DNA of 38,693 bases. It comes from Syntrophus aciditrophicus (GTDB lineage Bacteria > Desulfobacterota > Syntrophia > Syntrophales > UBA5619). Made by a program: the position numbers and the translations under genes. The DNA is taken from contig DYLD01000009.1 in the NCBI GenBank assembly GCA_020722315.1, forward strand, positions 1 through 38,693, given 5' to 3'. This document shows positions 1 through 38,693 of the stretch, piece after piece (positions within the stretch are counted from its first letter, which is position 1; every line of letters starts with the position of its first letter). The notes beneath the pieces were generated by a model, which worked only from the letters and a program-made list of their open reading frames with translations, made no database searches and was not told the DNA's origin.

Positions 1-98
1 TTTCGACCCCGCAGAGTCTCGCTACGGCGGCAAAGCCTAACCGCTCTCTACTGTTAGCGTTTTTAACGGCTTCGCCGCCTTGCTACGACGGCGGGGTA
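1..98 (-). repeat. Palindromic repeat, truncated inverted copy (D-left)
   Basis: This stretch is the reverse complement of the inner and right part of the repeat copy at 10322-10510, sharing the core around 'cagtagagagcg' and the block ending in 'ctgcggggtcgaaa'. The far end runs off the window start, so its outer end is not visible. The other side stops at the GGTACC centre, where it meets a second copy in the opposite orientation. The end block seen in complete copies (GAGACCTTTGAAAAATGC) is missing at this junction. Confidence 0.85.
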
Positions 99-244
99 CC
101 CGCCGTCAACAAAGAGCAAGGCCTTTAAAGGCGTTAACAACGCGAGGGGTCCAAGAGCGTTTCGCCTCTAGAGCCTTGCTCAAGACGCCGCGGGGTCTAA
201 ACAGATTTCATGAGCTTAAAAAGGCGGCGTTTTGCAAAGGTCTC
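94..244 (+). repeat. Palindromic repeat, truncated forward copy (D-right)
   Basis: This is a forward copy of the same family, starting at the GGTACC centre and ending with the shared right end GCGTTTTGCAAAGGTCTC at 227-244. It resembles the copies at 15159 and 16958 in its middle. The junction with the inverted copy forms a 9-bp perfect stem at 87-95 and 99-107 with a 3-nt loop. The ribosome-binding site of the next gene (AAGGAGG, 245-251) starts at the base after the repeat ends. Confidence 0.85.
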
Positions 245-262
245 AAGGAGGTTTCGCTGAAG

Positions 263-745
263 ATGGAGCCCCGTTTCCTTCTGGATCGCAACCTTGGCAA
301 ACTTGCCAAATGGCTCAGAATCCTAGGATATGACACGGTTTATGACGATGGTAGCTCCGATATCGATTTTGTCGACCGTGCCCACAAGGAGTTGAGGATA
401 GCTGTTGTCCGCAAGAGAAACATGGTCGATTTATCCCGACGGATACAACTGCTCGTCCTAACCCAAGACCGCCTACCGGCACAGTTACAGGAAGTCCTTA
501 ACAAACTGAAGCTCGATCCGGATCGGGCAAAAAGATTGACCCGCTGTCTTATATGTAATGTTTTGCTGGCACCAGTTTCTAAGAAAGATTTGCCGCCCTG
601 GGTGCCTGATTATGTTCGCGATAAATATACTGATTTTAAGATGTGCCCGTCATGTGGAAGAATCTATTGGCCGGGCACCCATGTAGAAAACATTGAGGTA
701 TTTCTTAAGTCGCACAATCGCTGGGATCGCCCTGTAACTTCTTGA
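263..745 (+). CDS. Mut7-C RNase domain protein with C-terminal zinc ribbon
   Basis: A 160-residue protein. Residues 3-24 (PRFLLDRNLGKLAKWLRILG) match the start of the Mut7-C family, a PIN-like fold predicted to cut RNA. A C-terminal zinc ribbon is seen as C95xxC98 and C128xxC131. The start was set at ATG 263 because AAGGAGG lies 11 nt upstream; the frame stays open back to 80, but that part is repeat sequence. Where family members usually read TRDR, this protein has VRKR (residues 49-52), so an expected acidic residue is replaced by Lys. The first Asp (D8) is kept, so activity is uncertain. The 3' end overlaps the convergent mog-type gene by 41 bp. Family assignment is good; cellular role is unknown. 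Confidence 0.8.
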   Translation: MEPRFLLDRNLGKLAKWLRILGYDTVYDDGSSDIDFVDRAHKELRIAVVRKRNMVDLSRRIQLLVLTQDRLPAQLQEVLNKLKLDPDRAKRLTRCLICNVLLAPVSKKDLPPWVPDYVRDKYTDFKMCPSCGRIYWPGTHVENIEVFLKSHNRWDRPVTS

Positions 746-1196
746 TTGCATGATTAAGAGCCGGCAGAACGACAGACAGGTTTTCCCTTGCTCCGCGCGG
801 ACTTCCGGGCAGGTTGATAATCAAGCTGCGACCCCGGATGCCGGCAATCGCACGTGAAATCATTGCATGGGGCGTAACAAGTCCGCTTTGCCTTCGCATT
901 TCCTCTGCCATGCCGGGGATTTCCCTGTCAAGGACATCCCGCGTGGCATCAGGCGTAACATCCCTGGGGCTCACGCCGGTCCCCCCGGTCGTCACGACGA
1001 GATCAACCCTGTTGAAGTCACACATTTCCCTCAGAGCTTGGCTGATTGTATTCCGGTCATCAGGAACAATCGCGCGTGAAACGATCTCCATTCCGTGGGT
1101 TTCAAGCATCGCGGCAATTTCCGGGCCGCTTGTATCGGCTCTTTCACCGCGTGACCCACGGTCGCTGACTGTTATGACCGCAGCCTTGAACTTCAT
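705..1196 (-). CDS. mog: MogA/MoaB-type molybdopterin adenylyltransferase
   Basis: A 163-residue protein of the MoCF-binding domain family, which adenylylates molybdopterin during molybdenum or tungsten cofactor synthesis in the cytoplasm. Family motifs seen are VITVSDRGSRGERADTSGP near the N-terminus, VVTTGGTGVSPRD (molybdopterin-binding loop) in the middle and NLPGSPRGARENL near the end. The chosen ATG at 1196 lies one base past the stop of the EF-G-like gene, suggesting translational coupling; an upstream in-frame start at 1241 would overlap that gene and lacks family similarity. Its end overlaps the convergent Mut7-C gene. MogA and MoaB are hard to separate by eye. Need for the cofactor fits an anaerobe with formate dehydrogenases, but that is inference. 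Confidence 0.88.
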   Translation of the reverse strand: MKFKAAVITVSDRGSRGERADTSGPEIAAMLETHGMEIVSRAIVPDDRNTISQALREMCDFNRVDLVVTTGGTGVSPRDVTPDATRDVLDREIPGMAEEMRRQSGLVTPHAMISRAIAGIRGRSLIINLPGSPRGARENLSVVLPALNHAIKKLQGDPSDCAT

Positions 1197-1197
1197 C

Positions 1198-3276
1198 TCA
1201 GGAATCCGATTTCTTCGCTTCCGAAATGATTTTTTCGGCAATGAATGAAGGAACCTCTTCGTAGTGGGAGTGAGTGTATGTAAAGGTTCCCCTTCCGCTC
1301 GTCATCGACCGTAAATCCGATCCGTATTTCAGGATTTCCGCCAGCGGGACCTGTCCCTTTATGATCTGGTTATGTCCCAGAGAATCCATTCCAAGCACCC
1401 TGCCTCTACGGCTGTTGAGATCGCCGATCACATCTCCCATGTACTCATCGGTAACCTCGATGACGATGTTTACAATGGGCTCGAGCAATATGGGCTGACA
1501 CTCCAAGATGCCTTTCTTAAACCCGATCGAAGCGGCAATCTTGAAGGCCATTTCAGAGGAATCAACCGGGTGGAAAGAACCGTCCACAAGGGATACCTTG
1601 ATATCCACGACAGGGTATCCGGCAAGAACGCCTTCTTCCATAGCTTCGACGATTCCCTTTTCAACAGCGGGACGATACTGCTGCGGGACAACACCCCCAA
1701 AGATTTTATCGGCGAATTCAAAGCCGCCGCCCCGCGGGAGCGGTTCGATTTCAAGCCAGGTATCTCCAAACTGACCCCGGCCGCCGGATTGTTTTTTATA
1801 ACGTCCCTGAACCTTTGTTTTGCCCTTTATTGTTTCCCTGTATGGAACCTTCGGGGTTTTAAGGGTCACTTCAAGGCCGAATTTGCGCTTTAATTTTTCC
1901 ACGGCGACCTCGATATGTACCTGACCCATACCGGACAATATCATTTCCTTCGTTTGATCGTTCCTCGTGAATGACAGAGTTGGGTCTTCATCAATCAATT
2001 TGTTAATCGACATGCTGAGTTTGTCTTCGTCGCCGCGGGATTTCGCCTCTACCGCAAATGATGTGACAGGAATCTGCGGCGTCACCTTTTTATAGATAAT
2101 GGGGAATTTCTCGGCGGACAGCGTATCCCCGGTCGTGGTTTCCTTGAGCTTGGCTACCGCGGCGATATCGCCGGGAACGAGCCTGTCCGTGGGCTTCTGG
2201 TTTTTACCTTCGAGAAAGAAGATATTGCTGATTCTTTCTGTCGTCATTTTGGAGGCGTTGTAGAGCCCTTGATCAACTGAAAGCGTTCCGGAGTACACAC
2301 GGAACAGTGTCAGACGTCCCGCAAAAGGGTCGGCTATCGTCTTGAATACAAATGCCGAAAAAGGGGATTGTTCCTCCGGAAGACGGATTTCTTCGTCGTT
2401 ACTTCCCGGTTTTTCACCATAAACTGCGCCTCGCTCGACAGGAGACGGGAAGTATCTGGCAATAGCGTCCAGAAATGGATGGACCCCAATGCCTTTTAAT
2501 GCAGATCCGCAGAATACCGGCACAATGCTACCTGCCAGAACCCCCTTTTTTAAGCCTTCCGTCATGTCGTTTGGGGTCAGCTCGCCGTTTTCAAGATATC
2601 TATTCATCAGCGTATCATCGGTCTCCGCAATATCCTCGCTTAATATTTCCCTGTATTTTTGAGCTGTCTGAATCATGTCAGAGGGAATATCGCCTTGTTT
2701 AACGGTATTCGTTTGCTCATCGTAAAAGACGGTTTTCATGCCGATAAGATCGATTACCCCTGATAATGAATCCTCTTTACCGATCGGTAAAGCGAAAACC
2801 GTGACCTTTGCCTTAAGAAGATCATTCAGCGTTTTTACCGCGTTAAAAAAGTCCGCCCTTTCTCTGTCCATACGGTTCACAAAAACGAAACGGGGAAGAT
2901 GAAACTCGTTTGCGTATTCCCATACCTTTTCCGTTTGAAATTCCACGCCGCCTACCGCATCTACCAGTACGACAGCCCCGTCGGCAACCCTGAGGCAGCT
3001 TTTGATATCAAACGCAAAATTGGAATCGCCCGGGGTGTCAAGTATGTTTAAGCGGCACTTGTTCCAATCGATATTGTTGGTTGCCGAGTTGAGCGAAACG
3101 TGTCTTTTTTGTTCCTCGGGTTCATAGTCCATGACAGAGGTTCCATCGTCCACACGGCCCAGTCTATCTGTCTTTCCGGATAAATATAACAGAGATTCGC
3201 ACAGGGTTGTTTTTCCGGTTGCTCCATGACCGACAACGGCCATGTTTCTTATGGACTTAGATTCATATTTCGACAT
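1198..3276 (-). CDS. fusA: Elongation factor G-like translational GTPase
   Basis: A 692-residue protein with the EF-G domain order: GTPase domain, domain II, and domains III-V to the C-terminus. The P-loop is GHGATGKTT (about residues 17-25) rather than the AHIDAGKTT of canonical EF-G; DTPG and NRMD (for NKxD) follow. The changed P-loop is typical of the second, EF-G2-like paralogues found in many bacteria, so a canonical EF-G is probably encoded elsewhere. The start at 3276 has GAGGAGC 7 nt upstream; a longer start at 3291 is less likely. Transcription probably begins at the promoter at 3325-3353, and the mog-type gene follows one base after the stop. The exact role, ribosome translocation or a specialised factor, cannot be told from sequence. 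Confidence 0.87.
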   Translation of the reverse strand: MSKYESKSIRNMAVVGHGATGKTTLCESLLYLSGKTDRLGRVDDGTSVMDYEPEEQKRHVSLNSATNNIDWNKCRLNILDTPGDSNFAFDIKSCLRVADGAVVLVDAVGGVEFQTEKVWEYANEFHLPRFVFVNRMDRERADFFNAVKTLNDLLKAKVTVFALPIGKEDSLSGVIDLIGMKTVFYDEQTNTVKQGDIPSDMIQTAQKYREILSEDIAETDDTLMNRYLENGELTPNDMTEGLKKGVLAGSIVPVFCGSALKGIGVHPFLDAIARYFPSPVERGAVYGEKPGSNDEEIRLPEEQSPFSAFVFKTIADPFAGRLTLFRVYSGTLSVDQGLYNASKMTTERISNIFFLEGKNQKPTDRLVPGDIAAVAKLKETTTGDTLSAEKFPIIYKKVTPQIPVTSFAVEAKSRGDEDKLSMSINKLIDEDPTLSFTRNDQTKEMILSGMGQVHIEVAVEKLKRKFGLEVTLKTPKVPYRETIKGKTKVQGRYKKQSGGRGQFGDTWLEIEPLPRGGGFEFADKIFGGVVPQQYRPAVEKGIVEAMEEGVLAGYPVVDIKVSLVDGSFHPVDSSEMAFKIAASIGFKKGILECQPILLEPIVNIVIEVTDEYMGDVIGDLNSRRGRVLGMDSLGHNQIIKGQVPLAEILKYGSDLRSMTSGRGTFTYTHSHYEEVPSFIAEKIISEAKKSDS

Positions 3277-3324
3277 GAAAGCTCCTCTCAAAGTAGGATA
3301 AAATCAATCTCTTCTCGGCGGCGT

Positions 3325-3353
3325 TTATTAACGTATCGAAATTGGCAAGTCAA
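3325..3353 (-). promoter_or_regulatory. Sigma-70-type promoter for the EF-G-like/mog pair
   Basis: On the minus strand TTGACT (3353-3348) is followed after 17 bp by TAATAA (3330-3325), about 50 bp before the start codon. The spacing and both hexamers are close to consensus. It is back to back with the candidate secA promoter. Confidence 0.6.
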
Positions 3354-3375
3354 GATAAATCTGGTAAATCGTCCC

Positions 3376-3403
3376 TTGACTTTGTGGTATTTTGTGGTAG
3401 CAA
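3376..3403 (+). promoter_or_regulatory. Candidate secA promoter
   Basis: TTGACT at 3376-3381 is followed by TAGCAA at 3398-3403 with a 16-bp spacer. An overlapping extended -10-like TGGTATTTT (3385-3393) is an alternative. The -10 match is weak, but the position suits a short leader holding the small ORF at 3430. Confidence 0.4.
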
Positions 3404-3429
3404 AAACAAATTGAAACGTTTTTTGGCGA

Positions 3430-3486
3430 ATGCATCAAAAGCCGCCACGATTTCTTGATGACAAGATTCAACAGGGGTTGATGTGA
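3430..3486 (+). CDS. Possible 18-codon leader peptide upstream of secA
   Basis: ATG at 3430 opens an 18-codon frame (MHQKPPRFLDDKIQQGLM) closed by TGA at 3484-3486, six bases before the terminator-like hairpin in the secA leader. There is no strong ribosome-binding site and no similarity I recognise. Its position between a promoter candidate and a terminator-like hairpin is the only reason to list it. It could be chance. Confidence 0.25.
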   Translation: MHQKPPRFLDDKIQQGLM

Positions 3487-3491
3487 TAATT

Positions 3492-3515
3492 ACCGGTGAT
3501 GGAACCGGTTTTTTT
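3492..3515 (+). terminator. Terminator-like hairpin in the secA leader
   Basis: ACCGGT (3492-3497) and ACCGGT (3504-3509) form a 6-bp stem with loop GATGGA, followed by a run of T to 3515. No gene upstream on this strand needs a terminator, and the secA ATG is only 11 bases further on, so an attenuator is possible. The stem is short. Confidence 0.45.
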
Positions 3516-3526
3516 AAGGTCAGGTA

Positions 3527-6052
3527 ATGTTTGATTCTGTTTTAAAGAAAATTTTTGGAAGCAAAAACGATCGCGAGATCAAACGACTTTCTCTTATTGT
3601 TGATGAGATTAACCGCCTTGAGCCGAGCATAAAATCTTTGTCGGATGAAGAGCTCAAGGCAAAGACACCCTATTTCCGTGAGAAGTTGAACAATGGAGCC
3701 ACCCTCGATGATATCCTTGTAGAGGCCTTCGCCGTTGTACGAGAGGCGGCAAGGCGGACTCTCGGTATGAGGCCGTTTGATGTTCAAATCATCGGCGGAT
3801 TGGTGCTTCATGAAGGCAAGATAGCGGAGATGAAAACAGGCGAGGGAAAAACCCTCGCAGCGACGATGCCTCTCTACCTTAACGCGTTGACATCGAGGGG
3901 GGTCCATCTCGTGACGGTCAACGATTACCTTGCCCAGAGAGACGCCGCATGGATGGGGCCGATTTATAACTTTCTCGGCATGAGCGTCGGAGTCATCATC
4001 AACGGAATGGACGACGCTCAGCGGCGTCTTGCTTATCAGAAAGACATTACATATGGGACAAATAATGAATTCGGGTTTGACTATCTGCGCGACAACATGA
4101 AATTTACGCTGGAGGATTTTGTTCAGCGTGATTTTCACTATGCTATTGTCGATGAGGTGGACAGCATCCTTATTGATGAGGCGAGGACGCCGTTGATCAT
4201 ATCCGGACCGTCCGAAGAGTCAACCGACAAGTATGCCAAGGTCAACCAGGTTATACCGAACCTCCGCAGGGATAAAGATTACAGTTTGGACGAGAAGACC
4301 CGGACGGTGACCCTGACGGAAGAGGGAATCGCCCGCGTCGAGAATATCCTCAAAGTTGATAATCTCTATGAACCCAAAAATATCGATCTTCTCCACCATG
4401 TCAATCAGGCGCTGAGGGCTCATACCCTTTTCAAACGTGATGTGGATTATCTGGTGAGGGATGGGAAGGTAATTATTGTCGATGAATTTACCGGCCGGGT
4501 CATGCCCGGCAGGAGGTACAGCGACGGCCTTCATCAGGCGCTGGAGGCGAAGGAGCATGTCAAAATTGAGCAGGAAAACCAAACCCTTGCCTCGATCACG
4601 TTCCAGAATTACTTCAGGATGTACGAGAAGTTGGCCGGCATGACCGGAACGGCGGATACCGAGGCCGAAGAATTCAAAAAAATCTACAACCTTGACGTTG
4701 TCGTTGTCCCGACGAATAAGCCGATGATACGGGAAGATTTTCCTGATGTCATATACAAAACAGAGAAAGAAAAATTTCAGGCGGTTGTCAATGAAATTAA
4801 GCGTCTTCACGAGGTCAAAAGGCCGGTTCTTGTCGGTACCATTTCGATTGAGAAATCAGAACTTCTGAGCAAGTATCTGACCCGGGCCGGGATAAAGCAT
4901 CACGTTCTGAACGCGAAAAATCACGAAAAGGAGGCCGAGATTATAGCTCTTGCCGGTCAGCCCGGCCAGGTTACGATCTCGACCAACATGGCGGGACGTG
5001 GAACGGATATCAGGCTTGGCGAAGGGGTTGCCGAACTCGGCGGTCTCCACATTTTGGGAACGGAACGGCACGAGAGTCGCCGGATTGACAACCAGCTTCG
5101 CGGACGTTCAGGGCGTCAGGGAGATAAGGGTTCTTCCCGCTTTTATCTGTCGCTCGAAGATGATCTTCTGAGGATTTTTGGGGCTGAAAGGATTTCCGGC
5201 ATAATGGATCGTATCGGTATGCAGGAAGGTGAACCGATCGAACACAACCTTATTTCGAAGGCGATCGAAAGCGCGCAGAGGCGTGTGGAAGGCCAGAATT
5301 TTGATATACGCAAGCACCTTCTTGAATACGACGATGTAATGAACCGTCAGCGACAGGTGATCTATGAGCAGCGCAAGAAGGTCTTGAAGGGTGATTCCCT
5401 CTGGGAAGACCTGGAGCAAATGATCGAAGAAATTCTGGAAGAGATACTGCCTGATTATATAGATGAGAAACGCCATCCTGACGATTGGAATCTGTCCGGA
5501 CTTGATGATGAGATCTTCCACCGTTTCGGTCTTAAGTTAAATCTCTCCGAGACGGCGCGGCAGTCCAGTAGGGAGGACATCCAGAAACAGATCTTTTTGG
5601 CGTTAAAAGGGCATCTTCAAAACAAGGAAAACGATTTCGGCAAACCTTTGATGGATTACCTCATCAGGGTGATCATGTTACAGGCGATCGATTCGCAGTG
5701 GAAGGATCATTTGCTCGCGATGGATCATCTCAAGGAAGGCATCGGTCTGCGCGGATACGGGCAGAAGGATCCTGTGCGGGAGTATCAGAAAGAGGGCTAT
5801 GACATGTTCATGGAGATGATCGCGCGTATCAAATACGATACTGTCGAGAAGCTCTCACTGATCCAGATACGACGCGAGGAAGAGGTTGAACGGATCGAGG
5901 AAAAACGGCAGCGGAATTATAAGCTCTCACGGGGTGAAGAGCCTCAGACGACGCGGACGGTACGCAGGGCCACTCCAAAAGTAGGAAGGAATGATCCATG
6001 TCCGTGCGGAAGCGGGAAAAAATATAAGAATTGCTGTGGAAGGAATTTGTAG
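3527..6052 (+). CDS. secA: Preprotein translocase ATPase SecA
   Basis: An 841-residue SecA, the ATPase that drives proteins through the SecYEG channel at the inner membrane. Seen in order: Walker A MKTGEGKT (102-109), the DEVD box (209-212), the preprotein cross-linking region, the second ATPase fold with [10 protein letters not shown], the helical scaffold and wing regions, and a C-terminal zinc-binding tail with the pattern [13 protein letters not shown] that contacts SecB or ribosomes. Length is normal for short SecA types (E. coli 901). ATG 3527 is preceded by AAGGTCAGG. The leader contains a short ORF and a terminator-like hairpin, suggesting regulated expression. argJ starts 35 bases after the stop. 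Confidence 0.97.
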
Positions 6053-6087
6053 AAACGGGTAACCACCCCATTTGTTCGGAGGGCTTT

Positions 6088-7284
6088 ATGCAGGTTGCGG
6101 CAAAATATCGCGTCCCAGGCTTTCTGGCCAACGGGATCCATGCAGGCATAAAAGAGAATCGCGAGCTTGATCTGTCCCTTATCTTTTCAACTAAACCTGC
6201 AACTGTTGCTGGAGTCTTCACAACCAATTGCTTCAAGGCTGCACCCGTTCTTCTTGATATGGAGAGGATTCGCTCCGGCAAGGCGCAAGCGGTTATCGTC
6301 AACAGCGGTGTTGCGAATGCCGCTACCGGAACACAAGGGCTTTCGGATGCGCTGGCTGTCTCTCAAGCCGTGTCGCGAGAATTGGGGATTGATGACGAAA
6401 TGGTTCTTGTCGCATCAACAGGGGTGATTGGCCGTAGGCTGCCTGTACGAAAAATTTCCAGAGCTGTCAAAAAACTGGTGACCGGACTTCACGAGGATGG
6501 AATTGAGGATGCCGAGAAGGGGATTATGACGACGGACAGATTCCCCAAGGTTGCATTCCGCAGCGAAAAGATCGGTTCCTGTCGGATTTCCCTCTGCGGT
6601 ATAGCCAAGGGAGCAGGAATGATACAGCCCAAGATGGCAACAATGCTTGCCTTTATCTTGACCGATGCGGTCATCAATAAAGACGAACTGGATCGTGTTT
6701 TCCGCAGGTCGGTGGCCGGTACGTTCAATTCGATAACTGTGGATGGCTGCATGAGCACCAATGATACGGCTATCATCATGGCCAACGGTATGGCAGGAAA
6801 TGAATCTTACAAGAAGGGCTCTCGGGAATTATTGCATTTCGAGCAGGTTCTCGAGGATCTGATGTTTGAGCTAGCCAAAAGTCTTGTTCGTGATGGCGAG
6901 GGTGCAACAAAGGTCATAGAAGTCGAGGTTACAGAGGCTTTAACCCGACATGATGCCCGGAGAATGGCCTATGCGATTGCCAATTCGAATCTTGTGAAAA
7001 CAGCATTCTTCGGCGGCGATCCCAACTGGGGAAGGATTATTGCGGCTGCAGGATCTGTGGGCATAGATCTTCCTGTTGAAAAAGTGCAATTATTTTTGGG
7101 TGATATCCCTATTTTTGCGAATGGTACGCAAACATCCCGAAAGGCTGCTGAAGTCGTCTCATTAATGAAGAAAAACGACGTCAGGTTGCGTTTTGCCGCC
7201 GGTATGGGAAAACAAAACTGGCGAATACTTACATCCGATTTGTCCCTTGATTACGTAAAAATTAATGCCCATTACCATACCTGA
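6088..7284 (+). CDS. argJ: Bifunctional glutamate N-acetyltransferase/ornithine acetyltransferase ArgJ
   Basis: A 398-residue ArgJ, which moves the acetyl group from N-acetylornithine to glutamate and so recycles it in arginine synthesis; some members also use acetyl-CoA. The autoproteolysis motif KMATML is present with the nucleophile threonine at T185, so the precursor should be cut into alpha and beta chains. The GDPNWGR motif lies in the C-terminal half. ATG 6088 was chosen for its GGAGG site; an upstream frame start at 6031 would overlap secA and lacks family similarity. It is a lone arginine gene between secA and rpsB. Mono- versus bifunctional activity cannot be decided here. Confidence 0.95.
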   Translation: MQVAAKYRVPGFLANGIHAGIKENRELDLSLIFSTKPATVAGVFTTNCFKAAPVLLDMERIRSGKAQAVIVNSGVANAATGTQGLSDALAVSQAVSRELGIDDEMVLVASTGVIGRRLPVRKISRAVKKLVTGLHEDGIEDAEKGIMTTDRFPKVAFRSEKIGSCRISLCGIAKGAGMIQPKMATMLAFILTDAVINKDELDRVFRRSVAGTFNSITVDGCMSTNDTAIIMANGMAGNESYKKGSRELLHFEQVLEDLMFELAKSLVRDGEGATKVIEVEVTEALTRHDARRMAYAIANSNLVKTAFFGGDPNWGRIIAAAGSVGIDLPVEKVQLFLGDIPIFANGTQTSRKAAEVVSLMKKNDVRLRFAAGMGKQNWRILTSDLSLDYVKINAHYHT

Positions 7285-7363
7285 AAAGCAATTGTTTTCG
7301 CTACGGGAGATCCGAATGGATCAACTTATGGCGTCCATCCCGTTTCCACTTAAGCATTTTGCC

Positions 7364-7392
7364 TTGATTATTTCGGAACTTTGTGGTATCCG
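7364..7392 (+). promoter_or_regulatory. Candidate rpsB-operon promoter
   Basis: TTGATT (7364-7369) and TATCCG (7387-7392) are spaced by 17 bp, with an extended TGG just upstream of the -10. The 12-mer ACTTTGTGGTAT at 7378-7389 also occurs at 3379-3390 upstream of secA. The -10 is weak. Confidence 0.35.
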
Positions 7393-7417
7393 GCGCCCAA
7401 AATTCACACACCCCGGA

Positions 7418-7451
7418 TTGACGGCTGTTGCCTCCGTGAGGTTTCCGTCAA
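7418..7451 (+). promoter_or_regulatory. Two-tier hairpin in the rpsB leader, possible r-protein binding site
   Basis: TTGACGG (7418-7424) pairs with CCGTCAA (7445-7451), and inside it CCTC (7431-7434) pairs with GAGG (7438-7441), leaving an asymmetric internal loop of 6 and 3 nt. The structure lies 45 nt before the GTG of rpsB and has no T-run, so it is not a simple terminator. Ribosomal protein S2 commonly represses its own mRNA in other bacteria; that this hairpin serves the purpose is inference. Confidence 0.45.
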
Positions 7452-7495
7452 GATGATGGTGGTGGAGGAAAAAACAAACAAAGGAGGTTTTTATT

Positions 7496-8320
7496 GTGTC
7501 AGGTATTTCAATGAAGTTGTTGCTTGAGGCCGGGGTTCACTTTGGTCATCAAACCAACAAATGGAACCCCAAAATGAAGCCGTACATTTTCGGCGCGAGA
7601 AACGGGATTTACATCATCGATTTACAGCAAACGGTCGGCATGTTCCAGACAGCCTATAAATTTGTCGTCGAAACAGTCTCCCAGGGAGGGGAACTTTTGT
7701 TTGTCGGGACAAAAAAGCAGGCCCAGGAATCTATCCAGGAAGAGGCCCTGCGTTGCGGGATGCCTTACGTCAACCAGCGCTGGCTGGGCGGTATGCTGAC
7801 GAATTTTGTAACCATTAAAAAAAGCATCGATCGTCTGAATGAGTTGGAACAGATGTTTGAGGATGACAGCATCAAGATGTTCCCCAAAAAGGAAATCTTG
7901 GAGTTGCAAAAACAGAGAGGAAAGCTTATCAAGGTCCTCGGCGGCATCAGAAAGTTGAGGAACCTTCCCGCCTGTTTGTTTGTCATTGACCCCAAAAAGG
8001 AAGAAATAGCCGTCAAGGAAGCCAGGAAGCTGAGGATACCTGTTATTGCGATAGTCGATACCAACTGCGACCCCGATTTAATCGATTACATCATTCCGGG
8101 CAACGACGATGCGATAAGAGCCATAAAACTCTTCTTGGCAAGGATCGCCGACGCGGTGCTGGAAGGAAAGAAAAAATTCGAGGAAACGATCCAGGCTCAG
8201 AGTGATAAGAGTGCAACAAAACAGGAAGAGGCGAAGCTTGAGACGGAGAAAGAACAGGATGTTCCTGAAATAGTTGAAACCAAGGGAATTGAATCGGCAC
8301 AAAGCAGTGTATTGCCCTGA
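7496..8320 (+). CDS. rpsB: 30S ribosomal protein S2
   Basis: A 274-residue S2 protein of the small ribosomal subunit. The N-terminus ([20 protein letters not shown]) and later [13 protein letters not shown] and [19 protein letters not shown] are family signatures. The start is GTG 7496, with AAAGGAGG 6 nt upstream. The last roughly 45 residues form a charged Gln/Glu/Lys-rich tail beyond the conserved core (core about 225 residues), a common variable extension. It opens the rpsB-tsf-pyrH-frr operon; tsf follows after 44 bases. Confidence 0.97.
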
Positions 8321-8364
8321 CAACAGGCAGGGATGTTGCACAGGAATACAAAAAGGAGGAGAAA

Positions 8365-8967
8365 TTGGAAATAACATCAGCGATGGTGAAAGAACTAAGG
8401 AATAAAACAGGCGCCGGGATGATGGACTGCAAAGAGGCTCTGCTTGCCGGAGAGGGAGATTTTGAAAAGGCGATAGATTATCTCAGAAAAAAGGGAATGT
8501 CCGCGGCCACAAAACGTTCTTCAAAGGCGGCAAAGGAGGGGGTCGTCAGTTCTTATATTCACATGGGCGGGAAGATCGGCGTTCTTGTTGAGCTCAATTG
8601 TGAGACGGACTTTGTAGCAAAGACGGCCGATTTTCAGACGCTGGCCAGAGATATAGCGATGCAAGTCGCCGCGTCAAATCCACTCTACGTCCGGCCGGAG
8701 GAAATACCCCCGTCGGCGCTGGAAAGAGAAAAGGATATCTATAGAAGTCAACTTGCCGAAGAAAAAAAGCCGGAAAAGATCTGGGACAAGATTATTGAAG
8801 GTAAGCTGAAGAAGTTTTATGAAGAGGTCTGCCTCATGAATCAAAAATTTATCAAGAATACGGACATAACCATTGAGACGCTGATCAACAACATGATTGC
8901 AAAGACCGGGGAAAAGGTAGTGCTGAGAAGATTTGTCCGTTTTCAGTTAGGTGAAGAGCTGAAGTGA
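8365..8967 (+). CDS. tsf: Elongation factor Ts
   Basis: A 200-residue EF-Ts, the nucleotide exchange factor that reloads EF-Tu with GTP. The N-terminal UBA-like motif ([19 protein letters not shown]) and the EF-Tu-contact segment with [11 protein letters not shown] are present. It is the short form with one core subdomain, as in some other lineages, not the 280-residue enterobacterial form. The start codon is TTG 8365 after AAAAGGAGGAG. One base separates its stop from the pyrH ATG, so the two are probably translated together. Confidence 0.96.
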
Positions 8968-8968
8968 C

Positions 8969-9691
8969 ATGACTGCAGGATGCCCTGTCTATAAAAGAGT
9001 GCTGCTTAAGTTAAGCGGTGAAATATTCATGGGGAATCTTGCCGGGGGGCTTGAGATGAAGGTTGTCGATGCCCTTGCGGTAGAGATAAAAGAAGTTTTT
9101 GACATGGGCGTCCAGATAGGCATTGTAATAGGGGGAGGCAATATTTTCCGCGGCCGTTCGGAGGATGCCGCAGGGATGGACAGAACAGCCGCAGATTATA
9201 TGGGAATGCTTGCCACGGTCATCAACAGCCTTGCGCTGCAAAGTGCGCTGGAACATATTGGGGTGATTACACGGGTCCAAACGGCGATAGAAATGAGGGC
9301 TGTTGCTGAGCCGTTTATACACAGACGCGCGATGCGTCATTTGGAAAAGGGGCGGGTCGTCATTTTTGCCGGTGGAACGGGAAACCCCTATTTTACGACG
9401 GACACAGCGGCTACGCTGCGCGCGGTGGAAATGAGGGCGGATATCCTGTTGAAGGCCACCAAGGTCGAGGGAGTGTACGATACCGATCCGATCAACAATC
9501 CGAATGCAATAATGTATGAAAGAATCAGTTATACCGATGTGTTAACAAGAGATCTTAAAGTAATGGATGCAACCGCTATATCCCTTTGCCGGGCCAATAA
9601 ATTGCCGTTGATTGTTTTTAACTTGCAACAAGCGGGCAACATAAGGAGGGTTATTTGCGGTGAGAAAGTCGGAACCATCGTGGGGGCATAG
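8969..9691 (+). CDS. pyrH: Uridylate (UMP) kinase
   Basis: A 240-residue PyrH, which phosphorylates UMP to UDP in pyrimidine nucleotide synthesis. Amino-acid-kinase family features are seen: [11 protein letters not shown] at the N-terminus, IGGGNIFRG, the [16 protein letters not shown] helix, and [11 protein letters not shown] near the nucleotide site. Length matches the bacterial hexameric enzyme. It starts one base after the tsf stop. frr follows after four bases, in the usual rpsB-tsf-pyrH-frr order. Confidence 0.97.
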
Positions 9692-9695
9692 AATC

Positions 9696-10253
9696 ATGCA
9701 AGAACGGATCCTGGCGGAACTACGTGAAAATATGAAGAAAACGATCGTATCACTGGAGAAATCTTTCAGCAAGGTAAGAACAGGCAGGGCGTCCCTCTCG
9801 CTGCTCGATGGAATTCGTGTGGAATACTACGGAACACCGACTCCGTTGAACCAGCTTGCCTCTCTTTCTATTCCGGAGAGTCGTATGATTTTGATTTCTC
9901 CGTGGGACAGCTCGGTGCTTGGAGCGATAGAAAAGGCGATACTCAAGTCCGATCTGGGTGTTATGCCGAGCAACGACGGAAAATTGATCCGGCTGACGAT
10001 CCCTGTTCTTACGGAGGAAAGGCGGAAGGAACTTGTCAAGGTCGTGCGTAAAATTGCGGAAGAATGCAGAATAAAGCAAAGAAATTTAAGGCGGGATTCG
10101 AATGAACAGGTCAAAACATTGAAAAAGAGTAACGAGATATCCGAGGATCAACAATTTGCAATACAGGAAGAAATTCAGAAGGTGACAAATGAATACATCC
10201 TCCAGACGGATAAACTCCTTGCCGCCAAAGAAAAAGAAATAATGGAGATATAA
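9696..10253 (+). CDS. frr: Ribosome recycling factor
   Basis: A 185-residue RRF, which together with EF-G splits post-termination ribosomes. Family signatures are SFSKVRTGRASLSLLDGI, YYGTPTPLNQLASLS and TEERRKELVKVVRKIAEE. The start ATG 9696 gives exactly the usual length of 185; a GTG at 9660 in the same frame would add 12 residues inside pyrH and is not favoured. A strong intrinsic terminator follows 26 bases after the stop, marking the end of the operon. Confidence 0.97.
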   Translation: MQERILAELRENMKKTIVSLEKSFSKVRTGRASLSLLDGIRVEYYGTPTPLNQLASLSIPESRMILISPWDSSVLGAIEKAILKSDLGVMPSNDGKLIRLTIPVLTEERRKELVKVVRKIAEECRIKQRNLRRDSNEQVKTLKKSNEISEDQQFAIQEEIQKVTNEYILQTDKLLAAKEKEIMEI

Positions 10254-10279
10254 ACTGTTTGCCGAAACACCTTCTTAGG

Positions 10280-10309
10280 GGGGAGCCTGCCGGCTCCCCA
10301 TTTTGTTTG
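10280..10309 (+). terminator. Intrinsic terminator after frr
   Basis: GGGGAGCC (10280-10287) and GGCTCCCC (10292-10299) form an 8-bp GC-rich stem with a 4-nt loop, followed by ATTTTGTTTG. It ends the rpsB-tsf-pyrH-frr unit. Confidence 0.88.
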
Positions 10310-10321
10310 ATATATATCAGG

Positions 10322-10510
10322 GAGACCTTTGAAAAATGCTGCCTTTAGCGCGAATTTATTGATTTTTCGGGGTACCCCGCCGTCGCAGCAAGGCGGCAAA
10401 GCCGTTAAAAACGCGAACAGTAGAGAGCGTTTAGGTTTTGCTGCCGTAGCGAGACGCTGCGGGGTCGAAAAAGATTTCTGAGCGCGAAGGCGGCGTTTTG
10501 CAAAGGTCTC
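10322..10510 (+). repeat. Palindromic repeat, complete copy A (189 bp)
   Basis: The left end GAGACCTTTGAAAAATGCTGCC matches the reverse complement of the right end (GGCGGCGTTTTGCAAAGGTCTC) at 18 of 22 positions. Inside, GGGGTACCCCGCCGTC pairs with the later GACGCTGCGGGGTC, and the AAGGCGGCAAAGCC arm pairs with GGTTTTGCTGCC, so the unit is one long imperfect palindrome. It lies between the frr terminator and uppS, 31 bases before the uppS ATG. No transposase is present. Confidence 0.9.
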
Positions 10511-10541
10511 TGAGGATATTGCTGTTTTCCTAAGGTGAACG

Positions 10542-11273
10542 ATGAACAAGATTGATCCGAACAAATTGCCACGGCATATTGCAATTATCATGGATGGAAA
10601 TGGACGCTGGGCAAAGAGCCATACCTTCGGGCGAATCACGGGTCATAAACAGGGAGCCAAAGCGGTTCGTGTTGTTGTAACGGCCTGTCGTAAAATAGGA
10701 ATCGATGTACTCACCCTTTATGCCTTTTCGATGGAAAATTGGTTTAGGCCAAAGGAGGAGGTACTTTCTCTGATGAATCTTCTCAAGGAGTATTTAGAGA
10801 AAGAGGAAGACGAGATGATGGAGCAGGGCATCCGGTTGACCGCGGTTGGCAAGCTGGATTCTCTTGACAAAAAGGTGCTTGAGCAACTTCACAATACGAT
10901 GAAAAAAACCTCGAAAAACACTAAAATGGTTTTGAATCTCGCGTTGAGCTACGGAGGACGAGAAGAGATTGCGATGGCAGCCAGACATATCCTCATGGAT
11001 GGCTTGAGCGGGAAGATCAAGCCCGGGGATATTAACGAACAAACCGTTGAACAGTATCTTTATACGAAAGACCTTCCGGATCCTGATCTTCTGATCCGTA
11101 CAGGGGGTGAATGGAGGATAAGCAATTTTCTTCTCTATCAAATGGCCTATACGGAATTTTACTTTACGAAAACCCTTTGGCCTGATTTTGGCGAGGAGGA
11201 ATTACTGGAGGCTATAACGCAGTTTCAACGAAGGGAACGCCGCTTCGGTCGAATAAGTGAGCAGCTCCGTTAA
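10542..11273 (+). CDS. uppS: Isoprenyl (undecaprenyl) diphosphate synthase
   Basis: A 243-residue cis-prenyltransferase that extends farnesyl diphosphate with IPP to make the C55 lipid carrier for peptidoglycan and O-antigen. Family motifs are IAIIMDGNGRWA with the catalytic Asp near the N-terminus, TLYAFSMENWFRP, and a C-terminal RTGGEWRISNFLLYQ, which is slightly changed from the common RTSGE. ATG 10542 follows CTAAGGTG. It begins the lipid and isoprenoid gene run uppS-cdsA-dxr-rseP. Repeat copy A stands directly upstream, so its transcript may carry that repeat unless a promoter lies in the 31-bp gap, where I see none. Confidence 0.96.
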   Translation: MNKIDPNKLPRHIAIIMDGNGRWAKSHTFGRITGHKQGAKAVRVVVTACRKIGIDVLTLYAFSMENWFRPKEEVLSLMNLLKEYLEKEEDEMMEQGIRLTAVGKLDSLDKKVLEQLHNTMKKTSKNTKMVLNLALSYGGREEIAMAARHILMDGLSGKIKPGDINEQTVEQYLYTKDLPDPDLLIRTGGEWRISNFLLYQMAYTEFYFTKTLWPDFGEEELLEAITQFQRRERRFGRISEQLR

Positions 11274-11337
11274 AGAGGCGTAACCAAACTGTGCTTTCAA
11301 ATATTTTAATCACGTTTATAGTCAAAAGGATAAATCG

Positions 11338-12141
11338 ATGACCCCGCATGCCAAAAGATGGCTGACGGCGATCGTTGCGCTCCCGGTTATCTACTGGGTT
11401 ATTGCATTTGGGGGTAAAAGTGTTTTTTTTGTTTTTATCGCTGCCGTTTCGCTGACAGCCATCTATGAATACAACCGCATGGCTTTCGGAAAAGGGTTTT
11501 ATCTCGAAAAGGTCCTTATTGTGGTCTCGGCTCTGTTTCTGTTGTCTTTTGCCTTTACAAGAAACAGTGAATTTATGCTGGCAACTATTATTTTTTCCGT
11601 TATGACCGCCTTTATCTTTAACCTCCTACGCATTAAGAAACAGGGGCACAGCTCGAATTCTTCTTCCCGCACTGTTGTCGGTATCGTTTATGTCCCTTTG
11701 TTGATGACCTATTTTGTGTTCCTGCGTGATCTATCAGCCGGTGAATTGTGGGTATTTTACGTCCTGGTTATCGCTTTTGCAGGTGATATTGCAGGATATT
11801 ATACCGGAAGATTCTTCGGGGGAAAAAAGCTTTTTGTCGAGGTTAGTCCCGGCAAAACGACCGAGGGGACATTGGGCCTGATACTGGGCAGCGTTCTCGG
11901 CAGTGTTGCATTTATTGTCCTGTTTCCGTTATGTTCGGTCGGCCACGCCGTTCTGGTCGGTTTTTTTGCAGGAATTACGGGTCAACTCGGTGACCTTGTT
12001 GAATCGGTGATGAAACGAGAGGCCTTTATCAAAGATTCCGGATCGATACTGCCCGGCCATGGGGGCATCCTTGACCGTTTGGATTGTCTTTTGTTTATTG
12101 TTCCTTTTGTATTCTATTACAGAAAGTTCATTATCCAATGA
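11338..12141 (+). CDS. cdsA: Phosphatidate cytidylyltransferase
   Basis: A 267-residue integral inner-membrane enzyme that makes CDP-diacylglycerol from phosphatidic acid and CTP, the common precursor of phospholipids. Several hydrophobic membrane segments are evident along the chain, and the C-terminal family signature is complete (SVMKREAFIKDSG then LPGHGGILDRLD). AAAGGATAAATCG precedes ATG 11338. The last four bases overlap the dxr start (ATGA). It supplies the substrate for PssA encoded further downstream at 16113. Confidence 0.95.
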   Translation: MTPHAKRWLTAIVALPVIYWVIAFGGKSVFFVFIAAVSLTAIYEYNRMAFGKGFYLEKVLIVVSALFLLSFAFTRNSEFMLATIIFSVMTAFIFNLLRIKKQGHSSNSSSRTVVGIVYVPLLMTYFVFLRDLSAGELWVFYVLVIAFAGDIAGYYTGRFFGGKKLFVEVSPGKTTEGTLGLILGSVLGSVAFIVLFPLCSVGHAVLVGFFAGITGQLGDLVESVMKREAFIKDSGSILPGHGGILDRLDCLLFIVPFVFYYRKFIIQ

Positions 12142-13298
12142 AGCGAATTGGCGTGCTCGGTTCAACAGGTTCCATTGGAAGAAACACACTGGATGTTATC
12201 AGCAAACATCCCGCTGATTTTTCCGTATCCTTCCTTGCTGCAGGACGCAATGTCGCATTGCTGAAAGAACAGATAGAACGATTCCATCCGAAGCTGGTTG
12301 TTGTTGCCGATGAAGAACATGCACAAAGATTGAAGGAACTCCTTGAATCCCCTGTAGCCGCGATTTTATTCGGTCCAGAGGGATACAGCGAGGCTGCCCG
12401 TTTTTCGCAAACGGATATGGTTGTTTCGGCAATCGCCGGCTCCGCAGGGCTGATGCCCACCCTGGATGCTGTTTCGGCGGGAAAAGACATTGCGCTGGCA
12501 AATAAAGAAACCCTCGTCATGGCGGGTCGTGTCGTGTTGAAGAGGGCTTCCGAGAAGGGTGTCAACATAATCCCGGTTGACAGTGAACACAGCGCGATTT
12601 TTCAGTGCTTGAGAGGGGAAGATCCGCTATCGGTAAAACGGATCATCCTTACTGCCTCGGGAGGCCCGTTTTTGAATTCTACACGCGAAGAGATCATGCG
12701 GGCCAAGGCGAAAGATGCGCTCAGGCATCCGAATTGGGTTATGGGAAAGAAGGTTACGATCGATTCGGCCACGCTGATGAACAAAGGTCTGGAGGTAATA
12801 GAGGCAAGCTGGTTTTTTGATATTCCGGTGACGAAGATTGATGTCGTAGTGCACCCGCAGAGCATTGTTCATTCGATGGTTGAATACCACGATGGAAGCG
12901 TGATTGCACAGATGGGAATACCAGATATGCGTGTTCCGATATCCTATGCCCTGGCATACCCGAATCGTCTGAATCAACACGAATATCGGCTTAACCTTTT
13001 CCAATGCCAAAATCTGACATTCCTGCAGCCAGATTACCAGCGCTTTCCGGCGCTTGAAATAGCGTACAGGGCTGCAAAAACAGGCGGTACGATGCCGGCG
13101 GTTTTAAATGCCGCGAACGAAATCGCCGTTGAGGCGTTTATTGCCGGAAAGATCGGGTTCTATGACATCACCGAGATTGTCGAAAAGACCCTGCTACGGC
13201 ACAAACCGATGAGTGACGAAAACATTGATGACATCCTTCAGGCCGACGGTTTCGCTCGAGCCGAAGCGAAAAATATCATTGAAGGAATAATAAATTGA
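12138..13298 (+). CDS. dxr: 1-deoxy-D-xylulose 5-phosphate reductoisomerase
   Basis: A 386-residue Dxr (IspC), which converts DXP to MEP in the non-mevalonate isoprenoid pathway using NADPH. The nucleotide-binding motif GVLGSTGSIGRNTLDV is at the N-terminus; ANKETLVMAG, DSEHSAIFQCL and the flexible-loop region around HPNWVMGKKVTIDSATLMNK are present. The start at 12138 overlaps the cdsA stop by ATGA; an upstream in-frame start at 12084 lies inside cdsA and adds no family sequence. IspG of the same pathway is encoded at 20552. Confidence 0.97.
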   Translation: MKRIGVLGSTGSIGRNTLDVISKHPADFSVSFLAAGRNVALLKEQIERFHPKLVVVADEEHAQRLKELLESPVAAILFGPEGYSEAARFSQTDMVVSAIAGSAGLMPTLDAVSAGKDIALANKETLVMAGRVVLKRASEKGVNIIPVDSEHSAIFQCLRGEDPLSVKRIILTASGGPFLNSTREEIMRAKAKDALRHPNWVMGKKVTIDSATLMNKGLEVIEASWFFDIPVTKIDVVVHPQSIVHSMVEYHDGSVIAQMGIPDMRVPISYALAYPNRLNQHEYRLNLFQCQNLTFLQPDYQRFPALEIAYRAAKTGGTMPAVLNAANEIAVEAFIAGKIGFYDITEIVEKTLLRHKPMSDENIDDILQADGFARAEAKNIIEGIIN

Positions 13299-14395
13299 TA
13301 GGTATAAGCATCGTATCGGTTGTAATTCTATTGAGCGTTCTAATTTTCATTCACGAGTTCGGCCATTTTATTGTCGCGAAAATTGCCGGTGTCGGCGTGT
13401 TGAAGTTCTCCCTTGGATTTGGTCCGCGCCTCATCGGCAAAAAGGTCGGAGAGACGGACTACATGCTTTCCCTCATTCCCCTTGGGGGGTATGTTAAGAT
13501 GATCGGCGAAGAACCCGGTGAGGAATTATCTGCGGAGGATAAAAAAAGATCATTCCTCCAGCAAAGCATTTGGAAGAGGGGTTCCATCGTAGCTGCCGGT
13601 CCGGTCTTTAATATCCTTCTTGCTTTTTTGATCTTCGCGGTGGTGAATTTTTATGGTTTGCCGGTTCTAAAACCTCAAATCGGGAATATCCAGCCGGACT
13701 CTGCCGCCTTTGCGGCCGGCCTGAAAAGCGGGGACACGATCGTTGAAATAGAGAACAACCCCGTAAAAAAATGGGATGATATCTCAAAGGCCATATCAAA
13801 GAGCAAAGGCGAGTCGGTAAGGGTCACCGTGCTGAGAAACTCTCTTTTTGTATCCATTTTGGTTACACCCAGACTTACAGATACCCAGAACCTGTTCGGG
13901 GAGGGCATAAAAGCATATAAAATCGGGATATCGCCCTCAGGCGAAACCTTCGTCGAACGATTAAACCCCGTTTCGTCATTTCTTACGGCTTTCGGGCAAA
14001 CATGGAGAATAGTCAAACTGACCGCCCTGAGCATCGTAAAAATGATCCAGGGGGTAGTTTCTCCGAAGACGATGGGGGGGCCGATCTTTATCGCCCAGCT
14101 CGCGGGCGCGCAGGTAAAGCAGGGGATCATCCCGTTTATGCTTTTTATGGCGCTATTGAGCATCAACCTGGGGATCCTGAATTTACTTCCGGTACCGGTA
14201 CTCGATGGAGGACATCTCTTCTTTTTATCGGTCGAATTGGTAACGGGCAAAGAGGTTAATGCCCGTTTCAGGGAAACCGCGCAGCAGATCGGCTTTACGA
14301 TATTGGTGCTGCTGATGGTTTTTGTTTTTTTGGTTGACATAGAAAGACTCAATATTCGCTTTATCAGCGATTTTATAAAAAAGTTGACCGGTTAA
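13295..14395 (+). CDS. rseP: RIP metalloprotease RseP
   Basis: A 366-residue site-2-protease family intramembrane metalloprotease. The zinc motif HEFGH is at residues 20-24 within the first membrane segment and the second metal motif NLLPVPVLDGGH near the C-terminal membrane segments. One PDZ domain (about residues 115-200) is seen where E. coli RseP has two, which accounts for the shorter length. The start is TTG 13295, overlapping the dxr stop. It probably cleaves anti-sigma factors or leftover signal peptides; the target is not encoded nearby. Confidence 0.94.
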   Translation: MIGISIVSVVILLSVLIFIHEFGHFIVAKIAGVGVLKFSLGFGPRLIGKKVGETDYMLSLIPLGGYVKMIGEEPGEELSAEDKKRSFLQQSIWKRGSIVAAGPVFNILLAFLIFAVVNFYGLPVLKPQIGNIQPDSAAFAAGLKSGDTIVEIENNPVKKWDDISKAISKSKGESVRVTVLRNSLFVSILVTPRLTDTQNLFGEGIKAYKIGISPSGETFVERLNPVSSFLTAFGQTWRIVKLTALSIVKMIQGVVSPKTMGGPIFIAQLAGAQVKQGIIPFMLFMALLSINLGILNLLPVPVLDGGHLFFLSVELVTGKEVNARFRETAQQIGFTILVLLMVFVFLVDIERLNIRFISDFIKKLTG

Positions 14396-14397
14396 AA

Positions 14398-15099
14398 ATG
14401 ATTGTTCTGGCAGTTGAATGCGCATCGAAATCTGCAAGTGTTGCATTGCTTAAAGATGAAAACGTCATCGGCGAGATATATTTGAATCCCGGCAAACACC
14501 ATGCCGAGATTCTCCTTCCGGCACTCGAGCGACTCCTCCGGTTTACTGGAATGACGATGGATGATACTGACCTTTTGGCATGCACGAAGGGTCCGGGCTC
14601 TTTTACGGGTGTTCGCATAGCAATAAGCACAATCAAAGGTCTGGCGCTCGCGGCGGGTAAACCGATCGTCGGGATTTCAACGCTGGAAGTACTGGCGATG
14701 AACCTTTGCCCTTCGCCGAATGTGATATGCACGCTTTTGGATGCCCGGAAGAACCAGCTCTACTTTGGTCTGTATCGTAGCGGGGAGAACGGCATGCCTG
14801 AGAAACTGGCGGACGATCGTCTGGAGGATATCCAAACCATTTTCAGAGAACTCCCCGGGGAACCTGTTGATTTCATTGGTGACGGTGCAGTCCTGTACCG
14901 CAACGAAATCCTGTCCCGGATTCCAACGGCAAAAATTTTGCATCACGATATATTCAACAAACCCAGGGCCTCAGCACTGGGCCTTATTGCCTATCAACGT
15001 TACAGGCAGGGATTACTTGATGATCTTGTTGCTCTGGCGCCTGTTTATCTTCGCCTACCCGATGCTGAGCTCAAAAATCCCTCTGGCATAAGAGATTGA
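14398..15099 (+). CDS. tsaB: tRNA threonylcarbamoyladenosine synthesis protein TsaB
   Basis: A 233-residue ASKHA-fold protein that partners TsaD to add threonylcarbamoyl to A37 of ANN-decoding tRNAs. N-terminal ILAVECASKSASVALL-like sequence, HHAEILLPALERLL, and CTKGPGSFTGVRI are TsaB signatures. It starts two bases after the rseP stop. The stop codon overlaps the -35 element of a promoter candidate for psd, so this gene probably ends the uppS-to-tsaB group. TsaD and TsaE are not in the window. Confidence 0.93.
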   Translation: MIVLAVECASKSASVALLKDENVIGEIYLNPGKHHAEILLPALERLLRFTGMTMDDTDLLACTKGPGSFTGVRIAISTIKGLALAAGKPIVGISTLEVLAMNLCPSPNVICTLLDARKNQLYFGLYRSGENGMPEKLADDRLEDIQTIFRELPGEPVDFIGDGAVLYRNEILSRIPTAKILHHDIFNKPRASALGLIAYQRYRQGLLDDLVALAPVYLRLPDAELKNPSGIRD

Positions 15100-15124
15100 C
15101 ACACGCTAAAAACTGGGATACAAA
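15096..15124 (+). promoter_or_regulatory. Promoter candidate for psd-pssA
   Basis: TTGACA (15096-15101) overlaps the tsaB stop codon and is followed after 17 bp by TACAAA (15119-15124). The -35 is perfect. Transcription would begin near 15131, placing repeat copy B inside the psd leader. Confidence 0.55.
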
Positions 15125-15158
15125 CCAAAAAAAGATGGGTATCCTAAAGGTATGTTAC

Positions 15159-15356
15159 GAAACCTTTGAAAAATGGTGCCTGAGGCGCAAATTTATTGAT
15201 TTTTCTTAGGTGCCTACCGTCAAAGCCCAAGGCTCTAAAGGCGTTAAGAACACGAAACTTACAAGAGCGTTTAGCCCCGTAGAGCCCTTTGCCGAGAGGC
15301 CCCGGGGTCGAAAAAGATCCGATCAGCTTAGAAAGGCGGTGTTTTGCAAAGGTCTC
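15159..15356 (+). repeat. Palindromic repeat, complete copy B (198 bp)
   Basis: The left end GAAACCTTTGAAAAATGGTGCC and right end GGCGGTGTTTTGCAAAGGTCTC are inverted matches to each other. The middle (CCCAAGGCTCTAAAGGCGTT) is nearly identical to copy C and differs from copy A. It lies in the 366-bp gap between tsaB and psd, the rest of which holds a promoter candidate and the psd ribosome-binding site. An ATG inside it (15289) is in frame with psd and would give a false longer protein. Confidence 0.9.
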
Positions 15357-15465
15357 GTTATGTGCACCCATAAATCCTTTTCGGGTATCTGGTGGCCGGT
15401 TTATAAAGTCTCACATAGGCGAAAATAGAAATTCAGCTGTTCGTTTTACAAAAAAGAGGTCCTCA

Positions 15466-16116
15466 TTGTTTAAAGAAGGTCGACATACCAGCTATATTGT
15501 TAAGGAGGGAACTCCGTTTATTCTTTCTTTGCTTGTCCTTGCGATCCTTACACTGCTGTCCGGGTTAGAAATTGTTTCCATTCTGTTTTTCTTTATTACC
15601 CTCTTTGTCACCTGGTTTTTCCGAAATCCGGAAAGAGAACCCCCGAAACCCGATACCCTGGTTGTTTCCCCGGCTGACGGCAGGGTAATCAAGATCGAAG
15701 AGGCTTACTGCGAAGAAATACCCGGCCAGGTTCTTCATAAAATCAGCATCTTTATGAGCCTGTTTAATGTTCATGTAAATCGAATACCATGCTCGGGACA
15801 AATTCAGTCAATCCGATATCGGGAGGGTAAATTTTTCCCCGCCAATTTGGATAAGGCTTCTGAATTTAACGAAAGAAATACAATAGTAATAGGCCGGACT
15901 GACGGCAGAAAGGTCGTGACAATCCAAATCGCCGGCGTTGTGGCCAGAAGGATTGTTTGGTGGATTAAAGAAAACAGCACGGTCCAAATAGGGCAACGCT
16001 TTGGAATGATACGTTTCGGCTCTCGCCTTGAGGTATTTATACCACGCGAGGCCAAAATTCTGGTCAAAATCGGTGATCAAGTCAAAGCAGGCCAAACCCC
16101 TCTTGGAGAACTATGA
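15466..16116 (+). CDS. psd: Phosphatidylserine decarboxylase (short type)
   Basis: A 216-residue membrane-bound enzyme that makes phosphatidylethanolamine from phosphatidylserine. A hydrophobic N-terminal stretch (about residues 15-50) anchors it; VVSPADGRVIKIEE and SIFMSLFNVHVNRIP are family signatures. The self-cleavage site is the Gly-Ser in IRFGSRLEVF, with S186 becoming the pyruvoyl group. I chose TTG 15466, preceded by AGAGGT, because the frame further upstream (to ATG 15289) runs through repeat copy B and has no family sequence. Its last four bases overlap pssA (ATGA), pairing the two consecutive steps of one pathway. Confidence 0.92.
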   Translation: MFKEGRHTSYIVKEGTPFILSLLVLAILTLLSGLEIVSILFFFITLFVTWFFRNPEREPPKPDTLVVSPADGRVIKIEEAYCEEIPGQVLHKISIFMSLFNVHVNRIPCSGQIQSIRYREGKFFPANLDKASEFNERNTIVIGRTDGRKVVTIQIAGVVARRIVWWIKENSTVQIGQRFGMIRFGSRLEVFIPREAKILVKIGDQVKAGQTPLGEL

Positions 16117-16895
16117 TGAAAAACGATGGTCGGACAACGCGAAAAAATTTGGTCGTTTACGTCATTCCGAATCTTTTTACGACCGCCAATCTCTTTTGCG
16201 GCTTTTACTCGATTCTCGCCTCAATGAAAGGACTCTATGAGATTGCGGCGATTGCCATTATGATCGCTGTTGTGCTTGATGGCCTGGATGGAAGAATCGC
16301 CCGCATAACCCACGCCACAAGCCGTTTTGGCGGCGAGTACGACTCCCTGTGCGATCTGGTCAGTTTTGGCGTAGCACCTGCGATCATGATTTACAACTGG
16401 TCGCTCTTTTCTTTCGGCAAATGGGGCTGGGTGAGTGCATTCCTCTTTGTCGTTTGCGGGGCATTGCGCTTGGCCAGATTCAATGTGCAAATAGGCATTA
16501 TCAAAAGCAAGGTCTTCAACGGATTACCGATACCGGGCGGTGCGTCGGTACTGGCAACATTTGTTCTGCTGTTTTATTATTTAGGAGGAGAGGGACGTTA
16601 TCCGAGTATCCCGATCATGATGATCGTAATAGTCATTGCGATCTTCATGGTCAGCAGCATAAAGTATTACAGCTTCAAAGATCTGAACTACTTCTCCCGT
16701 AAACCATTTATGTCTTTTGTCGCGATTGTCCTTATACTTGCCATTGTCGCCGCCGAGCCTCAGATCATGCTTTTCACGTTTGCATTCGGCTACAGCCTTA
16801 CCGGGCCCGTATATGCGCTGTTCAAATCCTTCGGAAAAAAGGCTAAGCTCGTGAAGACGGAACATGATTTACAATCGCAGAACAAACCCTTTTGA
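16113..16895 (+). CDS. pssA: CDP-diacylglycerol-serine O-phosphatidyltransferase
   Basis: A 260-residue multi-pass membrane enzyme that joins CDP-diacylglycerol and serine to form phosphatidylserine, the substrate of Psd. The CDP-alcohol phosphatidyltransferase signature is complete: D59G60xxA63R64, then G73, D77 and D81. About seven or eight hydrophobic segments follow the pattern of the Bacillus-type PssA. The start overlaps the psd stop; a second ATG at 16116 is equally possible. It follows cdsA and psd functionally, giving a full PE route within the window. Confidence 0.94.
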   Translation: MMKNDGRTTRKNLVVYVIPNLFTTANLFCGFYSILASMKGLYEIAAIAIMIAVVLDGLDGRIARITHATSRFGGEYDSLCDLVSFGVAPAIMIYNWSLFSFGKWGWVSAFLFVVCGALRLARFNVQIGIIKSKVFNGLPIPGGASVLATFVLLFYYLGGEGRYPSIPIMMIVIVIAIFMVSSIKYYSFKDLNYFSRKPFMSFVAIVLILAIVAAEPQIMLFTFAFGYSLTGPVYALFKSFGKKAKLVKTEHDLQSQNKPF

Positions 16896-16957
16896 TCTAA
16901 AATCATGTTTTGCGCCCCACGAGCGACCATCGTCGATAAAACAAAGAGGTGTATAGA

Positions 16958-17156
16958 GAGGCCTTTGAAAAATGCTGCCTGAAGCGCAAATTCATTGATT
17001 TTTCTTAGGTACCCCGCCGTGAAGCCCAAGGCTCTAAAGGCGTTAAGAACACGAAAGCGTTCCCAGAGCGTTTAACCTTTGAAGCCTTGAGCGAGACGCC
17101 GCGGGGTCGAAAAAGATCCGATCAGCTTAGAAAGGCGGCGTTTTTTTAAAGGTCTT
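16958..17156 (+). repeat. Palindromic repeat, complete copy C (199 bp)
   Basis: The left end GAGGCCTTTGAAAAATGCTGCC and right end GGCGGCGTTTTTTTAAAGGTCTT are inverted matches. The body is closest to copy B. It fills most of the 304-bp gap between pssA and asd; the 62 bases before it show no clear signal. The right end supplies a TTGTAG (17155-17160) that, with TAATTC at 17177-17182 and a 16-bp spacer, could act as a weak asd promoter. Confidence 0.9.
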
Positions 17157-17199
17157 GTAGAGTGTTTTTAAATATGTAATTCCATTTTAGGAGGGATTT

Positions 17200-18216
17200 A
17201 TGAAAGGCTACAACGTTGCCGTTGTGGGTGCAACAGGCGCGGTTGGAAATGAGATGGTCAAGGTTTTGGAACAGCGTGATTTTCCAGTAAAAAAACTGAA
17301 ACTTCTCGCGTCGGAAAGGTCGATCGGAAGGGAACTTACCTTCAGAGGGAAAACGATTCCCGTTGATGTGCTGAACGAGGATTCCTTTAACGGAATTGAA
17401 ATCGGGCTCTTTTCTGCCGGGGGAAGTGTCAGCGAAAAATTTGCGCCGATAGCAGCGGCAGCCGGTTGCATTGTCATCGACAACACAAGTGCGTTCCGTA
17501 TGGTTCCCGATATTCCGCTGGTTGTTCCGGAGGTTAACCCGGAGGCAATCGCGCTTTACAAGAACAAGGGAATCATTGCCAATCCCAATTGTTCAACGAT
17601 ACAGATGGTCGTTGCCCTTAAGCCGATCCATGACGCGGTTCGCATCAAAAGGATCGTCGTTTCGACGTATCAGGCCGTCTCCGGAACCGGCAAAAAGGCA
17701 ATTGAAGAACTTTCACAGCAAACCAGGGCCCTGCTGAACTTCCAGGATCCTGTTGTCAAGGTTTATCCGCATCAAATAGCCTTCAACTGTCTGCCCCAAA
17801 TTGACGTGTTTCTGGAGAATGGATACACTAAAGAAGAGATGAAAATGGTAAACGAGACAAAAAAAATCCTGAACGATCAGACAATAGCCGTTACTGCGAC
17901 GACGGTACGAGTTCCTGTCTTTTACGGTCATTCAGAATCGGTTAACATCGAAACCCAAAAAAAGATCACGGCCAGGGAAGTTCGAGAACTTCTCTCCAAA
18001 GCTCCCGGTGTTTTGGTTGTTGATGACCCGGCCGAAAAAAAATATCCTCTGGCAATTGATGCGGCTGGACGGGATGAGACCTTTGTCGGCAGAATTCGCG
18101 AAGACGAATCTATTCCTTCTGGAATTAACATGTGGATCGTTTCGGATAACATAAGAAAAGGCGCGGCGTTGAACGCCGTCCAGATTGCCGAAATACTGGC
18201 GAATCAGTACCTATGA
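17200..18216 (+). CDS. asd: Aspartate-semialdehyde dehydrogenase
   Basis: A 338-residue Asd, which reduces aspartyl phosphate to aspartate semialdehyde on the way to lysine, diaminopimelate, threonine and methionine. The NADP-binding motif VVGATGAVGNEM is N-terminal and the catalytic cysteine C131 is in ANPNCSTIQ. Length and sequence fit the non-enterobacterial Asd group. TAGGAGGG precedes ATG 17200. The stop overlaps the rsmD start (ATGA). It begins the run asd-rsmD-coaD-aminotransferase. Confidence 0.96.
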   Translation: MKGYNVAVVGATGAVGNEMVKVLEQRDFPVKKLKLLASERSIGRELTFRGKTIPVDVLNEDSFNGIEIGLFSAGGSVSEKFAPIAAAAGCIVIDNTSAFRMVPDIPLVVPEVNPEAIALYKNKGIIANPNCSTIQMVVALKPIHDAVRIKRIVVSTYQAVSGTGKKAIEELSQQTRALLNFQDPVVKVYPHQIAFNCLPQIDVFLENGYTKEEMKMVNETKKILNDQTIAVTATTVRVPVFYGHSESVNIETQKKITAREVRELLSKAPGVLVVDDPAEKKYPLAIDAAGRDETFVGRIREDESIPSGINMWIVSDNIRKGAALNAVQIAEILANQYL

Positions 18217-18779
18217 GGATAACCGGCGGAGAGGCCAGGGGAAGATCGGTTTATGTCCCGCACGGAATTCTGATCCGTCCTACAACCGATTGCGTCCGGG
18301 AATCGTTTTTTGATATCATTCCTGCGAGCGGAAAATCCTTTCTTGATCTCTTTGCCGGAAGCGGCGCGGTCGGTTTGGAGGCATTGAGCCGCGGCGCAGC
18401 TTCTACGGTGTTCATTGAAAAAGATGCCCGGGCGGCGGACGCACTCAAAAAGAATATCAAAAAGATGGGTTTTACCTCCAGGGCCGAGGTAATCAGAGGC
18501 GATGCCCTCAAGGGCACACAGAGGCTTGTCTCCCAAAACAGGAGATTCGATATCATCTTTGCCGACCCGCCTTATAATCAGGGGATGGTGGGAGATATGC
18601 TCGCCCTGATAAATCCGAAGGAATTGCTGGCAAAAGATGCGACTTTTGTTATCCAGCATTCCAAAAGGGAGACGATAAGGCAAACTGCTTCGTTGCTGTT
18701 GATAGAACAGCGACATTACGGCGATACGGTTCTGTCGTTTTTTTGTGCGGGCAGATCAGATGGACAGGACGGGGTTTAA
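18213..18779 (+). CDS. rsmD: 16S rRNA (guanine966-N2)-methyltransferase RsmD
   Basis: A 188-residue SAM-dependent methyltransferase for G966 of 16S rRNA. Features seen are RITGGEARGR at the N-terminus, RPTTDCVRESFFDII, the SAM-binding FLDLFAGSGAVGLEALSRGA and the catalytic DPPY at 118-121. It is followed closely by coaD, a pairing seen in very many bacteria. Its start overlaps the asd stop. Confidence 0.94.
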   Translation: MRITGGEARGRSVYVPHGILIRPTTDCVRESFFDIIPASGKSFLDLFAGSGAVGLEALSRGAASTVFIEKDARAADALKKNIKKMGFTSRAEVIRGDALKGTQRLVSQNRRFDIIFADPPYNQGMVGDMLALINPKELLAKDATFVIQHSKRETIRQTASLLLIEQRHYGDTVLSFFCAGRSDGQDGV

Positions 18780-18800
18780 CTGTGACAAAAGGGGATGGGT

Positions 18801-19298
18801 ATGAAAAAGATTGCGGTATATCCGGGTTCCTTTGACCCGATTACGAATGGGCATATCGATATAATCAGGCGGAGTCTGCGGATGTTTGACGAAGTTATCA
18901 TTCTGATAGCGCATAATCCTGTCAAGAAGACTCACTTTTCCCTCGAGGAAAGGCTTACAATGATCCGGGAAGCGACCAAGGATTTCCAGAACATAGGTGT
19001 TGACAGTTTTGACGGACTGGTTGTCGACTATCTCAAAAAACACAAGGCAAATGTGATTATCCGGGGTCTGAGAGCCCTTTCAGATTTTGAATACGAGTTT
19101 CAGCTGGCGCTTATGAACCGTCGTCTCTATCACGATGTTGAAACGGTGTTTCTCATGACAGGGTTTCGGTGGTTCTACACCAGTTCCACGATCATCAACG
19201 AGGCGGCCAGCATGGGGGGCTCCGTCGAGGGTCTTGTTCCCGATATCGTCAACACAAAATTGATCGAGTTGTATTCAGCAAAGGGGGAACGTACATGA
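18801..19298 (+). CDS. coaD: Phosphopantetheine adenylyltransferase
   Basis: A 165-residue CoaD, which makes dephospho-CoA from 4'-phosphopantetheine and ATP. The nucleotidyltransferase motif YPGSFDPITNGHIDI with the catalytic His is N-terminal, and RGLRALSDFEYEFQLALMNR and the SSTIIN motif follow. ATG 18801 was preferred over ATG 18795 because AAAGGGG is then about six bases away; the earlier ATG touches it. The stop overlaps the next start (ATGA). Confidence 0.96.
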   Translation: MKKIAVYPGSFDPITNGHIDIIRRSLRMFDEVIILIAHNPVKKTHFSLEERLTMIREATKDFQNIGVDSFDGLVVDYLKKHKANVIIRGLRALSDFEYEFQLALMNRRLYHDVETVFLMTGFRWFYTSSTIINEAASMGGSVEGLVPDIVNTKLIELYSAKGERT

Positions 19299-20488
19299 GG
19301 CTCGCCAAAAGAATGGATTTGATCAAGCCATCGCCGACGCTGGCAATCCAGGCAAAGGCGAATGCGCTGAAGGCTTCGGGTCTTGACATCATCAGTTTCG
19401 GTGCCGGAGAGCCCGACTTTGAAACGCCGGATAACATCAAGGATGCCGCAATAGCATCCATTAAAGCGGGGTTCACCAAATATACCGCCGTTGGCGGCAT
19501 CGATGAACTGAAGGATGCAATTATCGACAAATTAAAGCGGGATCATCAACTGGATTATAGCAGATCACAGATCGTCGTCTCGAACGGGGCGAAACACTCC
19601 CTTTTTAATCTTGCCCATGTACTCTTTGAAGAAGGGGACGAGGTATTGATTCCTTCGCCGTATTGGGTTTCCTATACGGATATCGTTTATTTGACAGGTG
19701 CCAAACCCGTTGTAATCAAAACCTATGCGAGCGATGGATTCAAGCTTCAGCCTTCCCAACTGGAAGACGCGATAACGTCCCGTACACGCGGCATTATTAT
19801 AAGTTATCCGTCAAACCCCGCAGGAATTTGTTACACCCATAGAGAGCTCGAAAAACTTGCGGAAGTTTTGCTTCGTCATCAAGTAACAATTATCTCGGAT
19901 GATATCTACGAGAAAATCATTTACGACGATAACAAATTTTATTCGATGGCCTCATTTAGTGAAGAGATGAAAAAGATTTGTATCATTGTGAATGGGGTTT
20001 CGAAAAGCTATTCGATGACCGGATGGCGGATAGGATATGCGGCCGGCCCGGAGGATGTTATTTCGGCTGTTACGAAATACCAGAGCCAGAATACATCCAA
20101 TCCATCATCAATATCGCAGAAAGCGGCCCTGGAAGCGTTGAGAGGTCCTCAGGAGGGTGTCGAGGCGCGGGCAAGGGAATTCCAGAAAAGAAGGGATGTT
20201 ATTATAAAAAGGCTCAATGAGATACCCGGAATCAGTTGCATGAACCCACAGGGGGCCTTTTATGTTTTCCCGAATATTGCCGCGTTTTTCGGCCGGGGTT
20301 TTAACGGAAAGATAATAAACAACTCCTCCGACATGGCGTCTTATCTGCTTGAACAGGCCAATGTGGCCGTAATCCCCGGGGCAGATTTCGGCCATGACGA
20401 TCATTTGCGGCTCTCCTATGCGACCTCGCTGGAACAAATTGAGAAAGGCACAGAGAGAATACGAGAGGCTTTGTTGAAGCTTCGGTAA
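19295..20488 (+). CDS. aspC: Class I/II pyridoxal-phosphate aminotransferase, aspartate type
   Basis: A 397-residue fold-type I aminotransferase of the aspartate aminotransferase Ib group (thermophile/Gram-positive type). Seen: ISFGAGEPDFETPDNI near the N-terminus, SNGAKHSLFN, SYPSNPAG, and the PLP lysine K237 in SKSYSMTGWR; a C-terminal LRLSYA contains the arginine that binds the substrate carboxylate. The start at 19295 overlaps coaD; the frame further upstream is inside coaD. Transfer between aspartate and 2-oxoglutarate is likely, but aromatic or prephenate substrates are possible in this group. Confidence 0.9.
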   Translation: MRLAKRMDLIKPSPTLAIQAKANALKASGLDIISFGAGEPDFETPDNIKDAAIASIKAGFTKYTAVGGIDELKDAIIDKLKRDHQLDYSRSQIVVSNGAKHSLFNLAHVLFEEGDEVLIPSPYWVSYTDIVYLTGAKPVVIKTYASDGFKLQPSQLEDAITSRTRGIIISYPSNPAGICYTHRELEKLAEVLLRHQVTIISDDIYEKIIYDDNKFYSMASFSEEMKKICIIVNGVSKSYSMTGWRIGYAAGPEDVISAVTKYQSQNTSNPSSISQKAALEALRGPQEGVEARAREFQKRRDVIIKRLNEIPGISCMNPQGAFYVFPNIAAFFGRGFNGKIINNSSDMASYLLEQANVAVIPGADFGHDDHLRLSYATSLEQIEKGTERIREALLKLR

Positions 20489-20551
20489 TCCGTTATGAAA
20501 AATTTTTTTGGAGATATCCCAAAATTTTATCTTAGCGGCAGGGGATGAAAT

Positions 20552-21619
20552 GTGAGCGGAGCCCGAAAAAAAACCAGGAGCGTTGATATTGGAGGTGTAA
20601 AAATAGGAGGCGGCGCGCCGGTTATTGTTCAGTCGATGACCTCTTGCGATACCCGCGATGTACGTGCTACAATCAAACAAATTAGAGGGTTGGAAAAGGT
20701 CGGATGCGAAATCATCAGGGTTGCCGTGCCGGATGAAGAGGCAGCCGCCGCAATAAAGAAAATCAAACCGAAAATCAACATTCCCCTGATTGCTGATATA
20801 CATTTCCGCGATGACCTTGCTGTGGCGGCGATTAATTACGGAGCCGACGCGGTACGGATCAATCCCGGAAATATTCCGGTTGACGGTATCCGCAGCATCG
20901 TGTCTGCCGCTAAACACAACAAAAGGGTGATCAGAATCGGAGTGAACTCGGGTTCACTTGAAAAAGACATCGCGGCCCGTCACGGCGGGCCGACGGCGCA
21001 GGCACTTGTCGAAAGCGCTCTGAGGAACATCCACCTTCTCGAAGAAATGGGATTCACCGATATGAAGCTCTCTTTGAAGTCGTCCGATGTTTCGACGACA
21101 ATCGAGGCTTACCGGTCTATTTCGGCCTTGACGGACTATCCGTTGCATCTCGGCGTGACCGAAGCAGGCACGCTGATGCAGTCGGCAGTTAAATCGGCGA
21201 TCGGCATCGGGGCGCTTCTGTATGAGGGTATCGGCGACACAATACGGGTTTCGATAACCGGAGACCCCCGCGAGGAGATAAAAGTTGCGTTTGGCATTCT
21301 CCGTGCGTTGAATCTCCGCAACATCGGTCCGGATATTATCTCCTGCCCGACCTGCGGAAGATGCGAGATTGATCTTTTTTCGCTTGTCTCGCAGGTAGAA
21401 AAAAGGCTCGCAGGTATGAAGACGCCTCTCAAAATCGCACTGATGGGTTGTGTCGTAAACGGACCTGGAGAGGCTAAAGAAGCGGACATCGGCATTGCGG
21501 GCGGCAGGGGATCCGGTGTCCTTTTTAAAAAGGGCAAGATCGTAAGAAAAATAAAAGAAGAAGAATTTATTCCCGTGCTTCTTAATGAAATACGCTTGAT
21601 GACGGGGGAAAATGTATAA
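20552..21619 (+). CDS. ispG: 4-hydroxy-3-methylbut-2-enyl diphosphate synthase IspG
   Basis: A 355-residue IspG (GcpE), the [4Fe-4S] enzyme that reduces MEcPP to HMBPP in the MEP pathway. An N-terminal TIM-barrel part carries VQSMTSCDTRDV and PLIADIHF; the C-terminal part carries the cluster cysteines in SCPTCGRCEID and MGCVVNGPGE. Length fits the bacterial form without insertion. The start is GTG 20552 after GGCAGGGGATG; the nearby ATG at 20545 is in another frame. With dxr it gives two steps of the same pathway in the window. Confidence 0.96.
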   Translation: MSGARKKTRSVDIGGVKIGGGAPVIVQSMTSCDTRDVRATIKQIRGLEKVGCEIIRVAVPDEEAAAAIKKIKPKINIPLIADIHFRDDLAVAAINYGADAVRINPGNIPVDGIRSIVSAAKHNKRVIRIGVNSGSLEKDIAARHGGPTAQALVESALRNIHLLEEMGFTDMKLSLKSSDVSTTIEAYRSISALTDYPLHLGVTEAGTLMQSAVKSAIGIGALLYEGIGDTIRVSITGDPREEIKVAFGILRALNLRNIGPDIISCPTCGRCEIDLFSLVSQVEKRLAGMKTPLKIALMGCVVNGPGEAKEADIGIAGGRGSGVLFKKGKIVRKIKEEEFIPVLLNEIRLMTGENV

Positions 21620-21641
21620 AATTTCGCAATGAGGATAGACG

Positions 21642-23351
21642 ATGCGTTATTCGCAGATGTTTCTGCCGACCACACGGGAGGTTCCTTCCGACGCGGAGCT
21701 GGTCAGTCATCAACTGATGATCCGGGCCGGCATGATAAGAAAACTTACGAGCGGGGTATATTCCTACCTTCCTCTCGGCTACCGCGTCATCCGGAAATTT
21801 GAACAGATTGTCCGGGAAGAGATGACCCATGCGGGTGCGGAAGAGGTCTTTCTTCCGATCGTGCAGCCTTCAGAACTATGGCAGGAATCAGGGCGCTGGC
21901 TTTACTACGGCAAAGAGCTGCTCCGATTTCGCGACAGGCATGACCGCGAATGCTGTCTTGGACCGACCCATGAAGAGGTAATAACCGACCTCGTACGAAA
22001 CGAAATAAAGACCTACCGTCAGCTTCCAAAGATTCTCTTTCAGATTCAGACAAAATTCAGGGATGAAATAAGACCCCGTTTCGGCGTGATGCGGGCGCGT
22101 GAATTCGGCATGAAAGACGCGTACAGTTTTGATGAGGATGAACAACACAGCGAGATAAGTTACAAAAAGATGTATGATGCCTACATGCGGATATTTTCCC
22201 GGTGCGGCATGAGATTCAGGCCTGTCGAAGCCGATTCGGGAAGCATAGGCGGCAGTTATTCCCACGAATTCATGGTCATGGCCGATTCAGGGGAAGATGC
22301 CGTATGCTACTGCAGTTCCTGCGACTATGCGGCAAATCTGGAAAAGGCGGAAGTGGCCCGTCCGCAGGTAAACGAAGCAGCCGACACCGTTGAACCAATG
22401 GAAGAGGTTTACACCCCTTCGGTAAAGAGCATCGAAGACCTCTGCCGCTTTTTGCAAATCAAGCCGTCAGAAATCGTAAAAACCCTTGTTTTTTCAGCGG
22501 ACGGACGGCCCGTTGCCGTTCTCGTCCGGGGAGACCATGAGATCAATGAGATTAAACTGAAGAATTACCTCCACTGCAATTTTCTTGAGCTTGCCGACGA
22601 GGAAATGATCAGGGCAGCCTCCGGTGCCTCAAAAGGCTTTGCCGGTGCGGTAGGTATCAAAGCCCGGATCATTGCCGATTATTCATTGTTGGGGATGAAC
22701 GACGTCGTTATGGGTGCAAACCGTGATGATTTCCACCTCCGCCATGTGAAAATCGGCAGGGATTTTCGAGTTGACGAGTTTGCCGATCTGAGGATGATAA
22801 GACAGGATGATCCGTGTCCGAAATGCGGCGGTAAAATCACGATTGCCCGCGGTATCGAGGTCGGACATGTATTCAAGTTGGGCACCAAATACAGCAAGGC
22901 AATGAAGGCTGTTTTTCTCGACAGGGATGGAAAAGAGAAGACGATGATCATGGGATGCTACGGTATAGGGATCGGTCGGACGGTTGCCGCGGTTATCGAG
23001 CAGAACCATGATGAAAACGGGATTATCTGGCCGCTTGTCCTTGCCCCGTACCATGTCATTATCGTACCTGTTAACCTGAAAGAAAAAAACATAGCGTCCG
23101 CCGCCGACAAGCTTTACGGACAGCTTCTCGAGAGAGGCATTGAAACAATCTACGATGACCGTGACGAAAGGGTAGGCGTCAAGTTTAACGACGCCGATTT
23201 GATCGGCATACCCTACAGAGTCACAATCGGCCCCAAGAGGCTGGCCGAAGGTACTCTAGAGATAAAAGACAGACGTTCGGGGGAGGTTACCGTTGTGCCG
23301 ATTGAAAGGGCCGCCGGGTTTTTGCAAACAGTTATTGACAGTCAAAAGTGA
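21642..23351 (+). CDS. proS: Prolyl-tRNA synthetase
   Basis: A 569-residue bacterial-type ProRS. N-terminal catalytic motifs 1 and 2 are seen (GVYSYLPLGYRVIRK; RDEIRPRFGVMRAREF), followed by the YbaK-like editing insertion (about residues 225-380) with GASKGFAGAVG, motif 3 with MGCYGIGIGRTVAA, and the anticodon-binding domain. GAGGATAG precedes ATG 21642, 22 bases after ispG. A tRNA-Pro(UGG) gene is encoded about 3.7 kb downstream. Confidence 0.97.
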   Translation: MRYSQMFLPTTREVPSDAELVSHQLMIRAGMIRKLTSGVYSYLPLGYRVIRKFEQIVREEMTHAGAEEVFLPIVQPSELWQESGRWLYYGKELLRFRDRHDRECCLGPTHEEVITDLVRNEIKTYRQLPKILFQIQTKFRDEIRPRFGVMRAREFGMKDAYSFDEDEQHSEISYKKMYDAYMRIFSRCGMRFRPVEADSGSIGGSYSHEFMVMADSGEDAVCYCSSCDYAANLEKAEVARPQVNEAADTVEPMEEVYTPSVKSIEDLCRFLQIKPSEIVKTLVFSADGRPVAVLVRGDHEINEIKLKNYLHCNFLELADEEMIRAASGASKGFAGAVGIKARIIADYSLLGMNDVVMGANRDDFHLRHVKIGRDFRVDEFADLRMIRQDDPCPKCGGKITIARGIEVGHVFKLGTKYSKAMKAVFLDRDGKEKTMIMGCYGIGIGRTVAAVIEQNHDENGIIWPLVLAPYHVIIVPVNLKEKNIASAADKLYGQLLERGIETIYDDRDERVGVKFNDADLIGIPYRVTIGPKRLAEGTLEIKDRRSGEVTVVPIERAAGFLQTVIDSQK

Positions 23352-23416
23352 TATTTGAAATGGACTTTTCGATTCAGGAGAGGTTTTTTTGTCGCGCCCT
23401 TTATCGTTGCCAAATA

Positions 23417-23430
23417 AGGGACGAGTCCCT
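23417..23430 (+). promoter_or_regulatory. Inverted repeat abutting the relA/spoT ATG
   Basis: AGGGAC (23417-23422) and GTCCCT (23425-23430) are perfect inverted copies two bases apart. If translation starts at ATG 23431, the hairpin would cover its AAGGGA ribosome-binding site. If TTG 23389 is used, it is simply coding sequence. Confidence 0.35.
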
Positions 23431-25575
23431 ATGCTTCGCATAAACGACATTCTTGATAAGGTTCAATCCTATCTTTCGCCCGATCAGATGGCAATGATTG
23501 AGAAGGCCTACGTTTTTACGGCCGCAGTTCATCAGGGACAGATACGCCTTTCCGGCGAGCCTTATTTGACGCACCCAATGGAAGTCTGCGGGATTCTAGC
23601 AGACATGAAACTCGATGTCGCCACCCTTGTGACGGGATTGTTGCATGACACGGTCGAGGACACGCTGACAACGCTGGATCAAATCGAGGAAAACTTCGGA
23701 AAAGACGTCGCATTCCTCGTGGATGGTCTGACCAAGATCGGAAAAATCACGTTTGAAAGCAAGGAAAAGCGAAAGGCCGAAAATTACCGCAAGATGATAC
23801 TGGCCATGTCCACGGACATCCGCATTCTGATGGTTAAACTCGCCGATAGGCTTCATAACATGCGGACATTGCAATTCCAGCCGCAGGAAAAGCAGCTTCT
23901 GATTGCACAGGAAACGCTTGACCTATACGCCCCGCTTGCGAATCGACTGGGGATAAACTGGATGAAAACGGAACTGGAGGACCTTTCCTTTCGCTTTCTT
24001 GATTTTGACGCCTACAGCGAACTGGCCAGAAGGGTGGCGAAAAAACAGGATAAGCGAAGGGAATATACAAATCAGGTCAAACAGATTATTCAACGTGAAA
24101 TGGAAAGGTCAAACATCAAAGGCAGGGTAGAGGGTAGAGCCAAACATTTTTACAGCATCTACCAGAAGATGAAAGAGCAGAACATTGATTTTGACGAGGT
24201 GTACGACCTGACCGCCTTTCGGATTATCCTTGATTCAGACAACGTCAAGGACTGTTATGAAGCCCTGAGCATGATTCACGCCCTTTGGAAGCCGGTCCCC
24301 GGCAGATTCAAGGACTACATTGCGATGCCGAAGGCCAACCACTACCAATCGCTGCATACCACCGTGATAGGGCCGTCGGGTGAACGGGTCGAGATACAGA
24401 TAAGGACGCAGGCCATGCACGAATGGGCGGAGGACGGTATAGCCGCCCATTGGCTTTATAAAGAGGGTAGGGAGATTTCAAAGGACGACGAAGAGATAAA
24501 AAGGCTCCGGGATCTGCTTGACATCCAACAGGAGGTTCAAAACCCGCGTGAGTTCATGTCAAGCCTGAAAATAGCCCTGTTCCCCGAAGAAGTTTATGTG
24601 TTCACGCCGAAGGGGGAGGTAAAGGCCTTTCCCAAGGGAGCTACTCCGATTGATTTTGCCTACAGCATCCATACCGATGTGGGACATACATGTATTGGCG
24701 CGAAGGTCAATCGAGCCATCGTTCCACTGAAATACCAGTTGCAAAACGGCGACAGTGTCGAGATTATAACACAGGCCGGTCATCATCCGAGTAAAGACTG
24801 GCTGAAATACGCAGTTACATCCAAGGCGTTGTCAAAAATCCGCAACTGGGTAAAAACAGAGGAGCTTGAGAAAAGCCTTTCTCTGGGGCAGGATCTGCTC
24901 GAAAAAGAGTTTAAAAAACATAATTTAAAGTTAGGCACGGCATCCAAATCAGTCGAAATGCAGCAGATAATGAAGGAACTGCATCTTTCCTCGTTTGAGG
25001 ATCTTCTTTCTTCCATAGGATACGGGAGAATTTCTCCGAAACATATCGTTCGACATTTCGTTGGTGAAGGGGAGGAAAAGAAAGACGAGGTCGTAGAAAA
25101 AAAACCGAGGAAAGATCGTCCCGGGGAAGAAATCGGCGTTTCATTGACCGGTTTGGACGATATCATGATCCGCTTTGCCAAATGTTGCCATCCGATACCG
25201 GGGGACGAGATCATCGGTTATATTTCGCGGGGAAGAGGGGTTATTGTTCATACGACTTCTTGTCCCCATGTACGGGATATGGATCCGGAAAGGCTCGTCA
25301 ATGTCCACTGGAACATAAAGGACAAAAAAGACTATCAGGTGGATATGAAGGTTGTATGTCATGACAGCAAAGGGGTGCTTGCAGCAATAAGCTCCGCTAT
25401 TTCGGCGCAGGATGTCAATATCGAGAGTGCGGATGTGACGACCAACAATAGTAACAACACCGTTACCTGTTTTTTTGGACTGAATGTTGGCAACTTGAAC
25501 CAATTTAAAGACGTTGTGGATGCTGTTAAAAGAGTACGGGGCATTATTTCTGCGGAAAGGGTAAAACCGTCTTGA
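23431..25575 (+). CDS. relA: RelA/SpoT-family (p)ppGpp synthetase/hydrolase
   Basis: A 714-residue Rel protein with the long RSH layout: HD hydrolase domain with H72-D73 and E76-D77 intact, synthetase domain with GRFKDYIAMPKANHYQSLHT, TGS domain (VYVFTPKGEVKAFP), a zinc-finger-like CCHPIPGDE region, and a C-terminal ACT domain. The intact HD motif suggests both making and breaking (p)ppGpp. Two starts are credible: ATG 23431, which matches family N-termini, and TTG 23389, which has a better AGGAG at 8-nt spacing and adds 14 residues. A perfect inverted repeat lies just before ATG 23431. Acts in the stringent response. Confidence 0.95.
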   Translation: MLRINDILDKVQSYLSPDQMAMIEKAYVFTAAVHQGQIRLSGEPYLTHPMEVCGILADMKLDVATLVTGLLHDTVEDTLTTLDQIEENFGKDVAFLVDGLTKIGKITFESKEKRKAENYRKMILAMSTDIRILMVKLADRLHNMRTLQFQPQEKQLLIAQETLDLYAPLANRLGINWMKTELEDLSFRFLDFDAYSELARRVAKKQDKRREYTNQVKQIIQREMERSNIKGRVEGRAKHFYSIYQKMKEQNIDFDEVYDLTAFRIILDSDNVKDCYEALSMIHALWKPVPGRFKDYIAMPKANHYQSLHTTVIGPSGERVEIQIRTQAMHEWAEDGIAAHWLYKEGREISKDDEEIKRLRDLLDIQQEVQNPREFMSSLKIALFPEEVYVFTPKGEVKAFPKGATPIDFAYSIHTDVGHTCIGAKVNRAIVPLKYQLQNGDSVEIITQAGHHPSKDWLKYAVTSKALSKIRNWVKTEELEKSLSLGQDLLEKEFKKHNLKLGTASKSVEMQQIMKELHLSSFEDLLSSIGYGRISPKHIVRHFVGEGEEKKDEVVEKKPRKDRPGEEIGVSLTGLDDIMIRFAKCCHPIPGDEIIGYISRGRGVIVHTTSCPHVRDMDPERLVNVHWNIKDKKDYQVDMKVVCHDSKGVLAAISSAISAQDVNIESADVTTNNSNNTVTCFFGLNVGNLNQFKDVVDAVKRVRGIISAERVKPS

Positions 25576-25599
25576 ACTTAGCACGGTAAATTTTTGACT

Positions 25600-25628
25600 T
25601 TGATTTTAACCTGATTTTGCTGTATGAC
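25600..25628 (+). promoter_or_regulatory. Promoter candidate for the amidase-rdgB-tRNA-Pro unit
   Basis: TTGATT (25600-25605) and TATGAC (25623-25628) are spaced by 17 bp in the 126-bp gap after relA/spoT, about 75 bp before the amidase ATG. Confidence 0.42.
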
Positions 25629-25701
25629 ACGCCTGCTTTAATTAACCTGGCTTCCCGGGAACGGCTCTGGCGGTTGAAGCTCTCCAAAAACATGGTGTTT
25701 T

Positions 25702-26385
25702 ATGCGAAAGATATCCATCGCGCTGATTCTCTTTTTTTTGATGTCGGTTCCTGTTGTGGTCCATGCCCAATCCGGTCCGTTTGTTGTGTTGCTTGATCCT
25801 GCGCACGGAGGATCTGACACCGGCGTTGTTTATAATTCCCTTTACGAGAAGGATTTGACGCTGAAACTGGCGCGTCTTATTCGCGAAGAAGCAAAAAAGG
25901 TGGGGGACATTCGAATTCACCTGACACGTGATTCCGATGCAGATATGTCTTTCGGTGAACGGGTACAATCCGTGCACGCGATTAACGCCCGATGCCTGTT
26001 GAGCCTGCATATCAATGCCGGTTTTTCCAATAAGGCAAACGGATACGAAGCCTACTTTCCCGGATTTGGAAAAACAGAAAACGGAGCCGGGAACTCGAAG
26101 GCCATCGTCACGGATATGCTGCAAAACAAGTCCTTGAATGAGTCCGTTCTCCTTTTTCAGAGTCTTCAGACCTCGCTGGAAACGGTTTTCCCTCGAAGAG
26201 GACGGGGTTTGAGGAATGCCCAATGCCCTTTACTCGAGGACGTCAATATCCCCGCGCTGATTTTGGAAATCGGTTTTGCGACAAATCCACTCGATCGTAA
26301 ACGCTTGTCGAACGAGAAAAATCAGCGTGAGATTGCAAAAGCTATCGTCAAAGGCCTTCGGGATTACTCGCGTAAACCGCGATGA
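25702..26385 (+). CDS. Exported N-acetylmuramoyl-L-alanine amidase
   Basis: A 227-residue Amidase_3 protein that cuts the amide bond between MurNAc and the stem peptide in peptidoglycan. Residues 1-22 form a signal peptide ending near HAQ, so it should act in the periplasm. Zinc and catalytic residues visible are H35 in LDPAHGGSDTG, E49, H103 in SLHINAG, and the Glu of LILEIGF near the C-terminus. There is no LysM, SPOR or AMIN domain, so it is a bare catalytic domain, shorter than AmiC. rdgB begins 28 bases after its stop. Confidence 0.9.
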   Translation: MRKISIALILFFLMSVPVVVHAQSGPFVVLLDPAHGGSDTGVVYNSLYEKDLTLKLARLIREEAKKVGDIRIHLTRDSDADMSFGERVQSVHAINARCLLSLHINAGFSNKANGYEAYFPGFGKTENGAGNSKAIVTDMLQNKSLNESVLLFQSLQTSLETVFPRRGRGLRNAQCPLLEDVNIPALILEIGFATNPLDRKRLSNEKNQREIAKAIVKGLRDYSRKPR

Positions 26386-26413
26386 CACGATCGTGCCGCC
26401 ACAGGCTGACAGC

Positions 26414-27022
26414 GTGAAAAAGATTGTGATCGCTTCGAAAAACATTGCTAAAATCAACGAAATCAAGGAAATGTTTGCCGGCGTCAATGTGACTCTTCTT
26501 TCTTTATATGATTTTCCGGACTGTCCCGATATTGTGGAAGACGGAAACAGCTTCTACGAAAACGCGCTCAAAAAGGCAAAAACTGTTGCTCATGCAACCG
26601 GGGAAATTGCCCTGGCCGATGATTCGGGTCTTGAAGTCGAGGCCTTAGGCGGTGCTCCCGGTATATACTCGGCCCGTTACGCGGGCGAGAAGGCGGATGA
26701 TCGGCAGAATATTGCAAAACTTTTAGGCGAAATGAAAGGGATACCCTTTGAAAAGAGAGGGGCTTCCTTCAGGTGTGTGCTTGTGATCTGCACGAAAGAG
26801 GGCCGATGCAGAGATTTTGAAGGACAATGGAACGGATTTATTGCGGAAAGGCCGGTGGGCCGGGGAGGATTCGGTTATGACCCCGTCTTTTATGTTCCTG
26901 ATCAACGCAAAACGGCGGCCCAGCTTCCACCCGACGTTAAAAACACGCTCAGCCACCGCGCACAGGCGTTTATTCAATTAAAAAAAGAACTGCACGAATC
27001 CAACTGGCTAAACGGGGCGTAG
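26414..27022 (+). CDS. rdgB: dITP/XTP pyrophosphatase
   Basis: A 202-residue HAM1/RdgB-family enzyme that removes non-canonical purine triphosphates such as dITP and XTP. Family motifs: [19 protein letters not shown] (substrate P-loop-like start), [22 protein letters not shown], and GFGYDPVFY; near the C-terminus SHRAQAF. GTG 26414 was chosen because it starts right at the conserved region; a further GTG at 26393 is possible and neither has a strong ribosome-binding site. The last 10 bases, including the stop codon, lie within the tRNA-Pro gene. Confidence 0.93.
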
Positions 27023-27089
27023 CGCAGCCCGGTAGCGCGCCTGCTTTGGGAGCAGGATGTCGCAGGTTCAAATCCTGCCGCCCCGACCA
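27013..27089 (+). tRNA. tRNA-Pro (anticodon UGG)
   Basis: 77 nt. The acceptor stem CGGGGCG/CGCCCCG is perfect, the anticodon stem CCTGC/GCAGG holds loop TTTGGGA with anticodon TGG, and the T arm contains GGTTCAAATCC. The CCA end is encoded at 27087-27089. The first 10 bases overlap the end of rdgB, and only 11 bases separate it from the convergent thiolase stop. Confidence 0.97.
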
Positions 27090-27100
27090 ACCATCACAAA

Positions 27101-28312
27101 TCAGCTTACTTTAAATATCATCGATGCGCCGCTATCGCCTGCCGCGCAGCCGGCCCAGAGACAGTATCCCCCGCCGAGCATAACGGTTTCTTCCAGCATT
27201 TCCGCGATGATCCTTCCGGCCGTCGGCGCCTGCGGATGCCCGTAAATAATGGATGATCCGTAATTGTTCATCTTCATCACATCATTGCCCATTTTTTTTG
27301 CAAAATTCACGTCGTTTGTTGCAAATGGGTTGTGACTTTTGATTGTTTTCATGTCGCTGATTTTGAGGCCTGCATTGGCAAGGGCCATCTGAGCCGCCGG
27401 CACCGGGGCGGCAGCCATAAAACCTGGTTCAACCCTGGAAAAACCGTACGAAACGATTTGAATTTCCACCTTGGGATCAGCACTGAATTCTTTTGCTCTA
27501 TCTCTTGTCGTAACGATGAAACCGCAGTTTCCGTCAGCCGGATGGGTCTGTGCGCCGAAACTATGAACGCCGTTCTTTTCGACGGGAGGAAGTTTGGCAA
27601 GGCCTTCCGCCGTTGTAGGCGTTACACCTTCATCCTCTTCGACAAGCATAGTTTTTTTCTTGGACAGCTTTACCTCGGCCGGAAACATATACCGCTTCTG
27701 AAAAGCCCTGTCGTTAGCCAGAGCCATCTGATACTGCTCATAGCGCCTCAGGGTCACCGCATCGCACTCTTCTTTCGTGATTCCTTCTCTTCTGGCTACG
27801 TTGTCGGCCGTCTGCACCATTTTTGTGGCCGGAAAAACATTTGGATCCCTGTTAAAATTGTCCATCATCCAGTTTTCAGAAATGACCTCGGCGCCGGGAC
27901 CAAGCGGGTTGGGCCATATCGTATGCGCGCCATTGGAACAGCGGTCGGCCATAAGGCCGAATGCAACTTCTATAGAACCTTGCTCTACGGCAAGCGCCGC
28001 CAATTGAAGAACTGTCGCGGAGGTCGTGCAGGCCTGGTTGATCATGATCGCCGGCAGGTTCTTTTTGTTGTCTGTAAGTATCCCCGCCGCCCAAGTGTGG
28101 CTGTAGAAGAGAGAAGGCTGAGTGATGGTAATTCCAAAGTAGAGATAATCGAGAACCGCAGGATCAATCTGCTTTTTCTCGAGAAGCCACTTTCTCGCCG
28201 TCTTTCCGGCAAGCTCTATCGCATTTTCGTTTTGCATGGCCCCCTGCCAACGAGTAAAAGGTGTGGAGTAATAACCGTTGTATGGAATATACGCGTTTTC
28301 AAAGATATTCAT
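27101..28312 (-). CDS. Thiolase-family protein (acetyl-CoA acetyltransferase-like, variant motifs)
   Basis: A 403-residue thiolase-fold protein. The three expected catalytic residues are present: the nucleophile Cys in NQACTTSAT, the His in [11 protein letters not shown], and a C-terminal Cys in [11 protein letters not shown]. The motifs around them differ from FadA-type enzymes: HNPFATND stands in place of the usual NEAFA, and the CxGGGxG motif is changed. It may therefore act on an unusual acyl-CoA or in the condensing direction. ATG 28312 has AAGGAGGAT 6 nt upstream; ATG 28339 would add nine residues. Expression likely comes from the promoter at 28387-28413. The FadA-type thiolase at 36655 has standard motifs, so the two are not recent duplicates. 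Confidence 0.85.
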
Positions 28313-28386
28313 CTGATCCTCCTTTTGAATATTTGCCATGTTGAGACAAACGATCGAATCGCTTCACACCATGTTTGCTCTGGCGA

Positions 28387-28413
28387 ACTATACATATTTC
28401 TGGTTGTTGTCAA
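28387..28413 (-). promoter_or_regulatory. Promoter candidate for the variant thiolase gene
   Basis: On the minus strand TTGACA (28413-28408) is followed by TATAGT (28392-28387) with a 15-bp spacer, about 75 bp before the start codon. Both hexamers are good, but the spacing is short. Confidence 0.45.
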
Positions 28414-28524
28414 GCCTTTTTTGGGTGGAACACGCAAATGACTGAAAAGGGGTGTAGCATGGACCTGTTTATCGAGTGATCCATTTTGCGGGTAGAAGAG
28501 CGTCAGAAAAATCTATCCAGGGAT

Positions 28525-28564
28525 CGTAAAAAAACAAATCCCGGCCACCGGGTGACCGGGATTT
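28525..28564 (-). terminator. Intrinsic terminator after the SPW-repeat gene
   Basis: Read leftward, AAATCCCGG (28564-28556) pairs with CCGGGATTT (28544-28536) and is followed by GTTTTTTTTACG. The stem is 9 bp, with further pairing in the loop. It lies 35 bases past the stop of the SPW gene and separates it from the thiolase promoter. Confidence 0.87.
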
Positions 28565-28598
28565 ATCAGAGAATTGCGTTTTGCGGCAGACGCAATCG

Positions 28599-28970
28599 TT
28601 AGGTGGTTTTAGGAGATGTGATATGGGGCTGATGACCTATTGCATACACGCCCCATGCGGTCAGAACAACCACGACTAGCCCCACAATCACATCGTTCCA
28701 CACCGCGGCCGCTACTGCCGTGTACCCGAGCAGAAAAGGCGAAATGATCAGCCAAACGCCCAAAATGAGGTTAATCCAGTCCAGTGTTTTGTCGGTCGTT
28801 TCCGCTTTCGAAACGGCAGCCCAGATACCCAAAATGATCAGTGCCAGGCCGATGATAACCGCATTCCACATCGCGGTCGAGGTCGTCGAATAACCCAAAA
28901 CAAAAGCAGCTATCAGTTCCCAGAGCCCCACGATGGCAACCAACCAGCTAAGTGTCCTTTGTGTATTCAT
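28599..28970 (-). CDS. SPW-repeat membrane protein
   Basis: A 123-residue protein made of two copies of a unit of about 55 residues, each with two membrane segments (four in all). The second copy reads LDWINLILGVWLIISPFLLGY then VWNDVIVGL, matching the SPW repeat family; the first is LSWLVAIVGLWELIAAFVLGY then MWNAVIIGL, in which the SP of the motif is replaced by AA. Function of the family is unknown; it is found in many inner-membrane proteins. AAGGAGG precedes ATG 28970. It is a single-gene unit with a strong terminator and, perhaps, a long leader. Confidence 0.85.
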   Translation of the reverse strand: MNTQRTLSWLVAIVGLWELIAAFVLGYSTTSTAMWNAVIIGLALIILGIWAAVSKAETTDKTLDWINLILGVWLIISPFLLGYTAVAAAVWNDVIVGLVVVVLTAWGVYAIGHQPHITSPKTT

Positions 28971-29104
28971 AATAGACCTCCTTAATAATCAATGACCGAG
29001 GAAAAACCTCCCCGGTTTTAACCTAAAGTCTCTTCTGCATATGATTGGAATTAACATTGCGGCAATTAACCAAACAACTCCAGCATGCCAAAAGAGCCTT
29101 TTGT

Positions 29105-29224
29105 CTATTTTGTAATGCAGTTATGATTAGTTTTCACCGGGGGAGCGCGATCGTCGTATGACGTGCTGAATAGTGGACTCAAGAACCTTTTGATAAGCTG
29201 TGGAAGAAAGTATCTTTTTCTCAT
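29105..29224 (-). CDS. Possible 39-residue small protein
   Basis: ATG 29224 follows GGGAGAGAAGAA, a plausible ribosome-binding site, and opens a 39-codon frame ending in TAG at 29107-29105. The predicted peptide is basic at the start (MRKRYFLPQLIKRFL) and has no similarity I recognise. It lies in the long leader of the SPW gene. It may be chance. Confidence 0.22.
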   Translation of the reverse strand: MRKRYFLPQLIKRFLSPLFSTSYDDRAPPVKTNHNCITK

Positions 29225-29402
29225 TTCTTCTCTCCCATCATCAAAATGATCTTGACGAGGTGGTCATTTTATTTTTCTAGATCAGCCAAACCTTCTGCTC
29301 CAATTCTGTTCAGGTTACTCTTTAAAGGATCTGTCACGTTATTGCTCGAAGGAACCCTGTCTCAGGTACTTTCTGTTTTACTAATAAATTTAACTTGCCT
29401 TA

Positions 29403-29430
29403 AATATAATCACAAAGAAATTTTTGTCAA
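29403..29430 (-). promoter_or_regulatory. Strong leftward promoter candidate 430 bp upstream of the SPW gene
   Basis: On the minus strand TTGACA (29430-29425) is followed by TATATT (29408-29403) with a 16-bp spacer. This is one of the best sigma-70 matches in the window, yet the next established gene on that strand starts about 430 bp away. Confidence 0.5.
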
Positions 29431-29524
29431 GTGATAATATGATAATAACATGAACAGCTTGCAGTAGCCGCAAAGACGGCTTCATCTGCCCTCAGGAAGC
29501 TTTTTCATGCCTGCCTAAAAACCA

Positions 29525-31057
29525 TCATTTTTTCAAAGGCCCGTAGAGCTTCTGAAACTTTTCGAGCATCTTACGCGGCGTTACCGTTTCCCTTTCGTAT
29601 CTGGGAAGGTCTTTCTGTATGCCGAAGAGATACTTGGCAATGCTCTTCAGGTTTTCGAGGTCGTATCTCGACATCATCGTGATCGTTTCCATCTGAGGCG
29701 ATCCTCCGCCGTGCAACCCCGCCACCTGTGAAACACCCGCCAGTTCTGAAACCAGCATATTCTCCAGACCACGGAAACACCTGTGCTGGTTTTCGGCCGT
29801 TATCTTGGGATTTCTCATCAGGTATTTGTTCGCAAGTTTCCCTGTTTCGTCGGAGAAAAATTCCTCCTCAAAAGGCATCGTTGCACATAAACCCCCGGCA
29901 AGATCCGCAACGATTTTGAACTCGTTGTAAATTTCTTCGCCTGCCAGTCTCCTGCCGGCGTTTGTCAAAACCTCATCGGGTATATAGGTCCCCGAGGCGG
30001 ATTTCTCGGCACGATGGGCACTCATCTGGCCCGCGGCAAAGACAAGTTCCGCGACGCCGATGATATGCGATATCTTTTCCCGAACATGATCCTCTTTTTC
30101 TATGCCATTGTATTCCGCTACAAGTGATGCGGCACTGGCCAGAACTTCCGATGTCGCAGGTTTGCATCCGGTGTAGGAGTGTCTGTGGAAATGGGCAAAA
30201 AGTAACGCGAGGAAACCGGCAAAAGGTGTCTGTCGCGGATCACCCTTTCCGTCAAGGAAAACCCGCTCTCTGGGCACGAAAACATCGTCAAAGATAGTGT
30301 ATGACTCGGCATCCCCTATTTCCGCGATCGGAGCCGGCAGGTATTTTCGTTTATGGTTGTAGGCAGGTCTGACAAGCATTTTTACGCCATCCCAATCAGC
30401 CGGCACCGCAAACGCGACGGCATAGTCGCTGTCTTTATCGGACATAAATCTGGTCGGTATCGCGATGATCTCATCACTTACAGGGGCCGTCGTATTATCA
30501 ATCTTGGCCCCTCTGACAACAATCCCGTCCGGTCTGCTTTCGACAATCCTAAGGTAAAGATCGGGATCTTCCTGCTCATGGGGTCTTTTGACTCTGTTTC
30601 CTTTAACATCAGTCTGAGCGCAGTTGGCGGTTATATCGTTATCCTGCCAGTATCTTAGATATTTAAGGAAGTTTTGATTGACATCGGTACCAAGCATCTG
30701 ATCCATTTCATAGGTGACTACCGAAAGGGCATTCATCGAATCTATCCCCATGCATCTCATAATGCAGCCCCCGACTCTGTGACAGATAAGCTTGGTCATA
30801 AGTTGCTTTTTCAAGAGATCATCTACGCTTTGATGGATATGCGTAAAACGATTTATCTTCTCCCCGGTCAGATGGGATACCGCGGTCGCCAGACCATCCC
30901 ACTCGGGATCATTTGCACGGTCGTAAGTTTCTCGGATAACACGTAGTTGTCCGGCAAGCCGCTCGTCCATCCGATCGCATCTGCTGCCGCCAATGTAGAG
31001 GTTCCTTTTCATCTTCTTCAGGCGTTCCAGATACTCGTCGTATGTTTTTATTCCCAT
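29525..31057 (-). CDS. abfD: 4-hydroxybutyryl-CoA dehydratase / vinylacetyl-CoA isomerase family protein
   Basis: A 510-residue protein of the HpaB-like FAD family. The clostridial enzyme binds a [4Fe-4S] cluster through three Cys and one His and makes crotonyl-CoA from 4-hydroxybutyryl-CoA. Here C98 and C102 (GGCIMRCMGID), H291 and C298 (HRHSYTGCK) keep the same spacing, one residue offset from the clostridial numbering, and the following Lys (K299) is also kept. This supports a working dehydratase rather than a simple HpaB hydroxylase. GGGGGT precedes ATG 31057. It is divergent from the TetR gene and close to beta-oxidation genes that could use crotonyl-CoA. The physiological substrate is inferred. 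Confidence 0.88.
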   Translation of the reverse strand: MGIKTYDEYLERLKKMKRNLYIGGSRCDRMDERLAGQLRVIRETYDRANDPEWDGLATAVSHLTGEKINRFTHIHQSVDDLLKKQLMTKLICHRVGGCIMRCMGIDSMNALSVVTYEMDQMLGTDVNQNFLKYLRYWQDNDITANCAQTDVKGNRVKRPHEQEDPDLYLRIVESRPDGIVVRGAKIDNTTAPVSDEIIAIPTRFMSDKDSDYAVAFAVPADWDGVKMLVRPAYNHKRKYLPAPIAEIGDAESYTIFDDVFVPRERVFLDGKGDPRQTPFAGFLALLFAHFHRHSYTGCKPATSEVLASAASLVAEYNGIEKEDHVREKISHIIGVAELVFAAGQMSAHRAEKSASGTYIPDEVLTNAGRRLAGEEIYNEFKIVADLAGGLCATMPFEEEFFSDETGKLANKYLMRNPKITAENQHRCFRGLENMLVSELAGVSQVAGLHGGGSPQMETITMMSRYDLENLKSIAKYLFGIQKDLPRYERETVTPRKMLEKFQKLYGPLKK

Positions 31058-31114
31058 CGTTATACCCCCGTAGATGAATGTTATCGTCTGGCGAAAAAGA
31101 TACTCGTGAAAAAA

Positions 31115-31143
31115 CCTATATGAGCGAAAAGAGAATCTGTCAA
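31115..31143 (-). promoter_or_regulatory. Promoter candidate for the 4-hydroxybutyryl-CoA dehydratase gene
   Basis: On the minus strand TTGACA (31143-31138) and TATAGG (31120-31115) are spaced by 17 bp, giving a leader of about 50 nt. Confidence 0.62.
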
Positions 31144-31253
31144 GCCGTTTTTGTTACACCCGAAAGGCACTCCGCAGGATTCGTTATTTTCTCGTGTCTC
31201 GGTCAATATTTTTTCTTGACAGAAAAAAAATAATAGGGTAGGGCGCAGATTAA

Positions 31254-31284
31254 TGACCATTGGTCATATAATGACCGTCGGTCA
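31254..31284. promoter_or_regulatory. Twin palindromic operator around a TATAAT, probable TetR-regulator site
   Basis: TGACCAtTGGTCA (31254-31266) and TGACCGtCGGTCA (31272-31284) are perfect 6-1-6 palindromes, 18 bp from centre to centre. A perfect TATAAT (31267-31272) lies between them and touches the second. They are in the gap between the divergent dehydratase and TetR genes, so binding by the TetR product would block a rightward promoter here. No good -35 is seen for that -10. A separate TTGACA lies at 31216-31221. Confidence 0.7.
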
Positions 31285-31463
31285 GCAACATAGGGCGGTA
31301 CAGCTTTCGCGGCCTATGCGAATTTTTTTGATTTTTGATTCAGTGCATGGTTGACATTCATGAGCGCTTCGATTGGGCCGGCGGGGTTCATCTGTGCCAT
31401 TTTTCTCCAACGCACCGTTTCCGGAAGAAATGATTCAAAAAACCTATGTTAAAGGTGCTGAAC

Positions 31464-32105
31464 GTGGGACTTGAAGAACGAAGAAAAAGGGAACGCGAAA
31501 ACCGAAAGAACGCAATCATCAGGGCCGCACGACGATTGTTCTTCGAAAAGGGTTTTAAATCGGTAACAGTAGAGAGTATTGCAAAGAGGGCTGAACTCAG
31601 CAAGGGCGCGATCTACCTCCATTATAAGAGTAAAGAAGAAATTTACGCCCATATCCTTCTCGGCGATATTGGAAAATTTCACGAACGCTTTGCGGATCTG
31701 ATTGAAGAATCCTCCAGTGCCTCTGAGGCATTGATGCGTTTTGCAGAGATTTATATCGATTTCTTTCTCCACGACAGCGAAGTCTTCAGAAGTCTGATGA
31801 ATTTCATGATTCATGCGGCCGAAATGAATCTGCCGGCCGATCTTTATAAAGAGTCGATAAAAACCACGAATAAAACAATCAATATTATAGATAGCATACT
31901 CGAATACGGTATCAAGTCCGGCGAGTTTAACCCCGATATACATTTCCACGCCAAGCGGAATGCGATATGGGGGATGTTGAACGGAATTATTTCTCTCTAC
32001 ATCTTTACAAGCAACGAAGAAAAAAGGGCCGAGCTGATCAGGAACACCATCAAGGAAGGCATGGATACATTCATACGGGGTCTGAAGGTCAACCAGAAGA
32101 TTTAG
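31464..32105 (+). CDS. TetR/AcrR-family transcriptional regulator
   Basis: A 213-residue regulator. The N-terminal helix-turn-helix domain (about residues 15-60) has AARRLFFEKGFKSVTVESIA and LSKGAIYLHYKSKEEIY, typical of the family; the rest is a helical ligand domain. GTG 31464 was chosen because AAAGGTG lies 6 nt upstream; ATG 31446 in the same frame would add six residues but has no ribosome-binding site. It precedes the acyl-CoA dehydrogenase gene by 46 bases and may be cotranscribed. By position it probably senses an acyl-CoA and controls the beta-oxidation genes, the dehydratase and itself through the palindromes at 31254-31284. Ligand is inferred. Confidence 0.9.
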   Translation: MGLEERRKRERENRKNAIIRAARRLFFEKGFKSVTVESIAKRAELSKGAIYLHYKSKEEIYAHILLGDIGKFHERFADLIEESSSASEALMRFAEIYIDFFLHDSEVFRSLMNFMIHAAEMNLPADLYKESIKTTNKTINIIDSILEYGIKSGEFNPDIHFHAKRNAIWGMLNGIISLYIFTSNEEKRAELIRNTIKEGMDTFIRGLKVNQKI

Positions 32106-32151
32106 CGGGCGCAACGGGACAGAATTTATCTCAAAAAAAAGGAGGCAGTCT

Positions 32152-34011
32152 ATGAGTAATTTACTGGTTAATGGGAGAGATCAGCAGTTCATTCTTTTCG
32201 AACAGTTGGAGATACAAAAACTGTTCGAAACGGAAGCATTCAAGGATTTTTCAAAGGATGATGCATTGATGATTCTCTCCGAAGCCGAAAAGATCGCGGT
32301 CAACGTGCTTCTTCCCACCTATGTCGAGGCCGACAGGGAAGGGTGCACTTTCAAGGACGGAAATGTTTATGTCCCCAAAGGTTATCATGACGCGTACAAA
32401 AAATTTATTGAAGGGGGGTGGATGATAGCCAACGAATCTCCCGAGGTAGGCGGTCAGGGAATACCGGTGGCTTTGTACGAGGCGGCACAGGAGATATGCA
32501 GCGCCGCGAATGTATCGTTTTTGATGCTTCCCGGTCTTACCCACGGCGCGGCGAAACTGATTGAGGAATACGGAACAGAGGAACAGAAGAAAAAATACAT
32601 GGAGAAGATGTACGCGGGCATCTGGGCGGGTACGATGTGCCTGACCGAACCCGGGGCCGGAAGCGATGTGGGGGCCCTGAAAACAACGGCAAAAAGACTA
32701 CCTGACGGCACATTCAGCATAACTGGCACCAAATCATTCATCTCTTTTGGCGATCATGATGTTACCGAAAACATCATCCATCCGGTGCTAGCAAGGATTG
32801 AAGGAGACCCTCCCGGCACGAGCGGTATTTCTATCTTTATCGTACCGAAATTCCGCGTGAACGCCGATGGAAGCATCGGTGAACTGAACGATGTTCATAC
32901 CGGCAATATCGAGCACAAGATGGGTATTCACGGTTCGCCCACCTGCACCCTCAATTTTGGTGATGAAGGAAAATGCATCGGGGAACTGCTCGGCAACGAA
33001 CAGGAAGGCATGAAGATCATGTTTTTGATGATGAACGAGGCCCGTCTCAGTGTGGGGCTGCAGGGTCTGAGCCTTTCTTCCGTCGCTCTGGAGCACGCGA
33101 TTTCGTATGCAAAGGAGAGAGTTCAGAGCATACTGGTATGGGAGAAGAAAAACCCAGATGCCAAACCGGTTCCGATCATACAGCACCCCGACGTTCGCAG
33201 GGATCTTCTCTGGATGAAGTCCCATGTCGAAGGTATCAGGGCAATGAACTACTTTACCGCCTATTGCATGGACATGGCCAAGGCGAAGCCTGATGAAAAG
33301 GATAAATGGGGTGGATTCGTAGAACTTTTGACGCCGATCTGTAAGGCGTACTCGTCGGACAAGGGAATGGAAATCTGCTCGACGGCGATTGACGTCTACG
33401 GCGGTTACGGGTACTGCCAGGAATATCCGGTAGAACAGTACCTTCGGGATTGCAAGATCGCAACAGTTTATGAGGGAACCAACGGCATTCAGTCGCTGGA
33501 TCTCGTCGGCCGTAAACTCGCCCAGAATAAGGGCATGAACATTATGAACCTGTTTGGTGAGATTGCCGCGGATATTGCAAAAGCGAAGGCGGTCGAGGAA
33601 TTGAAGACCTACGCACAGAAACTGGAAGAGTCGTACAACGCTCTTGTCGATCTTACGATGTCATTCGCTCAATATGGCAAGTCTTCGAGTTTCATCATTC
33701 CCCTTTTGTACGCGTCTTCGTATCTTCAAATTTTCGGGGACGTTCTTGTCGGCCATTTTCTCATGCAGGCCGCGAGGATTTCCGCTGAAAAACTGAAAAC
33801 AATTTACGAGGAAAAAGGCGCAGAGGGCTCAAAGGCCAAACAGAGGGCGCTTGTCCGCCAAAATCCGGATGTTGCGTTCTATAACGGCAAAATCGCCTCT
33901 GCAAAATTTTTTGCGGTTGAGGTTCTTTCGACAGTGAAGGCGCGCTGCGAAGCGATCAAAACGGAGGAAAAGGTTGCGTTTGAAATGGCGGAGGAATCGT
34001 TTACCTGTTAA
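32152..34011 (+). CDS. fadE: Acyl-CoA dehydrogenase, long form
   Basis: A 619-residue FAD enzyme that introduces the trans-2 double bond into acyl-CoA. The acyl-CoA dehydrogenase core has GTMCLTEPGAGSDVG (FAD/substrate region) and the catalytic base E441 in VYEGTNGIQ. About 150 C-terminal residues extend beyond the usual core, as in the 600-residue class that includes Bacillus FadE. AAAAGGAGG precedes ATG 32152. It starts the set fadE-fadN-fadA. In a syntroph, electrons would pass to ETF and on to the membrane; no etf genes are in the window. Chain length preference cannot be read from sequence. Confidence 0.92.
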   Translation: MSNLLVNGRDQQFILFEQLEIQKLFETEAFKDFSKDDALMILSEAEKIAVNVLLPTYVEADREGCTFKDGNVYVPKGYHDAYKKFIEGGWMIANESPEVGGQGIPVALYEAAQEICSAANVSFLMLPGLTHGAAKLIEEYGTEEQKKKYMEKMYAGIWAGTMCLTEPGAGSDVGALKTTAKRLPDGTFSITGTKSFISFGDHDVTENIIHPVLARIEGDPPGTSGISIFIVPKFRVNADGSIGELNDVHTGNIEHKMGIHGSPTCTLNFGDEGKCIGELLGNEQEGMKIMFLMMNEARLSVGLQGLSLSSVALEHAISYAKERVQSILVWEKKNPDAKPVPIIQHPDVRRDLLWMKSHVEGIRAMNYFTAYCMDMAKAKPDEKDKWGGFVELLTPICKAYSSDKGMEICSTAIDVYGGYGYCQEYPVEQYLRDCKIATVYEGTNGIQSLDLVGRKLAQNKGMNIMNLFGEIAADIAKAKAVEELKTYAQKLEESYNALVDLTMSFAQYGKSSSFIIPLLYASSYLQIFGDVLVGHFLMQAARISAEKLKTIYEEKGAEGSKAKQRALVRQNPDVAFYNGKIASAKFFAVEVLSTVKARCEAIKTEEKVAFEMAEESFTC

Positions 34012-34145
34012 GGGACAGATGGTACCGAATTCGAAATAAAAAAACTTAACGTTGACTAACGTGGAATTGGCTGATCGGCTCACGATTTAATTATGGATGT
34101 AGTTCATAATATCGGCCTGGGCAAAAAAAATAAGAGGAGGAAGAT

Positions 34146-36566
34146 ATGGCATACGAAATAAAAAAGGCCGCCGTTCTTGGCGCCGGGGTTATGGGCGCCG
34201 CGATCGCGGCGCATTTGACCAATGCCGGCATTGAATGCGCGCTTCTGGATATTATCCCATTTGAATTGACCGATGCCGACAAGGCAAAGGGGCTGACCGA
34301 AAAGAGTCCGGAGTGGAGGAACCGTTTTGCGCAAACGGGTCTTGCCAATGCATTAAAATCAAAGCCGGCCTCATTTTTTTCCAAGAAAAATGCCTCGCTG
34401 ATCAAAACCGGCAATTTCGATGACAATCTGAACTGGCTTGCCGACGTGGATTGGGTGATAGAGGCTGTTGTCGAAAACCTGAAGATCAAACAGGAGCTTT
34501 TTTCGAAGGTGGAAAAGATTGTCAGGCCGGATTGTATCGTTACTACAAATACGTCTGGCATCCCAATGAGGGATATTTCGGCGAATTTCGGCCCGAAACT
34601 CAAGGGGCAGTTCTTGGGAACGCATTTTTTTAACCCTCCCAGGTACATGAAACTTTTGGAAGTCATCCCCGGAGAAGAAACAAAACCTGAGGTTGTTAGA
34701 TTCATGACCGATTTCTGTGAGACGATATTAGGGAAAGGTGTGGTCATCAGCAAGGACGTTCCTAATTTTGTCGGGAACCGCATCGGCACTTACGACATTT
34801 CCAATGCGGTTCATCTGATGCTTGAAAAGAGCCTCAGGATTGATGAATTGGACGCAATTATCAGCAAGGCTCTGGGGCGGCCAGGTTCAGGCATCTTCGG
34901 AACGTTGGATATTGTCGGTCTCGATACCGGGCAAAATGTGATGAAGAACCTCTATGCTGCCGTCCCTGACGATGAGATGCGCGAGATGTTTGTCCAGGCC
35001 GATTTCATGAACAAGATGGTCGAACGAAAATGGCTCGGCAACAAGACCAAGCAGGGATTCTACAAAAAAACAAAAGACGCCAGGGGTAAAAGCGTGAAAT
35101 TGGTTATTGATTACAACACCATGGAGTATTTACCTGCTGGTCGCCCAAGATTTGCATCGGTCTCATCTGCGCTGAAGAAAAGCGATGAAGGAGCCGCGGC
35201 GATGATTAAAGAGATATTCAACGGCGCCGATGTTGCGGCGGAGCTGGCCAGGGAATATCTCTGCAATAACTTCATTTACGCGGCGAACCGTGTTCCTGAA
35301 ATATCGGAGACGATCGTCGGCATAGATAACGCGATGAAATGGGGTTACAACCACCAGCTCGGGCCTTTTGAGACCTGGGACGCGGTTGGCGTGCGCGAAG
35401 CGGTTGATGTTATGAAAAAGCTCAAGAAGAAGGTTCCCGAAAAGGTTCAGGAGATGCTGAAAAAGAAATTTGAGACCTTTTACCTTCAGAAAGAAGACGG
35501 CCGGTACTACTATGATTTTAGCAAAAAGGATTACGTCAAACTCGAAACAGACTCGCGGATTATCGTTCTCTCTGATCTGAAATCGCAAAATAAAAAGGTT
35601 GCCGGAAACGGCAGCGCGTCGCTGGTTGATATTGGCGACGGCGTTGCCTGCCTTGAATTTCACACCAAGATGAACGCGATTGACGATGGCATGATCGAGA
35701 TGATTCAAAAGAGCTGCGATATCGTTGAAAAGGACTTTGTCGGCATGGTCGTAGGAAATCATGGCGTAAACTTTTCGGCGGGGGCGAATATCTTTAAGGT
35801 CCTCATGGCTGCCCAGAAAGGCGACTGGGATCTTTTAGAACAGCAGGTTGACGCTCTGCAAACGGCCAATATGCGCATGAAATACCTTTCCAAACCGGTC
35901 GTTACCGCCCCGGCGGGACTGGCCCTCGGAGGCGGCTGCGAGATGGCGATGCATGGCGTAAAATGTCTTCCCCATGGCGAAACCTATATGGGCCTTGTTG
36001 AGGTGGGAGTCGGCCTGATCCCTGCCGGAGGGGGGTGCAAGGAACTGGCGCTGAGGATGACGGAAGGTCTTCCCGAAGGGGTTGTTGAAGCAGGGCAGAA
36101 TATGCAACACCTGTATATGAAGGCCTTGGAAAATATTGCAATGGCAAAGGTTTCAACAAGCGCCGCGGAGGCTATGGAATTGGGCTATATCAGGAAGACT
36201 GAGAATATCAGTCTTTCAAGGGATCAACATATCTGGAACGCAAAACAGATGGTTCTGGGTCTTCAAAAATTCTATAGAAAACCTTTCCCTGTTTTGATTC
36301 CGGTCATGGGAGAAAACTTGAGGGGATTGGCTGAGGCGATGTTTTACAACATGCTTCATGGTAATTATATGTCTGAATACGACATGCATGTGGCACGCAA
36401 GGTTGCGTACATACTCTCCGGAGGTGATTGCGCCGAAGGAACCTTTGTTTCGGAAAAAGAGCTTCTCGATCTGGAGAAGGAATCCTTCTTAAGCCTGTGC
36501 GGCGAGAAGAAAACGCAGGATAGAATTATGTACATGCTCAATACTGGCAAGCCGTTGCGCAACTAA
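34146..36566 (+). CDS. fadN: Fused 3-hydroxyacyl-CoA dehydrogenase/enoyl-CoA hydratase, FadN type
   Basis: An 806-residue bifunctional beta-oxidation enzyme. The N-terminal NAD-binding fold has GAGVMG (12-17) and NTSGIPM; the C-terminal dehydrogenase domain follows, and a crotonase domain occupies about residues 490-720 with GGGCEMAMHG and LVEVGVGLIPAGGG, keeping both expected glutamates. The order dehydrogenase then hydratase is the reverse of E. coli FadB and matches Bacillus FadN. Together with the thiolase it turns enoyl-CoA into acetyl-CoA plus a shortened acyl-CoA. AGGAGGAAG precedes ATG 34146. The 134-bp gap before it shows no convincing promoter. Confidence 0.93.
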   Translation: MAYEIKKAAVLGAGVMGAAIAAHLTNAGIECALLDIIPFELTDADKAKGLTEKSPEWRNRFAQTGLANALKSKPASFFSKKNASLIKTGNFDDNLNWLADVDWVIEAVVENLKIKQELFSKVEKIVRPDCIVTTNTSGIPMRDISANFGPKLKGQFLGTHFFNPPRYMKLLEVIPGEETKPEVVRFMTDFCETILGKGVVISKDVPNFVGNRIGTYDISNAVHLMLEKSLRIDELDAIISKALGRPGSGIFGTLDIVGLDTGQNVMKNLYAAVPDDEMREMFVQADFMNKMVERKWLGNKTKQGFYKKTKDARGKSVKLVIDYNTMEYLPAGRPRFASVSSALKKSDEGAAAMIKEIFNGADVAAELAREYLCNNFIYAANRVPEISETIVGIDNAMKWGYNHQLGPFETWDAVGVREAVDVMKKLKKKVPEKVQEMLKKKFETFYLQKEDGRYYYDFSKKDYVKLETDSRIIVLSDLKSQNKKVAGNGSASLVDIGDGVACLEFHTKMNAIDDGMIEMIQKSCDIVEKDFVGMVVGNHGVNFSAGANIFKVLMAAQKGDWDLLEQQVDALQTANMRMKYLSKPVVTAPAGLALGGGCEMAMHGVKCLPHGETYMGLVEVGVGLIPAGGGCKELALRMTEGLPEGVVEAGQNMQHLYMKALENIAMAKVSTSAAEAMELGYIRKTENISLSRDQHIWNAKQMVLGLQKFYRKPFPVLIPVMGENLRGLAEAMFYNMLHGNYMSEYDMHVARKVAYILSGGDCAEGTFVSEKELLDLEKESFLSLCGEKKTQDRIMYMLNTGKPLRN

Positions 36567-36654
36567 AAAGACAGGGGAGCATGCTGACGCAGGATTGTTT
36601 TGATTCGGTTTCTTGCTATGGCAATAAGAGGCCATTTAGAAAAGGAGGAGTATC

Positions 36655-37851
36655 ATGAGCGATGCAGTGATTGTTGAATCGGTGAGAAGCGCCGGAGCGC
36701 GCTATAAACGCGGAGGTCTTGCCTATACAAGGGCTGACGATTATGCAATACAGGTTTTAAAGGGTCTTTTGGCGCGGGTTCCTCAACTGAAGCCTGAAGA
36801 TGTGGACGATATTATTGTCGGCTGCGCCTTTCCAGAGGCCGAACAGGGGATGAATCTCGGTCGTGTTCTTTCAGTAGGCGCTGGACTGCCCGTAACGACA
36901 TCGGGGATGACGGTTAACCGTTTTTGCTCCTCAGGTATTCAGGCCATAGCGGACGCGACGGCCAAGATCCGCGCCGGGTGGTCAGATGTCATTATTGCCG
37001 GCGGTGTTGAAACGATGACACATATCCCGATGGGCGGGTCTATTCTCCGTCCCAACCCTGACTGGGACTTTGATGCAGGGATGCCGAATGTTTATGTTTC
37101 GATGGGAATTACCGCGGAGAATGTCGCTGCCGACTATAAAATTTCGCGGGAAGACATGGATAAATTTGGGCTCGAGAGCAATCGCCGCGCCTATGAGGCG
37201 ATCAAGGCCGGGAAATTTAAAGAGGAAACCATTCCGGTAATGGCTACCCGTTACACGATTTCAAAAAATGGCAAAAGGATCAAAGAAAAGTTTGTTTTCG
37301 ATACCGATGACGGTGTTCGCTGGCCTTCTAAGCTTGAGGATATGGCAAAGCTTAAGTCTCCGTTTAAACAAGGCGGCAATGTGACAGCGGCGAACTCATC
37401 CCAGATGACGGACGGCGCCGCCTTTTCACTGCTGATGACGCCGGAAAAGGCCAAAGAGATCGGCGTAAAGCCTATTGCAAGGCTGGCTTATTACGCAGTA
37501 GCCGGAAATAGACCGGAAGAGATGGGTGTCGGACCTTCCTATGCGATTCCCAAGGTTCTTAAAATGGCAGGGCTTACGACAAAAGACATCGATGTTTTCG
37601 AGATCAACGAGGCATTTGCCTCCCAGTGTCTTTATTCGATCCGTCAGCTCGGACTTGAGGATCGCTATAAGGCCGGTGACGTCAATCCGAACGGTGGTGC
37701 GATCGCACTCGGCCATCCCCTTGGGTGCACCGGCGCGAAGCTGACCGCGCAATTGTTGCACGAAATGAAACGAAGGAAATCCAAAAGGGGGATCGTCTCA
37801 ATGTGCATCGGTGGCGGCATGGGAGCGGCAGGTATCTACGAGATGTTGTAG
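36655..37851 (+). CDS. fadA: Acetyl-CoA C-acyltransferase (beta-oxidation thiolase)
   Basis: A 398-residue thiolase that releases acetyl-CoA from 3-ketoacyl-CoA. All standard motifs are present: C91 in NRFCSSGIQA, INEAFASQ, H354 in GHPLGCTGAK, and C384 in MCIGGGMG. AAAAGGAGGAG precedes ATG 36655, 88 bases after fadN. This closes the fadE-fadN-fadA set, the same gene content as the Bacillus fadNAE operon in a different order. A small terminator-like hairpin lies downstream at 37935. Confidence 0.94.
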   Translation: MSDAVIVESVRSAGARYKRGGLAYTRADDYAIQVLKGLLARVPQLKPEDVDDIIVGCAFPEAEQGMNLGRVLSVGAGLPVTTSGMTVNRFCSSGIQAIADATAKIRAGWSDVIIAGGVETMTHIPMGGSILRPNPDWDFDAGMPNVYVSMGITAENVAADYKISREDMDKFGLESNRRAYEAIKAGKFKEETIPVMATRYTISKNGKRIKEKFVFDTDDGVRWPSKLEDMAKLKSPFKQGGNVTAANSSQMTDGAAFSLLMTPEKAKEIGVKPIARLAYYAVAGNRPEEMGVGPSYAIPKVLKMAGLTTKDIDVFEINEAFASQCLYSIRQLGLEDRYKAGDVNPNGGAIALGHPLGCTGAKLTAQLLHEMKRRKSKRGIVSMCIGGGMGAAGIYEML

Positions 37852-37934
37852 GCTCTTGTCTGGTTCGCTGACGTTCAAGCCACGTTCCCTCCGGAGCGTA
37901 GCAGAGGGGGAAACAACAGGATGACCGGAAAGAG

Positions 37935-37956
37935 AGTCGGTAGCCTCCGATTTTTT
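37935..37956 (+). terminator. Possible terminator after fadA
   Basis: AGTCGG (37935-37940) pairs with CCGATT (37947-37952), with one G-T pair and a 6-nt loop, followed by TTTT. A second hairpin without a T-run (TTCCCTC with GAGGGGGAA) lies at about 37883-37913. The 148-bp gap to the tRNA holds nothing else recognised. Confidence 0.5.
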
Positions 37957-37999
37957 CCTTGAAAACGAAGTTTCTTTGGGATATACGCCATTTTCATCC

Positions 38000-38074
38000 G
38001 GGCGGTTAACTCAGAGGGAGAGTGCTACCTTCACACGGTAGAAGTCGCTGGTTCAATCCCAGCACCGCCTACCA
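38000..38074 (+). tRNA. tRNA-Val (anticodon CAC)
   Basis: 75 nt. Acceptor GGGCGGT/ACCGCCT pairs with one G-T at the end, D stem ACTC/GAGT, anticodon stem CTACC/GGTAG with loop TTCACAC giving anticodon CAC, and T arm GCTGG/CCAGC around TTCAATC. The CCA end is encoded. A terminator follows nine bases later. Confidence 0.95.
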
Positions 38075-38082
38075 ATAATATC

Positions 38083-38121
38083 AAGGGGGTTACGGGTTCA
38101 TGGCGTAGCCCCTTCTTTTTT
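38083..38121 (+). terminator. Intrinsic terminator after tRNA-Val
   Basis: AAGGGG (38083-38088) pairs with CCCCTT (38109-38114), with TTACG/CGTA pairing inside after a bulge, followed by CTTTTTT. The stop codon of the leftward CheX-like gene (38098-38100) sits in the loop, so the terminator is partly coding on the other strand. Confidence 0.8.
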
Positions 38122-38693
38122 CGTGCCGGCCGGCTGTGGCGGCTTTGATAATTTTAATGTAAATTTTTCTTCCGGAGTCATTTTGGAGAGCATACTCCAT
38201 GTGGAAATATCGAGTTTCAGACGCCTTATGGTCGTATCGAGTTCAATCAGCCGGTTTTTCAGCATCCTTCTTTTCGCCAGTTCCATAAACGGGTTTGCGG
38301 CAAGTGATTGCTCGATTTCATCTCTTTGCGCTTTAGCTTTCTGGAGTTGATTTCTCAGCAGCGCACCCCTATCGATGTCTTCCGGCTCCGAAACACCTTT
38401 TTGTCTGTCTTCGGCTGGTTGTTGCGGAGCCGCGCCCACCGCCGTTTTTACGTTTATTACACGATAATTCTCCGCTTTTCTTTCCTCCTTCAGTGTTGTT
38501 TTGAGGCAGACATCTACAAAAAACGGACCCGACGGGGTGGAAAACGGTATGATGATGCTCGGGATACTGTATATCGTTGTTATCGTGTGATTCTTCCCGT
38601 AAACCACGGTCGGAATCGCCGCAAAGGCCCTTACTCCATCTTTTTCCATGAAATTGCGCGCTACACCCGAGATCATGTTCGTTATTTCACCAA
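38098..38693 (-). CDS. CheX-like domain protein with helical C-terminal extension (5' end outside window)
   Basis: The visible 197 residues begin inside a CheX/CheC-type domain: GEITNMISGVARNFMEKDG carries the ExxN motif of these chemotaxis phosphatases, followed by a proline 22 residues later (AIPTVVYG), close to the family pattern. The domain ends near IIIPFSTPSGPFFVDVCL. Another 135 residues follow, with a low-complexity linker and a helical, charged, probably coiled-coil part rich in Lys, Glu, Arg and Leu. Such a tail is not part of plain CheX. The start lies beyond position 38693. It may dephosphorylate CheY-like proteins or be a related regulator; no chemotaxis neighbours are visible. 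Confidence 0.65.
   Translation of the reverse strand, partial: GEITNMISGVARNFMEKDGVRAFAAIPTVVYGKNHTITTIYSIPSIIIPFSTPSGPFFVDVCLKTTLKEERKAENYRVINVKTAVGAAPQQPAEDRQKGVSEPEDIDRGALLRNQLQKAKAQRDEIEQSLAANPFMELAKRRMLKNRLIELDTTIRRLKLDISTWSMLSKMTPEEKFTLKLSKPPQPAGTKKEGATP

Follow-up and report, generated by a model that had tools for sequence, protein, structure and literature searches.

TetR-type repressors of β-oxidation and operators which accommodate more than one TetR dimer are already known, as described in the accessible parts of PMC6449355 and PMC4150764. Bacillus subtilis FadR has the TetR fold (3whc) and exerts an acyl-CoA-responsive control of β-oxidation, i.e., the role proposed here; it differs in that the protein of the present locus scores below the NCBIfam FadR cut-off and shares only about 24% identity with it in a structural alignment. 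FadRSa from Sulfolobus acidocaldarius is, according to the accessible text of PMC6449355, another TetR-type β-oxidation repressor with few genomic sites, and two of its dimers can occupy a single operator in a cooperative manner. There the second dimer binds the same inverted repeat as the first, to one side of it, whereas the units at our locus are separate and phased by 18 bp. QacR and CprB also bring two dimers to one operator, and QacR ties as a structural match; in the accessible part of PMC4150764, however, these dimers occupy opposite sides of a single site of 22-32 bp, unlike the non-overlapping 13-bp units with 5-bp linkers found here. The TetR tetO pair (PMC3511530) likewise places two palindromic operators close to the gene of the regulator, but tetR and tetA are divergent, whereas the target that recurs in the present case is the operon to which the regulator gene itself belongs. 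Finally, SbtR and TTHB023 of Thermus thermophilus have TGACY-type half-sites; in the accessible portions of PMC4948773 and PMC7022988 the inner spacer is 4 bp (SbtR: TGACYrnnyRGTCA, 14 bp), versus 3 bp in the 13-bp unit described below.

In a literature search which extended to few subscription journals, no paper among the matches listed dealt with this Syntrophales regulon, with a regulator of syntrophic fatty-acid oxidation in this order or with an 18-bp array of one to four units. Bacteria that oxidize fatty acids in syntrophy have to live near the energetic limit, and methane formation is fed by them. The naphthalene review PMC12016498, considered as a source on TetR, was rejected: in the 12 of 14 places covered, the matches to TetR were 'tetra-' words.

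The window, i.e., the whole stretch of 38,693 nucleotides that was analysed, carries two palindromes ahead of a TetR-type gene. From sequence comparisons we consider it highly probable that they constitute a tandem operator of the adjacent, autoregulatory FadR-like TetR repressor, which is predicted to control fatty-acid oxidation genes. If this is right, it provides an operator sequence, a protein and a list of targets which could be tested in vitro with no need to grow the organism.

The palindrome pair and its putative promoter

An earlier note on this DNA had reported two perfect 13-bp palindromes 18 bp apart, and both are indeed present (Table 1). They are spaced by 18 bp from start to start with TATAA between them; the final T of the hexamer TATAAT (31267-31272) is at the same time the first base of unit 2. 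The note had seen no other copy in the window, and this was borne out. At up to two mismatches 10 unit matches are present versus 12.7 expected from shuffles; consequently, the two exact copies are all that stands out. The genome scan which it had proposed was carried out: in the 3.02-Mb host assembly (422 contigs) TGACCNNNGGTCA occurs exactly twice, both times in the window pair. From its base composition one would expect this assembly to contain about 2.7 chance copies of the exact single site, but about 2e-6 tandem pairs at the fixed 18-bp spacing. A chance origin of the pair was rejected. The 31-bp double motif at up to three mismatches has one other place in the host genome (C195:14092-14122, 2 mismatches).

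A further claim, that the spacing of nearly two helical turns would put two dimers on related faces of the DNA, does not follow from the distance. A register of 18 bp corresponds to 1.71 turns; each dimer would be turned by about 257 degrees relative to the one before, and the series would spiral around the helix.

Table 1. Positions of the operator, putative promoter elements and genes in the window
Feature	Position	Strand	Remarks
Operator unit 1	31254..31266	+	TGACCATTGGTCA; perfect palindrome, 13 bp
Linker TATAA	31267..31271	+	with the next T reads TATAAT; not a conserved -10
Operator unit 2	31272..31284	+	TGACCGTCGGTCA; perfect palindrome, 18-bp register
Third slot of the 18-bp register	31290..31302	+	empty in the window (ATAGGGCGGTACA); filled in some relatives
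Putative -35 element TTGACA, tetR operon	31216..31221	+	38 bp 5' of operator
Putative -10 element TAGGGC (weak)	31239..31244	+	17 bp past TTGACA
TetR-family regulator	31464..32105	+	probable GTG start; longest ORF from 31446; Pfam TetR_N
Acyl-CoA dehydrogenase acdH	32152..34011	+	first gene 3' of tetR; Pfam
3-Hydroxyacyl-CoA dehydrogenase/enoyl-CoA hydratase, fused, fadB-like	34146..36566	+	Pfam, NCBIfam
Acetyl-CoA C-acyltransferase, fadA-like thiolase	36655..37851	+	TIGR01930 above cut-off
4-Hydroxybutyryl-CoA dehydratase/vinylacetyl-CoA isomerase-like (AbfD-like), divergent	29525..31057	-	PDB 1u8v 1.5e-98

The note had taken TATAAT for the -10 element of a promoter. That this hexamer is the real -10 of tetR, clamped by the repressor, is suggested by its perfect match and by the linkers of relatives, which often are TATA-like. 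The comparison of 87 homologous regions points elsewhere. An exact TATAAT is found in 7 of the 87 linkers, the window counted, whereas 62 regions have a perfect TTGACA at a distance of 30-46 bp upstream of the operator, and in 55 of these a TA follows 17 bp past it. A generic promoter scan of the window reported no plus-strand pair, neither TTGACA-TAGGGC nor any -35 for TATAAT; one minus-strand site overlapping unit 1 was reported, no more than shuffles give. We therefore regard a clamped TATAAT promoter as highly improbable; its appearance most likely is a by-product of an AT-rich linker and the first T of unit 2. With the conserved TTGACA-N17-TA upstream, the operator would begin about where transcription starts, and we infer a start near 31251. 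Between operator and start codon of tetR there is a terminator-like hairpin with a T run (31306-31322; 1 versus 0.7 in shuffles), which may be due to chance or may be a leader element.

Conservation of the unit upstream of tetR homologues

Two sets of loci were combined. A search at E 1e-20 gave 70 tetR matches in 57 of 80 relatives. The analysis used 61 of them, 30 supplied directly as loci and 31 retrieved separately, and omitted 9 partial or weak ones. These were used together with 80 named loci, i.e., 80 of 137 related records found, with titles mostly reading Syntrophaceae, Syntrophales, Syntrophobacterales, Smithella or 'Deltaproteobacteria'. The 141 tetR regions were reduced to 102 that are distinct in the first 120 coding bases and to 100 with 250 upstream bases; these 100 include close paralogues, and the named and matched sets overlap in genomes.

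The unit at up to one mismatch is present in 87 of these 100 non-redundant upstream regions and absent from 13; of 1994 control windows drawn from these loci, 16 contain it. The association of the sites with a TetR-type gene, as supposed in the earlier note, is thereby upheld. The consensus unit is TGACY-N3-RGTCA, 13 bp long, in one to four copies at a fixed period of 18 bp. The operator motif of B. subtilis FadR differs from the window unit. In 87 of 100 regions the half-sites are separated by an inner spacer of 3 bp, and no alternative length from 0 to 10 is seen in more than 3. Neither an SbtR-type operator, TGACY-N4-RGTCA (spacer 4: none of 100), nor an HcpR-type site, TTTGACC-N2-GGTCAAA (spacer 2: 2 of 100), describes these regions.

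The conservation of unit 1 is partly by construction because it was picked at up to one mismatch; units 2 and 3 were not picked by mismatch, and their conservation is free of that selection. Seventy of the 87 regions have TGAC at +18. When further units with up to two mismatches were located from +14 to +60 of unit 1, starts were at +18 in 55 and at +36 in 17 regions, more rarely at +37 (2) and +54 (1). The majority consensus of the unselected unit 2 across the 87 regions is TGACCnnnGTTCA. Among these 87 regions, two exact units are found in this window alone. Such a strict 18-bp period combined with a variable copy number provides a natural series for studying how neighbouring TetR dimers cooperate.

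With up to three mismatches tolerated in every unit after the first, the 80 named loci possessed no unit in 10 cases (one of them with just 175 bases upstream), one in 20, two in 29, three in 20 and four in a single case. The 20 single-unit operators argue for the 13-bp unit and disfavour GGTCA-N5-TGACC, paired across neighbouring units, as the binding unit. Eight loci (L139, L143, L149, L151, L153, L156, L158 and L160) share the single unit TGACCGYAAGTCA, and acdH, fadB and fadA were undetected 3' of their tetR genes.

Across genomes the array accompanies the regulator. The 31-bp pattern at up to one mismatch is found in 57 of the 80 relatives; the backward pattern, which served as the control, matches in none of them. 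Both TetR homologue (E 1e-20) and array are present in 52 relatives, the homologue alone in 5, the array alone in 5 and neither in 18; the two agree in 70 of 80 (Fisher p 2e-9, counts by hand), a value which overstates independence because the sequences are related by descent. Three of the 5 array-bearing genomes among the 23 without a detected homologue belong to the same family and have a completeness of 79-90%. In genus g22 of family f19 (G054, G065, G038, G073) neither a homologue at E 1e-20 nor an array was found; a profile search there yielded weaker TetR relatives (best 2.3e-20), and regulation probably differs in this genus.

This co-occurrence bears on the question whether the sites belong to another regulator, e.g., an HcpR-like CRP/FNR protein or a TetR paralogue. 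Several relatives contain more than one TetR homologue, and in the accessible text of PMC545781 HcpR of Desulfuromonas and Desulfotalea is predicted to act on ATTTGACCNNGGTCAAAT, the TGACC strings there belonging to the ModE and HcpR motifs. The HcpR spacer, however, is 2 bp as opposed to the 3 bp which prevail here, and the array tracks the tetR homologue from genome to genome. A different owner of the sites is very unlikely.

The regulator and its neighbours

The N-terminus of the window protein carries a TetR helix-turn-helix (PF00440, E 7.9e-17, 61.2 bits versus a cut-off of 24). Alignment A1, which took in 52 of the 61 tetR loci and in which the starts of the rows had been set to this place where a start codon allowed, has a homologue consensus beginning with MGLEERR; the likely start, then, is the GTG at 31464 and not the ATG at 31446. 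The AlphaFold model (pLDDT 88.8) has an all-helical TetR fold: 838 of 1000 aligned chains reach a Z of at least 8, with FadR and QacR in the top rows. The best Foldseek match is B. subtilis FadR with stearoyl-CoA (3whc), and VIA-align gives Z 18.9 for this structure over 186 residues at 3.0 Å, QacR being tied at 18.9. The score against NCBIfam FadR NF053878 is 80.8 bits, below the cut-off of 200; hence, the protein is FadR-like and not a proven or filed member of the FadR family. PfmR, which we take to be TTHB023, is also among the structural matches.

The genes 3' of tetR connect the operator with fatty-acid degradation. In the window the operator precedes acdH and the fadB- and fadA-like genes. 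Among the 80 named loci a homologue of acdH follows tetR in 48 and fadB without acdH in 12, i.e., acdH or fadB in 60, while none of acdH, fadB and fadA was found in 20, at least one of which is an incomplete locus.

As we picture it, one TetR dimer would bind each unit; unit 1 would be filled first, as the primary site, and the occupancy would then spread to any additional units. The bound protein would cover the transcription start and block initiation by RNA polymerase, and in this manner the regulator would repress itself together with the fatty-acid oxidation genes until an acyl-CoA or a related CoA thioester derived from the growth substrate releases it. By analogy, relief by acyl-CoA is probable; the β-oxidation genes downstream and the structural similarity to the acyl-CoA-binding FadR make such a ligand plausible.

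The earlier note had further described the site as the gap of a divergent pair. The divergent arrangement exists in the window, with an intergenic gap of about 406 bp between tetR and the AbfD-like gene, yet as a framing of the operator it is doubtful: the AbfD-like gene was undetected in all 80 named loci (10 hold less than 1500 bases 5' of tetR). An operator which mainly controls this 4-hydroxybutyryl-CoA dehydratase-like gene, in the fashion of tetR-tetA, would agree with the orientation of the genes, with a product that acts on CoA thioesters, and with the weak minus-strand promoter-like site over unit 1, which does not exceed the shuffles. Set against this are the absence of detection just mentioned and the width of the gap, beyond the 200-bp rule of PMC3511530. 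In the accessible part of that paper three of four TetR regulators with gaps above 200 bp have no action on the divergent gene and one activated it, and the rule has exceptions (AtuR, BpeR, Mce3R; 280-898 bp). The AbfD-like gene probably is not a conserved target, and we give a mainly divergent control little credence, although control in both directions may occur. A small SPW-repeat protein is encoded at 28599-28970 of the window, where its gene is flanked by the AbfD-like gene and by a second thiolase-like one.

Further sites and the candidate regulon

The conjecture that the motif defines a regulon elsewhere gained support. The second host site, with 2 mismatches, precedes acs-etfBA; the longest ORF of acs starts 17 bp past the site, TTGACA is located 45 bp before the site and TAGGAG 17 bp on from TTGACA. 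Apart from the seeds, 37 loci (L066-L102) are the matches listed in the search of the 80 relatives with the 31-bp pattern. Among these, acs or etfB lies 3' of the site in 21, 20 of them in relatives. An apparent ATP-synthase b'/b operon lies 3' of the array in six of the matches listed (L070, L083, L089, L093, L095 and L102), where one b' protein was confirmed by Pfam and L095 and L102 were called from a b-like ORF at +805. At L070 and L083 a TTGACA precedes the site only when the DNA is read towards atp. The same 37 listed loci comprise one site each leading to fadBA, a thiolase and a 3-hydroxyacyl-CoA dehydrogenase, two leading to nitronate monooxygenase-like genes, one at a TetR relative of 30% and one at a second tetR copy; at L078, L080 and L094 the contig ends too early for a target to be assigned.

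We consider it possible, although on balance doubtful, that across much of the Syntrophales a single TetR controls the core functions by which syntrophic fatty-acid oxidation conserves energy, i.e., β-oxidation, electron-transfer flavoprotein, acetate-CoA ligase and, in some lineages, the ATP synthase, and that the number of units, from one to four, sets the tightness of each promoter with dimers spiralling on the DNA. The acetate-CoA ligase may run in the ATP-forming direction.

Among 155 genomes from the order Syntrophales, 85 contain an exact match to the relaxed 31-bp pattern. In a sample of the phylum (n = 395) 13 genomes match, 10 of 16 within the order and 3 of 379 outside. The three sites outside the order (L183 at 1419, L184 at 1501, L185 at 1501) are exact 18-bp double palindromes, each directly before a different TetR-family gene; the one at L184 is beside an HlyD-type gene. 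The presence of such arrays at other tetR genes suggests that the 18-bp arrangement may have existed before it came to serve the control of fatty-acid genes.

The array next to an HlyD-type gene and the equally good structural match to QacR, a drug sensor, would be compatible with a regulator which senses a ligand other than acyl-CoA, e.g., a drug-like or aromatic compound. The gene content speaks against this: β-oxidation genes follow tetR in the window and in three quarters of the named loci, and most other sites among the matches listed lead to acs or etfB. We judge a non-acyl-CoA ligand unlikely, and an acyl-CoA or related thioester remains the favoured effector.

One locus titled Acidobacteria bacterium (L116) has a tetR-acdH-fadB order, units and spacing which are those of the Syntrophaceae locus L117; its title possibly reflects an error of binning or naming.
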